NCBI RefSeq assembly: GCF_022844465.1
Contig: NZ_JALHLP010000003.1
Span: 248,001-312,000 of the forward strand
DNA: 64,000 nucleotides
From: Bradyrhizobium sp.
GTDB taxonomy: Bacteria > Pseudomonadota > Alphaproteobacteria > Rhizobiales > Xanthobacteraceae
Direction of reading: 5' to 3'
Positions 1 to 64,000 of this stretch are shown one piece after another. The position numbers and the translations under genes were made by a program. The number at the start of each line of letters is the position of its first letter. Positions within the stretch are counted from its first letter, which is position 1. The notes under the pieces are model-generated. The model made no database searches. It was not told the origin of the DNA and saw only the letters and a list, made by a program, of their open reading frames with translations.

Positions 1-1565
1 CCCTCATCCGGCCACTCGGCCTGGGGCCCCGCCAGCGACCGTGCAACCGCCGTGGCGGCGTCGAGATCGAGACGCTCCGCTTTCACTTCCGCAACGATCC
101 GGGAACCGCGATCTGGCCTCCGGTGCGACACCGCAACGCGCCCCTCCACGGTGCCACCGTCGATCTCGGCCTTCATGGCGTCGATGACAAAGCCATCCGA
201 CGCCATGGTGACGTCGCCGCGCAGTCTCAGCGGTTTCTGGCTGCGATAGCCGATGTCGCCGCGGCCCTGCAGCCAGGTCAGCAGCGCGTCGGGGTCGGTC
301 GATTCGATGTTGATGCCGGCCTTGAACTGGTCCAGTCCAACATTTTTCGCACCCGCCTCGCTGAGTGAGACTCGTGTCGCGCCGGGCGCGCGGAATTCCA
401 GCCTGTGGACCCGCCAGGACCCGGCGTCACCGTGCAACTGGGCGGCAATATCCTGCAACGGGCGCCCCCCGAGCATGACCTGTTCGGAGGCGAGCTGGAT
501 CTGCGAGGGCAGCGGCAGATGCGGAATTCCCGCGGTCAGGGCCCGCAAAGCCGGCCAGGCCCGGACCGGCTCGGCCGGATTGTTCGCAGAGCTGTTCTTC
601 GCCGAGTTGCTGGTAGAACTGGTCTTGGCGACGAACCGGTCGGCGTCGAGCTGGCGCGCCGACAGCGCCGCGCGCAGCAGCGGCGTCGCGCCGAAGCGGA
701 TATCGCCGGCGCCGGAAAGCTTCAGCGCCCGCTCTTCCGCGCCATAGGTCAGCTCGACCTGTTCGAGCCGGGCCGCCGAATAGTCGGCCCTGACCTTCGC
801 GGCGATGCGCCATGGCGTCTCCTCGTCATTGCCTTTTTGGGCGGGAGCGGCGAACGAGAGCGCGCCCTCGAAACGTGGCGCGCGGGCCTCGAAGGTCAGG
901 ACGCCATCGAGATCGACCGCCAGCGCGCGCTGGCCCGGATCGATGTTCAGATGAATCCGGGTGCCGTTGCCGTCGGGGCCCTGCCCCGACGAGACGCGAA
1001 ACGGGTAACGCGTGTCCGACAGCATGAAGGTGCCGTCGCCGCGGATCGAGCCGGCGAGCGAGCGGACGTCGCCGCTGAAGACGATGTCGTTGAGTTCGAG
1101 CGTGCCACGGCTGGCCGCATCATGCAGGGCGATGCGGCCGGTGAGATTCAACCGATCGATCGCCAGCGAGCCCAGATTGAACGCACCGGTCGAGGCCGGC
1201 CAGTCGATCCGCCCTCGGGAATCCAGCCCAAGATCGAGCGACATGCCGTTGATCGTCAGTTCGGTGGCGCGCACCTCGCCGCGCATCAGCGACCCCAGGC
1301 TGAATTCCACATCGAGCTTGTCGGCGCGAACCTTGCCGAGGTCGTTGGCGCCGCCGACCACCACGGAATGCAGTTGCAACGAGGGCGACGGCAGCAGCCG
1401 GGCGTCAAGCTTGCCCCCGACGCGAACCGGCGCGCCGATGATCCGCGTCGCCTCGGCCTCGAACTGCGGCCGAAACTGGTTCCAGTCAATGAAGTACGGC
1501 CCGACAAGCGCGGCGATCAGCGCGATGATGAAGGCGATTGCCAGGCCGAGCAGCGTCGTCTGCAC
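1..1565 (-). CDS. AsmA family protein, C-terminal part cut by window edge
   Basis: Reads leftward from a GTG at 1565 and runs open to base 1, so only about 521 N-terminal residues are present. The start is VQTTLLGLAIAFIIALIAAL, one membrane-spanning segment, followed by YFIDWNQFRPQFEAEA, the typical AsmA opening in which a membrane anchor leads into a long periplasmic beta-rich domain. Later stretches such as ADKLDVEFSLGSLMRGEVRA and the repeated LxLDGxxxF-type strands fit the same family. AsmA-like proteins are inner-membrane-anchored bridge proteins linked to outer-membrane lipid homeostasis; the exact substrate of this one cannot be told. No other start codon with this membrane segment is better placed. 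Confidence is high for the family and low for the role. Confidence 0.85.
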   Translation of the reverse strand, partial: MQTTLLGLAIAFIIALIAALVGPYFIDWNQFRPQFEAEATRIIGAPVRVGGKLDARLLPSPSLQLHSVVVGGANDLGKVRADKLDVEFSLGSLMRGEVRATELTINGMSLDLGLDSRGRIDWPASTGAFNLGSLAIDRLNLTGRIALHDAASRGTLELNDIVFSGDVRSLAGSIRGDGTFMLSDTRYPFRVSSGQGPDGNGTRIHLNIDPGQRALAVDLDGVLTFEARAPRFEGALSFAAPAQKGNDEETPWRIAAKVRADYSAARLEQVELTYGAEERALKLSGAGDIRFGATPLLRAALSARQLDADRFVAKTSSTSNSAKNSSANNPAEPVRAWPALRALTAGIPHLPLPSQIQLASEQVMLGGRPLQDIAAQLHGDAGSWRVHRLEFRAPGATRVSLSEAGAKNVGLDQFKAGINIESTDPDALLTWLQGRGDIGYRSQKPLRLRGDVTMASDGFVIDAMKAEIDGGTVEGRVAVSHRRPDRGSRIVAEVKAERLDLDAATAVARSLAGPQAEWPDE

Positions 1566-1721
1566 GGTGTCTCCCCTTGAACCGCCCCGGCGCAGGCCGC
1601 GTCACGCCGAACCCGGTGCCGGAGCAACCCGGAATATAGAGACAAGTGTGCCGAAGTCACAGCGCCATCGCGAGCTGCCCCGATTAGACCGAATCAGGCG
1701 GGGAAACGCTGCCCGGAACCG

Positions 1722-2954
<1,233 letters not shown>

Positions 2955-3000
2955 GGTGACCTCTTGTTGCCGCGGGGGCCGCGGGGCGCAATCCGTCCAC

Positions 3001-3020
3001 TCGATACATTGTTGTATTGA
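3001..3020. promoter_or_regulatory. Imperfect palindrome between P450 and TetR genes, candidate operator
   Basis: TCGATACATTGTTGTATTGA is an interrupted palindrome with arms ATACA/TGTAT plus outer TC/GA around a 4-base centre. It lies in the short gap (2955-3046) between the divergent P450 and TetR genes, where TetR-family repressors usually bind. Binding is inferred from position and symmetry only. Confidence 0.45.
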
Positions 3021-3046
3021 GTTGCATTCTGACCTAACCTGAAGCG

Positions 3047-3658
3047 ATGTCAAGAGTCCGAACCAGACCCACCCGCGACGACACCCGCGAAAAACTGTTC
3101 GAGGCGGCGGCACGCGTGTTCGAGGAACTGGGCATCGGCGGCGCCAGCATCGAGGCGATCGCGGCCGCGGCCGGTTTCACCCGCGGCGCGTTCTATTCGA
3201 ACTTCAAGAGCCGGGACGAACTGATCATCGCCATGCTCGAGAACCATGTCGAGCAATCGATCCGGCGCATTCACGATCTGCTCGACCGGCACAAGAGCCT
3301 GGCGGATTTCATCGACGCGCTGAAGACCATGGACCGCAGCCGGCAGGACCCGCTCGGTCGCTCGCCGCTGCTGCATATGGAGATGATCCTGTTCGTGGCG
3401 CGCGCCGAAAAGCGCAGGCCCGAACTCGCCAAGCGGCTGCGCGCCCGGCGCAGACTGGTCACCGACATCATCGAGACCACCGCCAGGAACAGCGGCCGGA
3501 CGACCATTCTCAATCCGACCTGGGCCGGCGCCGTGGTGCTGGCGCTGGAAGACGGTTTCAGGCTGCACCGCCTGATCGATCCGGAAACCACGCCGCCCGA
3601 CAGCTTCCTGCGCGCCATCGGCGACCTGCAAAGGGCGATGGGCATCTCAGCGGCCTGA
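3047..3658 (+). CDS. TetR/AcrR family transcriptional regulator
   Basis: 203 residues. The N-terminal helix-turn-helix is classic TetR: TREKLFEAAARVFEELG, then IEAIAAAAGFTRGAFYSNFKSRDEL (roughly residues 12-60), in which GFTRGAFYSNFKS is the recognition helix region. The remaining helical part is the ligand-binding and dimer domain and shows no recognisable ligand signature. It is transcribed away from a P450 gene and followed 10 bases later by the convergent MFS gene. The likely role is local control of the P450 and itself through the palindrome at 3001-3020. The ATG at 3047 is the first in-frame start in the gap. Confidence 0.93.
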   Translation: MSRVRTRPTRDDTREKLFEAAARVFEELGIGGASIEAIAAAAGFTRGAFYSNFKSRDELIIAMLENHVEQSIRRIHDLLDRHKSLADFIDALKTMDRSRQDPLGRSPLLHMEMILFVARAEKRRPELAKRLRARRRLVTDIIETTARNSGRTTILNPTWAGAVVLALEDGFRLHRLIDPETTPPDSFLRAIGDLQRAMGISAA

Positions 3659-3668
3659 CGCCAACCCG

Positions 3669-4967
3669 TCAACGCGCGCCGGCCTGTGAGACTTTATACA
3701 CCTGTCCCGCGACCGCCCGCACCTTGCGCGGCGAGGCCTGCCAGATCGCCACTGCCGACAGGATGCTGACGACGATGCCGATCGCAAACGCCACTGTATA
3801 ACTGCCGGAAAGATCGAACACCAGCCCGGTCACCCACGGACCGGCGGCGCCGCCGGCCAGCGCCGCCAGCATGATGGTGCCGAAAATGCTGCCATAATGT
3901 CTGCCCTGGAAGATCTCCAGCACCACCGCGCCCATGATCGAGGTCAGGCCATAGCCGAGCGCGCCCTGGGTGAAGATCATGAGGTAGACCAGCGGCAGCG
4001 CCGGCGCGAACTTCAACCCGATCAGCGCCGCAAAGCAGATCGCAAAGCCGGCGCAGCTCACCGCCCAGATCCATTCGCGCCCGATCCGGTCGGATAGATG
4101 CCCGAGCCAGATCTGGCCGGGAATGCCGAGCAGGCTGACGACGCCGAGCGACCACACCGCGACATTGGCGCTGAAGCCGATGTCGAGCAGGAACTTGGTC
4201 TGGTGCACCTGCACCGCGTACCAGACATAGAGGCCGCAGAAGTAGCCGAGCGCAATCCACCAGAACCGCGCGGTCGCCATCGCGCGGCGGAGCGTCCAGT
4301 CGGTTGCGGCCCAGACCGGATCGACAATGTTCGAGATTGGCGCGGCCGATGTCGCCGACGGCGCCGCGTCGCCGTCCGGCAGCAGGCCGAGATGCTCGGG
4401 CCGCATTCGCAGCAACAGGTTGATCGGCCCGAGCACGACGAAAACCAGAATGCCCATTGCGGTGCAGGCGGTGCGCCAGCCGGTCTGCTCGATCATGTGC
4501 TGCACCCACGGCAGCAGCGTCACCGAGCCGATGCCGACGCCGGCGAACGCCAGCCCCATCGCAAGCCCGCGGCGGCGGATGAACCAGTTCGGCAGGAACA
4601 GCGACTGGCCGGAATAGCCGAGGCAGACGCTGCCCGCGCCGACCAGCACGCCGATGGTGAGGTAAAGGTGCCATGGCTCGCTCGTCAGCGGCGCCAGCAG
4701 CAACCCGCCCCCCATCAACGCAACGCCGAGTTCCATCACCGCGCGCGGACCAAAGCGGTCCATCAGCCGGCCGATCAGCGGGCTGACGCCGGCGGACACC
4801 ACAAAGCCAAAGGAAAAGGCGCCCGCGGTGACGCCCCGCTCCCAGCCGAACTCGCCGATGATCGGCGGAAAGAACAGCGAGAACGCGGTCCGCGCATTGA
4901 CCCCGATCGCCATGGTCACGAACGTCACCGCAACGATCAGCCAGCCATAGAAGAAGGGAAGACGCAT
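3669..4967 (-). CDS. MFS transporter, monocarboxylate/oxalate-formate antiporter-like
   Basis: 432 residues with about twelve hydrophobic segments. It opens with MRLPFFYGWLIVAVTFVTMA, the FYGW...TM1 start typical of the OFA/monocarboxylate branch of the major facilitator superfamily. The loop between TM2 and TM3 reads GRLMDRFGPRAVME, matching the MFS G-x-L-x-D-R-x-G-x-R motif, and a central hydrophilic loop separates the two six-helix halves around residues 190-220. A related loop in the second half reads GHLSDRIGRE. Likely an inner-membrane importer or antiporter of a small organic acid; the substrate cannot be read from sequence. It is convergent with the TetR gene and stands alone as a transcription unit. 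Confidence 0.9.
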   Translation of the reverse strand: MRLPFFYGWLIVAVTFVTMAIGVNARTAFSLFFPPIIGEFGWERGVTAGAFSFGFVVSAGVSPLIGRLMDRFGPRAVMELGVALMGGGLLLAPLTSEPWHLYLTIGVLVGAGSVCLGYSGQSLFLPNWFIRRRGLAMGLAFAGVGIGSVTLLPWVQHMIEQTGWRTACTAMGILVFVVLGPINLLLRMRPEHLGLLPDGDAAPSATSAAPISNIVDPVWAATDWTLRRAMATARFWWIALGYFCGLYVWYAVQVHQTKFLLDIGFSANVAVWSLGVVSLLGIPGQIWLGHLSDRIGREWIWAVSCAGFAICFAALIGLKFAPALPLVYLMIFTQGALGYGLTSIMGAVVLEIFQGRHYGSIFGTIMLAALAGGAAGPWVTGLVFDLSGSYTVAFAIGIVVSILSAVAIWQASPRKVRAVAGQVYKVSQAGAR

Positions 4968-5169
4968 GGGGTTTGGCCGGGTGAGAGTTGGGTGGCGCGC
5001 TGTCGCGGCGACGCGGATACTGCGCCACCATCATGCACGGCCCGAACCTCGGCGCAATTGCGCGACCGCGATCCACGTCTGCCGCTGGATGTCCTGCCAC
5101 TTGCTTCTGGCCGAGGACCAGGAAGCAGGCTAACATGGCTTTTTCAGCAGTGTTTTCAGGAGGTGTAGA

Positions 5170-5646
5170 ATGGGTGCGTTAGTCGCCGATGGGTACGTCC
5201 CTCATGTCCAGCAACAGTTGAATGCCCGGTTCGCCATCGGCGATGCGTTGACCGAGATGATCGGGTTTCAGCGCGAGTTCAAGCTGTTCTCACGGCCACA
5301 TACGCTCAAGAGCGCGTTTGCTTTGCTCAACATCGCCCCCGTCGGAGAGACCGACCGCGACGGCTTCATGAAATACCTCCAATCCCTGATGAAAACCAAA
5401 GCCGACGTCGATGAAAAGCCGTCGACGCTGAGCGGACACGATCAAATCCTCGCTTCGCTCCGGGAAAACCTGGAAAGTTCACGGCCCTTGCCAGTCTATT
5501 TCACCTGGCACCCGGCAGAATCTCCCCGAGGTATCGTTCACATCACCTCAGACAAGCCGTTCTCATTTTCAACCAAGACCTATCTCACCATCTCGGTGCC
5601 GACCATCGGCGCGGACCGGCCCAAGGCAGGCGCACGCAAGAAGTAG
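5170..5646 (+). CDS. Hypothetical protein, about 158 residues
   Basis: I do not recognise this protein. It is soluble and has no signal peptide or membrane segment. The start is well supported: AGGAGGTG sits at 5158-5165, about five bases before the ATG. The middle contains FKLFSRPHTLKSAFALLN and the C-terminal half a beta-rich stretch (GIVHITSDKPFSFSTKTYLT), and the end is Lys/Arg rich (PKAGARKK). The methyltransferase gene at 5661 begins 14 bases downstream on the same strand, so the two may be co-transcribed. The 202 bases upstream (4968-5169) hold no other gene. Confidence 0.7.
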   Translation: MGALVADGYVPHVQQQLNARFAIGDALTEMIGFQREFKLFSRPHTLKSAFALLNIAPVGETDRDGFMKYLQSLMKTKADVDEKPSTLSGHDQILASLRENLESSRPLPVYFTWHPAESPRGIVHITSDKPFSFSTKTYLTISVPTIGADRPKAGARKK

Positions 5647-5660
5647 ATTGAAGCTCGCGC

Positions 5661-6344
5661 ATGCGTGGGTTGCGCGCCAGGGTTCGCGATTACTATTCGG
5701 GAACGATCGAACGCCACGGCCCTAACCCGCTTGGGGTCGATTGGCCGAATGCGGCCTCGCAGTATCTGCGGTTCGCCCAGCTTATGAAGGTTTGCGATTT
5801 CAGCGCGCCGCTCAGCCTGAACGATTTCGGCTGCGGCTACGGTGCGCTGCTGGAGTATCTGAACATGCGACATGCCGAGGCCGAAGTCGGCTATCGCGGC
5901 ATCGACATTTCAGCGTCGATGATCACGGTGGCCCGCGAACGCTGGGGCAGCCACGGACGCGCGGTTTTTGCCGTGGGCTCACGCTGCGGTCGGAGGGCGG
6001 ACTATTCGATCGCCAGTGGGGTCTGCAATGTCCGTCTCGGTCACCCCGTCGGCGAGTGGGAGAATTATGTGGAGTCAATCCTCGCCGATATGCGCGCCAG
6101 CAGCCGGATCGGCTTCGCCGTCAATTTCCTGTTGCCGCACGACGACAAGCCGACCGAGGATGGGCTCTATCGCAGCAACCCACAACGCTGGGCCGGTTTC
6201 TGCAGGGAGCAACTCGGTTGCAGCGTCCGATTGCTCGGAGATTACGGCCTGCGCGAGTTTACGTTGCTCATCCGCATGAAGCCGCAGAAGGCTGCGCCTC
6301 GGAAAGCAGTTTCTTGTAAGGAAGTGCGCCGGTCTCCTCGATAA
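5661..6344 (+). CDS. Class I SAM-dependent methyltransferase
   Basis: 227 residues with a Rossmann-type methyltransferase core. Motif I is NDFGCGYGALLEYL (about residues 54-67), followed by YRGIDISASMITVARERW, where the acidic D after beta2 would bind the SAM ribose. The fold family is that of small-molecule methyltransferases and the substrate is unknown. The last recognisable strand is REFTLLIRMKP; the basic tail after it (QKAAPRKAVSCKEVRRSPR) overlaps by 77 bases the convergent end of the cyclase gene at 6268 and looks like read-out into that gene, as if an earlier stop was lost. No strong ribosome-binding site is seen, so translation may be coupled to the gene ending at 5646. Confidence 0.82.
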   Translation: MRGLRARVRDYYSGTIERHGPNPLGVDWPNAASQYLRFAQLMKVCDFSAPLSLNDFGCGYGALLEYLNMRHAEAEVGYRGIDISASMITVARERWGSHGRAVFAVGSRCGRRADYSIASGVCNVRLGHPVGEWENYVESILADMRASSRIGFAVNFLLPHDDKPTEDGLYRSNPQRWAGFCREQLGCSVRLLGDYGLREFTLLIRMKPQKAAPRKAVSCKEVRRSPR

Positions 6345-9300
6345 GTCGACTCGCCAGCGCGAGCAGATCGCCGGTCCTGAATTCGGAGTGGCTGAACTCT
6401 CCTTCGCCCAGCACTTTCGCTAGGACGATTGCGGCGCGGCATTCCGCCAATCGGGCGCGACGATCCCTGGCAACCGCCATCGCCCTTTCGGCGACCCGGA
6501 ACGCGGCCGTCGGGCTGTTGCTCCTCAAATGGATCTCCGCAAGGAACGCCAGCATTTCGCTTTGATACTCCATTCCTGCAAAGGCCTCGGTCGCCAGCCG
6601 GATGGCCGATTCAAGCTTCTGTATTGCGGCGACGTGGTTACCTGACAACGAAAGCGCCAACGACTTGCAAACGGCAGCATAGACCGCGACATAGGGAATG
6701 CGGCTGCTTGTAGCGATCTCATCGATGCGGCTGCTGTGAAGTTCGGCGAGTTTCTGGTCCTGTGTGAGCCATGCGAGTTCGACCGCAGCCAGATGCGGAA
6801 TGAACTGGACGGCAGGATCCGAATTATCCTTCTCACTCGACGCCAGCCTGTCGATGCTTTGCTTCGCCGCGGCGAAACTGCCCATTCGCACCAGCAGCCG
6901 CGCCCGGAGGCTTTCAACCCACCTTTCCACGCTGAAGCCGATCATCGCGTCGTGGGACGGCCGGATATCTCCAATCCGCGCAAGCGCCGTATCGCTGGCC
7001 TGCAGCGCCTCCCGAAGCTTTCCGGCGTAACCACAGGCCTGGCACAGGAACACCTGCAGCATGGTCCTGACGCCGGGATCGGCATTCCCGGAAAGATTGA
7101 TCGCCTGCAAGACCTGTTTCACATAATCGTCCGCCGAGCCCGTACATGCGGAAAGCCGGCCGTACACGGCTAGCGTCAGCACCTCAGCGGCGGAGTCCTG
7201 CATCTCCCTGGAAAGATCGAGCGCTTCCTTGGCAAACGGCGCGATTTCCTCGGCGCTGATGCCTTCCCGCCACGCTGCATTCATCACCTGTCCGGATGCC
7301 TTGAAGCGCAGGCGGTCGGTTTCGGGCGTGCGCGGCAGCGACTGCAGCAACAGCCGCACCTTTTGCCACGACTTCAACGCCAGCCTCGCATTCGTGGTCC
7401 CGATCCAGGCGGCGGCGCGGGCAGTGTAGATTGCGGCCGACGCCAGATCCCTGGCCGCCTCGAAATGATATGCGATCAGATCGGCATATTCGCTGAGCTG
7501 ATTATGATGAAACCGTTCCAGCGCCTTCGCCACCGCCGCATGAAGCTCGATCCGCCGGGTCCGCAACTGCATGGCATAGGCAACCTCCTGGATCAAAGGA
7601 TGGCGGAACGCGAAACGATCGGGCTCATTCTCGATCGACATCCCTTGGACCAGCCCCACCTGAGACAGCCTGCCGAGAATGCCGGCGAGATCGGCGGCGG
7701 TCGCTCGCGTTATCTCGGCGAGAACCGACACCGGAAATTCTCGCCCGATCGTTGCACCGATCTGCAGCACCTCCTTGTCCGATGGCGAGAGGCGGTCGAC
7801 GCGTGCTCCGATCACGGATTGGACGGTGGCCGGAAGTGTTTCCGCCCGCGATCCTTCTAGCGCCCTGTAATTTCCCGGCCGGCCATCCAGCTCGCCGCTG
7901 TCGACCAGCGACCTGATCAATTCCTCCGCAAAGAACGGGTTGCCACCGCTTCTCTCGACGATGCGATCGCGAATGGCGGCGGTGGACGGATCATCGCCGA
8001 CCAAGTCCCTGATGAGGGAGGAGACGTCTTCGTCGCGCAATTCCTCGAGCCGGATTTCGTGAAAGCCCAATCCATCCTTCCAGGGGGCCTGAAAGGTAGG
8101 TCGATAATTGAGCACGAGCAGCACGCGGCTAACCGGTGCTACTCGCACCAACGCCGACACAAACTCGATACTCGCCTCGTCGAGCCAGTGAATATCTTCG
8201 ATGACGATCACCGAGGGCGTTCGCGTTCCATCACGCACGAGGCTGACGACCAGGTTAATGAGTCGCGAATGCCTGACCTTGGGATCGAGGGTTGACGGGG
8301 GTAGCTTGGCATCGGCAATGCCAAGAAATTCGAACAGTACCGCCACGTCCTCGACAAGCTCCGGGACCGCCGCCTCGATCCGCGATACGATTTTCGCGCG
8401 CGCCGTCTCTGGGGCGTCCGCGGATGTGATCCTGAAATAGGTCCGGAAGAATTCCACCAGCGGCTGCAACGGACCCGAATGATCATAGGGTGACGCCCTC
8501 GCCTCCAGCACCGGCACCATCCGGTCCCTCGCGGCCTTGGCGAACTCGAAACACAGGCGGCTCTTGCCGAGACCGGGAGGCGCCGAGATCCCAATCGCCT
8601 TGCCGGTTCCGCGCTCGGCCCCCGCAAACGCGTCGTGAAGGATGGTCAGTTCCGCATCCCGCCCGCGATAGGCTCCGATGACATTGTCCCGGAACGGCGC
8701 GCGCGACGCCTTCATTCCGGCAATCCGGTAGATCCCGATCGGCCGCGGAAATCCCTTGACGTCCTGATGGCCAAGCGGCCGGCCGTCGCAATGCGATTGC
8801 ACCAGCCTGAACGTCGATTCGGTGACGCAGATGTCGCCGGGCTGGGCCATGTGCTCCAGCCGGCTCGCCAGATGCACGGCGGCGCCGTAGACGCTTTGCT
8901 CCCCGGTGAACTTGTCGGGCAGACCGGCGACGATCTCTCCGGAGTGAATTCCGACCCGAAGCGTGATGCCGTTGTCGTGTGACGACTGCACCATCAAGAG
9001 CGCGGCCTGGCAGGCGCGCAGCGCGTGGTCCTCCTGGGCGTGGGGGACGCCGAAAATCACCATCAGGCCGTCGCCCATGCTGCGGATGATGGTGCCCTGG
9101 AATTGATTGACCGCGTTTCCCATGCGGGCCAGCGCGGGGGGCAGCCGATCGAGCGCCTGTTCGGGATCGTTGTCCCCGATCAGTTCGGTCGAACCGACGA
9201 TGTCGGCGAAAAGGACGGTGACCACCTTGCGCTCGCCCAGCGCCTGCGGTTGGTCGAGGCGCTCACCGCAATCCCCGCAAAACCTCGCGGCTCCGAGGTT

Positions 9301-9402
9301 GGGATGACGGCAATTCGGGCAAATGACGGAAAAGCTGATGCCGCACGATCGGCAGACCCTGTCTTCCGCCAACGTTTCCATCTGACAGGCCGGGCACAGC
9401 AT
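6268..9402 (-). CDS. Zinc-ribbon / class III nucleotidyl cyclase / AAA ATPase / TPR signalling protein
   Basis: 1044 residues. Two Cys4 zinc ribbons open it (CPAC..CRSC and CPNC..CGDC, residues 3-46). A class III cyclase domain (about 58-230) follows, with both metal aspartates in VTVLFADIVGST and MGDGLMVIFG. Then comes an AAA/STAND-type ATPase (about 245-600) with Walker A APPGLGKSR and Walker B SVIVIEDIHWLDEAS, and a helical TPR-like C-terminus. Two cyclase positions differ from textbook enzymes: R replaces the usual K before SMGDG, and H replaces the usual N in YGAAVHLASRL. Activity or nucleotide choice is therefore uncertain, although H at that place is common in this multidomain family. 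AAGGG upstream supports the ATG at 9402. It sits beside a second cyclase gene (9548-11593). Confidence 0.92.
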   Translation of the reverse strand: MLCPACQMETLAEDRVCRSCGISFSVICPNCRHPNLGAARFCGDCGERLDQPQALGERKVVTVLFADIVGSTELIGDNDPEQALDRLPPALARMGNAVNQFQGTIIRSMGDGLMVIFGVPHAQEDHALRACQAALLMVQSSHDNGITLRVGIHSGEIVAGLPDKFTGEQSVYGAAVHLASRLEHMAQPGDICVTESTFRLVQSHCDGRPLGHQDVKGFPRPIGIYRIAGMKASRAPFRDNVIGAYRGRDAELTILHDAFAGAERGTGKAIGISAPPGLGKSRLCFEFAKAARDRMVPVLEARASPYDHSGPLQPLVEFFRTYFRITSADAPETARAKIVSRIEAAVPELVEDVAVLFEFLGIADAKLPPSTLDPKVRHSRLINLVVSLVRDGTRTPSVIVIEDIHWLDEASIEFVSALVRVAPVSRVLLVLNYRPTFQAPWKDGLGFHEIRLEELRDEDVSSLIRDLVGDDPSTAAIRDRIVERSGGNPFFAEELIRSLVDSGELDGRPGNYRALEGSRAETLPATVQSVIGARVDRLSPSDKEVLQIGATIGREFPVSVLAEITRATAADLAGILGRLSQVGLVQGMSIENEPDRFAFRHPLIQEVAYAMQLRTRRIELHAAVAKALERFHHNQLSEYADLIAYHFEAARDLASAAIYTARAAAWIGTTNARLALKSWQKVRLLLQSLPRTPETDRLRFKASGQVMNAAWREGISAEEIAPFAKEALDLSREMQDSAAEVLTLAVYGRLSACTGSADDYVKQVLQAINLSGNADPGVRTMLQVFLCQACGYAGKLREALQASDTALARIGDIRPSHDAMIGFSVERWVESLRARLLVRMGSFAAAKQSIDRLASSEKDNSDPAVQFIPHLAAVELAWLTQDQKLAELHSSRIDEIATSSRIPYVAVYAAVCKSLALSLSGNHVAAIQKLESAIRLATEAFAGMEYQSEMLAFLAEIHLRSNSPTAAFRVAERAMAVARDRRARLAECRAAIVLAKVLGEGEFSHSEFRTGDLLALASRLIEETGALPYKKLLSEAQPSAASCG

Positions 9403-9547
9403 TTACAAACCCTTGACTTGCGGCCTTCCGGCCGCCGACATCCTAGCACGGTCAAGGCAAAAGAGCGCATTGGGGGAAGGCAATACCGGATACCCTGGCG
9501 GCTTCACGATAGCGCCCTGCGGAACCCGGGCGGCACCGCGGCAGCGA

Positions 9548-11593
9548 CTACTTGCTCCGCGCCACCGTCGTCCCGTCCCAGCCCTCGCCGGCCGGATGTT
9601 CGAGCTGGCGCCGGCAGCGCTCGATCATCGCCCGCGAGGCTGCGTCGTCGGTGCGGGTTTCCAGCACCTGCTCGAACGCGGCGATCGCGGCGGTGAATTC
9701 GCGCGCGCGCCAGGCGGCGAGGCCGGCCTCGTAGGACGCCACCCAGCCGGGCGCGCCATCGAGTTCGCCGGCCATTCCCAGCAGTTCGTAGATCTGCAGC
9801 CCGCCGGCGCGGCCATACACCGCGAGACGGTCCAGTTCGCGGACCACGATATGGTTCCCGGCCAGCCGGCGGGTTTCCGGGCCGATGATGATGGTGGATC
9901 CGTAGACCTTGTTGGTGCTCTCCAGCCGGCTTGCGATGTTCACGGCGTCGCCGATGACGGTGTAGTTGAGCCGGACTTCCGACCCGATGTTGCCGACCAG
10001 CATGTCGCCGGAATTGATGCCGATGCGAATCCGGGCCGGCTGGCCGTGGTCGTCGACCAGGCGCGCCTGCGCCACCGCGCGCTGGCACGCCAGCGCCGCC
10101 CGGCAGCAGTCGACGGCGTGATCGGGATTGGGCGCCGGCGCGCCCCAGAACGCCATCACGGCGTCGCCGATGAACTTGTCGATGGTGCCGTTGTGGCTCT
10201 GAACCTGCGCCGAGACGGCGTCGAAATAGCGCGACAGCAGCGGAATGATGCGGTCGCCGAGCCGCTCCGACATGCCGGTGAAACCGGCAAGATCGACGAA
10301 CATCACGCTCATCGGCCGCACCGCGCCGCCGAGGCGCGCCCCGTTGCCGTCGCTGATCAGCCGCCGGACCAGATCGGCCGGAATGTATTTCCGGAACGCG
10401 GCGAGCCCCTGCGCCATGTCGCCGATGGCGCCCGACAGGTTCTCGATCTCGGTCAGCCGCGACGGATGCCGCTGCACCTTGTCGAGATCGAAGCGCTCGA
10501 CATGCCTGATCTCGCTCATCACCTTGATCAGGGGCGCGGCGATCAGGCGCTGGGCCAGCCATGCCGACAACAGCCCGGCAAGCACGATCAGGACCGCAAG
10601 GCCGATCAGCAAGTTGCGGATCGTCATCTGCACCGGTCCGAGAAACTCCGATTCCGGCACCACGGTCACCAGCGACCAGCCCGGAAACGAAATCGGCGTC
10701 AGCACCGCCTGATACGCCTTGCCGTCCCGCATTACCTTGGTGTGAAACGGCTCCCCTTCACCGGGTTGGTAGGCGCTGGCGTTGCGGATCGCATCGACGG
10801 CGACGGCAAACAGCGGATGATCGGTTTTCAGCGCCGTCACCTCGTTGGCGTCCGGATCGGGTGCGGCGACCACCTTGCCGTCCCGCTCGAGGATAAAGGC
10901 GCCGGCCGATTTTCCGACCGTGAGCTGCGACAGGAAATTCGAGACGCGGGTCAGTTCGATGATGATGATGGCAATGACGCCGGCAGGCTTCTGGTCGATC
11001 TCGACCGGCGCCGCGAACGCCGCCGCCAGCCGTTCGCCGCTCGGCAGGGTGGTCAGCGTGGTCCAGTGTTCGTCATTGGTCTCGGTGGCGACCTTGAACC
11101 ATTCCTGGTCGATGACGGCGTAGCCGGTGTCCTCGTCCCGCGTGTTCTTCAGCCGAAGGTCGTTGCCGACGAATTCATATCGATTGGTCCGCATCCGGCG
11201 GTCGGGGGCGATCGCGAGCATTTCGAGAACGCCGTCGCCGGCCTTGCGCCCGGCAAAGAACGACCCGTCGGGCCAGCCGAACGCGACCCAGGAGATGGTC
11301 GGGTGAGACAATAGCTGCGACTGGAACACGACTTCGCGCTTCCGTTCGTCGCGCGGCTCGAACACCTTTTCGGCCATCAGCGTCCGCACCGCCAGCATGG
11401 CCGACCGCGCTTCGGTCGTGACCGACTGCAGTTCGTCACCGACCGCGGACACGATCTGGCCGTTGATGGTGTTGGCCAGGGTCTGGCTGATCTGCTGGGC
11501 GGTGCGCCACCACAACAGATGCACGCCGACGGCGCTGACGACGATCGACGCCAGCACGAGGGCCGAAATGGCGCTGCGGATGCCGAGGCGCAT
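9548..11593 (-). CDS. Membrane adenylyl cyclase with Cache sensor and HAMP domains
   Basis: 681 residues. It begins MRLGIRSAISALVLASIVVS, a first membrane helix, then an extracytoplasmic double-Cache-type sensor (about 50-330), a second membrane helix (LLIGLAVLIVLAGLLSAWLA), a HAMP linker and a class III cyclase domain. The cyclase shows both metal aspartates (MFVDLAGFTGMSE and DKFIGDAVMAFWG), the adenine-selecting K and D (TIDKFIG and VIGDAVN), and the transition-state N and R in AVNIASRLE. All these point to an active adenylyl cyclase making cAMP in response to an external small ligand. An in-frame ATG at 11794 would add 67 residues before the membrane helix and run into the divergent ccdA start, so I prefer 11593. 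Confidence 0.92.
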   Translation of the reverse strand: MRLGIRSAISALVLASIVVSAVGVHLLWWRTAQQISQTLANTINGQIVSAVGDELQSVTTEARSAMLAVRTLMAEKVFEPRDERKREVVFQSQLLSHPTISWVAFGWPDGSFFAGRKAGDGVLEMLAIAPDRRMRTNRYEFVGNDLRLKNTRDEDTGYAVIDQEWFKVATETNDEHWTTLTTLPSGERLAAAFAAPVEIDQKPAGVIAIIIIELTRVSNFLSQLTVGKSAGAFILERDGKVVAAPDPDANEVTALKTDHPLFAVAVDAIRNASAYQPGEGEPFHTKVMRDGKAYQAVLTPISFPGWSLVTVVPESEFLGPVQMTIRNLLIGLAVLIVLAGLLSAWLAQRLIAAPLIKVMSEIRHVERFDLDKVQRHPSRLTEIENLSGAIGDMAQGLAAFRKYIPADLVRRLISDGNGARLGGAVRPMSVMFVDLAGFTGMSERLGDRIIPLLSRYFDAVSAQVQSHNGTIDKFIGDAVMAFWGAPAPNPDHAVDCCRAALACQRAVAQARLVDDHGQPARIRIGINSGDMLVGNIGSEVRLNYTVIGDAVNIASRLESTNKVYGSTIIIGPETRRLAGNHIVVRELDRLAVYGRAGGLQIYELLGMAGELDGAPGWVASYEAGLAAWRAREFTAAIAAFEQVLETRTDDAASRAMIERCRRQLEHPAGEGWDGTTVARSK

Positions 11594-11793
11594 GCGGATG
11601 GTCCTTGTTCGCGGGGCTGCTACCGCAATACGGAACCATAGCAGCGTCCGTTTCACCGGCGAGGCCATTTCCGCGTCCCGGACACGGCTCTGTGACCGGA
11701 GTGAACGCCGGAATGCGGCGAAACAAGCCGATTGCCTGTTCCGTACCGGCTGGTACGGCGCTATGCCTTGCATCAGTTCTCGAAGGTCATGCA

Positions 11794-12525
11794 ATGAACG
11801 ATGTTTCGATCCCGGCGGCCCTGATCGCCGGCCTTGTCAGCTTCCTCTCGCCCTGCGTACTGCCGCTGGTGCCGCCCTATTTGATCTATCTCACCGGCGC
11901 GACCATCGAGCATGTCGCCAATGACGAGACGACGCAGGCCTCCAAGCGGGCCGTGATGGCTTCGGCATTGATGTTCGTGGCTGGCTTTTCCACGGTGTTC
12001 GTGGCGCTCGGCGCCAGCGCCTCGCTGGTCGGCGGCCTGATTCGCGCCTGGTCGGCCGAGCTCTCGATCGTGGCCGGCATCGTCATCATCATCATGGGCC
12101 TGCATTTCCTCGGCCTGACCCGGATCGGGCTGTTGATGCGCGAAGGCCGGATACCCATGCCAAAGCCGGTCGGCCTTTGGGGGGCCTATGCCATGGGGCT
12201 CGCCTTCGCCTTTGGCTGGACGCCCTGCATCGGCCCGATCCTGGCGGCGATCCTGTCCATCGCGGCCGCCGAGGCCACCGTCGCCAAGGGGGCCGGCCTG
12301 CTCGCGGTCTATTCCGCCGGCCTCGGAATCCCGTTCCTGCTGGCGGCCTTCATGATCGAGCAGTTCTCCTCGCTGTTCGCGCGGATGAAGCGTCATCTCG
12401 GCAAGGTCGAGCGCGCCATGGGCATCCTGATGGTGTTGACCGGCATCGGTTTTCTCACCGGCTCGGTGACCAGCATTAGCATCTGGCTGCTGGAGACCTT
12501 TCCCGCCCTGCAAAACTTTGGCTGA
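11794..12525 (+). CDS. ccdA: Cytochrome c biogenesis / thiol-disulfide protein CcdA
   Basis: 243 residues with six hydrophobic segments. It carries the two hallmark membrane cysteines, C21 in SFLSPCVLPLVPPYL and C145 in GWTPCIGPILAAIL, which in CcdA/DsbD proteins pass reducing equivalents from cytoplasmic thioredoxin to periplasmic thiol proteins. The start at 11794 is placed by GAAGG just upstream and by the membrane segment beginning directly after; longer in-frame starts would add residues that look non-coding. Divergent from the adenylyl cyclase gene, whose start is 200 bases away. No cytochrome c maturation genes are adjacent, but the next genes form a Cys-rich copper peptide operon whose thiols could depend on reductant; that link is inference. 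Confidence 0.93.
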   Translation: MNDVSIPAALIAGLVSFLSPCVLPLVPPYLIYLTGATIEHVANDETTQASKRAVMASALMFVAGFSTVFVALGASASLVGGLIRAWSAELSIVAGIVIIIMGLHFLGLTRIGLLMREGRIPMPKPVGLWGAYAMGLAFAFGWTPCIGPILAAILSIAAAEATVAKGAGLLAVYSAGLGIPFLLAAFMIEQFSSLFARMKRHLGKVERAMGILMVLTGIGFLTGSVTSISIWLLETFPALQNFG

Positions 12526-12732
12526 GCGCAAGCGGTTTTCACCCCAGACCACGTCCGGGCAGACGTTCGCTCGAAAAGCCCTCGCACGCCCGTAACAATC
12601 GGGCTGGCCAGAGCGAACTACCAGCCGAGGCCAGATCGCCACGGTCGCGGTATTGAATGCTTTTTCAACCATTTGTCCCAAACAACCCGCAGCTTGCGGC
12701 TTCAGGCGAGCAAAATACTTGAAGGGATTTGC

Positions 12733-13197
12733 ATGAATTTCATGGTCCATCTTCTGATCCTTCTGCCCGCCCGGATCGCGTCTTATTTCTCTTGGGCCGG
12801 ACCGCTGATCATGCGGATCGTCGTCGGCTACACCTTCATGCTGGCAGGCTGGGGCAAGCTGAACAATTTGACTCAGGTCACCGCGAATTTTGCCGGCTGG
12901 GGCATCCCGTTTCCGAATCTCCTCACCCCGTTCGTCTCCGGCGTCGAATGCTTTGGTGGCGCCATGCTGATCGTTGGGCTGTTCACGCGAATCCCAGCCG
13001 CCATGCTGGCGGTGGTGATGCTGGTGGCCATCAAGTCGGCGAAATGGGGCGACGTCGATTCCCTGGAAACGCTGCTTGGCTTTGAGGAGGCCACATACTT
13101 CGCCGCCTTCATGTGGCTGGCGATCGCGGGTCCCGGCGCCGCTTCGCTGGACCGGCTGCTGGTCAACGCGAGCGGCGGCCGGGAGAAGTCGATCTGA
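12733..13197 (+). CDS. DoxX family membrane protein
   Basis: 154 residues with four hydrophobic helices. The conserved DoxX core is seen in MRIVVGYTFMLAGWGKLNN and in GWGIPFPNLLTPFVSGVECFGG, followed by GLFTRIPAAMLAVVMLVAI. I chose the ATG at 12733 because GAAGGG lies at 12721-12726; an upstream in-frame start at 12673 would add 20 polar residues. DoxX proteins are often encoded next to DUF692/DUF2063 RiPP genes, and here the next three genes are exactly those, so this is probably part of the same bufferin-type unit, perhaps as a quinone-linked membrane partner. The role of DoxX in such loci is not established. Confidence 0.85.
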   Translation: MNFMVHLLILLPARIASYFSWAGPLIMRIVVGYTFMLAGWGKLNNLTQVTANFAGWGIPFPNLLTPFVSGVECFGGAMLIVGLFTRIPAAMLAVVMLVAIKSAKWGDVDSLETLLGFEEATYFAAFMWLAIAGPGAASLDRLLVNASGGREKSI

Positions 13198-13408
13198 GTT
13201 CACGTATCCGTGACCGGGGTCAGGAAAGCAACCGCAAAGCTGGGCCCGGCTGCCAGATCGTCACTTTCTCGAGGCTATGGCCAAAATAAAGTCTGTACGG
13301 CGTGTAACTAGTCGGAACACGCCGCGTAGCTCTCCCAGGTGCAGCTGCCGGCCGGACCTGACGCGGCTGGCGGCGATGCGCCTGACACTTCTCTTTTGGA
13401 GGATAACC

Positions 13409-13666
13409 ATGAAGATGACGTCCAAGTCCGGCGCCGCCATCGCCGCCGCTGCTGCCACCCTGTTCCTCGCCGGCGCCACGATGTCGACCCCGACCTACGC
13501 CGCCGGCGAAGGCAAGTGCGTCGGCGCCAACGCCTGCAAGGGCCAGAGCGCCTGCAAGGGCGGGGCAAACGCCTGCAAGGGTCAGAACGCCTGCAAGGGC
13601 CAAGGCTTCTCGGCCATGACCAAGGAAAAGTGCGAAGCCGCCAAGGGCAAGTATTCGCCGGCGTAA
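13409..13666 (+). CDS. bufA: Cys-rich bufferin-type RiPP precursor (BufA-like)
   Basis: 85 residues: a signal peptide (MKMTSKSGAAIAAAAATLFL, cleavage likely after TYA near residue 31), then a short mature part with six cysteines at 37, 43, 49, 56, 62 and 75 in repeated ANACKGQ/SACKG units and the end EKCEAAKGKY. EGKC with ACKG repeats is typical of bufferin precursors, exported peptides whose cysteines are converted by DUF692 (MNIO) enzymes to thiooxazoles that bind copper. GGAGGATAACC just before the ATG fixes the start. The DUF692 gene follows after a strong hairpin, and a DUF2063 gene after that. That this peptide binds copper is inferred from the family. Confidence 0.88.
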   Translation: MKMTSKSGAAIAAAAATLFLAGATMSTPTYAAGEGKCVGANACKGQSACKGGANACKGQNACKGQGFSAMTKEKCEAAKGKYSPA

Positions 13667-13680
13667 ACCGCTGACGGCGC

Positions 13681-13713
13681 GGAAGGGGCCCGGCTTAGGC
13701 CGGGCTTCCTTCC
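13681..13713 (+). terminator. Strong hairpin after the bufferin precursor, likely partial terminator
   Basis: GGAAGG plus GCCCGGC pairs with GCCGGGC plus CCTTCC around a 4-base loop (TTAG). It lies between the precursor stop (13666) and the DUF692 gene (13781). There is no long T run on the 3' side, so read-through is likely. Such a placement would give much more precursor than enzyme, or would protect the precursor mRNA. Confidence 0.6.
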
Positions 13714-13780
13714 CGTGGTAGCTTACGCTCGGAAGTCTGGGACACGCCGCCGGCCTGGCGGGCGTTCGATCGGAGACGAC

Positions 13781-14686
13781 ATGAACGTCGCAAGCAGATT
13801 GCCCGACACTTCGGCGGCGGCGCTTGCGGACCGCTCGACCACATCGACCAAGCCGCCTTTCCTCGGCTTCGGCCTCGGCCTGCGCCATCAGCATTACGAC
13901 GAGATCCTGAGCGGCCATCCGACGATCGACTGGTTCGAGGTCATCAGCGAGAACTACATGCTGCCCGGCGGCCAGCCGCTGCGCACGCTCGACCGGATCT
14001 GCGAACGCTATCCCGTCGTGATGCACGGGGTGTCATTGTCGATCGCTTCCACCGCGCCGCCGAACTTCGAATACCTGCAGGAACTGAAGAATCTCGCCCG
14101 GCGGGTTGAGCCGAAATGGATATCGGACCATCTGTGCTGGACCGGCGTACACGGCAAGAACCTGCATGACCTGCTGCCGATCCCCTACACCAGGGAAGCG
14201 CTCGACCACGTTGTCAGCCGCGTGCAACTGGTGCAGGACTTCCTTGGCCGCGCCATTGTGCTCGAGAATGTCTCGACCTACGTCCAGTTCAACAATTCCG
14301 AGATGACAGAGTGGGAATTCCTGTCCGAACTGTCGGCCCGTTCCGGATGCTGGCTGCTGTTCGACATCAACAATGTCTATGTCAGCGCCTTCAACCACGG
14401 CTACGATCCCCTCGCCTTCCTCAACGGAATTCCGGCGGATCGGGTGGTACAGTTTCACATGGCCGGTCACAGCCACATGGGCACCCACATCATCGACACC
14501 CACGATCATCCGGTCTGCGAGGATGTCTGGGATCTCTATGTCGCCGCGCTGAAGCGCTTCGGCCGGGTTTCGACCATGATCGAGCGCGACGACAACATAC
14601 CGCCGCTCGACGAACTCCTGGCTGAGGTCATCAGGACCCGCGAGATTGCGGAGAAAATCTTGCCGACGGGCAGGCAGCGGGAATGA
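13781..14686 (+). CDS. bufB: DUF692 multinuclear non-heme iron oxidase (BufB-like)
   Basis: 301 residues with a TIM-barrel DUF692/MNIO signature: FGLGLRHQHYDEIL, DWFEVISENYM, VMHGVSLSIAS, WISDHLCWTG, IVLENVSTYVQF, LLFDINNVYVSAFNHG, VVQFHMAGHS and MIERDDNIPPL. The conserved H, D, E and N residues in these blocks are the di/tri-iron ligands of the family. MNIO enzymes modify cysteines in RiPP precursors; the Cys-rich gene just upstream is the obvious substrate. The ATG at 13781 has GGAG close before it; a longer in-frame start at 13715 would place 22 basic residues before the domain. The stop overlaps the next start by four bases (ATGA), so the two genes are translationally coupled. Confidence 0.94.
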   Translation: MNVASRLPDTSAAALADRSTTSTKPPFLGFGLGLRHQHYDEILSGHPTIDWFEVISENYMLPGGQPLRTLDRICERYPVVMHGVSLSIASTAPPNFEYLQELKNLARRVEPKWISDHLCWTGVHGKNLHDLLPIPYTREALDHVVSRVQLVQDFLGRAIVLENVSTYVQFNNSEMTEWEFLSELSARSGCWLLFDINNVYVSAFNHGYDPLAFLNGIPADRVVQFHMAGHSHMGTHIIDTHDHPVCEDVWDLYVAALKRFGRVSTMIERDDNIPPLDELLAEVIRTREIAEKILPTGRQRE

Positions 14687-15468
14687 GGGACCTCGCCCGA
14701 CAGCAGGCCGATTTCCAGCGCGGCATCCTCGGTGACGACGACACGGTGCTGGCTGAAATTCTCGACAGCCCCCGGGAGACGCGCGCAAGGCTGTTCGGCG
14801 TCTATCGCCATGCTTATGGCTCGCGCCTGGTCGAGGCGATCAGCAACGATCACGCGCTGCTGCATCTCTATCTCGGCGACGAGACGTTCGACGAGATGGC
14901 GCATGCGTATGTCAAGGCGCGGCCATCAGGGCATCCTAACCTGCGCTGGTACGCGCAAGGCCTGCCGGATTTCCTCAGATCGACGGAGCCTTATTCGGAT
15001 CATCCGGCGCTGGCCGATCTCGCCGCGCTGGAAAAGGCGCTCAACGACGCCTTTGACGCCGGCGAAGGCGCGGTGGTCGGACTGGCCGACATGGCCGGCT
15101 TCGCGCCGGAAGCCTGGGCCGACCTCCGGTTCCAGCCGCACCCCAGCGTGTCCAGGGTCGATCTTGTGACCAACGCATCCGCGATCTGGCTCGCACTCAA
15201 GAACGACGAAGCCCCGCCGGAAGCAGCCGCGCTGGATCAGCCAGCCCGCCTGCTGGTCTGGCGCCAGGAGGTCACGCCGATGTTTCGCGAACTTCCGGCG
15301 GAGGAAGCGATGATGTGGGACGAGGCTAAGAACGGCATTTCGTTCGGCGTACTCTGCGAGATGCTCGCGACCTATGACGACCCCGACGGCGCGGCCGGCC
15401 GCGGCGCGGGCTATCTGCACGGCTGGATCGCCACAGGACTTCTGACCGGCGTTTCGATCGGCACGTAA
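14683..15468 (+). CDS. bufC: DUF2063 RiPP partner protein (BufC-like)
   Basis: 261 residues. The N-terminal DUF2063 domain reads LARQQADFQRGILG, then ARLFGVYRHAYGSRLVEAIS, with later FRELPAEEAMMWDEAKNG. In bufferin and related loci this protein partners the MNIO enzyme and is thought to bind the precursor leader. It overlaps the DUF692 gene by four bases, which fits a fixed enzyme-partner ratio. No membrane segment or signal peptide, so it works in the cytoplasm before export of the peptide. Confidence 0.9.
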   Translation: MRDLARQQADFQRGILGDDDTVLAEILDSPRETRARLFGVYRHAYGSRLVEAISNDHALLHLYLGDETFDEMAHAYVKARPSGHPNLRWYAQGLPDFLRSTEPYSDHPALADLAALEKALNDAFDAGEGAVVGLADMAGFAPEAWADLRFQPHPSVSRVDLVTNASAIWLALKNDEAPPEAAALDQPARLLVWRQEVTPMFRELPAEEAMMWDEAKNGISFGVLCEMLATYDDPDGAAGRGAGYLHGWIATGLLTGVSIGT

Positions 15469-15501
15469 CTTTGCACATTCGACGCATTGTCTGGGAAGGC
15501 G

Positions 15502-16308
15502 ATGAAAGGCCCGAGGATGGGAGCGCACACCGATCGCCATTTCATCGAGCGGATGCGCTGGGACGACGTCGCGCGACGGATCGGCGACGGCGCGGCGGCG
15601 ATATTGCCGATCGGCGCCGCGGCCAAGCCCCACGGATTTCACCTGCCCCTCAATACCGATCGCATCCAGGCCGAATGGCTCGCCGGCAAACTGGCGGAGC
15701 CGTTCGACGCGCTGGTCTGGCCGACGCTGACCTACGGCCATTACCCCGCCTTCGTCGAATATGCCGGCAACAGCAGCCTGTCAGCCTCGACGTTCGAGGC
15801 GCTGGTGCGCGAGGTCGCGGCGGCAATCCTCGCCAGCGGTTGCCGCAAGCTGTTGGTGCTCAATACCGGGATCAGCACCTTGGCTCCGGTCGACCGCGTG
15901 CTGGCGCGTCTCGATGCCGGTCGGGTCAAGCATGTGTGGATCCACGGAGGCCCGCGCTATCCCCGCGCGGCGAAGGCGCTGGCCGAGCAGAGCCATGGCA
16001 GTCATGCAGATGAGCTGGAAACCTCGTTGATGCTGGCGATCGCGCCTGAACTGGTCGACATGGCCCGCGCCGAAGCCAGCCCTGCGGTGAAACACGCGAC
16101 GCCAGGGCCGTTGACGCCGTCGGATTCGAATTCGCCGAACTATAGCCGCTCCGGCAGCTACGGCGATCCGACACGGGCGACACTGGCGAAGGGCGAAACC
16201 TTGCTCGCCGCCATGCTCGACGATCTCAACGAACAGATCGGCGCGTTCATCGTGAAAGGCCCCGCCGCAAGCCATCAACCTGACGCGATCCAAACCGTGT
16301 TGCGATGA
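15502..16308 (+). CDS. Creatininase family protein with altered metal site
   Basis: About 268 residues. The creatininase fold is visible in ILPIGAAAKPHGFHLPLNTD, YGHYPAFVEYAGNSSLSASTF and SHADELETSLMLAI. Active members have ExHG at the first metal site and a later NGHGGN loop. Here the first reads K42-P-H44-G, so the metal Glu is Lys, and the loop reads NTGIST (121-126), so its His is missing. The HADELETS segment is kept. This suggests a changed or lost hydrolase activity. I place the start at the ATG 15502 (GGGAAGG before it); 15517 and a TTG at 15487 are alternatives. It is 33 bases after the bufC-like gene and overlaps the peptidase gene by four bases, so it may belong to the same operon. 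Confidence 0.82.
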   Translation: MKGPRMGAHTDRHFIERMRWDDVARRIGDGAAAILPIGAAAKPHGFHLPLNTDRIQAEWLAGKLAEPFDALVWPTLTYGHYPAFVEYAGNSSLSASTFEALVREVAAAILASGCRKLLVLNTGISTLAPVDRVLARLDAGRVKHVWIHGGPRYPRAAKALAEQSHGSHADELETSLMLAIAPELVDMARAEASPAVKHATPGPLTPSDSNSPNYSRSGSYGDPTRATLAKGETLLAAMLDDLNEQIGAFIVKGPAASHQPDAIQTVLR

Positions 16309-17294
16309 GCATCTCCTTCGCCGTTCGCTGCACCATCGCCGCAGCCCTCACCGCCGCGCTGCTGGCCAGCACGGTCGCGTTCCGCGCCGACGCGCAATCG
16401 GAGTATATGCGCGGCAGCGGCATGCCCTACGATGCGTTCGACCGGTTGCCCAAAACCGACATCGAGATGCCCGGCGGGGTTATCCACGTCGCGTTCGCAC
16501 CTGGCGATATCACGCTGCCGAGGGAAAAGCTGCTGGACTGGATAAGGAAGTCGGCCAGCGCCGTCCATGCCTACTATGGACGGTTTCCCGTCAATTCGTT
16601 GCGGCTGCTGCTGGTGCCCGTCGACGGCGCGCGGATTCGCGGCGGCACCACCTGGGGCTATCGCGGCGCCGCGATTCGCATCCCGCTTGGCCGCGACGTG
16701 ACCGAGGAGGTATTGCGGCACGACTGGGTGCTGGTGCATGAGATGGTGCATACCGCCCTGCCGGATATGCCCAACCGCCACGCCTGGCTGTCGGAGGGAC
16801 TTGCCGTCTATGTCGAGCCGGTCGCGCGGGTACAGGCGGGAGCTCTCACGGCACCGGAGATCTGGCAGGCGATGATGCGCGACATGCCGAAGGGGCTGCC
16901 GCAAGCCGGCGACGATGGCCTCGACAACACCGGCACCTGGGGACGGAAATACTGGGGCGGCGCCATGTTCTGTCTGCTGGCCGACATCGAAATCCGCAGG
17001 CGAACGAACAATCGCCTCGGCCTGCAGGACGCCATGCGCGGCGTGATCGCGGCGGGCGGCAATCACGAACAGGGTTGGTCGATCGACCGCGTTCTCTCAA
17101 CCGCCGACAAGGCAGTCGGCGTCGACGTGCTGACCCGCCTGCACGGCGAAATGGGGCCGAAACCCGTGACCCCCGATCTTGCGGCGCTGTGGCGCGACCT
17201 CGGACTGAATCCGCCGGGCGAAGGTCTCGAGTTCGACGACACCGCGCCGCTGGCCGCGATCCGCAAGGCCATCACCGAAAGGCGTGCAAATTAG
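16305..17294 (+). CDS. Secreted gluzincin-type metallopeptidase-like protein
   Basis: 329 residues with a signal peptide (hydrophobic stretch ending near ADAQ, residue 31). The zinc site is H145-E-M-V-H149 with a downstream glutamate in WLSEGLAVY (E164), the pattern of gluzincin peptidases. The protein is predicted to be periplasmic. It overlaps the creatininase-like gene by four bases and is convergent with the flavoprotein gene at 17326. Substrate unknown. It may process or turn over an exported peptide such as the bufferin encoded upstream, but that is only suggested by order. Confidence 0.82.
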   Translation: MSISFAVRCTIAAALTAALLASTVAFRADAQSEYMRGSGMPYDAFDRLPKTDIEMPGGVIHVAFAPGDITLPREKLLDWIRKSASAVHAYYGRFPVNSLRLLLVPVDGARIRGGTTWGYRGAAIRIPLGRDVTEEVLRHDWVLVHEMVHTALPDMPNRHAWLSEGLAVYVEPVARVQAGALTAPEIWQAMMRDMPKGLPQAGDDGLDNTGTWGRKYWGGAMFCLLADIEIRRRTNNRLGLQDAMRGVIAAGGNHEQGWSIDRVLSTADKAVGVDVLTRLHGEMGPKPVTPDLAALWRDLGLNPPGEGLEFDDTAPLAAIRKAITERRAN

Positions 17295-17325
17295 CAACAA
17301 CGAATCGGTCGGCGCCGCGAGGCGA

Positions 17326-18744
17326 TCAATTGGCTGGCACGATCTTTCCGGGGTTGAAGATGTTCTGAGGATCGAGCGCCGCTTTCAGCGCGCGCATGGC
17401 GTCGATCGCCTCAGAGCCGAGTTCGGCCTCGAGGTATTTCTGCTTGCCCTGCCCGATGCCGTGTTCGCCGGTGCAGGTGCCGCCCATCGCCTGCGCGCGC
17501 TCGACGAGGCGATGCATGAAGGCCTCACCGCGCGCCATTTCCTCGGGGTCGTCGACGTCGCAGACCAGCGAGCAGTGGAAGTTGCCGTCGCCGACATGGC
17601 CGACGATCGGCGACAGCAGGCCGATCCGCTGAAGGTCGTCCTCGGTTTCGGTGACGCAATCGGCGAGCCTGGAGATCGGCACGCAGACATCGGTCGCGAC
17701 CACGCCCGCGCCCGGACGCAACGCCTTCACCGCCCAATAGGCGTCATGCCGCGCCTGCCAGAGTTTGGTGCGGTCCTCGGGCCGGGTGGTCCAGGTGAAA
17801 TCGCCGCCGCCGCATTCCTGGGCGATCTCGCTGAAGTTCCTCGATTGCTCGGCGACCTCGATCTCGCTGCCGTGGAATTCCAGCAGCAGCAGCGGCGTCT
17901 CCGGCAGCGAAAGTTTCGAATAGGCATTGCAGGCGCGCACCTGCTCGGCGTTGAGCAATTCGATTCGCGCGACGGGGATACCTGTCTGAATGGCTAGGAT
18001 GGTGGCCTGGCAGGCGCCGCGCACGGTCTCGAACGAACAGGCCGCAGCCGCAATCGTCTCGGGGATGCCGCGCAGCTTGATGGTGAGTTCGGATATGATG
18101 CCGAGCGTGCCCTCCGCGCCGACAAAGAGATGCGTGAGGTCGTAGCCGGCCGATGATTTCTTTGCCCGCGTGCCCGTGGTGATGATCTCGCCGTCGCCGC
18201 GCACCACCTTGAGCGCCAGCACGTTGTCGCGCATGGTGCCGTAGCGCACCGCATTGGTGCCGGAGGCCCGCGTCGAGGTCATGCCGCCGAGCGAGGCGTC
18301 GGCGCCGGGATCGATCGGAAAGAACAGTCCCTGGTCGCGCAAATGCTCGTTCAGCGCCTTGCGGGTGACGCCGGGCTGGATCACGCAGTCCAGATCCTCG
18401 GCATGGACTTCGAGAATACGGTTCATGTCGCGCAGGTCGATGCAGACGCCGCCGGCCGGCGCGTTGACCTGGCCCTCCAGCGAGGTGCCGGTGCCAAAAG
18501 CGATCACGGGAACGCCGTGCCTGCTGCAGATCCGCACCACGTCCTGGATGTCGGCGGTTTCCTGCGCCATCACCACCGCGTCCGGCGGCTGCGCCGGCAG
18601 CCAGGTGGTGGTGTGCGCGTGCTGCTCGCGCACGGCCTGCGAGGTGATCAACCGGTTGCCGAACCGCGCCGCCAGCGCCGCGACGGCGCCTGCCAGCGCC
18701 TGCGGCTCCGGCCGTCTGGCATTACCTGATATCTTGGTCGCCAC
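17326..18744 (-). CDS. FAD-linked oxidase, D-lactate/glycolate dehydrogenase-like
   Basis: 472 residues from a GTG at 18744 that has GGAGGA about seven bases upstream. The FAD-binding (VAO/PCMH) fold shows VVMAQETADIQDVVRICSRH, IAFGTGTSLEGQV, and FPIDPGADASLGGMTSTRAS with the glycine-rich pyrophosphate loop. The C-terminal cap domain shows VGHVGDGNFHC and GTCTGEHGIGQGK with the conserved histidines of GlcD/Dld enzymes, ending LDPQNIFNPGKI. Likely oxidises a 2-hydroxyacid such as D-lactate or glycolate, passing electrons to a quinone or cytochrome. A longer in-frame ATG at 18993 would add 83 residues that overlap the divergent thioesterase gene. Confidence 0.9.
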   Translation of the reverse strand: MATKISGNARRPEPQALAGAVAALAARFGNRLITSQAVREQHAHTTTWLPAQPPDAVVMAQETADIQDVVRICSRHGVPVIAFGTGTSLEGQVNAPAGGVCIDLRDMNRILEVHAEDLDCVIQPGVTRKALNEHLRDQGLFFPIDPGADASLGGMTSTRASGTNAVRYGTMRDNVLALKVVRGDGEIITTGTRAKKSSAGYDLTHLFVGAEGTLGIISELTIKLRGIPETIAAAACSFETVRGACQATILAIQTGIPVARIELLNAEQVRACNAYSKLSLPETPLLLLEFHGSEIEVAEQSRNFSEIAQECGGGDFTWTTRPEDRTKLWQARHDAYWAVKALRPGAGVVATDVCVPISRLADCVTETEDDLQRIGLLSPIVGHVGDGNFHCSLVCDVDDPEEMARGEAFMHRLVERAQAMGGTCTGEHGIGQGKQKYLEAELGSEAIDAMRALKAALDPQNIFNPGKIVPAN

Positions 18745-18991
18745 GCCAAATCCTCCCGACTTTGAGCCGACCGTGGCAAAGGATATAAGGGGGGTCAAGA
18801 GACCGCGGAGCGAGGAGAGCGGGGCATTTTGCTGAAAAGCCCGAACGAACACTACCTTTGGCAACAATCGGATCGATCGAACCCGCCGGCTTGATTCTAT
18901 CGTTCGCTTCAGGCTCGGATCTTGAATCAAGAATTGCTCGTGGCCTTCCTGAAAAACTTTCTCAGCGAACCCAAAGGAAAACCTGAACGAC

Positions 18992-19477
18992 ATGCTGAAG
19001 CCTTCCGCCCCGTTCCTGTCCTCGGTGATGCAGATCGAGCCGCAATGGATCGACTACAACGGCCATCTGAACATGGCCTACTACAACGTGATGATGGACC
19101 GCGCGATCGACGAGATGTGGCTGCAACTCGGGATCGGGCCGGCCTACATGAAGGAGCGCCACCACTCGACCTTCACCGCCGAGTGCCACGTGCGCTATCT
19201 GCGCGAAATTCACCTCGGCGACCCCGTGCAGATTTCGGTTTATCTGCTCGGCGCCGACGACAAGCGGCTGCATACGTTCGAAGAGTTGCGCCACGCAACC
19301 GAAGGCTGGATTTCCGCCACTTCCGAGAACATGACGCTGCACATGGACATGAGGCAGCGCAAGGTGGCTCCCTTCCCGCCGGATATCAGCGCCCGCATCC
19401 AGACCGTGATGGATGCGCACGCGGCCGTTCCCAGGCCCGAGGGCATCGGCCGCAAGGTTGCGATGCCCCAGAGATAG
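18992..19477 (+). CDS. Hotdog-fold acyl-CoA thioesterase
   Basis: 161 residues. The hotdog signature of the 4-hydroxybenzoyl-CoA thioesterase type is clear: PQWIDYNGHLNMAYYNVMMD near residues 18-37, where D21 and the following region form the active site, then HLGDPVQISVYLLGADDKRL in the central sheet. It acts in the cytoplasm on a small acyl-CoA that cannot be named. AAAGGA lies about 14 bases upstream of the ATG. Divergent from the FAD-linked oxidase; the 247-base gap between them (18745-18991) shows no other gene. Confidence 0.85.
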   Translation: MLKPSAPFLSSVMQIEPQWIDYNGHLNMAYYNVMMDRAIDEMWLQLGIGPAYMKERHHSTFTAECHVRYLREIHLGDPVQISVYLLGADDKRLHTFEELRHATEGWISATSENMTLHMDMRQRKVAPFPPDISARIQTVMDAHAAVPRPEGIGRKVAMPQR

Positions 19478-19594
19478 CGATGCGATAAAGCCTGTCAAAA
19501 CAGCCGGCCAGCCCCTATATGGCCATCGATCCCCGCTATGAGGGCTCCCCTTTACCGCCGCACGGTGCCATCGTGGGAATGAGACGATTCGACC

Positions 19595-22243
19595 ATGACC
19601 GAGCCGAGCAAACTGCCCCATCCCGGCGTCCCCGAGCACCAGCCCGCCGCTGGCGGCATCGCCGCGCGTGCGCGGGCCGCAGCCGGCCCGCAATACCTCG
19701 CCGGCCTCAATCCGGAACAGCGCGAAGCCGTGGTGACGCTGGACGGCCCGGTCCTGGTGCTGGCCGGCGCCGGCACCGGCAAGACCCGCGTGCTGACCAC
19801 GCGCATCGCCCACATCCTGAGCGAGGGCCGGGCGCGGCCGCATGAAATCCTGTCGGTGACCTTCACCAACAAGGCCGCGCGCGAGATGAAGCTGCGTCTT
19901 GGCCAGATGCTCGGCCAGGCCGTGGAAGGCATGCCGTGGCTCGGCACCTTCCATTCGATCGGCGGGCGCATCCTGCGCATCCACGCCGAACTGGTGCAGC
20001 TCAAATCCAATTTCACCGTGCTTGATGTCGACGATCAGGTCCGCCTGCTGAAGCAATTGCTGCAGGCCGAGAACATCGACGACAAGCGCTGGCCGGCGCG
20101 CATGCTGGCCGGGCTGATCGACGGCTGGAAGAACCGCGGGCTGACGCCGGCGCAGGTGCCGCCGGGCGAAGCTGCGGTGTTCGGCAATGGCAAGGGCGGC
20201 AAGCTCTACGCCAGCTACCAGGAGCGGCTGAAGATTCTCAACGCCGCCGATTTCGGCGATCTCTTGCTCGAGAACATCCGGCTGTTTCGCGAAAACCCCG
20301 ACGTGCTCCGGCAGTACCAGAACCGGTTCAAGTTCATCCTGGTCGACGAATATCAGGACACCAACGTCGCGCAATATCTGTGGCTGCGGCTGTTGTCGCA
20401 GGCGCCAGCGCGACCGGGCGCACCGCTTTCGTCCGTGATTTCTGGCGCTACGGAGCCTGCTGACATTCCGGGGCGCACTACCGCGTCAGTCATTCCGGGG
20501 CGCGTCGAAGACGCGAACCCGGAATCTCGAGCTGAAGAGGACTCATCTCGGGATTCCGGGTCCGCACCTGCCGGTGCGCCCCGGAATGACGCGGGAAATG
20601 CCGTGGCTCAGCCCTCCTCCCCGCTTAAGAACATCTGCTGCGTCGGCGACGACGATCAGTCGATCTATGGCTGGCGCGGCGCGGAGGTCGACAACATCCT
20701 GCGCTTCGACCACGACTTTCCCGGCGCCAGGGTCATCCGCCTCGAGCGCAACTATCGCTCCACCGGCCACATCCTCGCCGCCGCCTCGCACCTGATCGCG
20801 CATAATGAAGGCCGGCTCGGCAAGACGCTGCGCACCGAGGATGTCGACGGCGAGAAGGTCACCGTGACCGGCTCCTGGGATTCGGAGGAGGAAGCCCGCG
20901 CCATCGGCGAGGAGATCGAGGAATTGCAGCGCGCCGGCGAGAACCTCAACCAGATCGCGATTCTGGTGCGGGCCTCGTTCCAGATGCGCGAATTCGAGGA
21001 CCGTTTCGTCACCCTCGGCCTGCCCTATCGCGTGATCGGCGGCCCGCGGTTCTACGAGCGCGCCGAAATCCGCGACGCGCTCGCCTACCTGCGGGTGATC
21101 AACTCGCCTGCCGACGACCTCGCCTTCGAGCGCATCGTCAACGTCCCGAAGCGCGGGCTCGGCGACGCCACCGTGCAGATGCTGCACGACCACGCCCGCA
21201 AGCGCCGCATTCCCCTGTTCGAGGCCGCGCGCGCCGTGGTCGAGACCGACGAGCTGAAGCCGAAGGCGCGCGGCTCCTTGCGCGATCTCATCCTGCATTT
21301 CGACCGCTGGCGCGCGCAGCGCGAGGTCGCCTCGCACACCGAACTGGCCGAGATCGTGCTGGACGAAAGCGGCTACACCGAGATGTGGCAGAAGGACCGC
21401 TCCGCCGACGCCGCCGGCCGGCTCGACAATCTGAAGGAGCTGGTGCGCTCGATGGAGGAGTTCGAGAACCTGCAAGGCTTCCTCGAACACATCTCGCTGG
21501 TGATGGACCGCGACGGCGGCGCCGCTGACGAAGCGGTGTCGCTGATGACGCTGCATTCGGCCAAGGGGCTCGAGTTCGAGAACGTGTTTCTGCCCGGCTG
21601 GGAGGAAGGCCTGTTTCCGAGCCAGCGCACGCTCGACGAACAGGGCCGCGCCGGCCTTGAGGAAGAACGCCGTCTGGCCCATGTCGGCCTGACCCGCGCC
21701 CGCCGCCGCGCCAAACTCTATTTCGCCACCAACCGGCGCATCCACGGGACCTGGACCACCACGATCCCATCGCGCTTTCTCGACGAACTGCCGGCGGCCA
21801 ATGTCGAGATCACGGAGTCCAAGGGCGGCTCCGGCTGGGGCGGCAGCGGCGGCTACGGCCCGTCCCGCTTCGACAACGTCGAATCCTTCGGCTCCAGCTA
21901 TACGACGCCGGGCTGGCAGCGCGCGCAGGCCAACCGCGCCCGCGGCCAGGGCAATCGCAGCGGCCAGGCCCGCGGCGGCTTTGAGGAAAACCAGGCGCAT
22001 TTCTCCCCGCGCGGCGAGACGCCCGGCGGCTTCGCGCGCAACAAGCGCGGGCCGGTCGTGATCGAGGGCGAACTGGTCGCGAAATCCACCGGCACGGTTT
22101 CGGAATTCTCGCTCGACGACCGCGTGTTTCACCAGAAATTCGGCTACGGCAACGTGGTGAAGGTCGACGGCAACAAGCTGACGATCGCGTTCGAGAAGGC
22201 AGGCGAGAAGAAGGTGGTCGACAGTTTCGTGGAGCGGGTGTAG
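19595..22243 (+). CDS. uvrD: UvrD/PcrA-type ATP-dependent DNA helicase with in-frame repeat insertion
   Basis: 882 residues, superfamily 1A helicase for DNA repair and replication restart. Walker A AGAGTGKT is at 57-64, DEYQDTN (Walker B) at 251-257, GDDDQSIYGWRGAE (motif III) at 351-364, then motifs IV-VI including SLMTLHSAKGLEFENVFL and HVGLTRARRRAKL. The C-terminus has a Gly/Ser/Arg-rich linker and the usual basic end domain. Between Walker B and motif III, where relatives pass almost directly from LLxQ to NICCVGDDDQS, there are about 75 extra residues (about 270-345). Residues 299-332 are encoded exactly by a 102-base palindromic repeat (20489-20590) that is found elsewhere as intergenic DNA. 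The frame stays open, so the gene is probably still functional. Confidence 0.95.
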   Translation: MTEPSKLPHPGVPEHQPAAGGIAARARAAAGPQYLAGLNPEQREAVVTLDGPVLVLAGAGTGKTRVLTTRIAHILSEGRARPHEILSVTFTNKAAREMKLRLGQMLGQAVEGMPWLGTFHSIGGRILRIHAELVQLKSNFTVLDVDDQVRLLKQLLQAENIDDKRWPARMLAGLIDGWKNRGLTPAQVPPGEAAVFGNGKGGKLYASYQERLKILNAADFGDLLLENIRLFRENPDVLRQYQNRFKFILVDEYQDTNVAQYLWLRLLSQAPARPGAPLSSVISGATEPADIPGRTTASVIPGRVEDANPESRAEEDSSRDSGSAPAGAPRNDAGNAVAQPSSPLKNICCVGDDDQSIYGWRGAEVDNILRFDHDFPGARVIRLERNYRSTGHILAAASHLIAHNEGRLGKTLRTEDVDGEKVTVTGSWDSEEEARAIGEEIEELQRAGENLNQIAILVRASFQMREFEDRFVTLGLPYRVIGGPRFYERAEIRDALAYLRVINSPADDLAFERIVNVPKRGLGDATVQMLHDHARKRRIPLFEAARAVVETDELKPKARGSLRDLILHFDRWRAQREVASHTELAEIVLDESGYTEMWQKDRSADAAGRLDNLKELVRSMEEFENLQGFLEHISLVMDRDGGAADEAVSLMTLHSAKGLEFENVFLPGWEEGLFPSQRTLDEQGRAGLEEERRLAHVGLTRARRRAKLYFATNRRIHGTWTTTIPSRFLDELPAANVEITESKGGSGWGGSGGYGPSRFDNVESFGSSYTTPGWQRAQANRARGQGNRSGQARGGFEENQAHFSPRGETPGGFARNKRGPVVIEGELVAKSTGTVSEFSLDDRVFHQKFGYGNVVKVDGNKLTIAFEKAGEKKVVDSFVERV
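20489..20590. repeat. Palindromic repeat inserted in the helicase coding region
   Basis: 102 bases bounded by a perfect 15-base inverted repeat, GTCATTCCGGGGCGC and its complement. The length is an exact multiple of three and it is translated in frame as 34 residues. A partial second copy of the left end (GACATTCCGGGGCGC) lies at about 20462-20476, so the insertion is composite. Related elements lie between genes at 29065, 46777, 49321 and 57140. Confidence 0.85.
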
Positions 22244-22326
22244 CGACAGGACAGTGAATTCGCTTACTTGTCGCAGGCTAGGCACGGATATTTTCCCGTC
22301 GTACTGTTCGATGGGGGCCCGCTTTC

Positions 22327-22526
22327 ATGTTGACGAACAGCCGTGAAATCATCCGACGCCTGGAGCAGGAGAGATGGATTCTTGTTCGCGTGACGGGTTC
22401 CCACCACGTTTTCAAACGTACCATCTCAGGCGAAACAGAAACACTTGTCGTTCCGCACCCCAAGAAGGACTTGGAAAAGGCTTGGTTCGTGCCATTTATA
22501 AGGGCGCAGGTTGGAAACCTGACTGA
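22327..22526 (+). pseudogene. hicA: HicA-type toxin, frameshifted
   Basis: A YcfA/HicA mRNA interferase reading MLTNSREIIRRLEQERWILV, then TGSHHVF with the catalytic His, and VVPHPKKDLEK. At that point family members read KGLVRAIYKxAGW. Here the frame instead reads AWFVPFIRAQVGN and runs to 22560. Shifting one base near 22470 (AAAAGGCTTG, where AAAAGGGCTTG would be expected) restores GLVRAIYKGAGWKPD and a stop at 22526, nine bases before hicB. So one G seems missing. Either the toxin is dead or this is a base-calling error. The antitoxin gene downstream is intact. Confidence 0.75.
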
Positions 22527-22534
22527 GATTCACC

Positions 22535-22825
22535 ATGGCCCACTACATTGCTTTCATTGAGGATGCAGGACCGGACCGCGCCGTTGGCGTCTGGTTTCCG
22601 GACCTGCCCGGCTGCACATCCGGTGGCGATGATATGGACGAGGCATTGCGTAATGCGCCGGAAGCTTTGGAGCTTTATGCAGCAGGGTACGAAGAAGACG
22701 GCAAACCGCTGCCACGTCCGCGAACGCTGAGCGAGCTGAAATCCGACCCGGAAATCGCCGGTGATCTCAAGAGCTATATGGTCGCCCTGATCGAACTGCC
22801 CGCGCGCGCTCACGCTGCGGAATAG
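22535..22825 (+). CDS. hicB: HicB-type antitoxin
   Basis: 96 residues with the HicB partial RNase H fold: YIAFIEDAGPDRAVGVWFPD, then LPGCTSGGDDMDEALRNAPE, then LYAAGYEEDGKPLPRPRTL. HicB neutralises HicA and usually autoregulates the pair. No clear C-terminal helix-turn-helix or ribbon-helix-helix is seen, so this copy may not bind DNA itself. It follows the frameshifted hicA gene; if that toxin is dead, the antitoxin may persist as an orphan. Confidence 0.88.
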   Translation: MAHYIAFIEDAGPDRAVGVWFPDLPGCTSGGDDMDEALRNAPEALELYAAGYEEDGKPLPRPRTLSELKSDPEIAGDLKSYMVALIELPARAHAAE

Positions 22826-22936
22826 CCCCGTTTTCGTCCGCACGGTGGATTGCGGAGCCTCGCCCCCGTTCCTATCTCCCCCTCTCCCTCGAGCCGGCCC
22901 AAGCGTTCTTTTCGTCGATATCCTGTTCACCCCGCC

Positions 22937-23869
22937 ATGCTGGTAATGCCCTCCATCATATCCGTATCCAATCTTTCAAAAACCTACGGCTCCGGATTCA
23001 AGGCGCTCAACGGTATCAACCTGGATATTGTCAGCGGCGAAATCTTCGCGCTGCTGGGGCCGAACGGCGCCGGCAAGACCACGCTGATCAGCATCATCTG
23101 CGGCATCGCCAATCCGAGCGAGGGGCGCGTCAGCATCGATGGGCACGACATCGTCAGGGATTATCGCGCCGCGCGCGCGCTGATCGGGCTGGTGCCGCAG
23201 GAACTGCACACCGATTCTTTCGAGACGGTCTGGGCGACCGTCAGCTTCAGCCGCGGCCTGTTCGGCAAGCCAAGGAATCCTGCGCACATCGAAAAGGTGC
23301 TGAAGGACCTTTCGCTGTGGGACAAGAAAGACTCCAAAATCATCACCCTGTCCGGCGGCATGAAGCGCCGCGTGATGATCGCCAAGGCGCTGTCGCACGA
23401 GCCGCGAATCCTGTTCCTCGACGAGCCGACCGCGGGCGTCGATGTCGAGTTGCGCAAGGGCATGTGGGAGGTGGTGCGCGCCCTGCAGGCCTCCGGCGTC
23501 ACCATCATCCTGACGACGCATTACATCGAGGAAGCCGAGGAAATGGCTGACCGCATCGGCGTCATCAACAAGGGCGAGATCATCCTGGTCGAGGACAAGG
23601 CGGGATTGATGGAGAAACTCGGCAGGAAGGAACTGAAGGTGCATCTGCAAGCCAGGCTGGAGGCAATCCCCGCCTCGCTTGCCGCCTACAATCTCCAACT
23701 GTCCGACGACGGCCGCGCCGTGACCTACGATTACAACACCAGGGGCGAACGCACCGGCATCACCAGCCTGCTCGGCGACCTGCGCAACGCCGGCATCCGC
23801 ATCTCGGACCTCGATACAAGGCAATCCTCGCTGGAAGACATCTTCGTCAGCCTGGTGCGGCCGTCATGA
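22937..23869 (+). CDS. ABC-2 type exporter, ATP-binding subunit
   Basis: About 310 residues. Walker A is [11 protein letters not shown], the signature is LSGGMKRRV, Walker [13 protein letters not shown], and the H-loop [12 protein letters not shown]. The C-terminal extension and overall look match the NodI/DrrA/YadG class that exports drugs, lipids or polysaccharide-like compounds. ATG codons at 22937 and 22946 are both possible; longer starts at 22850 add a Ser/Pro-rich stretch that is not conserved in such proteins. The end overlaps the permease start by four bases, so they are coupled. The permease carries a stop codon in mid-gene, so this exporter may not assemble. Confidence 0.92.
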
Positions 23870-24627
23870 ATTTCCGCGCCGTCCGCGCCATCTATTTGTT
23901 CGAAATGGCGCGCACCTGGCGCACGCTGCTGCAGAGCATCGTCTCGCCGGTGGTCTCGACCTCGCTCTATTTCGTGGTGTTCGGCGCCGCGATCGGCTCG
24001 CGCATCACCGAGATCCAGGGCGTCAGCTACGGCACCTTCATCGTGCCCGGACTGGTGATGCTGTCGGTGCTGACGCAGAGCATCGCCAACGCCTCGTTCG
24101 GCATCTATTTTCCAAAGTTCGTCGGCACCATCTATGAAATCTTGTCGGCGCCGGTTTCGTATTTCGAGATCGTGATCGGCTATGTCGGCGCCGCCGCGAC
24201 CAAGTCGATCATTCTCGGCCTGATCATCCTGGCCACCGCCGCGCTGTTCGTGCCCCTGCATATTCAGCATCCCTGGTGGATGCTGAGCTTCCTGGTGCTG
24301 ACCGCGGTGACTTTCAGCCTGTTCGGCTTCATCATCGGCATCTGGGCCGACGGGTTCGAAAAGCTGCAGATGATCCCGATGCTGGTGGTGACGCCGCTCA
24401 CCTTCCTTGGCGGCAGCTTCTACTCGATCGACATGCTGCCGCCGGCCTAGCGCGCATTATCCCTTCTCAATCCCGTCGTGTATTTGATCTCGGGCTTTCG
24501 CTGGAGCTTCTACGAGATCGCCGACGTCAGCGTGGCCTTGAGCCTCGGCGTGACGCTCGGCTTCCTTGCGATCTGCCTCGTTCTGGTCTGGTGGATTTTC
24601 CGGACCGGTTACCGGTTGAAGAATTGA
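23866..24627 (+). pseudogene. ABC-2 type permease interrupted by an amber codon
   Basis: Six-helix ABC-2 permease beginning [20 protein letters not shown]. Reading is normal up to [11 protein letters not shown], then TAG at 24448-24450. The same frame continues without shift as [20 protein letters not shown] and on to a natural stop at 24627 (RTGYRLKN), exactly what relatives have. The expected residue at the stop is Trp (PPAWR), so a single change of TGG to TAG explains it. The truncated 194-residue product would lack the last membrane helices. Possibilities are a real nonsense mutation, amber suppression, or an error in the sequence. Confidence 0.8.
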
Positions 24628-24824
24628 CGCAGCTTCCGCGTTGGCGGGAGACCGCGCTGGATTCCGCCCCGCCGCTGCCTTGTTTGCGCCGCGAGAGGCA
24701 TTAACGATGGGGCGCAGGTCTCTGGAACCAAAGCCGGATTCAGGGCATATTACAGGCCGGGGACGGAGGCGAGCCGCGGCGCCAGTGTTTTAGCGCCATG
24801 GAAAGGCCGGGAGGCCAAAGGTAG

Positions 24825-25607
24825 ATGCGTTCGTTCCTCGTTGTTTTCGCTGCCCTGTCGTTCTGTGCCGCGGGCGCTGCACAGGCCAAGGTCGCCATCA
24901 CCGTCGACAAAGACAACCAGCAGATGACCGTCGCCGTCGACGGCGTCGAGCGGTATCGCTGGCCGGTATCGTCGGGCCTGCCGTCGTATGAGACGCCGAA
25001 CGGTAGTTTCCGCGCCTTCCGCATGGAAGCCGATCATTATTCCAAGGAATTTGACGACGCGCCGATGCCGCACGCGATCTTCTTCACCAAGGACGGCCAC
25101 GCCATCCACGGCACCGATTCCGTCAACCGGCTCGGCTCTCCGGCCTCGCATGGCTGCGTGCGGTTGTCGCGCGAAAACGCCGCCAAGCTCTTTGAGCTCG
25201 TGAAGGATCGAGGTGTGCTTAACACCACGGTGAAGCTTAGCGGCTCGTCACAGGTCGCGCTGGCGCGCAATCCCCGGCCGCGCGGCAACACCGCCGTCGC
25301 GCGTCGCGCACCGCAGCCGCAATATGAGCAGCAATATGATAGCGTGGGCGAACCCGTCGTCATCACCCCGCAAGGGCAGCGCTTGGCGCCGCAGGCGCGC
25401 GCCGACGACGGGTATATCTATCCCGCCGATGGCTCGTCGAGCGAGGCACGGTATCCCTCGCCATCCAGCCGCCGCGTTTACGACACCCAAGCCTATCAGC
25501 AGGCGCAGCCCTATTACGGCAACCGGGTCTATGCGCCGGCGACGCAGGGATACTATCAGCCCCGGCCCTATTACCAGCAGCGCGGAATGTTCGGCTATCA
25601 GGATTAA
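24825..25607 (+). CDS. L,D-transpeptidase (YkuD) with Tyr/Gln-rich tail
   Basis: 260 residues with a signal peptide (to about residue 21, ending AQA). The YkuD domain is short and contains HGT at 95-97 and the catalytic SHGCVR with C111, the motif of enzymes that make 3-3 cross-links in peptidoglycan or attach proteins to it. The last 110 residues are low-complexity and rich in Pro, Gln and Tyr (PQYEQQYDS, YQQAQPYYGN), an extracytoplasmic tail often seen in alphaproteobacterial members. It stands alone after the broken exporter and is convergent with the YeeE/YedE pair. Confidence 0.92.
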   Translation: MRSFLVVFAALSFCAAGAAQAKVAITVDKDNQQMTVAVDGVERYRWPVSSGLPSYETPNGSFRAFRMEADHYSKEFDDAPMPHAIFFTKDGHAIHGTDSVNRLGSPASHGCVRLSRENAAKLFELVKDRGVLNTTVKLSGSSQVALARNPRPRGNTAVARRAPQPQYEQQYDSVGEPVVITPQGQRLAPQARADDGYIYPADGSSSEARYPSPSSRRVYDTQAYQQAQPYYGNRVYAPATQGYYQPRPYYQQRGMFGYQD

Positions 25608-25619
25608 TTAGCTGGAGCC

Positions 25620-26078
25620 TCAACCGTCGGTCGCGCCCGCAAGCTGGCGGTCGCGTTCGGCGGTAAGCTGCGACTGTTGCCAGGCGTCATGCCCGATCGT
25701 GCCCACGGTCATGGCGCCAACAAAGACGATAACGCCGGGCGATAGTGTCGCGAGGCTTTCCAGCGCCGGCCCCGGGCAAAGCCCGACGAGGCCCCACCCG
25801 ATTCCGAACAATGCGGCGCCCGCTACCAGCGGCAGATCGATCCCGGCTTTGCTTGGCCGGAAATACTGGCTCGCCAGCCAAGGCCGCGAACGGCGGTCCG
25901 CCAGCATGAAGCCCGGCACCGAAACCGCGAGCGCGGCGCCCATCACCACCGCGAGACTCGGATCCCATGCGCCGAACACATCGAGAAAATCCAGCACTTT
26001 GGTCGTTTGCAGCATGCCTGATATCAACAGGCCCGCGCCGAAGATCAGCCCGCAGATCAGGGGGACAACGATCCACAT
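25620..26078 (-). CDS. YeeE/YedE family (DUF6691) membrane protein
   Basis: 152 residues with four hydrophobic segments. The family pattern is clear: LICGLIFGAGLLISGMLQTTKVLDFLDV, shown here in part, and FGIGWGLVGLCPGPALESLA with the conserved Cys in GLCPGPA. Such half-size proteins come in pairs and are linked to uptake of thiosulfate or other reduced sulfur. The partner half is the gene just upstream (26082-26507), four bases away, so the two form one unit. Confidence 0.88.
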   Translation of the reverse strand: MWIVVPLICGLIFGAGLLISGMLQTTKVLDFLDVFGAWDPSLAVVMGAALAVSVPGFMLADRRSRPWLASQYFRPSKAGIDLPLVAGAALFGIGWGLVGLCPGPALESLATLSPGVIVFVGAMTVGTIGHDAWQQSQLTAERDRQLAGATDG

Positions 26079-26081
26079 GGC

Positions 26082-26507
26082 TCATCCTCCCAAGGCGTGA
26101 CGGGTGACCGCCACGGTGATGACCGCCGTCACCATGAAGACAATGGTCGCGACGATGGAGCGCAGCGACAGCCGCCCTATTCCACAGATGCCGTGTCCGG
26201 AGGTGCAACCGCCACCGAGGCGCGAGCCGAAGCCGACCAGCAGTCCCGCCGCGACAATGACGGCCCAGCTACCCGGCAGCTTGGGCGGCGTCATCCCGTA
26301 GCCGATCAAGCCTGCGATGACAGGAGCCAGCACCAGCCCGGAAATGAAGGCGAGGCGCCAGCCCTTGTCCGCGCTTCGCCAGTTCAGCAGACCGCTGAAG
26401 ACGCCGCTGATGCCGGCGATCCGGCCGGTCGAGAGCATCAGCAGGACGGCGGAAAACCCGATGAGAAGGCCGCCGATGGCGGCCGATACCGGCGTGAAAT
26501 TGGCCAC
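26082..26507 (-). CDS. YeeE/YedE family membrane protein, partner half
   Basis: 141 residues from a GTG at 26507. It shows [30 protein letters not shown] and [20 protein letters not shown] with the conserved Cys of GGGCTSGHG, the signature of the YeeE/YedE sulfur-transport family. It pairs with the next gene. A longer in-frame start at 26633 would add 42 residues across a palindromic repeat at 26544-26590, so I reject it. Confidence 0.87.
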
Positions 26508-26543
26508 TGGGATGCTCCATTGCTTGGACGCGCCTGAACATAG

Positions 26544-26590
26544 AGCATGATCCCGGAAAAGTGTGCAGCGGTTTTCCGAGAGATCACGCT
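26544..26590. repeat. Palindromic intergenic element
   Basis: AGCATGATCCCGGAAAA and its near complement TTTTCCGAGAGATCACGCT flank a short centre. It lies between the YeeE pair and the end of the next gene. Its form, followed by CAAACAAAGAGCTGGAG, matches from memory a repeat widespread in Bradyrhizobium and Rhodopseudomonas intergenic DNA. Confidence 0.65.
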
Positions 26591-26668
26591 CAAACAAAGA
26601 GCTGGAGTGCGACGACGGTTCCAACAAAGTCACGCCGCTCCAGCCGCCCCCGCCTGACCGCGGCTAGT

Positions 26669-28954
26669 CTATTCCTCGCCCTTCCGGAACCGCCGCCACA
26701 CGGCGCCCAGCACATTGGAATAGTCGTCGGTCCAGACCCGCTGGCCGTCTTCGGCCTCGGTCATCGTCCATTGCTCGGAGCCCGCAAGCTTGCCGACATC
26801 GGCCTCTTCCCGCGCCGACACCACGACCGTGGTGGAGAAGATGTATTCGCTGTCGCGGCCCGAATCCTCGTTATAGACCCAGCTCTTCATGTCGTTGGCG
26901 TCGGCGATGCCGACCACCACGCTGGACAGTTCCAGATGACGGTTGGAGACGTGCATGACCACGGCCCCGCGCGGCGCCAGCTTGGCCTTGTAGATTTCCA
27001 TCGCCTCCTCGGTCGCCAGATGGATCGGGATCGCGTCCGAGGAGTAGGCGTCCACGATGATCAGGTCGTAGGCGCCGTCGGGCTCGCGGGCGAAGGTCAG
27101 CCGGGCATCGCCGATCACCAGCTTTAGGTTCGGGTCGCATTTCTGGATGAAGGTAAAATATCGCGGGTCGCGCGCGGTATCGACCATCGTCTGGTCGATC
27201 TCGAAGAATTTCCAGTCCTCGCCGGCCTGCGCCGCGCAGGTCAGCGTTCCCGCACCGAGCCCGATGACCGCCGCCCGCAATGGCGCTCCCTTGCGTTCCC
27301 GGATCGCGGCGATCGCCTGGCCGATGCCGCCGTCCTGATGGTAGTAGGTGATCAGCTCCGGCCGGCCGGTGACGGGTGAGCCGTCGGTATTCCTGAATTT
27401 TTCGGCGCCGTGAATCGTGGTGCCGTGCATCAGCACGTGATACTGGCCGTTCGGCGTCACCAGGATCTTGTGGACACCAAAGAAGCTGCGCACGGTTTCC
27501 ACACGCCCGTCGTCGGAAGGATAGGCGCGCAGCAGCACCAGGGCCAACGCGACGGTCGCAAATATCTTCCAGCGGTCGGCGTTCAGGCCGTGCGCCAACA
27601 CCACCGATAGCGCGCCGACCCCACCGATCACCCAGAGCCGGTGATCCACGAACCAGGCGAACATTTTTCCGCTCGACCAGGCCGGCAACGTCAGCGCCAG
27701 CGCCAGCGCGGCAAGGAACGGCCAGTACCAGACGGTCCAGCGCGCCAGGCGCTCTCCGCCGGACGGTCGGCACAGGGCCGCGAGCGCGAGCAGAACCGGA
27801 TATTCCGCGATCCACGAGAAGGCGAAAGGCGCGACCAGGCCGGCGAACAGGCCGCCGACCATGCCGCCGAACGATAATGCGACATAGAAGCCGGTAAGGT
27901 GCTTCGCCGCCGGCCGGGTCCGCGCCAACTCGCCGTGGCAGGCCATGGCGATGACAAAAAAGCCGAGCTGATGCCCGCCGAGCGTCAGCAGCAGGTTCTG
28001 CTCGCCACCGAAAGCCAGCAGCGAGACGATTCCGCTGATGACCAGCGGCTGCGCCAGCAGCATCCATGAATGAGGCAGCAACGGCCGCGACTGGAACACC
28101 AGCACCCAGGTCAACAGATAGAGCGACAGCGGCAGCACCCACAGCAACGGCGCGGCCGCCACGTCGGTGGAAATATGCGCGGTCACAGCGATCAGCAGGC
28201 CCGACGGCACCGCGGCGAGAAAGATCCAGCGCGCGCGAAGGATCCATGACGGCGGCGGCGCGTCGGCGTTGTCGGCCGGCATGTTCAGCGCCGCCGCATC
28301 GGCCGGCGAGCGCAGCAGCATGACGCCGCAGGTTGCGATCAGCGCGATCAGCACGACGTACCCGCCGGTCCAGATCAGGTTCTGCGCACGCAGCGTGAAC
28401 ATCGGCTCCAGCAGCACCGGATAGGTCAGCAGCGCCAGGAAGCTGCCGATATTCGATGACGCGTAGAGAAAATACGGGTCGGGGCCATCGGGATGGCCGG
28501 TGCGAACGAACCAGGCCTGCAGCAACGGATTGTTGGCGGCGAGCGCGAAAAACGGCAGCCCGATCGACACTGCGAACAGGCCCAGCAGCCATAGCGCGTA
28601 ACCCGAAGTCGGCGGCTCGCCCCAGCCGCCGGCGATCGACAGCGGCAGCGCCAGAATCGCGACCGCCAGCAGCGCCAAGTGGATCGCCACCGGCAGCGCG
28701 CGGTTGCGAAGCTGCATCAGGTAATGTGCGTAGGCGTAGCCGCCCAGCAGCAGCGACTGGAAGAACACCATCGCCACCGACCATACCGCCGGCGACCCGC
28801 CGAGCCGCGGCAGCACCATTTTGGTGAACAGCGGCTGCACCGAGAACAGCAGCAGCGCGCTGACGAAGATCGCGGCGGTGTAGGCGATCAGGACCAGCCG
28901 GTTCCGGCTTTCGGAAGGCAGGCCCGATGAAACGGACAGATCAGACGAATTCAT
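26669..28954 (-). CDS. Membrane protein with C-terminal spermidine-synthase-like domain
   Basis: 761 residues. The first about 480 residues have around twelve hydrophobic helices, beginning RLVLIAYTAAIFVSALLLFS and SVQPLFTKMVLPRLGGSPAVW, the N-terminal signature of membrane-fused spermidine-synthase-like proteins. The C-terminal part is a Rossmann methyltransferase/aminopropyltransferase fold: AAVIGLGAGTLTCAA, FFEIDQTMVDTARDPRYF, LVIGDARLTFA, YDLIIVDAYSSDAIPIHLAT. Real spermidine synthase activity is doubtful in these fusions; the substrate is unknown. The ATG at 28954 has GGAG upstream. A longer in-frame start at 29176 would run through the palindromic repeat at 29065-29165. Confidence 0.87.
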   Translation of the reverse strand: MNSSDLSVSSGLPSESRNRLVLIAYTAAIFVSALLLFSVQPLFTKMVLPRLGGSPAVWSVAMVFFQSLLLGGYAYAHYLMQLRNRALPVAIHLALLAVAILALPLSIAGGWGEPPTSGYALWLLGLFAVSIGLPFFALAANNPLLQAWFVRTGHPDGPDPYFLYASSNIGSFLALLTYPVLLEPMFTLRAQNLIWTGGYVVLIALIATCGVMLLRSPADAAALNMPADNADAPPPSWILRARWIFLAAVPSGLLIAVTAHISTDVAAAPLLWVLPLSLYLLTWVLVFQSRPLLPHSWMLLAQPLVISGIVSLLAFGGEQNLLLTLGGHQLGFFVIAMACHGELARTRPAAKHLTGFYVALSFGGMVGGLFAGLVAPFAFSWIAEYPVLLALAALCRPSGGERLARWTVWYWPFLAALALALTLPAWSSGKMFAWFVDHRLWVIGGVGALSVVLAHGLNADRWKIFATVALALVLLRAYPSDDGRVETVRSFFGVHKILVTPNGQYHVLMHGTTIHGAEKFRNTDGSPVTGRPELITYYHQDGGIGQAIAAIRERKGAPLRAAVIGLGAGTLTCAAQAGEDWKFFEIDQTMVDTARDPRYFTFIQKCDPNLKLVIGDARLTFAREPDGAYDLIIVDAYSSDAIPIHLATEEAMEIYKAKLAPRGAVVMHVSNRHLELSSVVVGIADANDMKSWVYNEDSGRDSEYIFSTTVVVSAREEADVGKLAGSEQWTMTEAEDGQRVWTDDYSNVLGAVWRRFRKGEE

Positions 28955-29064
28955 CGAAACTCCGGCGAGAACCCGGGCGGGTGCCGTTGGCGGGATTTCC
29001 GGCCGAGCCGCCGGAGGGGCAATGGAGCATAGGGCGACACGGCGGGCAATGCGGGATAAGAAGC

Positions 29065-29165
29065 GTCGTTCCGGAGCGATGCGCAGCTCGAACCCGGAAG
29101 TTCGAGATTCCCCGGTGTGCAATTGCACACTTGGGGTATGGTCCTTCGGACCATCCCGGGATGAC
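29065..29165. repeat. Palindromic repeat, intergenic copy
   Basis: Begins GTCGTTCCGGAGCGATGCG and ends ATCCCGGGATGAC, with internal arms CGAACCCGGAAGTTCGAG and GGTCCTTCGGACC. It shares the CCGGAATG ends and the internal ACCCGGAATCTCGAGATTC module with the copies at 46777 and 49321. It lies between two divergent genes. Confidence 0.75.
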
Positions 29166-29200
29166 CAATCCAACACTCATCAAACCTTCTTGAAGCGAGC

Positions 29201-30802
29201 ATGAACGAAACGGACGTGGTCATCATCGGTGCGGGGCATAACGGCCTCACCTGCGCGGCCTATCTGGCGATGGCCGGTCTGCGGGTGAAGGTGGTCGACC
29301 GCCGCAAGGAGGTCGGCGGCGCCGCGGTGACCGAGGAATTCCACCCCGGTTTCCGCAATTCGGTGGCCGCCTATACCGTCAGCCTGCTCAACCCTCAGGT
29401 TTCCGCCGACCTCCGCCTCGCCGACCACGGCCTGCGCATCGTCGAGCGCCGCGCCCAGAACTTCCTCCCCGCGCCCGACGGCAGCTATCTGCTGACTGGC
29501 GAAGGCCGCACCGGCCCCTCGGTGTCCAAACTCAGCCCGCATGACGCCGGCGTCATCGATACCTTCTCGCGCGAACTGGAGGCGATTGCCGACGTGCTGC
29601 GGCAATTCGTATTGCGTGCGCCGCCCAACCTGGTCGAGGGGTTTGGCGTCGGCGCGATCCGCGAGGCGTTCAACGCCGTCGGCACCGCCGGCATCCTGCG
29701 CAAGCTCACGCTCGATCAGCAGCGCAGCCTGCTCGATCTGTTTACGCGCTCGGCCGGCGAAATGCTGGACGAGCGCTTCGACAACGATCTGGTGAAAGCG
29801 GTGTTCGGCTTCGACGCCATCGTCGGCAATTACGCCAGCCCCTATGCCGCGGGCTCGGCCTACGTCATGCTGCACCATGCTTTCGGCGAGGTGAACGGCA
29901 AGAAGGGCGTCTGGGGCCACGCCATCGGCGGCATGGGCGCGATCACGCAGGCGATGGCGCGCGCGGCGCGCGGGCACGGCGCCGAAATCGAAACCGACGC
30001 CGGCGTTCGCGAAGTGATCGTCGAAGGCGACCGCGCCACGGGCGTCGTCCTCGACAATGGCGCGACCATCCGCGCCAGATACGTCGCCTCGGGCGTCAAT
30101 CCGAAATTGCTGTACACGCGCCTGATCCCGCCCGGGGCCCTGGCGGCGGAATTTCTCGAGCGCATCGCGCGCTGGCGTAACGGCTCCGGCACCTTCCGGA
30201 TGAATGTCGCGTTGAACGCCCTGCCCTCGTTCACCGCGCTGCCTGGTACGGGCGATCATCTCACCGCGGGGATCATCCTCGCGCCCAGCCTCGATTACAT
30301 GGACCGCGCCTGGCAGGACGCCCGCGCCCATGGCTGGAGCCGCGAACCCGTGGTCGAAATCCTGATCCCCTCAACGCTGGACGATTCTCTGGCGCCGGAA
30401 GGCCGGCATGTCGCAAGCCTGTTCTGCCAGCATGTCGCGCCGGAACTGCCGGACGGAAGGTCCTGGGACGACCACCGCGAGGAGGTCGCCGATCTCATGA
30501 TCGCCACCGTGGACAAATACGCGCCGGGCTTTGCGGCGAGCGTGGTCGGCCGTCAGGTGCTGTCGCCGCTCGACCTCGAGCGGCAGTTCGGCCTGCTCGG
30601 CGGCGACATCTTCCATGGCGCGCTGACGCTCAACCAGTTGTTCTCGGCGCGGCCGATGCTGGGCCACGCCGACTATCGCGGGCCGCTGAAGGGCCTCTAT
30701 CATTGCGGATCGGGCGCCCATCCCGGCGGCGGGGTCACCGGCGCCCCCGGCCACAACGCCGCGCGGGTGATCCTCGGCGATCATCGCGCGCTGTTTGGAT
30801 AG
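29201..30802 (+). CDS. FAD-dependent oxidoreductase, phytoene-dehydrogenase-like (PYROXD2-type)
   Basis: 533 residues. The N-terminal dinucleotide-binding motif is DVVIIGAGHNGLTCAAYLAMAG, shown here in part, with GxGxxG at about residues 10-15, followed by VVDRRKEVGGAAVTEEFHPG. The C-terminal flavin block is GLYHCGSGAHPGGGVTGAPGHNAAR. This matches the phytoene desaturase/CrtI fold but belongs to the branch without known carotenoid function. The start ATG at 29201 is about 36 bases after a palindromic repeat, with GAAGCGAGC just upstream. Substrate unknown, no carotenoid genes nearby. Confidence 0.88.
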   Translation: MNETDVVIIGAGHNGLTCAAYLAMAGLRVKVVDRRKEVGGAAVTEEFHPGFRNSVAAYTVSLLNPQVSADLRLADHGLRIVERRAQNFLPAPDGSYLLTGEGRTGPSVSKLSPHDAGVIDTFSRELEAIADVLRQFVLRAPPNLVEGFGVGAIREAFNAVGTAGILRKLTLDQQRSLLDLFTRSAGEMLDERFDNDLVKAVFGFDAIVGNYASPYAAGSAYVMLHHAFGEVNGKKGVWGHAIGGMGAITQAMARAARGHGAEIETDAGVREVIVEGDRATGVVLDNGATIRARYVASGVNPKLLYTRLIPPGALAAEFLERIARWRNGSGTFRMNVALNALPSFTALPGTGDHLTAGIILAPSLDYMDRAWQDARAHGWSREPVVEILIPSTLDDSLAPEGRHVASLFCQHVAPELPDGRSWDDHREEVADLMIATVDKYAPGFAASVVGRQVLSPLDLERQFGLLGGDIFHGALTLNQLFSARPMLGHADYRGPLKGLYHCGSGAHPGGGVTGAPGHNAARVILGDHRALFG

Positions 30803-30858
30803 ATAGGCCAGCGACCGAAATCCCGTCCTGCGAACCCCCGCACAAGGCGTGCGTATGC

Positions 30859-30890
30859 TGTGGGTAACCGGTGGATAAGCCTGTGGATTA
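30859..30890. other. Cluster of three DnaA-box-like nonamers
   Basis: TGTGGGTAA (30859), GGTGGATAA (30870) and TGTGGATTA (30882) each differ by one base from TGTGGATAA, the complement of the DnaA box. They are on the same strand at spacings of 11 and 12 bases, close to one helix turn. The 272-base gap that holds them (30803-31074) has no gene except the pilin terminator at its right end. Confidence 0.4.
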
Positions 30891-31011
30891 CCTGTTGAAG
30901 TCCAGTCTCCGGGGGTGTTGGAAACTTCGACACAATGAGGGTATCAGGCTTGGGAAAAGCCCTGGCCTCGGATGGGGACCGAAGGTGGAAAAGTGGCCCG
31001 GGCGATAGCGG

Positions 31012-31051
31012 AAACAACAAAGGGACCGGGCGCTCCGCACGCCCGGCCCCC
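31012..31051 (-). terminator. Rho-independent terminator of the Flp pilin gene
   Basis: On the minus strand GGGGCCGGGCG, loop TGCGGAG, CGCCCGGTCCC forms a strong stem (one mismatch), followed by TTTGTTGTTTCC. It begins about 24 bases after the pilin stop codon. Confidence 0.8.
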
Positions 31052-31074
31052 TCAATTCTTCCGAAATCAGCGGC

Positions 31075-31239
31075 TTACTTCAGCGAAGTGCTGACCTTGT
31101 CAAACGTGCCGCTGAGCTGGGTGCCGACACCGTTCACCGCCGTGATGATGGCGATGGCGATACCCGCGGCAATCAGGCCGTACTCGATGGCGGTGGCGCC
31201 GGATTCGTCGTTACAGAACTTCAAGAGGAGTGATTTCAT
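31075..31239 (-). CDS. Flp/Fap-type pilin
   Basis: 54 residues, a short gene: MKSLLLKFCNDESGATAIEY, then GLIAAGIAIAIITAVNGVGT and a polar end (FDKVSTSLK). The ESGATAIEYGLIAAGIA block is the Flp pilin signature, with prepilin peptidase cleavage expected after the Gly before ATAIEYG and the Glu five residues after the cut. After processing, the hydrophobic helix packs into a tight-adherence (Tad) pilus. No tad/cpa genes are next to it in the window, so it is a detached pilin copy. Its own terminator lies directly downstream. Confidence 0.93.
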   Translation of the reverse strand: MKSLLLKFCNDESGATAIEYGLIAAGIAIAIITAVNGVGTQLSGTFDKVSTSLK

Positions 31240-31433
31240 GGCGGTTCCAATCCATAATTAATGTCTGCAGAACAAGGGGTTCCCTCAAGTTCCAGCGGGA
31301 CCCTAGCGACCGGATGCTAAGGTTGCTCTAACGGACGGCCGCTAAATTCTCGGGAATTTTGCGAGAAAAATCGCTAAATTTTGAACCAATCACGCCGACC
31401 TGATCCCTGTCCCGGTCCAGTTCTAATACCGAC

Positions 31434-32330
31434 ATGACAATGGCTTACATCGACCCAACCCACCGTGCCCGTCTCGCGATCGGCGGCGAGCAGGCCGCCC
31501 GGCGGGTCGTCGATGTTCTCACCGAGGTTTTTTTTGAGGGCCAGGCCGCCGTGGCCGCGTTCGAACGGCCCGACAGCTGCTGGGACGTCACCGTGCATTT
31601 CGCCGACCCGCCCGATCAGGCGCTGGTACGGCAGATCGTCATCAATGCGGCGGGGGCGGAAGCGGCAACAGGTCTCACCTTCGACACCGTTGAACCCCGC
31701 GATTGGGTCTGGGCCAGCCTGCAGGATCTCGTCCCGGTCCCCGCAGGACGCTTCGTCGTGCACGGCCGGCACGACCGCGATCGGATCGCCGGCAACAAGC
31801 TCGGCGTTGAAATCGAGGCCGCGCTGGCGTTCGGCACCGGCCACCACGCCACGACCCGCGGCTGCCTGCTGCTGCTCGATCACATCCTCAAGGCCTGGCG
31901 GCCCCGGCGTGTGCTCGACCTCGGAACCGGCACCGGCGTGCTGGCCATTGCCGCCGCCAAGGCTTTGCGCGAGAAAATCCTCGCAAGCGACATTGACCCA
32001 GTTTCAGTTCAGGTAACCCGCGAAAACGCCCTGCTGAACGCATCGGGACATCTGGTGCGTTCGATCCGCGCCACCGGTTTCTCCGCCCGGCAATTCGCAA
32101 CTGCCGCGCCGTTTGACCTGGTGCTGGCCAACATTCTCGCCAATCCGCTGCGCCAAATGGCAACGCCGATGGCGCGGCATCTGGCGCCATCGGCGCTGGT
32201 TATTCTGTCCGGCCTGCTGACGCCTCAGGCATCCAGCGTCATTGCCGCCTATCGCGTGCGCGGACTGGTGCCACTGCGCCATCTGCGTATCGACGGCTGG
32301 AGCACCCTGCTGCTGCGCAAGCTGAATTGA
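31434..32330 (+). CDS. prmA: Ribosomal protein L11 methyltransferase
   Basis: 298 residues, the normal PrmA length. The N-terminal substrate-recognition domain leads to IEAALAFGTGHHATTRGCLL, the PrmA-specific block, then motif I RVLDLGTGTGVLAIAAAK and ILASDIDPVSVQVTRENA, and the NPPY-like VLANILANPL motif that holds the target amine. It trimethylates ribosomal protein L11 on lysines and the N-terminus. ATG codons at 31434 and 31440 are both possible. The upstream 194 bases (31240-31433) separate it from the divergent pilin gene and contain two CGCTAAATT direct repeats near 31350 and 31372. Confidence 0.95.
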   Translation: MTMAYIDPTHRARLAIGGEQAARRVVDVLTEVFFEGQAAVAAFERPDSCWDVTVHFADPPDQALVRQIVINAAGAEAATGLTFDTVEPRDWVWASLQDLVPVPAGRFVVHGRHDRDRIAGNKLGVEIEAALAFGTGHHATTRGCLLLLDHILKAWRPRRVLDLGTGTGVLAIAAAKALREKILASDIDPVSVQVTRENALLNASGHLVRSIRATGFSARQFATAAPFDLVLANILANPLRQMATPMARHLAPSALVILSGLLTPQASSVIAAYRVRGLVPLRHLRIDGWSTLLLRKLN

Positions 32331-32333
32331 GCC

Positions 32334-32516
32334 TCATTCGGGTCGTTGCGGATCGCGGGCGATCGCGCCCTTACCCTTGCGCAGATTTCGTTTGACGCGC
32401 GCTTGCACCAACCGGTCCAGGATCTGGCCAATCACCCCGCGCTGCTTGAGCACAATGGGTGCGATCGGGCCGCGTCGGACCGGCGGCGAGATCTTCTCGA
32501 ACATGAAGGCAGGCAT
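32334..32516 (-). CDS. Small basic orphan protein, 60 residues
   Basis: I do not recognise a function. The product is MPAFMFEKISPPVRRGPIAP, then IVLKQRGVIGQILDRLVQAR and a basic end (KRNLRKGKGAIARDPQRPE). AAGGAGGAG sits nine bases before the ATG, an unusually good ribosome-binding site, which makes this start much more believable than an upstream in-frame ATG at 32630. It is convergent with prmA, ending four bases after it, and divergent from the aminopeptidase gene. No membrane segment. Confidence 0.7.
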   Translation of the reverse strand: MPAFMFEKISPPVRRGPIAPIVLKQRGVIGQILDRLVQARVKRNLRKGKGAIARDPQRPE

Positions 32517-32701
32517 GGTGCATCTCCTCCTTGAGCTGAGACACTCCTGGAATTCCCCCGGTCTCGTTACGAACGGTTCGAGCGGCCAACAGTTCCATTG
32601 CGATGGGACGCGGCTGATCATTCGAAGCACGGATCATGCCAGACTGCGGCCCTCGCCGCCGCATTGCGGACCGCGCCACCCGACTCTAGAGTAGCCGGGC
32701 A

Positions 32702-34534
32702 ATGTTCGAAGCCCATTTCCAGACCTTCGAAGAGCCCGAAAGCGGTGTGGCGCTGACCGCACGGCTGGCCGTTTTCCGCGAGGAGTTGGCGCGCCGCAAG
32801 CTGACGGGGTTCGTGATTCCGCGCGCCGACCAGCAGCAAAATGAGTATGTCGCCCCGTCGGAGGAGCGGCTGGCCTGGCTCACCGGCTTCACCGGCTCGG
32901 CCGGCATGGCGGTGGTCCTCACGCACCAGGCGGCCGTTTTCGTCGATGGCCGCTATACGCTGCAGGCCGCCAAGCAGGTCGACCGCAAGGCCTGGCAGAT
33001 CGCGCCGCTGGCCGATCCGCCCCCGGAACGCTGGCTGGAGCAGAACCTCTCGGCCGACGACCGCCTTGGTTTTGACCCGTGGCTGCACACCTCGGCGGCA
33101 GCCGAGAAGCTGGCGCTGGCCTGCGCCAAGGCCGGCGCTGAACTGGTCGCGGTCGAGAGTAACCCGCTGGATGCAGTATGGACCGAGCGCCCCGCGCCGC
33201 CGCTCGGCCTCGTCGCGATCCATGGTGTGCAGTTTTCCGGCGAGGACGCGGCCGACAAGCTCGCGCGAATCCAGCTGGAGATCGCAAGGCTTGGCGTCGA
33301 GGCGCTGGTGCTGTCGGACAGCCACGCGGTGGCCTGGACCTTCAACATCCGCGGCGCCGATGTCTCGCACACGCCGCTGCCGCTGTCCTACGCGCTGGTG
33401 CCCAGGGAAGGCCGCCCCACCGTCTTCATCGATCACCGCAAGCTGTCGAACCTAACGCGCGACCATCTCGAACAATCCGCCGACGTCCACGAGCCTGACG
33501 CGCTGGCCCCGGCGCTGACCGAGCTTGCGCGTAGCGGCGCTTCGATCGCGCTCGACAGCGTCACCGCCGCGGACGCCTTGTCCCGCCTGATCGCCGCGGC
33601 CGGCGGCAAGCCGGTGCGCGGCAACGACCCGGTGGGCCTGCTCAAGGCGGTGAAGAACAGCACCGAAATAAAGGGCACGCGCACGGCGCATCAGCGCGAC
33701 GCGGTGGCGCTGGCGCGCTTCCTGGCCTGGATCGACCGCGAGGCGCCCTCCGGCGCGCTGACCGAGATCGACACGGTGGAGGCGCTCGAGACGTTCCGCC
33801 GCCAGACCGGCGCGCTGAAGGACGTCTCGTTTCCGACCATCGCCGGCGCCGGCCCCAACGGCGCCATCGTGCACTACCGCGTCACCCGCAAGAGCAACCG
33901 GCGCATCGTTCCCGGCGACCTGCTGCTGATCGATTCGGGCGCGCAGTACGAAGACGGCACCACCGACGTCACCCGCACCATGGCGATCGGCGAGCCTACC
34001 GCCGAGATGCGCGACCGCTTCACCCGCGTGCTGCGCGGCCACATCGCGATCGCGCGCGCGGTGTTTCCCGACGGCACCACCGGCGCGCAGCTCGACTCCT
34101 TTGCGCGCCAATATCTCTGGCAGGCCGGCCTCGATTTCGAGCACGGCACCGGCCACGGCGTCGGCAGCTATCTCTCGGTGCACGAAGGGCCGGCGAGGAT
34201 TTCCAAGCTCGGCACCACCGCGTTGAAGCGCGGGATGATCCTCTCCAACGAGCCCGGCTACTACAAGGCCGACGCCTATGGCATCCGGATCGAGAATCTC
34301 GAACTCGTTGTCGGCGCCGACATGGCGGATGCGGAAAAACCAATGAACGCGTTCGAGACGCTGACGCTGGCGCCGATCGACCGCCGCCTGATCGATCTCG
34401 CCGCGCTCAGCGCGGGCGAACTGAAGTGGCTGAACGATTACCACGCGCGCGTCAGCCGCGAGGTGCGTCCTCATCTCGACGACGCCACCAAACTGTGGCT
34501 CGACGAGGCGACGGCGGCGCTGCTGCCGCTGTAG
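32702..34534 (+). CDS. pepP: Aminopeptidase P family protein (Xaa-Pro aminopeptidase)
   Basis: 610 residues, the long three-domain form of the enzyme. Two N-terminal creatinase-like domains (residues about 1-310) are followed by a pita-bread metallopeptidase domain. The dimetal ligands can be seen in LLIDSGAQYEDGTTDVTRT (two Asp), GTGHGVGSYLSVHEGP (His), LSNEPGYYKADAYGIRIEN (two Glu). It removes N-terminal residues that precede proline, in the cytoplasm. The gene stands alone; the 265 bases after it hold a palindromic repeat (34673-34774). Confidence 0.93.
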   Translation: MFEAHFQTFEEPESGVALTARLAVFREELARRKLTGFVIPRADQQQNEYVAPSEERLAWLTGFTGSAGMAVVLTHQAAVFVDGRYTLQAAKQVDRKAWQIAPLADPPPERWLEQNLSADDRLGFDPWLHTSAAAEKLALACAKAGAELVAVESNPLDAVWTERPAPPLGLVAIHGVQFSGEDAADKLARIQLEIARLGVEALVLSDSHAVAWTFNIRGADVSHTPLPLSYALVPREGRPTVFIDHRKLSNLTRDHLEQSADVHEPDALAPALTELARSGASIALDSVTAADALSRLIAAAGGKPVRGNDPVGLLKAVKNSTEIKGTRTAHQRDAVALARFLAWIDREAPSGALTEIDTVEALETFRRQTGALKDVSFPTIAGAGPNGAIVHYRVTRKSNRRIVPGDLLLIDSGAQYEDGTTDVTRTMAIGEPTAEMRDRFTRVLRGHIAIARAVFPDGTTGAQLDSFARQYLWQAGLDFEHGTGHGVGSYLSVHEGPARISKLGTTALKRGMILSNEPGYYKADAYGIRIENLELVVGADMADAEKPMNAFETLTLAPIDRRLIDLAALSAGELKWLNDYHARVSREVRPHLDDATKLWLDEATAALLPL

Positions 34535-34672
34535 GCCGATGTTACCCAAAGGCTCCGACGCCTGCGGCCCCCTTCAAAGGTCCGCCGCGGCGGGCAGATT
34601 CGAAATCGCCAAAACAACCCCATGCAAAGGAGAGCGGGAGGTATAAAAATACAGTTGCGCGCCTATTCTCCC

Positions 34673-34774
34673 TGTCATCGCCCGCGAAGGCGGGCGATCC
34701 AGTACGCCGCGGCTTCTCGATCTTGCACGGCGGCCTCTGGAATACTGGATCACCCGCCTTCGCGGGTGATGACA
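34673..34774. repeat. Palindromic repeat, second type
   Basis: Long terminal inverted repeats, TGTCATCGCCCGCGAAGGCG and the near complement CGCCTTCGCGGGTGATGACA, continue inward as GATCCAGTA and TACTGGATC. It lies between the convergent pepP and ligA genes, where its hairpin could also act as a bidirectional terminator. A different family from the GTCATTCCGG elements. Confidence 0.8.
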
Positions 34775-34799
34775 GGCTGGATGCAGAGACGACGAAGCC

Positions 34800-36956
<2,157 letters not shown>

Positions 36957-38645
36957 CTACGCCGTCGCCGCGCGCAACAGGCGCTCCGCCGCGGCCCGCG
37001 CCTCGGCGGTGATCTCCGCGCCGGCCAGCATGCGGGCGATTTCCTCGCGGCGGTGGTCGGGGGCGAGTGCGTTGACGCGGGTGGCGACGCGCTTGCCCTT
37101 GTCGAGCGCGTCCTTGGAGATCAAGAGATGCTGGTTGGCCCGCGCCGCCACCTGCGGCGCGTGCGTCACCGCCATCACCTGGACCTTGCCGGCCAGCCGC
37201 GCCAGCCGCGCCCCGATCGCATCCGCCACCGCGCCGCCGACGCCGGTGTCGATCTCGTCGAACACTAGCGTCGGCGCCGAGCCGCGGTCGGACAGCACCA
37301 CCTTGAGCGCCAGCAGGAACCGCGACAGCTCGCCGCCGGAGGCGACCTTCATCAACGGCCCCGCCTTGGTGCCGGGATTGGTCTGCACCCAGAACTCGAC
37401 GCGGTCGATGCCCTGCGGCCCCGGCGCGTTGGCGTCGGTCTCGACCTGGGTCATGAATTTGGCGCGCTCCAGTTTCAGCGGCGCCAGCTCGGCATTGACG
37501 GCCTTGTTGAGCTGCTCGGCGGACTTGCTTCGCGCCCCCGAAAGCTTCGCGGCCGCGGCGCCATAACGCTTGTCGGCGGCATCGGCCGCCGCCTCCAGCT
37601 TCTTCAGTTGCTCGGCGCCGGCGTCGATCAGCGCCACGTCGGCGACGAATTTGGCGGCCAGCGCCGCCAGCCCGTCCACCGGCGTCGAATATTTGCGCGA
37701 GGCGGCGCGGAGCGCAAACAGCCGCTCCTCGATCCGCTCCAGTTCAGCGGGATCGAAATCGGCCGCGACCAGGGCGGCGCTCAAATGCTGCTCGGCCTCT
37801 TCCAGCGCGTTGATCGCGGTGTCAATCGCTTTCACCGCGGGCTCGACCAGCGCCGGCGAATTGGCGGCGCGGCGTTCCAGCCGGCGCACCGCCGCCGCCA
37901 GCGCCGGCACCGGCGAATGGCTGCCGCTGACCGCCTCCAGCGCCTCGCGCAGGTCGCCCGCGATCTTCTCGCCCTGCATCATCGTGGTGCGGCGCTCGGC
38001 CAGCGCCGTCTCCTCGCCATCGGCAGGCTTCAGCGCCTTGAGCTCGTCGGCGGCATGGCGCAGGTAGTCCGCCTCGCGGGCGGCGCGCTCCATGGCGGCG
38101 CGGTGCGCGTCGAGCGCCGCGGTGGCGGCGCGGCGCGCCTCCCAGAGCGTCTCCAGCGCCGCGACCTCGCTCTCCAGCCCGGCAAAGGCGTCGAGCAGCC
38201 GCCGGTGGGTGGCGGCGTCGACCAGCGCGCGCTCGTCATGCTGGCCGTGAATTTCCACCAGCGCCGCGCCGACCGCTTTCAGGGTCTGCACGCTGATCGA
38301 CTGGTCGTTGATGAAGGCGCGGGTGCGGCCGTCGGCCAGCTGGACGCGGCGGAGAATCATTTCGGAAGATGGTTCGGAGCCGGCAACGTCGAGCCCGTTC
38401 TCGGACAGGATCCTGGCGGCCGGGTGATCCCTGGGGACGTCGAAAGTGGCCGTCACCTGGCCCTGCTCCGCGCCATGTCGAACCAGCCCCGAATCGCCGC
38501 GGCCGCCCAGCGCCAGCGCGAAGGCATCGAGCAGGATGGATTTACCCGCGCCGGTTTCGCCGGTCAGCACCGCAAGGCCACGGGAGAATTCGATATCGAG
38601 CCGTTCGATCAGGACGATGTCACGGATCGACAGACGCGCCAGCAT
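36957..38645 (-). CDS. recN: DNA repair protein RecN
   Basis: 562 residues from the ATG at 38645. The SMC-like ATPase is split as usual: N-terminal LSIRDIVLIERLDIEFSRGL with Walker A GETGAGKSILLDA near residues 31-43, a long coiled-coil middle rich in Ala, Glu and Arg, and C-terminal SGGELSRFLLALK, the signature, with Walker B PTLVFDEIDTGVGG. RecN takes part in double-strand break repair. An in-frame start at 38789 would add 48 residues of poor quality. Directly upstream of ligA on the same strand. Confidence 0.96.
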   Translation of the reverse strand: MLARLSIRDIVLIERLDIEFSRGLAVLTGETGAGKSILLDAFALALGGRGDSGLVRHGAEQGQVTATFDVPRDHPAARILSENGLDVAGSEPSSEMILRRVQLADGRTRAFINDQSISVQTLKAVGAALVEIHGQHDERALVDAATHRRLLDAFAGLESEVAALETLWEARRAATAALDAHRAAMERAAREADYLRHAADELKALKPADGEETALAERRTTMMQGEKIAGDLREALEAVSGSHSPVPALAAAVRRLERRAANSPALVEPAVKAIDTAINALEEAEQHLSAALVAADFDPAELERIEERLFALRAASRKYSTPVDGLAALAAKFVADVALIDAGAEQLKKLEAAADAADKRYGAAAAKLSGARSKSAEQLNKAVNAELAPLKLERAKFMTQVETDANAPGPQGIDRVEFWVQTNPGTKAGPLMKVASGGELSRFLLALKVVLSDRGSAPTLVFDEIDTGVGGAVADAIGARLARLAGKVQVMAVTHAPQVAARANQHLLISKDALDKGKRVATRVNALAPDHRREEIARMLAGAEITAEARAAAERLLRAATA

Positions 38646-38807
38646 GCGAGGTAAGTTCCTAGTGGTCCGGTTCCAACACTCACGCCCCGCCTGGGGCCCA
38701 CCTTGGCCAATGTCAGAATCGGGATGACCACTAGCAGATATTGGGGTGTTAGGGGAGCTTCCGGATCGGTGGCGCGAACCGGTCGCCATCGCGCCTGCAA
38801 GGGCGAT

Positions 38808-39707
38808 CTACCCGAGGCCCAGCTTCTTGAAGGCCCTGGAAATGTAGGAGCCCTTGTTCTCGCTCGGCTCCAGACCGCCCGACTTCACAAGATTGTAGGC
38901 GTCCTTGTACCAGCGGCTGTCAGGAAAATTGTGCCCCAGCACGGCCGCCGCCGTCTGCGCCTCGCCGACGATGCCGATCGACATATAGGCCTCGGTCAGC
39001 CGCGCCAGCGCCTCCTCGACATGGCGGGTGGTCTGGTAGCGGGTGACCACGGTCTTGAAGCGGTTGATGGCGGCGGTGTAGTCGCGCTTTTCCATGTAAT
39101 AGCGGCCGACATCCATTTCCTTGCCGGCGAGCTGGTCGCGCGCGCCCTCGAGCTTGGCCTTGGCTGACGTCGCGTATTCCGAGGTTGGGTATTTGCGAAT
39201 CACCTCTTCCAGCGCCGCGATCGCCTTTTCGGTGCGGCCCTGGTCGCGGGAGATGTCGGGGATCTGGTCGTAATGCGAAGCCGCGATCAGGTATTGCGCG
39301 TAGGCCGCATCGGGGCTGCCGGGATGCAGCGTGACATAGCGGGTCGCAGCACCAATGCAGCTGTCATAGTCACCGGAATTGTAGAACGAATAAGCGGACA
39401 TCAGCAGCGACTTGCGCGCCCAGTCCGAATAGGGATGCTGGCGGTCGACTTCCTCGAATTTCTTCGACGCCGCCTTCGGGTCCTTGCGCTGGTTCATCAA
39501 GTACAGGCCCTCATTGTAGAGCTTGTCGGCGGGCTCCTCGATGAAGGTGTCGTCCTTGGCGGTGAATTTGTCCCACAGCGCGCCGGTGCCGCAGCCGCTC
39601 AGGGGAATCGCCAGCGCGACCGTCAGCCGCAGCGACCGTCCGGCCCTGATGAGGCCGGAAACGCCGGGTCGTTTGCATGGTTCGCGCGTCGTACGCTGTG
39701 CCGACAT
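38808..39707 (-). CDS. bamD: Outer membrane assembly lipoprotein BamD
   Basis: 299 residues. A signal sequence ends in the lipobox LSGC (Cys at about residue 39 in IPLSGCGTG). The mature part contains TPR-like repeats: PADKLYNEGLYLMNQRKDPK, KFEEVDRQHPYSDWARKSLL, GSPDAAYAQYLIAASHYDQI, IRKYPTSEYATSAKAKL. BamD is the essential accessory lipoprotein of the BAM complex that inserts beta-barrel proteins into the outer membrane. The gene lies between recN and lpxC, the common order in this group. Confidence 0.95.
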   Translation of the reverse strand: MSAQRTTREPCKRPGVSGLIRAGRSLRLTVALAIPLSGCGTGALWDKFTAKDDTFIEEPADKLYNEGLYLMNQRKDPKAASKKFEEVDRQHPYSDWARKSLLMSAYSFYNSGDYDSCIGAATRYVTLHPGSPDAAYAQYLIAASHYDQIPDISRDQGRTEKAIAALEEVIRKYPTSEYATSAKAKLEGARDQLAGKEMDVGRYYMEKRDYTAAINRFKTVVTRYQTTRHVEEALARLTEAYMSIGIVGEAQTAAAVLGHNFPDSRWYKDAYNLVKSGGLEPSENKGSYISRAFKKLGLG

Positions 39708-39936
39708 GAAATCCGAGACCTGACGCCCTTGCTGCGGTTGGTGACTGCTACGGTAACTGATGCGGTCAGTGACGAGGGCTGGCGGCGCGGCGCCGTGCAG
39801 CCGCCGGCCTCTGTACCTGAAATCCGGTCGCTAACCAACCCGAATACGCAGCCATTTCGCCCGGATTAAGGCGGCAGGGCATGATCGTTACTGTTTGTGG
39901 TTACTGCGGAAATCGGGCTGGCGGCCGGGATAAGGC

Positions 39937-40896
39937 TCAGGAAACGTCCGGGCCGTAGGCCGGGGCGATCATGCCGCCCACCATCCCCGCGCCTGCCTCG
40001 GCATGGCCGCGGGACCGGCGTGCCGATTCGGGTTCGACCACTCGCCAGGCGCTGCGGTCGGCCAGCAGCGCCGTCAGCACCGCATGGTTGAGCTTGTGGC
40101 CACCCCGCACCGAACGGTAGGCGCCGAGCAATGGCAGGCCGGCCAGCGCCAGATCGCCGACCACGTCCAGCACCTTGTGCCGGGCGCATTCGTCGCGAAA
40201 GCGCAGCCCCTCGGTGTTGAGCAGACGGGTTTCGTCGAACACCACCGAATTCTCAAACGATGCGCCGAGCGCAAAGCCCGCGCTCCAGAGTCGCGCCACG
40301 TCGTTCATGCAGCCGAAGGTGCGGGCGCGCGAAACCTCGCGGCGAAAGCTTTCGGGGTTGAGATCCAGCGCGAAATTCTGTCGGCCGATCACCGGATTGG
40401 CGAAGTCGATCTCGACCTCGGCACGGAACCCGGCGGCGTGCGGACGGAGCTCGCCGAAGGAATCGCCGATCACGACCTGCACCGGCTTCAATACCTGAAT
40501 GTACCGACGCGCGGCGGACTGGGTCACGATGCCGGCCTGATCGATGGCGGCGACAAAGGCGGAGGCGCTGCCGTCCATGATCGGAACTTCGGGGCCGTCG
40601 ATTTCGATGACGGCGTTATCGACGCCCATGCCGCGCAAGGCCGCGAGGACGTGTTCGGCGGTGGAAACAAGCGGGCCTTCGCGGTCACCCAGAACGGTGG
40701 CAAGGTCGGTGGCGATGACGGACCCTGCTACCGCGGGAACTTCGCGATCGGCATCATCGAGCCCGGTGCGGACAAAAATAAAACCTGCATCAACAGATGC
40801 AGGTCCAACGGTAAGACTGACGGGTAAGCCGGAATGGACGCCGACGCCCGTCACGGTGGCTTGCGACCGAAGCGTGGTTTGACGGCTGAACTTCAT
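39937..40896 (-). CDS. lpxC: UDP-3-O-acyl-N-acetylglucosamine deacetylase LpxC
   Basis: 319 residues, full length. It starts RQTTLRSQATVTGVGVHSGL and carries the zinc and active-site motifs STAEHVLAAL (His), MDGSA, and HKVLDVVGDLALAG (second His and Asp), with GGHKLNH near the end. LpxC is the committed step of lipid A synthesis in the cytoplasm. It lies downstream of ftsZ, separated by a strong terminator, so it needs its own promoter in the gap 40897-41187. Confidence 0.96.
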   Translation of the reverse strand: MKFSRQTTLRSQATVTGVGVHSGLPVSLTVGPASVDAGFIFVRTGLDDADREVPAVAGSVIATDLATVLGDREGPLVSTAEHVLAALRGMGVDNAVIEIDGPEVPIMDGSASAFVAAIDQAGIVTQSAARRYIQVLKPVQVVIGDSFGELRPHAAGFRAEVEIDFANPVIGRQNFALDLNPESFRREVSRARTFGCMNDVARLWSAGFALGASFENSVVFDETRLLNTEGLRFRDECARHKVLDVVGDLALAGLPLLGAYRSVRGGHKLNHAVLTALLADRSAWRVVEPESARRSRGHAEAGAGMVGGMIAPAYGPDVS

Positions 40897-41187
40897 TCGC
40901 TAGGTGCCCACTACCGACCTAACCCAAAGACATAAATCGCGCTTTCACGCCGAATCATCTTTAGGCATCCCCAAGTCATGTCAGACCATAGTCACTGCCC
41001 CAAAGCGCGCCAACTCACGCTTTTTTACCGATTGTTACCCAATCTCTGCCGCATTTGCGCCAAGCGTTAACCAAATTCTGGCGCGTCCGGGCTCCGTCCA
41101 GACCCCGAGTTCCAACCGGTAATGCATAATTAACGATTTGGAATCAGGCGGTTGCGTAACTTTCCGAATGCGCCGGCTCCTGCCAAG
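40897..41187. other. Gap upstream of lpxC, no gene seen
   Basis: Non-coding stretch between the ftsZ terminator and lpxC. It is richer in A+T than the genes around it (for example AACCAAATTCTGGCGCG and TAATGCATAATTAACGATTTG near 41068-41142), as promoter regions often are, and should hold the lpxC promoter. I could not pick a convincing -35/-10 pair by eye. Confidence 0.4.
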
Positions 41188-41215
41188 CAAAAGCCCCGGC
41201 TGCGTCCGCCGGGGC
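41188..41215 (-). terminator. Rho-independent terminator of ftsZ
   Basis: On the minus strand GCCCCGGC, loop GGACGCA, GCCGGGGC is a perfect 8-base-pair stem followed by TTTTG. It begins about 30 bases after the ftsZ stop and closes the dcw transcription unit. Confidence 0.9.
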
Positions 41216-41244
41216 CTGTCTGGTCGCCTGAATTGTAACATTCT

Positions 41245-43089
41245 TCAGTTCGACTGCCGCCGCAGGAAGGCGGGGATATCAAGATGATCGTCGCCCTGTG
41301 GCTGCGAGGCAACAGGTGCCTGCCGCCCGTGGATGTCCAAACCCTGGGGCGCGGGGCGCTTCGCATACTCCGATACCGGGTCGTGATTCGCCGCCGGCTG
41401 GCCGGCCGGCCGCTGCAACTTGCGCTCGGGGAGCGGCGGCAATGGCGTCATGGCCGGGCCGGAGGCGCGGGCCGCAATCGGCGGCTCGGTTTCTTCGTCG
41501 CGGCGGCCAAGGCCGACATTGGCCAGGCGCTGCAACAGCGACAGCCGGCTCTTCTGCGGATGCTCTTCCTCATCCTCGCCGCGGGCCTGGCGGATTTCAG
41601 CCTGCGCCGGCATCGGAAGTTCCTCGAACTTCGGCATCCGGGGCATGCGCCCCGGGGGCCGCTCGGCCGCCTGGGGAATGAAGGTCTCGGGGGGCGCGGG
41701 CGGCTCCGGTTCGGCGCGGGCAGTCTCGGTATTCGGGTCCGGGAACAAAGTCGGCTTCTGCGCGATCGGACGAACCGTGACGTCGCCATAGGAGGCGGGC
41801 TGGATCGCCGCCTGCGGCGCGTTGTCCGGCGCCGAAATCGCGGAGGCGATCGCGGCAAGCGAGGCGCGCTCGAGGCTGCTGGTGACGCGCGGCGCCGGCG
41901 TCGCGACCGGTGCCGTGGCCGAAGCGATCGCCTGCGGCGTCGCCGCCGCCGGATCGAGCTTCTGGGCGCGCTCGGCCAGGCGCGCGTTGTCGGCGCGCAG
42001 CCGCGCGGTCAGTTCGGCGAGCCTGGTGTCCGGCGAAGAGGTGGAAGCGGTGGCGGTGGCGGTGGCGGTGGCGGCGGCGCTGGCGGTGGTGGCGGCCGGA
42101 CTGGATGAATTGCGCGCGATCTGGGCCTGCTCGATGCCGGTGGCGACGACGGAGACGCGGATAATGCCGTCGAGATGCTCGTCGAAGGTGGCGCCGACGA
42201 TGATGTTGGCGTCCTGGTCGACCTCCTCGCGAATCCGCGTGGCGGCCTCGTCGACTTCGAACAGCGTCAGGTCCTTGCCGCCGGTGATCGAGATCAGCAG
42301 GCCGCGCGCGCCTTTCATCGAGGAATCGTCGATCAGCGGGTTGGCGATCGCAGCCTCGGCCGCGGTCAGCGCGCGCTTCTCGCCGGTCGCCTCGCCGGTG
42401 CCCATCATCGCCTTGCCCATTTCCTTCATCACGGCGCGGACGTCGGCAAAGTCGAGGTTGATCAGGCCTTCCTTGACCATCAGGTCGGTGATGCAGGCGA
42501 CGCCCGAATAGAGCACCTGATCGGCCATCGCAAAGGCGTCGGCGAAGGTGGTCTTTTCATTGGCGACCCGGAACAGGTTCTGGTTCGGGATGATCAGCAG
42601 CGTGTCGACCACCTTGTGCAATTCGGCGATGCCGGCCTCGGCGGTGCGCATGCGCCGCGCCCCTTCGAAGTGGAACGGCTTGGTCACCACGCCAACGGTG
42701 AGGATGCCCATTTCGCGCGCCGTCCTGGCAATGACGGGCGCGGCGCCAGTGCCGGTGCCGCCGCCCATCCCGGCGGTGACGAATACCATGTTGGCGCCCG
42801 AGAGATGGTCGCGCAATTCGTCGATCACTTCCTGCGCCGCCGCGGCGCCGACATCGGGCTGCGAACCCGCGCCGAGCCCCTGCGTGACCTGCGTGCCCAT
42901 CTGCACGATGCGTTGCGCCTTCGACATCGTCAGCGCCTGCGCGTCGGTGTTGGCGACGACGAAATCGACGCCCTGCAACCCGGCAGTGATCATGTTGTTG
43001 ACGGCGTTGCCGCCTGCGCCACCGACGCCGAAGACGGTAATCCGCGGTTTCAGCTCGCTGATGTCAGGGGGGGTCAGATTGAGTGCCAT
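41245..43089 (-). CDS. ftsZ: Cell division protein FtsZ
   Basis: 614 residues. The tubulin-like GTPase core (about 1-320) has the signature [15 protein letters not shown] and the start [20 protein letters not shown]. The core is followed by an unusually long intrinsically disordered linker of about 270 residues rich in Ala, Pro and Thr, ending in the conserved peptide [10 protein letters not shown] that binds FtsA and other partners. Long linkers are typical for this group. Within the linker a GGTGGC-type DNA repeat (42049-42096) encodes alternating Ala-Thr. FtsZ polymerises into the division ring. It is the last gene of the dcw unit. Confidence 0.98.
42049..42096. repeat. Short tandem repeat in the FtsZ linker
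   Basis: On the plus strand GGTGGC is repeated about five times and then degenerates (GGCGGCGCTGGCGGTGGTGG). In the protein this is [16 protein letters not shown]. Such simple repeats can change copy number by slippage, six bases at a time, which keeps the frame. Confidence 0.7.
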
Positions 43090-43173
43090 GGTTGCCTCTC
43101 GATTACGCGCGCGTTGGTTCGCCCCGGCCGGCGGCCGCGGGAGTTGGTGAAAGTCGTTTGGTCACAGATGCGG

Positions 43174-44496
43174 TCATCCAAAGCCCTCGCGAAGCCATCG
43201 TCCGACCTTACCGAAATAGCCGTCGGTTCCTGTCCTGAGCTGCCGCGTATGCCGCGGTTCGACGTGTTCGAGGTGCGCGTATTGCGGATAGACCAGCAGC
43301 CCGGTGGCGACTGCAAACGACGGGCCCTTGGCTTCGCTCGGCAGCCTGCCGAAGCCGAGCGGGCGGCCAATCCGGACCGGCCGGTTGAGAATGCGGGCGG
43401 CAAGTTCCACGGTGCCGGTCAGCTGGGAGGCCCCGCCGCTCAGCACGATCCGCGCCCTCGGCTCTGCCGCAAACGGGGAAGCCGCGAGCCGGTCCCGGAC
43501 CATTTCAAAGATCTCCTCGGCACGATGCCTGACGATGTTTGCGAGCGTGTCGCGCGAGACGATCTGCGGAGCCTCATGTTCCTCGCCCGCAGTGGGGACG
43601 GACATCAGCTCACGCGCGTCGGACCCGCCGGTCAGCACGGTGCCGTATAAAGTCTTGATTCGCTCGGCATCTGCAATGCAGGCCCCGATGCCGCGGGCCA
43701 GATCCATCGTGACGTGGTGGCCGCCGAGAGCAAATCCGCTGGCGTGAACGAAGCGACCGCCGGAATAGGTTGCAATCGTGGTGGAACCGGCGCCCATTTC
43801 GACCACGGCGGCGCCGAGATCGGCCTCGTCATCGGTCAAAACGGAAAGACCTGCGACATAAGGACTCGCCGCCATGGCCTCGATGTTGAGATGGCAGCGC
43901 TCGACCACCAGCATCAGGTTGCGGGCGACCGTCGCGTCCGCCGTTACCACGTTCATGTCGACGCCGAATTGCCGCGCCACCATGCCGCGGGGATCGCGGA
44001 TGCCCTTGACGCCATCCAGCGCATAGCCGACCGGCAGCGCGTGCAGCACCGTGCGGCCCTCGCCGGTGGCGTGGCGCATGCCGGTGGATGTCACCCGGGT
44101 AACGTCGGCGGCGGTGACCGAGCCGCCGCGGATATCGGCGACCGCTTCGACCAGCTGGCCCTGCAGCCGCCCGCCGGACACCGACAGCAAGACCGACTCG
44201 ACCTGAACCTTGGCCATGCGCTCGGCCAGCGCCACGGCCTGGCGCACCGCCTGCTCGCATTCGGCAAGATCCACCACCGCGCCGGCCTTGACGCCGCGCG
44301 ACTGGATCTGGCTGTAGCCGATCAGTTCCACGGCATGGCTGCGACCGCGCAGCGCATCGTTCGCCGGCGACGGCCGCAGCCGCGCGATCATGCAGGCAAT
44401 CTTGCTGGTGCCGACATCGAGCGAGGCCACCAGCGCCGTGCGCTTGTGCCCCATCGGCCGCGTCTTCGGTGTCTGGTTGCGATCAAGACCGGTCAT
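43174..44496 (-). CDS. ftsA: Cell division protein FtsA
   Basis: 440 residues, actin-like ATPase. The start region ALVASLDVGTSKIACMIARL is the phosphate-1 motif; the SHS2/1C insertion follows; GAAVVEMGAGSTTIATYSGG is phosphate-2 and RIVLSGGASQLTGTVELAAR the adenosine motif. The C-terminal residues GYFGKVGRWLREGFG form an amphipathic membrane-binding helix. FtsA anchors FtsZ to the inner membrane. It overlaps the end of ftsQ by four bases (ATGA) and precedes ftsZ by 84 bases. Confidence 0.97.
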   Translation of the reverse strand: MTGLDRNQTPKTRPMGHKRTALVASLDVGTSKIACMIARLRPSPANDALRGRSHAVELIGYSQIQSRGVKAGAVVDLAECEQAVRQAVALAERMAKVQVESVLLSVSGGRLQGQLVEAVADIRGGSVTAADVTRVTSTGMRHATGEGRTVLHALPVGYALDGVKGIRDPRGMVARQFGVDMNVVTADATVARNLMLVVERCHLNIEAMAASPYVAGLSVLTDDEADLGAAVVEMGAGSTTIATYSGGRFVHASGFALGGHHVTMDLARGIGACIADAERIKTLYGTVLTGGSDARELMSVPTAGEEHEAPQIVSRDTLANIVRHRAEEIFEMVRDRLAASPFAAEPRARIVLSGGASQLTGTVELAARILNRPVRIGRPLGFGRLPSEAKGPSFAVATGLLVYPQYAHLEHVEPRHTRQLRTGTDGYFGKVGRWLREGFG

Positions 44497-45479
44497 GCGT
44501 CACCGGCCTTTTTCCTGGTCTTCTTGTCCTTGAGCAGGTCTTCGCGCGCTTTCGCCGCGTCTTCCGACAATTGCACAGTTAGCCTGTCCGGCAATCGCAT
44601 GTCGATGGCGACGATGTCGCGCGAGAACAGCCGGTCTTCCCTCTCGAGCCTGCTCAACATTGCCAGCGCGTTGCCGACGTCGTTCTCCGGCAAGCGAACA
44701 TCAAGACCATCCGTCAACCGCAGGTTCCAGCGCCGTTCGCCGACGAAGATCGCGGCCTTGGTCATGGAACGGATCTGCGGATAGCGGTCGAGCAGCGCCA
44801 GGAAATCACGGGCGCCGGCGTCGGCGCCCTTGCCCACCACCAGCGGCAGCGTCACAAAGCGCCGCGACAGATAGGGCTCCAGCACGACGCCGTCATCGGC
44901 GATCACGGCAAGGCGGCCGCCCTGCTGCCAGAGCGCGAACGCCGTGCGCTCGACGATGTCGATCTGCAGCCGGCCCGGATAAAGCTTCAGGATGGTCGCA
45001 TCGGCGATCCAGGGATTCGCCTTCAGCTTGCCGCGTACGGTGGCGGCGTCGAGAAACAGCAGCGAGGAGCGGCCATTGATGCCCCCGATCGCAAGCACCT
45101 CGTCCTGGCTCAACTGCCTGCGGCCGTTGATGGCGACGGTGGAAATGCGAAACCCGGCCGAATTGGCCAGCGCGTTGCGGCTATCGTCGAGTGCCTTCAT
45201 CAGTTCATCGACGTGACCGCCCTTGACGATGCCGAGTGCGCCGCTGCCGAGCAGCATCAGTACGGTCAGGCCGACGCCAAGGCGATTTGGCAGATGACGT
45301 TCGAGCCACAGAACCAGGCGGTTCGGCGGCGTGCGATCGATGGCCGGCCGGGCGGAAACGCGGGCATGCCGGCCCAGCCGCCGGCGCAGCAATACGACCG
45401 CTCCAACAGCGGCGGCTTTCAGGTCAGCTTGGGGCCCCAGCGATCTCAGCGACCGAGCGGGGCGTCCTGCACCATCCAT
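44493..45479 (-). CDS. ftsQ: Cell division protein FtsQ
   Basis: 328 residues from the ATG at 45479; an in-frame ATG at 45551 would add 24 residues to the cytoplasmic end, and I cannot decide firmly between them. After a basic cytoplasmic region comes a single membrane helix (LGVGLTVLMLLGSGALGIV), then a POTRA domain (FRISTVAINGRRQLSQDEVL, NPWIADATILKLYPGRLQID) and the FtsQ beta domain. FtsQ recruits the FtsLB pair and the septal synthase. Coupled to ftsA by a four-base overlap. Confidence 0.95.
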   Translation of the reverse strand: MDGAGRPARSLRSLGPQADLKAAAVGAVVLLRRRLGRHARVSARPAIDRTPPNRLVLWLERHLPNRLGVGLTVLMLLGSGALGIVKGGHVDELMKALDDSRNALANSAGFRISTVAINGRRQLSQDEVLAIGGINGRSSLLFLDAATVRGKLKANPWIADATILKLYPGRLQIDIVERTAFALWQQGGRLAVIADDGVVLEPYLSRRFVTLPLVVGKGADAGARDFLALLDRYPQIRSMTKAAIFVGERRWNLRLTDGLDVRLPENDVGNALAMLSRLEREDRLFSRDIVAIDMRLPDRLTVQLSEDAAKAREDLLKDKKTRKKAGDA

Positions 45480-45768
45480 TGCACGAGCCCGTCCAAATGT
45501 TGTTCCCGCACGCGGTTCTGCGGGTCGCGGCACGGTTGGCGTCTCGAACATGCCGGATCAGCGCCGCCCCGGAGTCGGAACAGCACACGCCCGGCAGCCA
45601 AGCGCCACATACGCCGCCGGCGTTAACCTTCGGGCCTACTGGTAAACAAAGTGTAAAAGCGGCGCGGGTGGAACCCGTTTTGGGCCGTCATTTGAGTGGT
45701 TTGCCGCGCGGTCGCCGAGACTGCCGAAAGAACCCTCCCGGCAAGGCCGTTGCAGCCAAGCCGGGCTT

Positions 45769-46764
45769 TCAAACCCGTTCACGGCAGCGCTGTTCGGCCA
45801 GCACGATCTGGTCACGCAGAAAATCCGCAAATTCGATTCCGTGCGCCTTCAGAGCCTTCGGATAGAGCGAGGCTGCGGTCAAACCCGGCAATGTGTTGGT
45901 TTCCAGATAAACCGGCCCGCTGGCTGACACGATGAAATCGGTCCGGGAATAGCCGCGGCACGACAGCACCCGATGCGCCCGCATCGCCTGGTCCATGATC
46001 GCGGCGCTGATGTCAGGCGAAAATCGTCCCGGGCAGATCTCCTGGGTGGATTTCAACAGGTACTTCGCGGTGTAATCGAAGACGCCCGCCGCCGGTACGA
46101 TCTCGATCGGCGGCAGCGCAAGCACCGAGCCATCCGACCGCTCCAGCACACCGCAGGTCGCCTCCACGCCCGCCACCAACGGCTCGATCAGGTATTCCTC
46201 GGTCCTGGCGGCCTCGCGCACGGCAACCAGATCCTGCTTCGCGTTGACAAAGATCAGGCCGTAGCTCGACCCGTCGCGTGCCGGCTTGGCGATCAGCCTG
46301 CCATATCGGGCGAGCGCGGCGTCAAGATTTTCCAGGGCGATGCTCTCCGGCGCCGCGACCCCTGCGATCGCCGCAAACCGTTTCGCCGCCACCTTGTCGA
46401 AGGCGAGATACGACGACGCCGAGCCCGATCCGGTAAAGGGAATGTTCCGCAACTCGCACATCGCCTGCAGTTCGCCGTTCTCCGCCCGGCCGCCATGCAG
46501 GCCGAGCACCAGCAAGCGATCCTCGGCTCTCGCCTTGTCAAGCGCCGCTTCGAGCGCAACACCCCGGCTGCCGGGCTTGAACTCATCCTCGAACGGGCGC
46601 GTGTGAGACCGCAGTTGCTGCGAGGCGACCTCGTGCACCGTATCCGCCACGTCCCAGAACCAGAGATCGGCTTCCGGCAACGCGGCGTGCAGCGCCTGGG
46701 CGCTCGCCACCGAAACCAGCCGCTCCTTGTTGGTGCCGCCGAAGAGAATGGTGTTTCGCATCAA
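45769..46764 (-). CDS. ddl: D-alanine--D-alanine ligase
   Basis: 331 residues with an ATP-grasp fold. The N-terminal domain reads NTILFGGTNKERLVSVASAQ, with the LHGGRAENGELQAMCE region (usual form HGxxGEDGxLQG) and SASSYLAFDKVAAKRF. The C-terminal metal-binding region is SRTDFIVSASGPVYLETNTL, then PGLTAASLYPKAL. It makes the D-Ala-D-Ala dipeptide added by MurF. A palindromic repeat (46777-46856) separates it from murB. The branch is more divergent from E. coli DdlB than the other dcw genes are from their counterparts, but the fold is plain. MM at the start leaves 46761 as an equal option. Confidence 0.9.
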   Translation of the reverse strand: MMRNTILFGGTNKERLVSVASAQALHAALPEADLWFWDVADTVHEVASQQLRSHTRPFEDEFKPGSRGVALEAALDKARAEDRLLVLGLHGGRAENGELQAMCELRNIPFTGSGSASSYLAFDKVAAKRFAAIAGVAAPESIALENLDAALARYGRLIAKPARDGSSYGLIFVNAKQDLVAVREAARTEEYLIEPLVAGVEATCGVLERSDGSVLALPPIEIVPAAGVFDYTAKYLLKSTQEICPGRFSPDISAAIMDQAMRAHRVLSCRGYSRTDFIVSASGPVYLETNTLPGLTAASLYPKALKAHGIEFADFLRDQIVLAEQRCRERV

Positions 46765-46776
46765 CCTCTACCATCT

Positions 46777-46856
46777 GTCATTCCGGGGCGATGCGAAGCA
46801 TCGAACCCGGAATCTCGAGATTCCGGGTCTGGTCCTTCGGACCATCCCGGAATGAC
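46777..46856. repeat. Palindromic repeat between murB and ddl
   Basis: 80 bases beginning GTCATTCCGGGGCGATGCGA and ending CCATCCCGGAATGAC, with internal palindromes ACCCGGAATCTCGAGATTCC and GGTCCTTCGGACC. Same family as the copies at 20489, 29065, 49321 and 57140. As a transcript it would fold into strong hairpins between two genes of the operon. Confidence 0.85.
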
Positions 46857-46861
46857 AATTA

Positions 46862-47779
46862 CTATGGAATTCCGATCCGCTTGATTTCCCAATGTAACTC
46901 GATTCCGGAATTCGCCTTGACTCGCTCGCGCACGGTTTCGCCCAGCATTTCAATATCATGCCCTGTGGCATTACCAGTATTGATGAGGAAATTGCAGTGC
47001 AATTCCGAGACCTGCGCCCCGCCGACGCGCAAGCCGCGGCAGCCGGCGGCGTCGATCAGTTTCCAGGCGCTGTGGCCGGGCGGGTTCTTGAAGGTCGAAC
47101 CGCCGGTCTTTTCGCGGATCGGCTGGGCGGTCTCGCGATGGGCCTGCACCTCGTTCATGCGGGCACGGATGGCCTCGGGCTCGTCGCTGACGCCGCGAAA
47201 TCGCGCGGCGGTGAAAATCACCGAGGGATCGACGCCGCTGCCGCGATAGGCGAACTTCATCTCGGCGTTGGTGAAGACATGCCTGACGCCGTCGCGGGCG
47301 ATGCCGGCCGCCTCGATCAGCACATCCCTGGTCTCGCGGCCATTGGCGCCGGCGTTCATCCGCAGCGCGCCGCCGATGGTGCCGGGAATGCCGAACAGGA
47401 ACTCCATGCCGCCGAGATTGGCCGCCGCCGCGGTCTCGGCCACGCGTCTGTCGAGCGCGGCCGCGCCGGCGCTGACGACGTCGCCCGCAATGGACGTCTC
47501 GCCAAACGCCCGCGGCGACAGGCGGATCACGACGCCCGCGATGCCGCCGTCGCGCACGATCAGGTTGGAACCGACACCGACGACATGGACCAGCAAGTCG
47601 CTCGGCAGATTCTTGAGGAAATACGCAAGATCGTCCTCGTCGGCGGGCGTGAACAGCAGCTGCGCCGGCCCGCCGACGCGAAACCAGGTCAGTTCGGCCA
47701 GCGACTGGTTCGCCAGCAGCCGCCCCCGCAATTGCGGCATCGCGGCTTGGAGATCGGGCGTGATGTCGGGGAATGCCAC
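46862..47779 (-). CDS. murB: UDP-N-acetylenolpyruvoylglucosamine reductase
   Basis: 305 residues from a GTG at 47779 that lies two bases after the murC stop; longer starts would run back into murC. The FAD domain shows [20 protein letters not shown] and [20 protein letters not shown]. Then come [20 protein letters not shown] and [20 protein letters not shown] with the catalytic Ser that protonates the product. MurB reduces the enolpyruvyl group to make UDP-MurNAc using NADPH. Type I-like gene in dcw order. Confidence 0.95.
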
Positions 47780-47781
47780 GG

Positions 47782-49185
47782 CTACCCCAGCGCCTTCAAT
47801 TCGCCGGGCAGCGCGTAGGCCCATTGCGTGATGTTGCCGGCGCCGAGGCAGACCACGAGGTCGCCGGGACCGGCGACGCCGCGAACGACCCGGGCGAGCT
47901 CCGCCGGGCCCTGCAGCGGGATCACGTCGCGGTGGCCGCGGGCGCGCAGGCCGAGCACGAAATGGTCGCGGTCGATGCCGGCAATCGGCGCCTCCCCGGC
48001 CGGATAGACCTCGGCGACGACGACCGTGTCCGCATCGTCAAAGCAGGTGCAGAACTCCTCGAACAGCGATTGCAGCCGGGTGAAACGATGCGGCTGCACC
48101 ACGGCGATGACCTTGCCGCCGCTGGATTCGCGGGCCGCTCTGAGAACGGCGGCTATCTCCACCGGATGATGGCCGTAATCGTCGATGACCGTGATGCCGT
48201 TCCATTCCCCGGTCCGGGTGAAGCGCCGCTTCACCCCGCCAAAGCCCGCCATCGCCTGGCGGATCGCCGCGTCGGAGATGCCGAGTTCGCGCGCCACCGC
48301 GATCGCCGCCGTCGCGTTCAAGGCGTTGTGGCGCCCGGGCATCGGCAACATGATGTCGGCGATCTCGTGCGTGGCGTCGGTCTTGCGGTCGCGGAACACG
48401 ACCTTGAATCTCGACCCGCCTGTGGCAGGTGCGAGATCGGTCAGCCGCACGTCGGCCTGCTTGTGTTCGCCATAGGTGATGATGCGGCGGTCCTCGATCT
48501 GGCCGACCAGCGCCTGCACCACGGGATGATCGATGCACATCACCGCAAAGCCGTAGAACGGCACGTTCTCGACGAAACCGCGGAACGCGTCCTGCACGGC
48601 CTCGAAGGTCTTGAAGTGATCGAGATGTTCGGGATCGACATTGGTGACGATGGCCACTTCCGCCGGCAGTTTCAGGAACGTGCCGTCGCTCTCGTCGGCT
48701 TCGACCACCATCCAGTCGCCGGCCCCGAGCCGCGCATTGGTGCCGTAGGCGTTGATGATGCCGCCATTGATCACGGTGGGATCGAGATTGCCGCCATCCA
48801 GCAGGGCCGCGACCATCGAAGTGGTCGTGGTCTTGCCGTGGGTTCCGGCAACCGCGACGCAGCTCTTCAGCCGCATCAGCTCGGCCAGCATCTCGGCGCG
48901 TCGCACCACCGGAATCCGGCGGGCGCGGGCGGCCATCAATTCCGGATTGTCGCGCTTGATCGCGGTCGAGACCACGACCACGTCGGCGCCATCAACGTTC
49001 CCGGCCTGGTGGCCGATCGAGACGGTGATGCCCTTCTCGCGCAGCCGCGCGACATTGCCGCTTTCGGACGCGTCCGAGCCCTGCACGGTGTAGCCGAGAT
49101 TGCACAGGACTTCGGCGATGCCGCTCATGCCGATGCCCCCGATCCCGACGAAGTGAATGGGTCCGATCTCGCGCGGCAGTCTCAT
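47782..49185 (-). CDS. murC: UDP-N-acetylmuramate--L-alanine ligase
   Basis: 467 residues from the ATG at 49185, which has AGGGAA upstream. It opens with [18 protein letters not shown], the MurC Rossmann loop, then the ATP loop [13 protein letters not shown] and [20 protein letters not shown], the central-domain signature. It adds L-Ala to UDP-MurNAc. An in-frame start at 49308 adds 41 residues and runs toward the palindromic repeat at 49321, so I reject it. Confidence 0.96.
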
Positions 49186-49320
49186 CAAGCGTTCCCTGTC
49201 GGCGCTGTGCGCCATGGCGCACAGGGGCGGACGACCCAGTATCGCGAAGCCGAGGCTCAAATCAGGCGCCGCGCCTACTGGATGCCTTGCTTTCGAAGGC
49301 GCTGACAAGCGCTTTTTGGG

Positions 49321-49426
49321 GTCATTCCGGGGCGATGCGCCAGCATCGAACTAGGGTGCGCCCCTTGCGCACCCCGAGAATCTCGAGATTCCGGATCGGT
49401 CCGCTTCGCGGACCGTCCGGAATGAC
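49321..49426. repeat. Palindromic repeat between murC and murG
   Basis: 106 bases, GTCATTCCGGGGCGATGCGC to GACCGTCCGGAATGAC, with internal GGGTGCGCCCCTTGCGCACCC and CTCGAGATTCCGGATC palindromes. It ends seven bases before the murG stop codon region, so it sits tightly inside the operon. Confidence 0.85.
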
Positions 49427-49432
49427 GAGACG

Positions 49433-50533
49433 TCAGATTCCCGCCACTTTGATCACCAGATCGGCCAGCCGCTCCGCCGCATCCAGCCGGCCCACCCGGC
49501 GGGCGGAAGCCGCCATGGCGGCGAGCCGTGCCGGCGCGGCCGCCAGGGCCGAGATTTCGGCCGCCAGCCGGTTCGGCGTGAATTCGGCCTGCGGAATCCG
49601 CAGGGCCGCGTCCACCTCGGCCAGCACGCCGGCGTTGGCGAACTGGTCCTGATCAATCGCGCCCGGCAGCGGCACCAGGATCGAGGGCCGGCCGATCGCG
49701 GCGAGTTCGGCCACCGTGCCGGCGCCGGATCGCGAGACCACCAGATGGCTGGAGGCCAGCCGCGCCGGCAGGTCGCTGAAGAAAGGGGCGATCTCGGCCT
49801 TGATCTTGAGCCGGTCATAGACGGCGCGCACCCGCGCCATGTCTTCCTCGCGCACCTGCTGCGTCAGGATCAACCGGTTCGATACCGCGGGCTCAAGGTG
49901 CTCGATCGCACCCGGCACGATGTCGCTCATCACCCGCGCGCCCTGGCTGCCGCCGACCACCAACAGGCGCAGCGGCCCGTTCGGTTCCGGCGTGGCGAAC
50001 GGGACCGCGGCGGCGGCCAGGATCGCCGGCCGCATCGGCGTGCCGACGGTGGTCGCCTTGCCGGCCAGATCAGGATCGCGATCGAGCACGCCGGGCAGCG
50101 AGGTGGCGATCGCATCGACATGTCGGGAGAGAAAGCGGTTGGCGCGGCCGAGCACCGCATTGGCGTCGTGGATGACGGCGGGCACGCCGCGCAACCGCGC
50201 CGCCATCAGCGGCGGCAGCGTCGGATAGCCGCCGAAGCCGACCACCGCGGCCGGCTGCAATCGCCGCAGCAGGTTGAACGCCACCACCGTTCCATAGCCA
50301 AGCGTGATCGCCGTGCGCGCCAATGACAACGGGTTGCGCCCGCGCACGGTTTCGCTCGGCACCACGTCGATCTTGTCAGGGGTGAACAGCCCGCTGTAGC
50401 GCAAGGCGCGGGCATCGGTGGCCAGGCGCACGCGCAGGCCGCGCCTGGTCAACTCGACGCCGAGCGCTTCGGCGGGAAACAAGTGCCCGCCGGTGCCGCC
50501 GGCAGCCAGCAGAATGAGAGGTGCGTTGCCCAT
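49433..50533 (-). CDS. murG: Lipid I beta-N-acetylglucosaminyltransferase MurG
   Basis: 366 residues, GT-B fold. N-terminal glycine-rich loop LLAAGGTGGHLFPAEALGVE, second G-loop VGFGGYPTLPPLMAARLRGV, the UDP-GlcNAc domain with LLVVGGSQGARVMSDIVPGA and SRSGAGTVAELAAIGRPSIL with the sugar-binding Glu. MurG turns lipid I into lipid II at the inner face of the membrane. It follows ftsW by 37 bases. Confidence 0.97.
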   Translation of the reverse strand: MGNAPLILLAAGGTGGHLFPAEALGVELTRRGLRVRLATDARALRYSGLFTPDKIDVVPSETVRGRNPLSLARTAITLGYGTVVAFNLLRRLQPAAVVGFGGYPTLPPLMAARLRGVPAVIHDANAVLGRANRFLSRHVDAIATSLPGVLDRDPDLAGKATTVGTPMRPAILAAAAVPFATPEPNGPLRLLVVGGSQGARVMSDIVPGAIEHLEPAVSNRLILTQQVREEDMARVRAVYDRLKIKAEIAPFFSDLPARLASSHLVVSRSGAGTVAELAAIGRPSILVPLPGAIDQDQFANAGVLAEVDAALRIPQAEFTPNRLAAEISALAAAPARLAAMAASARRVGRLDAAERLADLVIKVAGI

Positions 50534-50570
50534 GATTTCAGATAGCCGACGCCGCGGCGCTAGTCACGCC

Positions 50571-51722
50571 CTACGCGTAACCGCGCGCCACGCCGGAATC
50601 GTTCATCGATTCCATCTCGGTGCGCGGGCGCTGCCGCGTCAGCGCCAGGATCATGCCGACGCCATAGGCCAGCGAGATGATCGACGAGCCGCCATAGGAG
50701 ATGAAGGGCAGCGTCATGCCCTTGGCGGGGATCAGTTGCAGGTTGACCGCCATGTTGATCGCGGCCTGCATGCCGAACAGGATCGCAAGCCCCGAGGCGG
50801 CAAAGCGCGCGAACATGTCCTCGCTCGCATAGGCGCGCATCAGGGTCCGGATCACGACGAAGGCAAACAGCGCCACCAGCGCCAGGCACAGGATGATGCC
50901 GAACTCCTCGGCGGCCACCGCGAACACGAAGTCGGTATGGCTGTCGGGCAGGCTTCGCTTGGCGACGCCCTCGCCCGGCCCCAGCCCGAACCAGCCGCCG
51001 TTCCAGAACGCTTCCATGGCCATGTCGACCTGAAAGGTGTCGCCGGAGGACGGATTGAGAAAGCGCCTGATGCGGCCGGCGACGTGCGGGACCAGCAGGT
51101 AGGCGCCGAACAGCCCGGCCATCGCGAGACCGGCAAGGCCGGCCACCCAGACCATCCGCATGCCCGCGATGAAGAACAGCGCGCCCCACACCATCAGCAC
51201 CAGCACGGTCTGGCCGAAATCCGGCTCCATCACCAGGAGCGCCACCAGCATCAGCAAAAGCGCGATCGCCATCGAAGTCGCCGGCATTTCCGGCCGCCGG
51301 GTCGATTCCGCAAACAGCCACGCCGCCATCACGACGAAAGCGGGCTTGGCGGATTCGGAGGCCTGGATGTTGACGCCGAGCAGCGTGATCCAGCGCCGCG
51401 AGCCCTTTACTTCCGCGCCGAACACCAGCGTCGCCACGATCAGCAGGATCGAGACCACGAACACCAGCAGCGCGAGCCGGCGGATTTGCCTGGGCGACAG
51501 GAACGACACCCCGATCAGCACGATCAAGGACGGCAGCAGAAACAGCACGTGCCGGCTGAAGAAATGGAAGGGATCGAGTCCGATCCGGGTCGCCACCGGG
51601 GGGCTCGCCGCCAGCGACAGGATGACGCCGCCCAGCATCAAGGCCCCGATCGCCACCAGCAAAAGCTTGTCGATGGTCCACCACCAGTCCGAAAACGGGG
51701 TGGGTTGGTCACGGGCGAGCAT
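50571..51722 (-). CDS. ftsW: Septal peptidoglycan polymerase FtsW (SEDS family)
   Basis: 383 residues from the ATG at 51722 (an in-frame ATG at 51755 adds 11). About ten membrane helices. SEDS motifs are visible: KGSRRWITLLGVNIQASESA with the conserved KPAFVV that follows, VMEPDFGQTVLVLMVWGALF, and the C-terminal INLQLIPAKGMTLPFISYGG, given here in short form. FtsW polymerises glycan with FtsI. It would normally follow murD directly in a dcw cluster; here a 4-kb lower-GC cargo lies upstream, so its transcription may depend on read-through or on promoters inside that cargo. Confidence 0.96.
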   Translation of the reverse strand: MLARDQPTPFSDWWWTIDKLLLVAIGALMLGGVILSLAASPPVATRIGLDPFHFFSRHVLFLLPSLIVLIGVSFLSPRQIRRLALLVFVVSILLIVATLVFGAEVKGSRRWITLLGVNIQASESAKPAFVVMAAWLFAESTRRPEMPATSMAIALLLMLVALLVMEPDFGQTVLVLMVWGALFFIAGMRMVWVAGLAGLAMAGLFGAYLLVPHVAGRIRRFLNPSSGDTFQVDMAMEAFWNGGWFGLGPGEGVAKRSLPDSHTDFVFAVAAEEFGIILCLALVALFAFVVIRTLMRAYASEDMFARFAASGLAILFGMQAAINMAVNLQLIPAKGMTLPFISYGGSSIISLAYGVGMILALTRQRPRTEMESMNDSGVARGYA

Positions 51723-51873
51723 CGGCGTTTCCGGAATGGCGGAGGTAACGCCCATTGGTGGCCGAGGATGGTTTCCAAGGGGTTAATGGGGCCGGCTGTT
51801 CCTAGAAATGAACGCTATGACGCCTCGAAAAACGTCCTCATCCCCTGGCGGACTTACGATCTGTGGCGCGACA

Positions 51874-52749
51874 TCACACGGCTTCAAAATCGAACCGTCC
51901 GCGAACTGACAAGTAGTGATTTATGTCCACTACGTCCGAGCTGTTACCATCATGTAAAAGGTTCTCGGTGGGAGCAATATAGGCGTCTCCCGGTCGGAGC
52001 CGGACCCTGACGATCGGGTAATCCGGGAATGCAGACATAAAAGCCACACCAATGGAATTCACATCATGTCTGAATGGAACATTCTCCCTGTTCAAGATTG
52101 CCGCCATCCCCGCCGCCGTTTGGTTTAGAAAAATGAAATAGCGGTCGCTTGGACCAAGGTTGACCGACACGCGGTTAGACCCCGATTCCAGATCATCCAC
52201 CGCAAGTCGATCCCACATGTCAAAATGCATTCCAACACGTGCATCCTGGTCAACAGCTCTTGTCATTGTGATAAGGCCAGGATCATCCCGCCCGACCCTG
52301 GCCGAATGAACCTGACGGGTTAGAATGCCGGCATTCCGAATTATATCGAGAAGCAATCCTATGAGCGGATGCTTCAAGGTATCGCTATCATCAGCACGCT
52401 GAAATACATCGTCACGATTTTCAAAGAGCCTTATCATTTGCGGACTCAAAAGCCGCACTATCCCGACGCCGCGATGCGCCGGCGGCGCTGTCGCAGACCA
52501 AAGCGCCGACAACTCCTCTTGCGTTGCAGGATACCAGTCCGGCAGCGGAACGCGGGCATCGGCCACGTATCGCTGAGCCCCCGTGCCTATGGTGTCAGCT
52601 CGGCACGTTCCGCGACTTAGACATATCCTGCCACCCACGTCGAACAACGAATACCGTGGCGAATATAGAACAACCGCAGATGCCGATTTGGCACTTGATA
52701 AGATACTTATGGGATTTGCGTCCATGCTGTCGCGCTGCTTGTTGGACAT
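51874..52749 (-). CDS. 2-oxoglutarate/Fe(II) oxygenase-like protein of the RiPP cassette
   Basis: 291 residues, no membrane segment. The jelly-roll iron site can be read: GMHFDMWDRL with H175 and D177, then NRVSVNLGPSDRYFIFLNQT, then RPGDAYIAPTENLLHDGNSS with H266 as distal ligand, and an Arg (R283 or R285 in SVRGRF) placed to bind 2-oxoglutarate. These fit an oxygenase hydroxylating a peptide or small molecule, though I cannot name a subfamily. It is the last gene of the cassette, 72 bases after the methyltransferase gene. Base composition is about 45-50% GC in sampled lines, far below the dcw genes around. Start: ATG 52749 with GGAAA upstream; M9 is an alternative. Confidence 0.72.
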   Translation of the reverse strand: MSNKQRDSMDANPISILSSAKSASAVVLYSPRYSLFDVGGRICLSRGTCRADTIGTGAQRYVADARVPLPDWYPATQEELSALWSATAPPAHRGVGIVRLLSPQMIRLFENRDDVFQRADDSDTLKHPLIGLLLDIIRNAGILTRQVHSARVGRDDPGLITMTRAVDQDARVGMHFDMWDRLAVDDLESGSNRVSVNLGPSDRYFIFLNQTAAGMAAILNRENVPFRHDVNSIGVAFMSAFPDYPIVRVRLRPGDAYIAPTENLLHDGNSSDVVDINHYLSVRGRFDFEAV

Positions 52750-52821
52750 ATTCGCGCTTTCCAGAATTCAGCGGGGGACCCTTTCGAATATCCCCACGCT
52801 CATCTCAGATGAGCCAACAGG

Positions 52822-53616
52822 TTAGGCTGGCGGCACAAATAACGTCGAACCCGCGACCAGTCGATAAGGAACTGACGCAAGGTCGCAAAGCGCCACCCAA
52901 GTTACCAATTCGGGTTCGCCGAGCTTTGACGCCGATCGAATAAACGCGCACTTATGTTCGGCGGAGTGAAACTCGCACAAGTAATCGCGCAACGGCGATA
53001 AATCAGGTCCCGCGCCTTTTTCATAGATTATTGCGACATTTACATCAAACACGGCCGGCTGGAGCAGCATCATGGCGATCGAACGAACCACAGGTATCCG
53101 ACGTTTCACCAGACCAGTCGCCTCGTGGATCAGCATGCCATTGGCAGGATCGTAGCCAAGTTCAGCCAACATCGTATCGATAGAGGAAATAGCGGGAACG
53201 ACTCGCAAATTCCATCCGCGGGATCTTCCTTCCTTGAGGAGAGAGGCGGTAACGCTGTCAAAAATAACTGGATGCCCCGGCGTCAACCAAGCAATCGGAC
53301 TGTCCACTTCAATCAATTCGACGATCGCGTGAAAAACATCCGAGTAATTTTCTGTTCTGACTCGGCCATCCTGGTAGAGCGACCACAAGCTGATACACTT
53401 GTCGCGCAGATCCTGCGGTAAGCCTTCCAAATTTGACTCTTGGAGGTTCGTGCAGATGCGCTTGCACTTGGTCAGGATTTCGACCGTTTCGATGGTTAGC
53501 TGTTCGGGGAAAATGATCCCGGCGCCGACCAGATAGACTTCTCTCTTTATATGCTTGAGCTGACTCTTATCGTCATGAACGACGCTGGCTTGTGTCACGA
53601 TACCCCCCGAGTCCAT
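52822..53616 (-). CDS. Borosin-like alpha-N-methyltransferase (tetrapyrrole methylase fold)
   Basis: 264 residues, the length of a lone catalytic domain. The fold start is VYLVGAGIIFPEQLTIETVE with the SAM loop G31-A-G33. LYQDGRVRTENY (80-91) aligns with the borosin OphMA block YYDNGKSRLNTY, keeping the catalytic Tyr and Arg positions (Y81, R87, Y91; one flanking Tyr is W78). WLTPGHPVIFDSVTASLL (110-127) matches its YGHPGVF region, VVPAISSIDTMLAELGYDP (139-157) its PGVSAEDCLFADL region, and the end STLFVPP its STFYIPP. Borosin enzymes methylate backbone amides. Fungal ones are fused to their substrate; here no substrate is fused, so it would be a split type acting on another peptide. AGGA before the ATG at 53616. 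Lies 33 bases after the radical SAM gene. Confidence 0.85.
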   Translation of the reverse strand: MDSGGIVTQASVVHDDKSQLKHIKREVYLVGAGIIFPEQLTIETVEILTKCKRICTNLQESNLEGLPQDLRDKCISLWSLYQDGRVRTENYSDVFHAIVELIEVDSPIAWLTPGHPVIFDSVTASLLKEGRSRGWNLRVVPAISSIDTMLAELGYDPANGMLIHEATGLVKRRIPVVRSIAMMLLQPAVFDVNVAIIYEKGAGPDLSPLRDYLCEFHSAEHKCAFIRSASKLGEPELVTWVALCDLASVPYRLVAGSTLFVPPA

Positions 53617-53649
53617 ATTTCCTGTTCCGAGCCGCCCGAAACTGCCCGC

Positions 53650-54855
53650 TCACTTTCGGTTCGGGCCTCCAACATGCCCGCCTTGACCTATGCCGAGCTC
53701 TTTCTCGAGATCTTCCATGACGATGTCGGCAAAGGCTTGTATGTGCAGCCGACAGTATTGCGTTTCTGTTCCGGCAAAAGTTCCCAGTTCTGCAAGCTTA
53801 TTGCTGGGGTTGCCGCCACCGCAAACTGAAAAATATGCGCATGAATCCCCGCATCGCTGAATACCTGCCAAGATATCCGCATACGCCAACTTAAAGCCGG
53901 CGTTTGAAACGATCGCCGGCCAATCGTCGTTGTGGACGTTGCCCCACTCGAACGTCCCATAGCGACCATGTTCCGTGCCGAGCAACTCCGGTGAAAACGT
54001 CGTCACGTTGCCCGCGAAGTCGATGTTGATGATCGCGCCCGGCATATTGTCGGCGCGCATTACGCCGTTCCCGTGGGGCGCCATCAGATGTCCGCGCATC
54101 CCGTCAAACTCGCGAACGCGAATACCCGGATTCGCTTGGCGAAGCGTTGCAAGCCGTTGAAGAAAAGCGCGGAATGATCCTGCTGCCTCGGATATTGAAA
54201 GAGACGACAGATGGTTGATACCCTCGACTTCCTCAACATTGAAAGCTACCTGCGTCGCGCCTAAAGATTCGAAGAAGCGCCAAGTATCGTCGGGCGACCG
54301 CAACGCGTCTTCGGTCAAAACACCAATCACGGTAAAGGGAATTTCGTGCTGCCGTAATTTGGCGATTCCTCGCATGACGCGATCGTAGGTACCCCTTTTG
54401 GATCGATCCACCCGGTGCGCATCGTGAACTTCCTTTGGGCCATCGATGCTGACCCCAATCTGAACGGACCATTTCTTGAACAGCGCGCACCAGTCGTCGT
54501 TTATTAAAATGCCATTGGTCTGAAAATGATGACGGAACTGAATTGGCGCTGCGCCCGACTGCAATTCCTGAAATGCATCTTCGTAGAATGCGACAGGCGC
54601 TGTCATTGGCTCGCCAGCGTGCCAGACAACGGACAATCGCTCCTCGCTAATGCGTATTCCACGCACGAACCGAGCGATCGCCCGCACGGTGGATGCGTTC
54701 ATGCGCCTGTTTTCAGAACGGTGACTTAGGTAGCAATAAGAGCAATCAATGTTGCAAAAGGTCGTGGGCTGCAAAACCAAAAGACCAAGCGGCGCACATT
54801 TGACATCGTTGAGGAGAAATGGCTGCAAATCGCTAGGTGCCGAGGTTATGTTCAA
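53650..54855 (-). CDS. Radical SAM/SPASM peptide maturase, GrrM/OscB-like cyclophane former
   Basis: 401 residues. The radical SAM cluster is C34-NID-C38-SY-C41, with GEP at 81-83. The C-terminal SPASM-type region has C335, C339, C345 and C368 in GDSCAYFSVCGGGNPSNKLA followed by GTFAGTETQYCRL, the pattern of GrrM/OscB and XyeB enzymes that cross-link an aromatic residue to the third residue of a tripeptide motif. The 96-residue gene just upstream ends in nine Phe-x-Asn/Gln triplets, a fitting substrate. The start is a TTG at 54855, 26 bases after the precursor stop; no ATG or GTG is available nearby in frame, and the frame stays open upstream, so the exact start is uncertain. Confidence 0.92.
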   Translation of the reverse strand: MNITSAPSDLQPFLLNDVKCAPLGLLVLQPTTFCNIDCSYCYLSHRSENRRMNASTVRAIARFVRGIRISEERLSVVWHAGEPMTAPVAFYEDAFQELQSGAAPIQFRHHFQTNGILINDDWCALFKKWSVQIGVSIDGPKEVHDAHRVDRSKRGTYDRVMRGIAKLRQHEIPFTVIGVLTEDALRSPDDTWRFFESLGATQVAFNVEEVEGINHLSSLSISEAAGSFRAFLQRLATLRQANPGIRVREFDGMRGHLMAPHGNGVMRADNMPGAIINIDFAGNVTTFSPELLGTEHGRYGTFEWGNVHNDDWPAIVSNAGFKLAYADILAGIQRCGDSCAYFSVCGGGNPSNKLAELGTFAGTETQYCRLHIQAFADIVMEDLEKELGIGQGGHVGGPNRK

Positions 54856-54881
54856 GTTTAGCCCATAAGCCTCATGATCGA

Positions 54882-55172
54882 CTATTTGTTGTTGAAATTA
54901 TTGAAATTCGAAAATTGATTGAAGTTCGAAAACTGATTGAAGTTGGTAAACTGATTGAAGTTCTGGAAGGGCAGAGCCTGATTGAAAGCCACCGGTACAC
55001 CGCTCTGCGGGTCGGCGGAAGGATCGACCGGTCCATCGGGCTTGACAAGACTTCGAGCTGCAGAAAAGGACGCGCGAATAACATCAATGCGCAATCGAAT
55101 ATCCGGTTTTATCGACTTATCCGTTTCGATGATTGCGGATTGGGGCGGCGGCGGCGGGGGTATATCGACCAT
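54882..55172 (-). CDS. RiPP precursor with nine tandem Phe-x-Asn/Gln triplets
   Basis: 96 residues. The leader part (1-68) starts MVDIPPPPPPQSAIIETDKS and contains a helical basic segment (IRLRIDVIRASFSAARSL). From F69 to N95 there is a Phe exactly every third residue: FQN FNQ FTN FNQ FSN FNQ, then FSN FNN FNN and a final Lys. This is the aromatic-x-x pattern used by three-residue-cyclophane maturases, and the maturase gene follows at once. There is no signal peptide. GAGG lies about five bases before the ATG. The DNA behind the core is an 18-base tandem repeat (54909-54962). Expected product: a stiff rod of up to nine Phe-Asn/Gln cross-links, possibly N-methylated or hydroxylated by the next two enzymes. 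This is inference. Confidence 0.85.
   Translation of the reverse strand: MVDIPPPPPPQSAIIETDKSIKPDIRLRIDVIRASFSAARSLVKPDGPVDPSADPQSGVPVAFNQALPFQNFNQFTNFNQFSNFNQFSNFNNFNNK
54909..54962. repeat. 18-base tandem repeat in the precursor core
   Basis: Three units on the plus strand, CGAAAATTGATTGAAGTT, CGAAAACTGATTGAAGTT and GGTAAACTGATTGAAGTT, followed by a partial one. Each unit encodes two Phe triplets (six residues) of the precursor. Unit differences are mostly silent or change Ser/Thr, so the array probably grew by duplication under selection for the spacing. Confidence 0.85.
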
Positions 55173-55198
55173 AGCCTCGACCTCGTCATCCGTGATTT

Positions 55199-55227
55199 AC
55201 TATCGGCAACTCAAAAACAAGAACCAA
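55199..55227 (-). promoter_or_regulatory. Possible sigma70-type promoter of the RiPP cassette
   Basis: On the minus strand TTGGTT (complement of 55222-55227), 17 bases, then GATAGT (55199-55204), each four of six to the consensus. The start of transcription would be about 20 bases before the precursor ATG, in an A+T-rich stretch. Weak evidence by eye. Confidence 0.3.
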
Positions 55228-55243
55228 GTCAACGACACAGGTA

Positions 55244-55364
55244 CTATGCTAATGCCATAGGCCCTCCGTCAAGGGCCCGCCACAACAATGTAAGCAAGCT
55301 GGGGCCAGATTTCCTTCTGTGCCGTCGGAAGGATATCAATCCGTGGATCAAACGAGTCCGGCAT
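55244..55364 (-). pseudogene. N-terminal remnant of an AbiEii-like nucleotidyltransferase
   Basis: An ATG at 55364 overlaps the end of the 108-residue gene upstream and reads MPDSFDPRIDILPTAQKEIW, then PQLAYIVVAGP, then a stop at 55269. The opening FDPRxDILPxAQxxxWPxL is, from memory, the start of AbiEii/AbiGii-type nucleotidyltransferases, whose next block is YGGTALALRLGHR. A neighbouring frame here reads DGGPMALA before its own stop at 55244. So the gene seems frameshifted and cut off where the RiPP region begins. Nothing of the catalytic domain remains. Confidence 0.55.
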
Positions 55365-55674
55365 CGAACGACCTCGCCGGAGCTGCTTCGGGTATTCGGC
55401 GCCCGGTGGCGCGCATCAAGCGGCCCCGCCAAAACTCCCAGGATCGCTCGTCAATCCATCCCGGTTCGGCCTGAAGCATGGTCTCAACAAGTCGATCGGA
55501 GCCGAGCAATTGCTCCAGCCGCCGCACTTCGTCGAACCCCGCAAGGCACATCGCCTGGGCCAGAATTCTGGCGTCGGAACGCGGCTGCGAACCCACAGGC
55601 TCCCACCAGAAAAACCTCTTCTCCAGTTCAGAAAAAAGCCTCTTGGGGAGGCCGCGAGTCGATGAAGTTTCCAT
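55348..55674 (-). CDS. Small AbiE-unit partner-like protein, probable orphan
   Basis: 108 residues: LPKRLFSELEKRFFWWEP, then RSDARILAQAMCLAGFDEVR, then a Trp-rich end PGWIDERSWEFWRGRLM. The layout (FW near the start, RIL-x-x-x-M, SWEFWR at the end) resembles the small proteins encoded directly before AbiEii-like nucleotidyltransferases, and a decayed start of such a gene overlaps its 3' end. I cannot prove the family by eye. Without its partner it is probably a leftover antitoxin-like gene. It marks the murD-side edge of the foreign segment, 54 bases from the murD stop. Confidence 0.6.
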   Translation of the reverse strand: METSSTRGLPKRLFSELEKRFFWWEPVGSQPRSDARILAQAMCLAGFDEVRRLEQLLGSDRLVETMLQAEPGWIDERSWEFWRGRLMRATGRRIPEAAPARSFDAGLV

Positions 55675-55728
55675 AGTGAAATACTAGCACGGACGGCCAA
55701 ACCAAGCCAGCCGCGGCAGCCCAGCCCC

Positions 55729-57129
55729 TCACACCACCGGCTTCACGCCCGGCAGCGCCGTCACCAGATCGCGAAACTTCGTGCCGCGGATCTCGAAATT
55801 GCGGTACTGGTCGAACGAGGCGCAGGCGGGCGACAGCAGCACCACCGGGTCGGCAAGCCCGGAGGCTTCGGCGTCGCGCGCGGCGCCGGCGACCGCGACC
55901 TCGAGCGTCCCGGAAATCTCGTGCGGCACGCGCTCGCCCAGCGTTTCCGCGAATTCCGGCGCGGCCTCGCCGATCAGATAGGCTTTCCGGATGCGCGGGA
56001 AGTATTCGGCAAGGCCGGTGATGCCGCCGAGCTTCGGCTTGCCGCCGGCGATCCAGAAGATGTCGCCAAAGGACGACAGCGCGTGCGCGGCGGCGTCGGC
56101 GTTGGTGCCCTTGGAGTCGTTGACGAACAGCACGTTGCCGCGGCGGCCGACCTGTTCCATGCGGTGCGCCAGACCGGGAAAACTGCGCAGGCCGCTTTGC
56201 AACGTGTCGACCGGGATGCCCATCGCCAGCGCGCAGGCCGCCGCACAGGCCGCGTTCTGCGCATTGTGCAGGCCGCGCAGCGAACCGATGCCGCCCAGCC
56301 GGGCGATCTCGCCGCGCGCACCGCCGGAGGCCTGCACGATGGTTTCGCGCTCGACATAGACGCCGTCGGGCAGCGGGTTCTTCACGGAGATCCGCACCAC
56401 GCGCTTGCCGGCCTGATCGAGCCGGTCGGCGATGTTGCGGCACCAGATGTCGTCGACGCCGACGATCGCGGTGCCCTGCGGCTGCACGCCGGCGACCAGC
56501 CGCGCCTTGACCGCGGCATAGTTTTCCAGCGTGCCGTGGCGGTCGATATGGTCCTCGCTGACATTGAGCAGGATGCCGACGGACGGATCGAGCGAGGGGG
56601 TAAGGTCAATCTGGTAGGACGACATCTCGATCACATGCACCCGCCCGGTCCGCTGCGGCTGCAGCGAGAGCACGGCGGTGCCGATGTTGCCGCCCATCTG
56701 GGTGTCGTAGCCGGCGACCTTCATCAGGTGGGCGATCAAGGCTGTGGTGGTCGATTTGCCGTTGGTCCCGGTGATGGCGACGAACGGCGCGTCCGGCGCG
56801 TGGCGGCGGCGCTCGCGGCAGAACAGTTCGATGTCGCCGATCACCTCGACGCCGGCCTGGCGCGCCATCAGCACCGACCAGTGCGGCGCCGGATGGGTCA
56901 GCGGCGCGCCGGGCGTCAGGATCAGGGCCGAAAATTTCGCCCAGGAGACGGCGCGCAGGTCGGCGGTTTTGAAGCCGGCCTGTGCGGCCTTGGCGACATT
57001 GTCGGCCGAGTCGTCGCCGGCGATCACTTCCGCGCCGCCCGCCTTCAGGGCGTGACAGCTTGCAAGGCCGGATCCGCCGAGCCCGAACACCGCGACGGTC
57101 TTGCCGGCAAAGGAGGTGACGGGGATCAT
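55729..57129 (-). CDS. murD: UDP-N-acetylmuramoylalanine--D-glutamate ligase
   Basis: 466 residues. N-terminal [23 protein letters not shown] loop [19 protein letters not shown], central [20 protein letters not shown] (with MSSYQ here), and the C-terminal ligase domain with [20 protein letters not shown]. It adds D-Glu to UDP-MurNAc-L-Ala in the cytoplasm. The start ATG at 57129 follows a palindromic repeat (57140-57236) that separates it from mraY. Downstream, instead of ftsW, come the AbiE remnant and the RiPP cassette. Confidence 0.97.
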
Positions 57130-57139
57130 GATTTAGCCT

Positions 57140-57236
57140 GTCATTCCGGAAACCGCGCAGCGGTTATCCGGAATCTCGAGGTTCTCCGATGCGCAATTGC
57201 GCATCGTAGTTCGTGCTTCGCACGCCCCGGAACGAC
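57140..57236. repeat. Palindromic repeat between murD and mraY
   Basis: 97 bases, GTCATTCCGGAAACCGCGCA to CGCCCCGGAACGAC, with internal hairpins ACCGCGCAGCGGT and GATGCGCAATTGCGCATC. Same family as the other GTCATTCCGG elements but with different inner modules. Confidence 0.8.
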
Positions 57237-57257
57237 AGTGGTGGGATTGCATTCTCT

Positions 57258-58364
57258 TCATCGCAGCTTCAGCGTCGAAAGGCCGGCCAGCGCCAGCATC
57301 ACGGAGATGATCCAGAACCGGATCACGATCTGCGGCTCGGTCCAGCCCTTCTGCTCAAAATGATGGTGCAGCGGCGCCATCCGGAACACGCGCTTGCCGG
57401 TCAGCTTGAACGACACCACCTGGACGATGACGGAGACCGCCTCCAGCACGAACAGCCCGCCGATCACCGCCAGCACGATCTCGTGCTTGACCGCGACCGC
57501 CGTGGCGCCGAGCATGCCGCCGAGCGCAAGCGAGCCGGTGTCGCCCATGAAGATCGAGGCCGGCGGCGCGTTGAACCAGAGGAAACCGAGGCCGGCGCCA
57601 AGCACCGCCCCGCACAGCACCGCCAGTTCGCCGGTGCCGGCGACGTACCTGATCTGCAGGTAGTCGGAAAAAACCGCGTTGCCGGTGAGATAGGCAATCA
57701 TGCCGAAGCTTGCGGCGGCGATCATGACAGGCACGATCGCGAGCCCATCGAGGCCGTCGGTGAGGTTCACGGCGTTGCCGGCGCCGACAATGACGAACGC
57801 GCCGAAGATCAGGAAGAACCAGCCGAAATTGAACACCATGTCCTTCAGGAAGGGAATCGCAAGCGAGGTCGAGGTGGCGTCGCGCCCGAGCCGGATCAGC
57901 GCGTAGCAGGCCGCCAGCGCGATCACCGCTTCGATCAACAGCCGCAGCTTGCCGGCGAAGCCGCCGTGACTCTGTTGCGTCACCTTGAGGTAATCGTCAT
58001 AGAATCCGACAAAGCCGAAACCGAGCGTCACCGCGAGCACGATCCAGACATAGGGGTTGAGCGGATTGGCCCACAGCAGCGTCGAGACCACGACGCCGGA
58101 CAGGATCATCAGCCCCCCCATTGTCGGCGTGCCCTTCTTGGAGATCAGGTGCGATGGCGGGCCGTCGGTGCGGATCGGCTGGCCCTTGCCCTGCCGAAGC
58201 CGCAGGTGGTCGATGATCCAGGGACCGAACAGGAACACGAACAGCGCACCGGTCACCATCGCGCCGCCGGTGCGGAAGGTGATGTAGCGAAAAACGTTGA
58301 AAAATCCGCGGAAGATACCAAAGCCGGGAACGGTGTTGGAAAGCTCGATCAGCCAGTAAAACAT
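57258..58364 (-). CDS. mraY: Phospho-N-acetylmuramoyl-pentapeptide-transferase
   Basis: 368 residues, ten membrane helices. Conserved cytoplasmic loops: [33 protein letters not shown] with the DD motif, [17 protein letters not shown] with the catalytic Asp, and [15 protein letters not shown]. The end [20 protein letters not shown] carries the HHH signature. MraY makes lipid I on the inner membrane. It follows murF after 161 bases that hold no gene. Confidence 0.97.
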
Positions 58365-58525
58365 TCAATATGCCTTGTTGCGCGACCGACCTTGGTGGCG
58401 TGGTCCTTTGGCGGGAGGCGCTGCGGGAGCGCCTCGATCATCTTCTTCGTCCTAACCAGGCAGGTCCTGGCCATGTCGCAGGCAGGCACGAATCGCCATC
58501 TGACGACCGCGGCTTGGCGGCGAGT

Positions 58526-59905
58526 TTACGTCTTTGCCTGCAGGGCGGCCAGCAACCGCGGCACAAACTTGTTTACCCAGAACATTTTTTTGCTGCCCTT
58601 GACCACCACCACGTCCCCCTCCCGCAGCAAGCCCGCGATAACAAGCGGGTCGAGCGTGGCCGGATCTTCGTGCCAGCCCAGCCCCCGCTCCGCCGGCACC
58701 AGATCATAAAGATGGCGCATCAGCGGTCCGACGCAGTAGACGCCGTCGATCCCAGGCAGTTCGCCGGCGAGCCTCGCATGATAGGCCGGCGCGTCCGCGC
58801 CCAATTCCAGCATGTCGCCGAGAACGGCGATGCGCCGACCGGCCTTCACCGGTCGCGCCTTGAGGCTTGCCAGCGCCGCCGCCATGCTGGCCGGATTGCC
58901 GTTGAAACTGTCGTCGATCACGGTGACGCTGCCGGCGTGCTGCTCGACGCCGCGGCCGGTCATGACGCCGACATGGCCGAGTTCCGGCGCCAGCGCCGCC
59001 ACATCGAGCCCGGCGGCATGGATGGAGGCCAGCGCCGCCAGCGCGTTTTGCAGCCGGTGCGGCGCGCCCGGCGTCAGGCTGAAGGCAACCGACTTGCCAT
59101 GAACCTGCGCCTCGACGTCCCAGCTCTCGCCGCGGGCGGCATGCTTCAGCTCCCGCACCTCGGACGCTCCGCCGAAGCGAACGACCTTGCCGGTCCATTC
59201 CGGCGCATAGATATCGCCCGGCAACACCAGCACGCCATCGCCGCGCAGCCCTTGCGCGATGCTCACCTTCTCGCGCCGGATCGCTTCCAGGCTGCCGAGC
59301 TTTTCCAGATGCACCGGCTGAACATTGATCACCAACGCCACCGTCGGCCGCGTCAGCTGGCTGAGCCGGGCGATCTCACCTGGCTCGTTCATGCCCATTT
59401 CGACCACCCACAGGCTGGCGTCGGGTCGGGCATTGCACAGCGTCAGCGGCACGCCCCAGAAATTGTTGAAGCTGCTCGGGCTGGCATCGGCGCTCGGATA
59501 GGCGGCGAGGAATTCCTTGGTGCTGGTCTTGCCGGCGCTGCCGGTCAGGCCGATCACCGGGCCGGCAAAACGCGCCCGCGCCGCGCGCGCAAGCGCCCAG
59601 AGGCCATCGATCAGCGTGTCCTTGACCACCAATTGGGGAACGCTCACGCCGTCGATCCGATGCGGGACGATCATCGCCACCGCGCCGGCCGCCTGCGCCT
59701 TGTCGGCGAATTCCCAGCCGTCGCGCGCGCTGGCGAAGCTGGAGGTGAAGCCGCCGCTCGGCGTGCCGCTCAACGCCACGAACAGGGATCCCGGCTTCGC
59801 CAGCCGGCTGTCCTGCGTCACGAAATCGATCGGCGTGTCCGGATATTGCTCGGCCAGCCCCAGCGCGCGCGCGACTTCGGCGATCGTCCACAATGCCGTG
59901 CTCAT
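58526..59905 (-). CDS. murF: UDP-MurNAc-tripeptide--D-alanyl-D-alanine ligase
   Basis: 459 residues. N-terminal recognition domain with FVTQDSRLAKPGSLFVALSG, ATP loop GLTGSAGKTSTKEFLAA, central VVEMGMNEPGEIARLSQLTR and the C-terminal VIDDSFNGNPASMAAALASL. It adds D-Ala-D-Ala made by Ddl to the UDP-MurNAc tripeptide. The start overlaps the end of murE by four bases (ATGA), so they are coupled. Confidence 0.96.
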   Translation of the reverse strand: MSTALWTIAEVARALGLAEQYPDTPIDFVTQDSRLAKPGSLFVALSGTPSGGFTSSFASARDGWEFADKAQAAGAVAMIVPHRIDGVSVPQLVVKDTLIDGLWALARAARARFAGPVIGLTGSAGKTSTKEFLAAYPSADASPSSFNNFWGVPLTLCNARPDASLWVVEMGMNEPGEIARLSQLTRPTVALVINVQPVHLEKLGSLEAIRREKVSIAQGLRGDGVLVLPGDIYAPEWTGKVVRFGGASEVRELKHAARGESWDVEAQVHGKSVAFSLTPGAPHRLQNALAALASIHAAGLDVAALAPELGHVGVMTGRGVEQHAGSVTVIDDSFNGNPASMAAALASLKARPVKAGRRIAVLGDMLELGADAPAYHARLAGELPGIDGVYCVGPLMRHLYDLVPAERGLGWHEDPATLDPLVIAGLLREGDVVVVKGSKKMFWVNKFVPRLLAALQAKT

Positions 59906-61359
59906 GCCGGCCTCGCTGCAAGCGCGGCCGCCACCGCCTCGTGGTCGCTGAACGGCAGCACCTTGCCGCCGACGATCTGGCCGGTCTCGTGGCCCTTGCC
60001 GGCGATCAGGAGGGCGTCGCCCGGCTGCAGCGCCGATATGCCGGCATTGATCGCCGCGGTTCGATCCCCGATCTCCTCAGCACCGCTCGCCGCGTTGAGA
60101 ATGGCGGCGCGGATCGCATCCGGATTCTCGCTGCGCGGGTTGTCGTCGGTGACGATGACCTGGTCGGCATGTTCGGCGGCGATGGCGCCCATCACCGGCC
60201 GCTTGCCTGGATCGCGATCGCCGCCGGCGCCGAAGACGACCACGAGCTTGCCTCTTGCATAGGGCCGCAGCGCCTGCAGCGCTTTTGCCAGCGCATCCGG
60301 CTTGTGGGCGTAATCGACGAAGATCGGCGCGCCATTATGTTCGCCGACCCGCTCCAGCCGACCCTTGGCGCCTTCGAGATGTTCGAGCGCCGCGAATACC
60401 GCGCCCGGCTCGCTGCCGGTGCCGATCGCGAGCCCGGCGGCGACCAGCGCATTCTCGATCTGGAATTCGCCGACCAGCGGCAGCTTGATCCGGTAGGCGC
60501 GCCCGCAATGTTCGAGCATCAGCCTTTGCGCAAAGCCGTCCACGGCGGTCTCGACCAGAGGGATGTTCTCGCCTGACCGATCCGCCTTGCGGCCGATGGC
60601 GATGATCCGCAACGGCCGCGCCCCCGCCGCCTCGATCACCTGCGGCGAGCAATCATGATCGGCCGAGATCACGGCCACGCCGCCGGGCGGGACCAGATCG
60701 CGGAACAGCCGCAGCTTGGCGGCGAGGTAATGCGCTAGGTCGGGATGGTAATCCAGATGATCGCGCGAGAGGTTGGTGAAGCCGCCGGCGGCGATCCGCA
60801 CGCCGTCGAGCCTGAACTGGTCGAGCCCGTGCGAAGAGGCCTCGAAGGCGAGATGCGTCACCCCCTCGCCCGCGATCTCGTCGAGCTGCCGGTGCAGCGC
60901 GATCGGATCCGGCGTCGTCAGCGATCCATAGACGGTGCGCCCCGGCGAAACCAGGCCGATGGTGCCGATGCTGGCCGAGGCATGGCCGAGCCGCTGCCAT
61001 ATCTGGCGGGTGAACGCCGCGACCGAGGTCTTGCCGCTGGTGCCGGTCACCGCAGCGATCGTCGCGGGCTGGCGCGGATAGAACCGTGCCGCCGCCAGCG
61101 CCAGCGCGCGGCGCGGATTTTCGGTGACGACAAAGGGCACACGGCGATCCGGCAGGGAGCGGTCGCCGGCTACCGCCACGGCGCCCGCCATGATCGCGGA
61201 ATCGATAAAGCGGGAGCCGTCGGTCCGGCTGCCGGCAAGGGCAAAGAACAGGTCACCCGGCCTTACGGCACGGCTGTCGGCCGCCAGGCCTTTCACATCG
61301 ACAGCTCCCGCGCGCGGTTCGATCGCAGCGTCATCGCTGAAAAGATCGCGAAGTTTCAT
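59902..61359 (-). CDS. murE: UDP-MurNAc-dipeptide--meso-diaminopimelate ligase
   Basis: 485 residues. N-terminal [23 protein letters not shown] loop [39 protein letters not shown] and [20 protein letters not shown]. The amino-acid pocket reads [16 protein letters not shown] selects meso-diaminopimelate over lysine, as in Gram-negative cell walls. It lies 46 bases after ftsI. Confidence 0.97.
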
Positions 61360-61405
61360 ATGCTTCCGGTCCGACCGACGCAGTGCCGCGCCTGGTGTTT
61401 ACGCC

Positions 61406-63151
61406 TTACTGGGTTGTCTTCGATGCCGCAAGAATAAGGCGCTCGGACGGCGGCAGATCGAAGCGCGGCTCGATTCCCAAGAGCGGCCCGATACGGGCGA
61501 TCACATTGCCGCCGGTCGGCACCGCGTTCCAGCCCGAGGTGATGAAGCCATTGGTCTCCGGCAGCGCCTTCGGTTCGTCGAGCATCACCAGCAGCTGATA
61601 TTGCGGGTTGTCGGCCGGGATGATCGCGGTGAAGGAGTTCAGCACCTGCTTCTTGGAATAGCGGCCTGCGACCACTTTCTCCGAGGTGCCGGTCTTGCCG
61701 CCGATGTAATATCCCTTCACGTCGGCTTTCTTGGCGGTTCCGATCTCGGCGTTCAGACGCATCAGGTAGCGCATCTTCTCGGAGGTCTCGGGCTTCAGCA
61801 CCCGCTTGGCCATCGCCCGGGCTTCCTCTTCCGATCGCTTGAGGAAGGTCGGCGGAATCAGAAGCCCGCCGTTGACGACCGCGTTGATGCCCATCACCGC
61901 CTGCAGCGGCGCCACCGCAATGCCGTGACCGAAGGCGATCGTGATGGTGTTGAGCTCGCTCCAGCGCTTGGGCACGATCGGCGAGGAGCTCTCGGGCAGT
62001 TCGGTGCGCAACCGGTCCATCTGGCCGAGCTTCTTCAGGAACGCCTTGTGCGCCTCGACCCCCTGCGCCAGCGCGATCTTGGCCGCGCCGACGTTCGAGG
62101 AAAAGGTGAACACTTCCGACAACGTGATCGGCCGGCCGACCGGGTGGGTGTCGTGAATGGTGAACTTGCCGAAGCGCAGCTCGCCGCGCCCGTCATAGAG
62201 CGTGTTGAGGTTGGCCTTGCCCGAATCCAGCGCCATCGCCAGCGTCAGCGCCTTGAAGGTCGATCCCATTTCGAACACGCCCGTCGTCAGGCGGTTGATG
62301 CGCTCGGGATCGTGCGCCTCCTTCGGATTGTTCGGATCGAAATCCGGCAGCGACACCAGCGCCACGATCTCGCCGGTCCTGACGTTGGAGACGAGGCCAG
62401 AGGCTGCCTTGGCCTTGTATTTTTCCTTTGCCTTCATCAACTCGTCGCGCAGCGCGTGCTCGACGCGCAGGTCGATCGACAATTCCACCGGCCGCTGCAG
62501 GCGATCGGTCGCAAAGCCGGCGCGGTGCAGGTCGGCCAGACCGTTATTGTCCAGCCATTTCTCCATTCCGGCGATGCCCTGGTTGTCGACATTGACGAGA
62601 CCGATCAGGTGCGCGACCGAGGCGCCGGTGGGATAGACGCGCTTGTTCTCGCGCAGGAAGCCGATGCCGGGAATGCCCAGCCGATGAATGTCGTGCTGTT
62701 GCTTCGGGGTGATTTCGCGCTTCAGCCAGACGAAGCCCTTGCGCGACGACAGGCGCTCGCGAACCTCCTTGGTGTCGAGGTCCGGCAATGCTGCCGTCAA
62801 CAGCTCGATCGCCTCGTCCTTGTCGATGATACGTCGCGGCTCGCCGAACAGGCTCGGCGCCTTGACGTCGGTCGCCAGTATTGCGCCGTTGCGATCGACG
62901 ATGTCGGGCCGCGCGGTTGCGATCGCGTCCTGCGAGGCGGAGCGCCGGGCGCCATGGCTGTCGGCGCCGGCGGCAAACATCACCAGCCGGCCCGCCAGCA
63001 CGGCGTAGACGACGGCGAAGGCCAGGATCGCAAGCCCGACGCGCGCCCGCGCCTTCGCGGCGCGATCGACGTTGCGCCCGTAAAGCAGACTGCGGATCAA
63101 CCGCTGCCGCCATGGTTCCGCCAGCCTGGCGATGGGCCTCCGGCCGGTCAT
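61406..63151 (-). CDS. ftsI: Septal peptidoglycan transpeptidase FtsI (PBP3)
   Basis: 581 residues. A short cytoplasmic part and one membrane helix ([20 protein letters not shown]) lead to the class B PBP pedestal and a transpeptidase domain with the motifs STFK (in [20 protein letters not shown], active Ser), SSN (in [15 protein letters not shown]) and KTGT (in [13 protein letters not shown]). It cross-links septal peptidoglycan with FtsW. The ATG overlaps the ftsL stop by four bases. Confidence 0.97.
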
Positions 63152-63540
63152 GGCTTGCCTCCGGGCGACGGCACCGAGCCGGTGACGGAGCCGGCGTCGG
63201 TGGCGGCCTCGATGGTGTTGATCATCGCGCCGATCGGATCGACGGCGCCGGGCCTGGCGAAGTGCGGCGGCCGCTCCGGCAGATTCTTCAACTGGTCATA
63301 CTGCGTGGCGACCAGCGGCTTCAGCGCGAGATGGCGATCGGCCAGACCTTGCAGCCGCAGCGGCGCATCGAGCCTGGCCCAATCCGCGCGCAGCGCCGCG
63401 ATGGCGTCGCGCTGCTCGCGAATTTCCGCGTGCAGGCGCAGCACGCGCTCCACCCGCGCCGTCGATTCCATCTTGATCCGGTAGACATAGGCCGCCGCGA
63501 ACACCAGCACGCCGATGACGAGGAGATGAACGACGCGCAC
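63148..63540 (-). CDS. ftsL: Cell division protein FtsL
   Basis: 130 residues from a GTG at 63540 with GGGAGG about five bases upstream, directly after the rsmH stop at 63543; a longer in-frame start at 63579 would lie inside rsmH. One N-terminal membrane helix (VVHLLVIGVLVFAAAYVYRI) is followed by a coiled coil (RVERVLRLHAEIREQRDAIA) and a Pro-rich periplasmic end. FtsL forms a complex with FtsB and FtsQ and activates FtsWI. Family divergence is high, so position in the cluster is part of the evidence. Confidence 0.9.
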   Translation of the reverse strand: MRVVHLLVIGVLVFAAAYVYRIKMESTARVERVLRLHAEIREQRDAIAALRADWARLDAPLRLQGLADRHLALKPLVATQYDQLKNLPERPPHFARPGAVDPIGAMINTIEAATDAGSVTGSVPSPGGKP

Positions 63541-63542
63541 GA

Positions 63543-64000
<458 letters not shown>

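Follow-up and report, generated by a model that had tools for sequence, protein, structure and literature searches.

A candidate hybrid triceptide-borosin RiPP cassette in Bradyrhizobium sp.

A four-gene cassette with a triplet-repeat precursor

The window (the whole 64 kb stretch of Bradyrhizobium sp. DNA analysed here) contains a cassette of four minus-strand open reading frames, separated by intergenic gaps of 26, 33 and 72 bp (Table 1), an arrangement that agrees with an earlier sequence-only reading of this DNA. The GC content of the cassette is 52.9%, compared with 64.8% across the window, and a comparison of related loci reveals that the spacing between murD and ftsW differs between relatives. 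The four genes were likely acquired horizontally. No protease or exporter genes were seen when the adjoining division cluster was read by eye, which suggests that processing occurs via genes elsewhere, or that the product stays large. A promoter and terminator scan returned sites no commoner than in shuffled sequences.

Table 1 Features of the cassette and its flanks in the window
Feature	Coordinates	Strand	Notes
Precursor peptide gene	54882..55172	-	96 aa; leader + nine Phe-x-Asn/Gln triplets
Radical SAM/SPASM peptide maturase, GrrM/OscB type	53650..54855	-	401 aa, TTG start; TIGR04261
Borosin-like N-methyltransferase (predicted), tetrapyrrole-methylase fold	52822..53616	-	264 aa; Y81, R87, Y91, S144, Q186 conserved
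Fe(II)/2-oxoglutarate-dependent oxygenase, MicC-like	51874..52749	-	291 aa; H175-x-D177...H266
Low-GC insert	51756..55728		murD on one flank, ftsW on the other
murD	55729-57129		insert flank; gene named by eye
ftsW	50571-51755		insert flank; gene named by eye

The precursor leader, MVDIPPPPPP...DIRLRIDVIRASFSAARS, is followed by FNQALP and then by the contiguous triplets, which start at residue 69 and give a C-terminus of FQN FNQ FTN FNQ FSN FNQ FSN FNN FNN K. An extra FNQ at residues 63-65 precedes this run. The count of nine is that of the sequence-only reading; across six frames of the 64 kb, aromatic-x-[NQDE] runs of length 1 number 760 and those of length 2 number eight, while the only longer run is the single run of nine in the precursor. 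We found 30 relatives of the precursor, with 9-11 contiguous triplets in 26/30; the segment FNQALPFQNFN occurs in the window precursor and in 26 of the 30, and the leader helix motif of the relatives is DIRERINxIRVSFAKAR. The third residue of the 284 triplets from the window and its relatives is Asn in 178, Asp in 56, Gln in 46 and Glu in 4. The repeat has two registers, F-x-N alternating with F-N-[D/Q/N]. The second register is found in the oxygenase-bearing loci (the window, L002 and L003) and is absent from L004, which lacks the oxygenase and contains W/F-x-N only. This suggests that each register may be read by a different enzyme. No borosin-binding domain was detected in the precursor: Pfam gave no match to it, and a precursor profile did not match SonA in the PDB. 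The same profile matched ribosomal protein L17 (E 0.0013) with no stretch passing alone, and this was taken as chance.

Predicted activities of the three enzymes

By both sequence and fold, the best PDB matches of the methyltransferase are borosin backbone N-methyltransferases, the fold comparison resting on an AF2 model of middling quality (pLDDT 80, pTM 0.58) set against solved structures only. Residues Y81, R87 and Y91 correspond to OphMA Y66, R72 and Y76. Of 102 sequences in the alignment, 100 keep all three and two have gaps at these positions. However, the SAM-contacting Tyr that precedes GHP (OphMA Y98) is replaced by Pro113, as in 97/102 sequences, and a gapless alignment places Trp78 at the position of OphMA Tyr63; both P113 and W78 lie within the active-site block. 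We infer that SonM Y93 and KchMA Y105 are the equivalents of OphMA Y98, the latter by spacing. KchMA Y105A is reported to lose nearly all activity, while Y73F, at the position equivalent to Y81, keeps most of it (PMC11395268), and Y81 by itself is thus weak support. The borosin-like assignment of the sequence-only reading stands as regards the Y-R-Y block, the fold and the sequence, but not the SAM-contacting Tyr; because this residue, a typical though not strictly defining trait, is missing, we term the enzyme borosin-like as opposed to borosin. An ordinary tetrapyrrole methylase was considered and set aside, being outranked by borosin enzymes in sequence and fold. The enzyme scores 52 bits against NCBIfam YabN (cut-off 525), and a YabN-like enzyme is a possible evolutionary source.

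Backbone N-methylation is the predicted activity. Alternatively, the methyltransferase could act on side-chain amides to give N-methyl-Asn or N-methyl-Gln, leaving the other steps unchanged. The core is mostly Asn, with Gln and Asp in addition, the departure of P113 and W78 from the borosin active site may reflect a different substrate geometry, and backbone NH groups in strained three-residue rings are perhaps hard to reach. Against this, the nearest solved enzymes are backbone N-methyltransferases and the Y/R/Y set is intact; we consider side-chain methylation unlikely, if the strongest of the competing explanations.

The radical SAM protein scores 394.7 bits against TIGR04261 (NCBIfam, GrrM/OscB; cut-off 310), a cut-off exceeded also in 6/6 related loci tested, and contains a CX3CX2C motif (CNIDCSYC, residues 34-41) as putative cluster ligands. 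This bears out the GrrM/OscB-like assignment made previously. Further Cys residues are present in the C-terminal, SPASM region (335, 339, 345 and 368). AmcB was rejected as an identity, the score of 330.4 bits falling below the cut-off of 425. As is the case for triceptide pathways, a precursor gene with an aromatic-x-Asn motif lies close to the maturase gene, 26 bp away. The GrrM family is named after glycine-rich substrates. The repeat is unlike these: its triplets follow one another directly, and every second one carries Gln, Asp or a further Asn, as might be expected if the enzyme formed products other than three-residue cyclophanes, for example inter-triplet cross-links or ether links. 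We regard such products as improbable, since the score is well over the GrrM/OscB cut-off and F-x-N fits the reported OscB chemistry: OscB is described as bonding C4 of Phe to the beta carbon of Asn, and C7 of Trp to that of either Asn or Asp, in each case i/i+2 (PMC11002830). Gln and Glu as third residue fall outside the OscB cross-links reported in that source, hence some triplets may stay un-cross-linked.

The oxygenase has an Fe/2OG oxygenase fold. The HxD...H iron site noted earlier is confirmed as H175-x-D177...H266, invariant in 65/65 aligned rows (the window protein plus 64 database matches; one match, P0102, is the window sequence again). Sequence comparison relates it to MicC (PDB 9vkm; E 9.4e-21), with the best stretch, residues 161-271, located around the iron site. 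The matches listed by Foldseek/VIA (structures to April 2026) do not include 9vkm, which has no bearing on the MicC relation; the pathway and substrate of MicC were not found in the literature searched. The oxygenase would probably hydroxylate the peptide.

Recurrence and coupling of the genes

Inspection of the methyltransferase clade found a GrrM/OscB-type enzyme adjacent or fused to the methyltransferase in 5/5 genomes, with an aromatic-x-Asn peptide nearby in all five and the oxygenase in four; in L004, the oxygenase is absent from 16.7 kb. For methyltransferase relatives below 60% identity, the contexts seen are L004 and L005 only. The four-gene order of L002 is the same as that of the window, and radical SAM-methyltransferase fusions occur in L003 (650 aa) and L005 (646 aa), one of the two originating from Elusimicrobia. 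Related blocks recur in other phyla. The order kept in L002, together with the fusion-bearing blocks, indicates that the cassette is more than chance, and the genomic contexts argue that the radical SAM/methyltransferase pairing is real.

We also searched for methyltransferase and oxygenase entries on contigs of equal size. Nine pairs with matching source were obtained from 29/100 methyltransferase and 51/63 oxygenase entries, one being L002's own contig, compared with a random mean of 0.08 and a maximum of 2 in 2000 jittered trials. Two candidate pairs, P0017/P0180 (2,925) and P0020/P0122 (6,786), were dropped as their database sources differ. For 11 loci, the methyltransferase and oxygenase distance matrices correlate with r 0.85, a value reached by 0/5000 permutations.

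More remote relatives depart from this pattern. No radical SAM match was found within 1-1.5 kb on each side of 11 distant-homologue methyltransferase loci (L008-L020 minus L012 and L013), where tblastn matches to the methyltransferase show 25-28% identity and L009 gives none. This points to a wider borosin-like superfamily not tied to cyclophanes. In Nostoc and in one Streptomyces, relatives of the oxygenase lie beside GrrM and no methyltransferase is present, and two genomes from the same class as the window have them beside cyclophane-type radical SAM enzymes; of four oxygenase-family plasmid loci fetched (from five records), two have no radical SAM gene within 6 kb. The oxygenase family is therefore broader than the cassette. 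The expectation that homologues would keep company with the cassette genes thus holds for all five clade loci, which carry both the radical SAM enzyme and the aromatic-x-Asn protein, but not for the distant methyltransferase homologues or for some oxygenase loci. Those radical SAM-free methyltransferase and plasmid loci would suit a scheme in which the methyltransferase or the oxygenase targets a small molecule or another protein, with the precursor modified by the cyclase only. This seems very improbable, as fusions in two lineages and the co-inheritance of methyltransferase and oxygenase are hard to explain without a common substrate.

Counting the window's genome within the class, family, order and genus figures, the methyltransferase clade at E 1e-20 is present in 4/385 class genomes (three of them distant only) and 10/391 family genomes (3 close and 7 distant). 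At E 1e-40 it is found in 1/297 order genomes, 2/265 genus genomes and, for the phylum of L005's genome, 1/198. The oxygenase occurs in 3/385 class genomes, window included. Such rarity in the genus and the variable murD-ftsW gap might indicate a decayed or passenger insert without product, but four open frames, intact catalytic residues and the triplet count kept by most precursor relatives render this highly implausible.

Proposed pathway and comparison with known systems

The enzyme class assignments of the sequence-only reading, one peptide with three predicted enzyme classes, hold, and the clade contexts agree. We propose, with a probability of roughly 0.74, that the cassette encodes a hybrid 'triceptide-borosin' RiPP pathway leading to a multiply cross-linked, N-methylated and oxidised peptide. 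The leader helix would bring the enzymes to the triplet repeat, where the radical SAM enzyme would, in many of the triplets, couple the ring of Phe to C-beta of residue three. The methyltransferase would methylate amides of the same core, in the backbone or, less likely, in the Asn/Gln side chains, and the oxygenase would serve as an O2-dependent finishing enzyme. More tentatively, and with the odds against it, the product could represent a new RiPP class: an oxygen-finished poly-cyclophane rod of 9-11 back-to-back staples with N-methylated amides and a two-register repeat, certain lineages having the methyltransferase built into the stapling enzyme. No pathway joining the cyclophane/triceptide and borosin classes appeared among the open-access papers listed by the literature searches.

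Side-chain staples and amide N-methylation together characterise hand-built medicinal-chemistry scaffolds that are rigid, protease-proof and membrane-crossing. Four genes, or a cyclase fused to its methyltransferase, doing both on a programmable repeat would constitute a compact test bed. It raises the questions of whether a borosin-type active site can take a substrate that already bears cross-links, in what order the enzymes act, and by what means a regular repeat directs them to particular triplets.

The cassette shares with triceptides (OscB/GrrM, TIGR04261) the radical SAM family, the aromatic-x-Asn motif and a maturase gene adjoining a small precursor gene, but adds the borosin-like methyltransferase and the oxygenase, and its core of Phe-x-[NDQE] triplets is spacer-free. 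Split borosins (SonM/SonA type IV; class 4) likewise have a methyltransferase separate from the precursor, the Tyr/Arg/Tyr set and the fold. In contrast to these, the cassette has no detected borosin-binding domain and Pro for the SAM-contacting Tyr, and its methyltransferase is partnered with, at times fused to, a cyclophane-type radical SAM enzyme; class 4 borosins are themselves described as devoid of the binding domain (PMC11395268). The borosin methyltransferases tested in one study are reported to act on primarily hydrophobic cores (PMC11285071), whereas the cassette core is Phe/Asn. MicC resembles the cassette enzyme as a 2-oxoglutarate-dependent oxygenase, a relation based on sequence. 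In the tvg pathway of Halomonas, a repeat precursor (TvgA) is similarly paired with a radical SAM protein (TvgB) and an Fe/2OG protein (TvgC), and the account of it drawn on here (PMC11002830) names no methyltransferase. According to the same source, TvgC carries a different family label (IPR018724), and TvgB forms cyclopropyl groups on Val as opposed to cyclophanes.

The precursor peptide and its putative cyclase

The four adjoining minus-strand genes described by the sequence-only reading are present as claimed (see table). The 96-residue precursor has a proline-rich start, a putative leader, the motif FNQALP and, directly after it, the nine Phe-x-Asn/Gln triplets that had been proposed. The stretch DIRLRIDVIRASFSAARS is likely the leader helix, with helicity judged by eye. 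In a six-frame scan, this was the sole run of more than two triplets in the window. A profile built from three precursors (A2) retrieved 30 relatives, 26 of which contain 9-11 contiguous triplets; shorter runs occur in P0184, P0194 and P0195 (five) and in P0190 (two). FNQALPFQNFN is found in the window precursor and in 26/30 relatives, and is missing from P0182, P0190, P0194 and P0195. F-x-N alternates with F-N-[Q/D/N/E] through most of the run in long precursors. P0190 and P0192 appear frame-shifted by eye.

The assignment of the radical SAM enzyme as GrrM/OscB-like was borne out by a score of 394.7 bits against TIGR04261 (cut-off 310), which one gene in the window's genome exceeds. In the review PMC11002830, OscB is reported to link residues i and i+2, attaching Phe C4 to the C-beta of Asn, and Trp C7 to that of either Asn or Asp. 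The F-x-N triplets fit these bonds, whereas F-N-Q and F-N-E exceed those described there.

Recurrence of the methyltransferase-cyclase pairing

Four further loci of the methyltransferase clade, L002-L005, were found in the genome collection, and a search for the same four-gene neighbourhood recovered all four genes in identical order in L002. All four radical SAM enzymes pass TIGR04261. With the window included, the methyltransferase is joined to GrrM in 5/5 contexts and fused to it in two; the oxygenase occurs in four, with no match across 16.7 kb of L004. The L004 triplet protein has a signal-like start (by eye); its repeat appears to form part of a large and perhaps exported protein rather than to make up a small peptide.

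Loci and features
Locus	Position	Strand	Feature
Window	55172-51874	minus	four-gene cassette; gaps 26, 33 and 72 bp
Window	51756-55728		murD-ftsW gap
Window	55348-55674	minus	108-aa ORF adjoining murD
Window	55269-55364	minus	31-codon open stretch overlapping the 108-aa ORF by murD
L003 (Rhizomicrobium)			precursor; 650-residue radical SAM-methyltransferase fusion; oxygenase
L004 (Bradyrhizobium)			629-residue triplet protein, another ORF, then methyltransferase and radical SAM
L004	4952-6841		629-aa protein: eleven W/F-x-N triplets, proline-rich stretch, TPR-like matches
L005 (Elusimicrobia)			peptide with W/F-N-N and F-D/E-K triplets; 646-residue radical SAM-methyltransferase fusion; divergent oxygenase
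L027 (Streptomyces sp. ADI95-16)	3995-12095		MicC-like oxygenase and grrM, flanked by genes for lanthionine synthetase C and a lantibiotic dehydratase
L055	4776-5084	minus	small ORF with three GGNFVSAPAM units

In the protein database, nine methyltransferase-oxygenase pairs lie on contigs matching in size and source, against an average of 0.08 (maximum 2) over 2000 trials of a jittered-length control. Two of the nine contigs also carry a precursor match, and one is L002's own. The distance matrices of the two enzymes correlate (r 0.85, 11 loci), a value reached by 0/5000 permutations. The paired methyltransferases are 70-80% identical to that of the window over the aligned part; since no entry at ≤58% identity was paired with an oxygenase by the same contig matching, the oxygenase seems to go with a single branch of the methyltransferase family.

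The component enzymes and the peptide are of known kinds; the combination of classes and the fusion enzyme look new. Among the papers listed by searches of a mainly open-access literature, none describes a pathway in which borosin-type methylation is combined with a cyclophane radical SAM enzyme.

Proposed modifications and relatives in other contexts

We infer the following order of steps and modification sites. Leader-guided, multi-site cross-linking would join Phe to the third residue of the triplets, amides would be methylated by a partner near enough to the cyclase to be fused to it, and an O2-dependent oxidation would come last. The window, L002 and L003, all with the oxygenase, show the F-N-[D/Q] register, and L004, which is without the oxygenase, does not. 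That the register goes with the oxygenase is a tentative lead, because L004 is the single negative case and L005, with its divergent oxygenase, uses F-D/E-K as its second triplet.

The prospect that homologues would lie in unrelated loci does not hold for the methyltransferase clade, given its constant GrrM partner, and may hold for distant methyltransferases and for some members of the wider oxygenase family. Distant methyltransferases (25-28% identity; seven genomes from the family sample, three from the class sample) have no radical SAM match in the 1-1.5 kb examined per side, and homologues on one Bradyrhizobium plasmid and in Haloarcula have different neighbours. In Nostoc, where a W-x-N/D peptide is encoded upstream, and in Streptomyces ADI95-16, oxygenase relatives pair with grrM, with no methyltransferase match; their partners in two genomes from the class of the window are cyclophane-type radical SAM enzymes scoring below the XyeB, YhhB, FxsB and GrrM cut-offs. 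No radical SAM gene was found within 6 kb of the oxygenase in Streptomyces NBC_01454 or Methylocystis parvus OBBP; 4/5 oxygenase plasmid records were covered, the one left out being another Methylocystis. As a family, the oxygenase appears to serve cyclophane pathways as a tailoring enzyme; some members occur in other settings.

The ADI95-16 locus is perhaps another hybrid RiPP cluster. The GGNFVSAPAM ORF of L055 lies upstream of genes for a divergent MicC-like oxygenase and a cyclophane-type radical SAM enzyme. MscB is reported to cross-link a Phe-x-Ser motif (PMC11002830).

A probable insertion site in the division cluster

The cassette lies in the cell-division cluster, with murD and ftsW as its neighbours (names assigned by eye). 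It looks imported because its GC content is 52.9%, against 69.2% for murD, 65.8% for ftsW and 64.8% for the window. The methyltransferase clade is rare in the genus (2/265 genomes at E 1e-40, the window's own counted). The murD-ftsW gap differs across the 12 same-genus relatives searched (L035-L046): it is ~0.13-0.6 kb in nine and ~1.3 kb in L040, and in L035 and L036 the 1.5 kb around ftsW contains no murD. The gap looks like an insertion-prone site. A family search with the 108-aa ORF returned nothing convincing, and by eye the 31-codon stretch resembles the opening part of a truncated nucleotidyltransferase gene; together they are possibly the remainder of an older insert.
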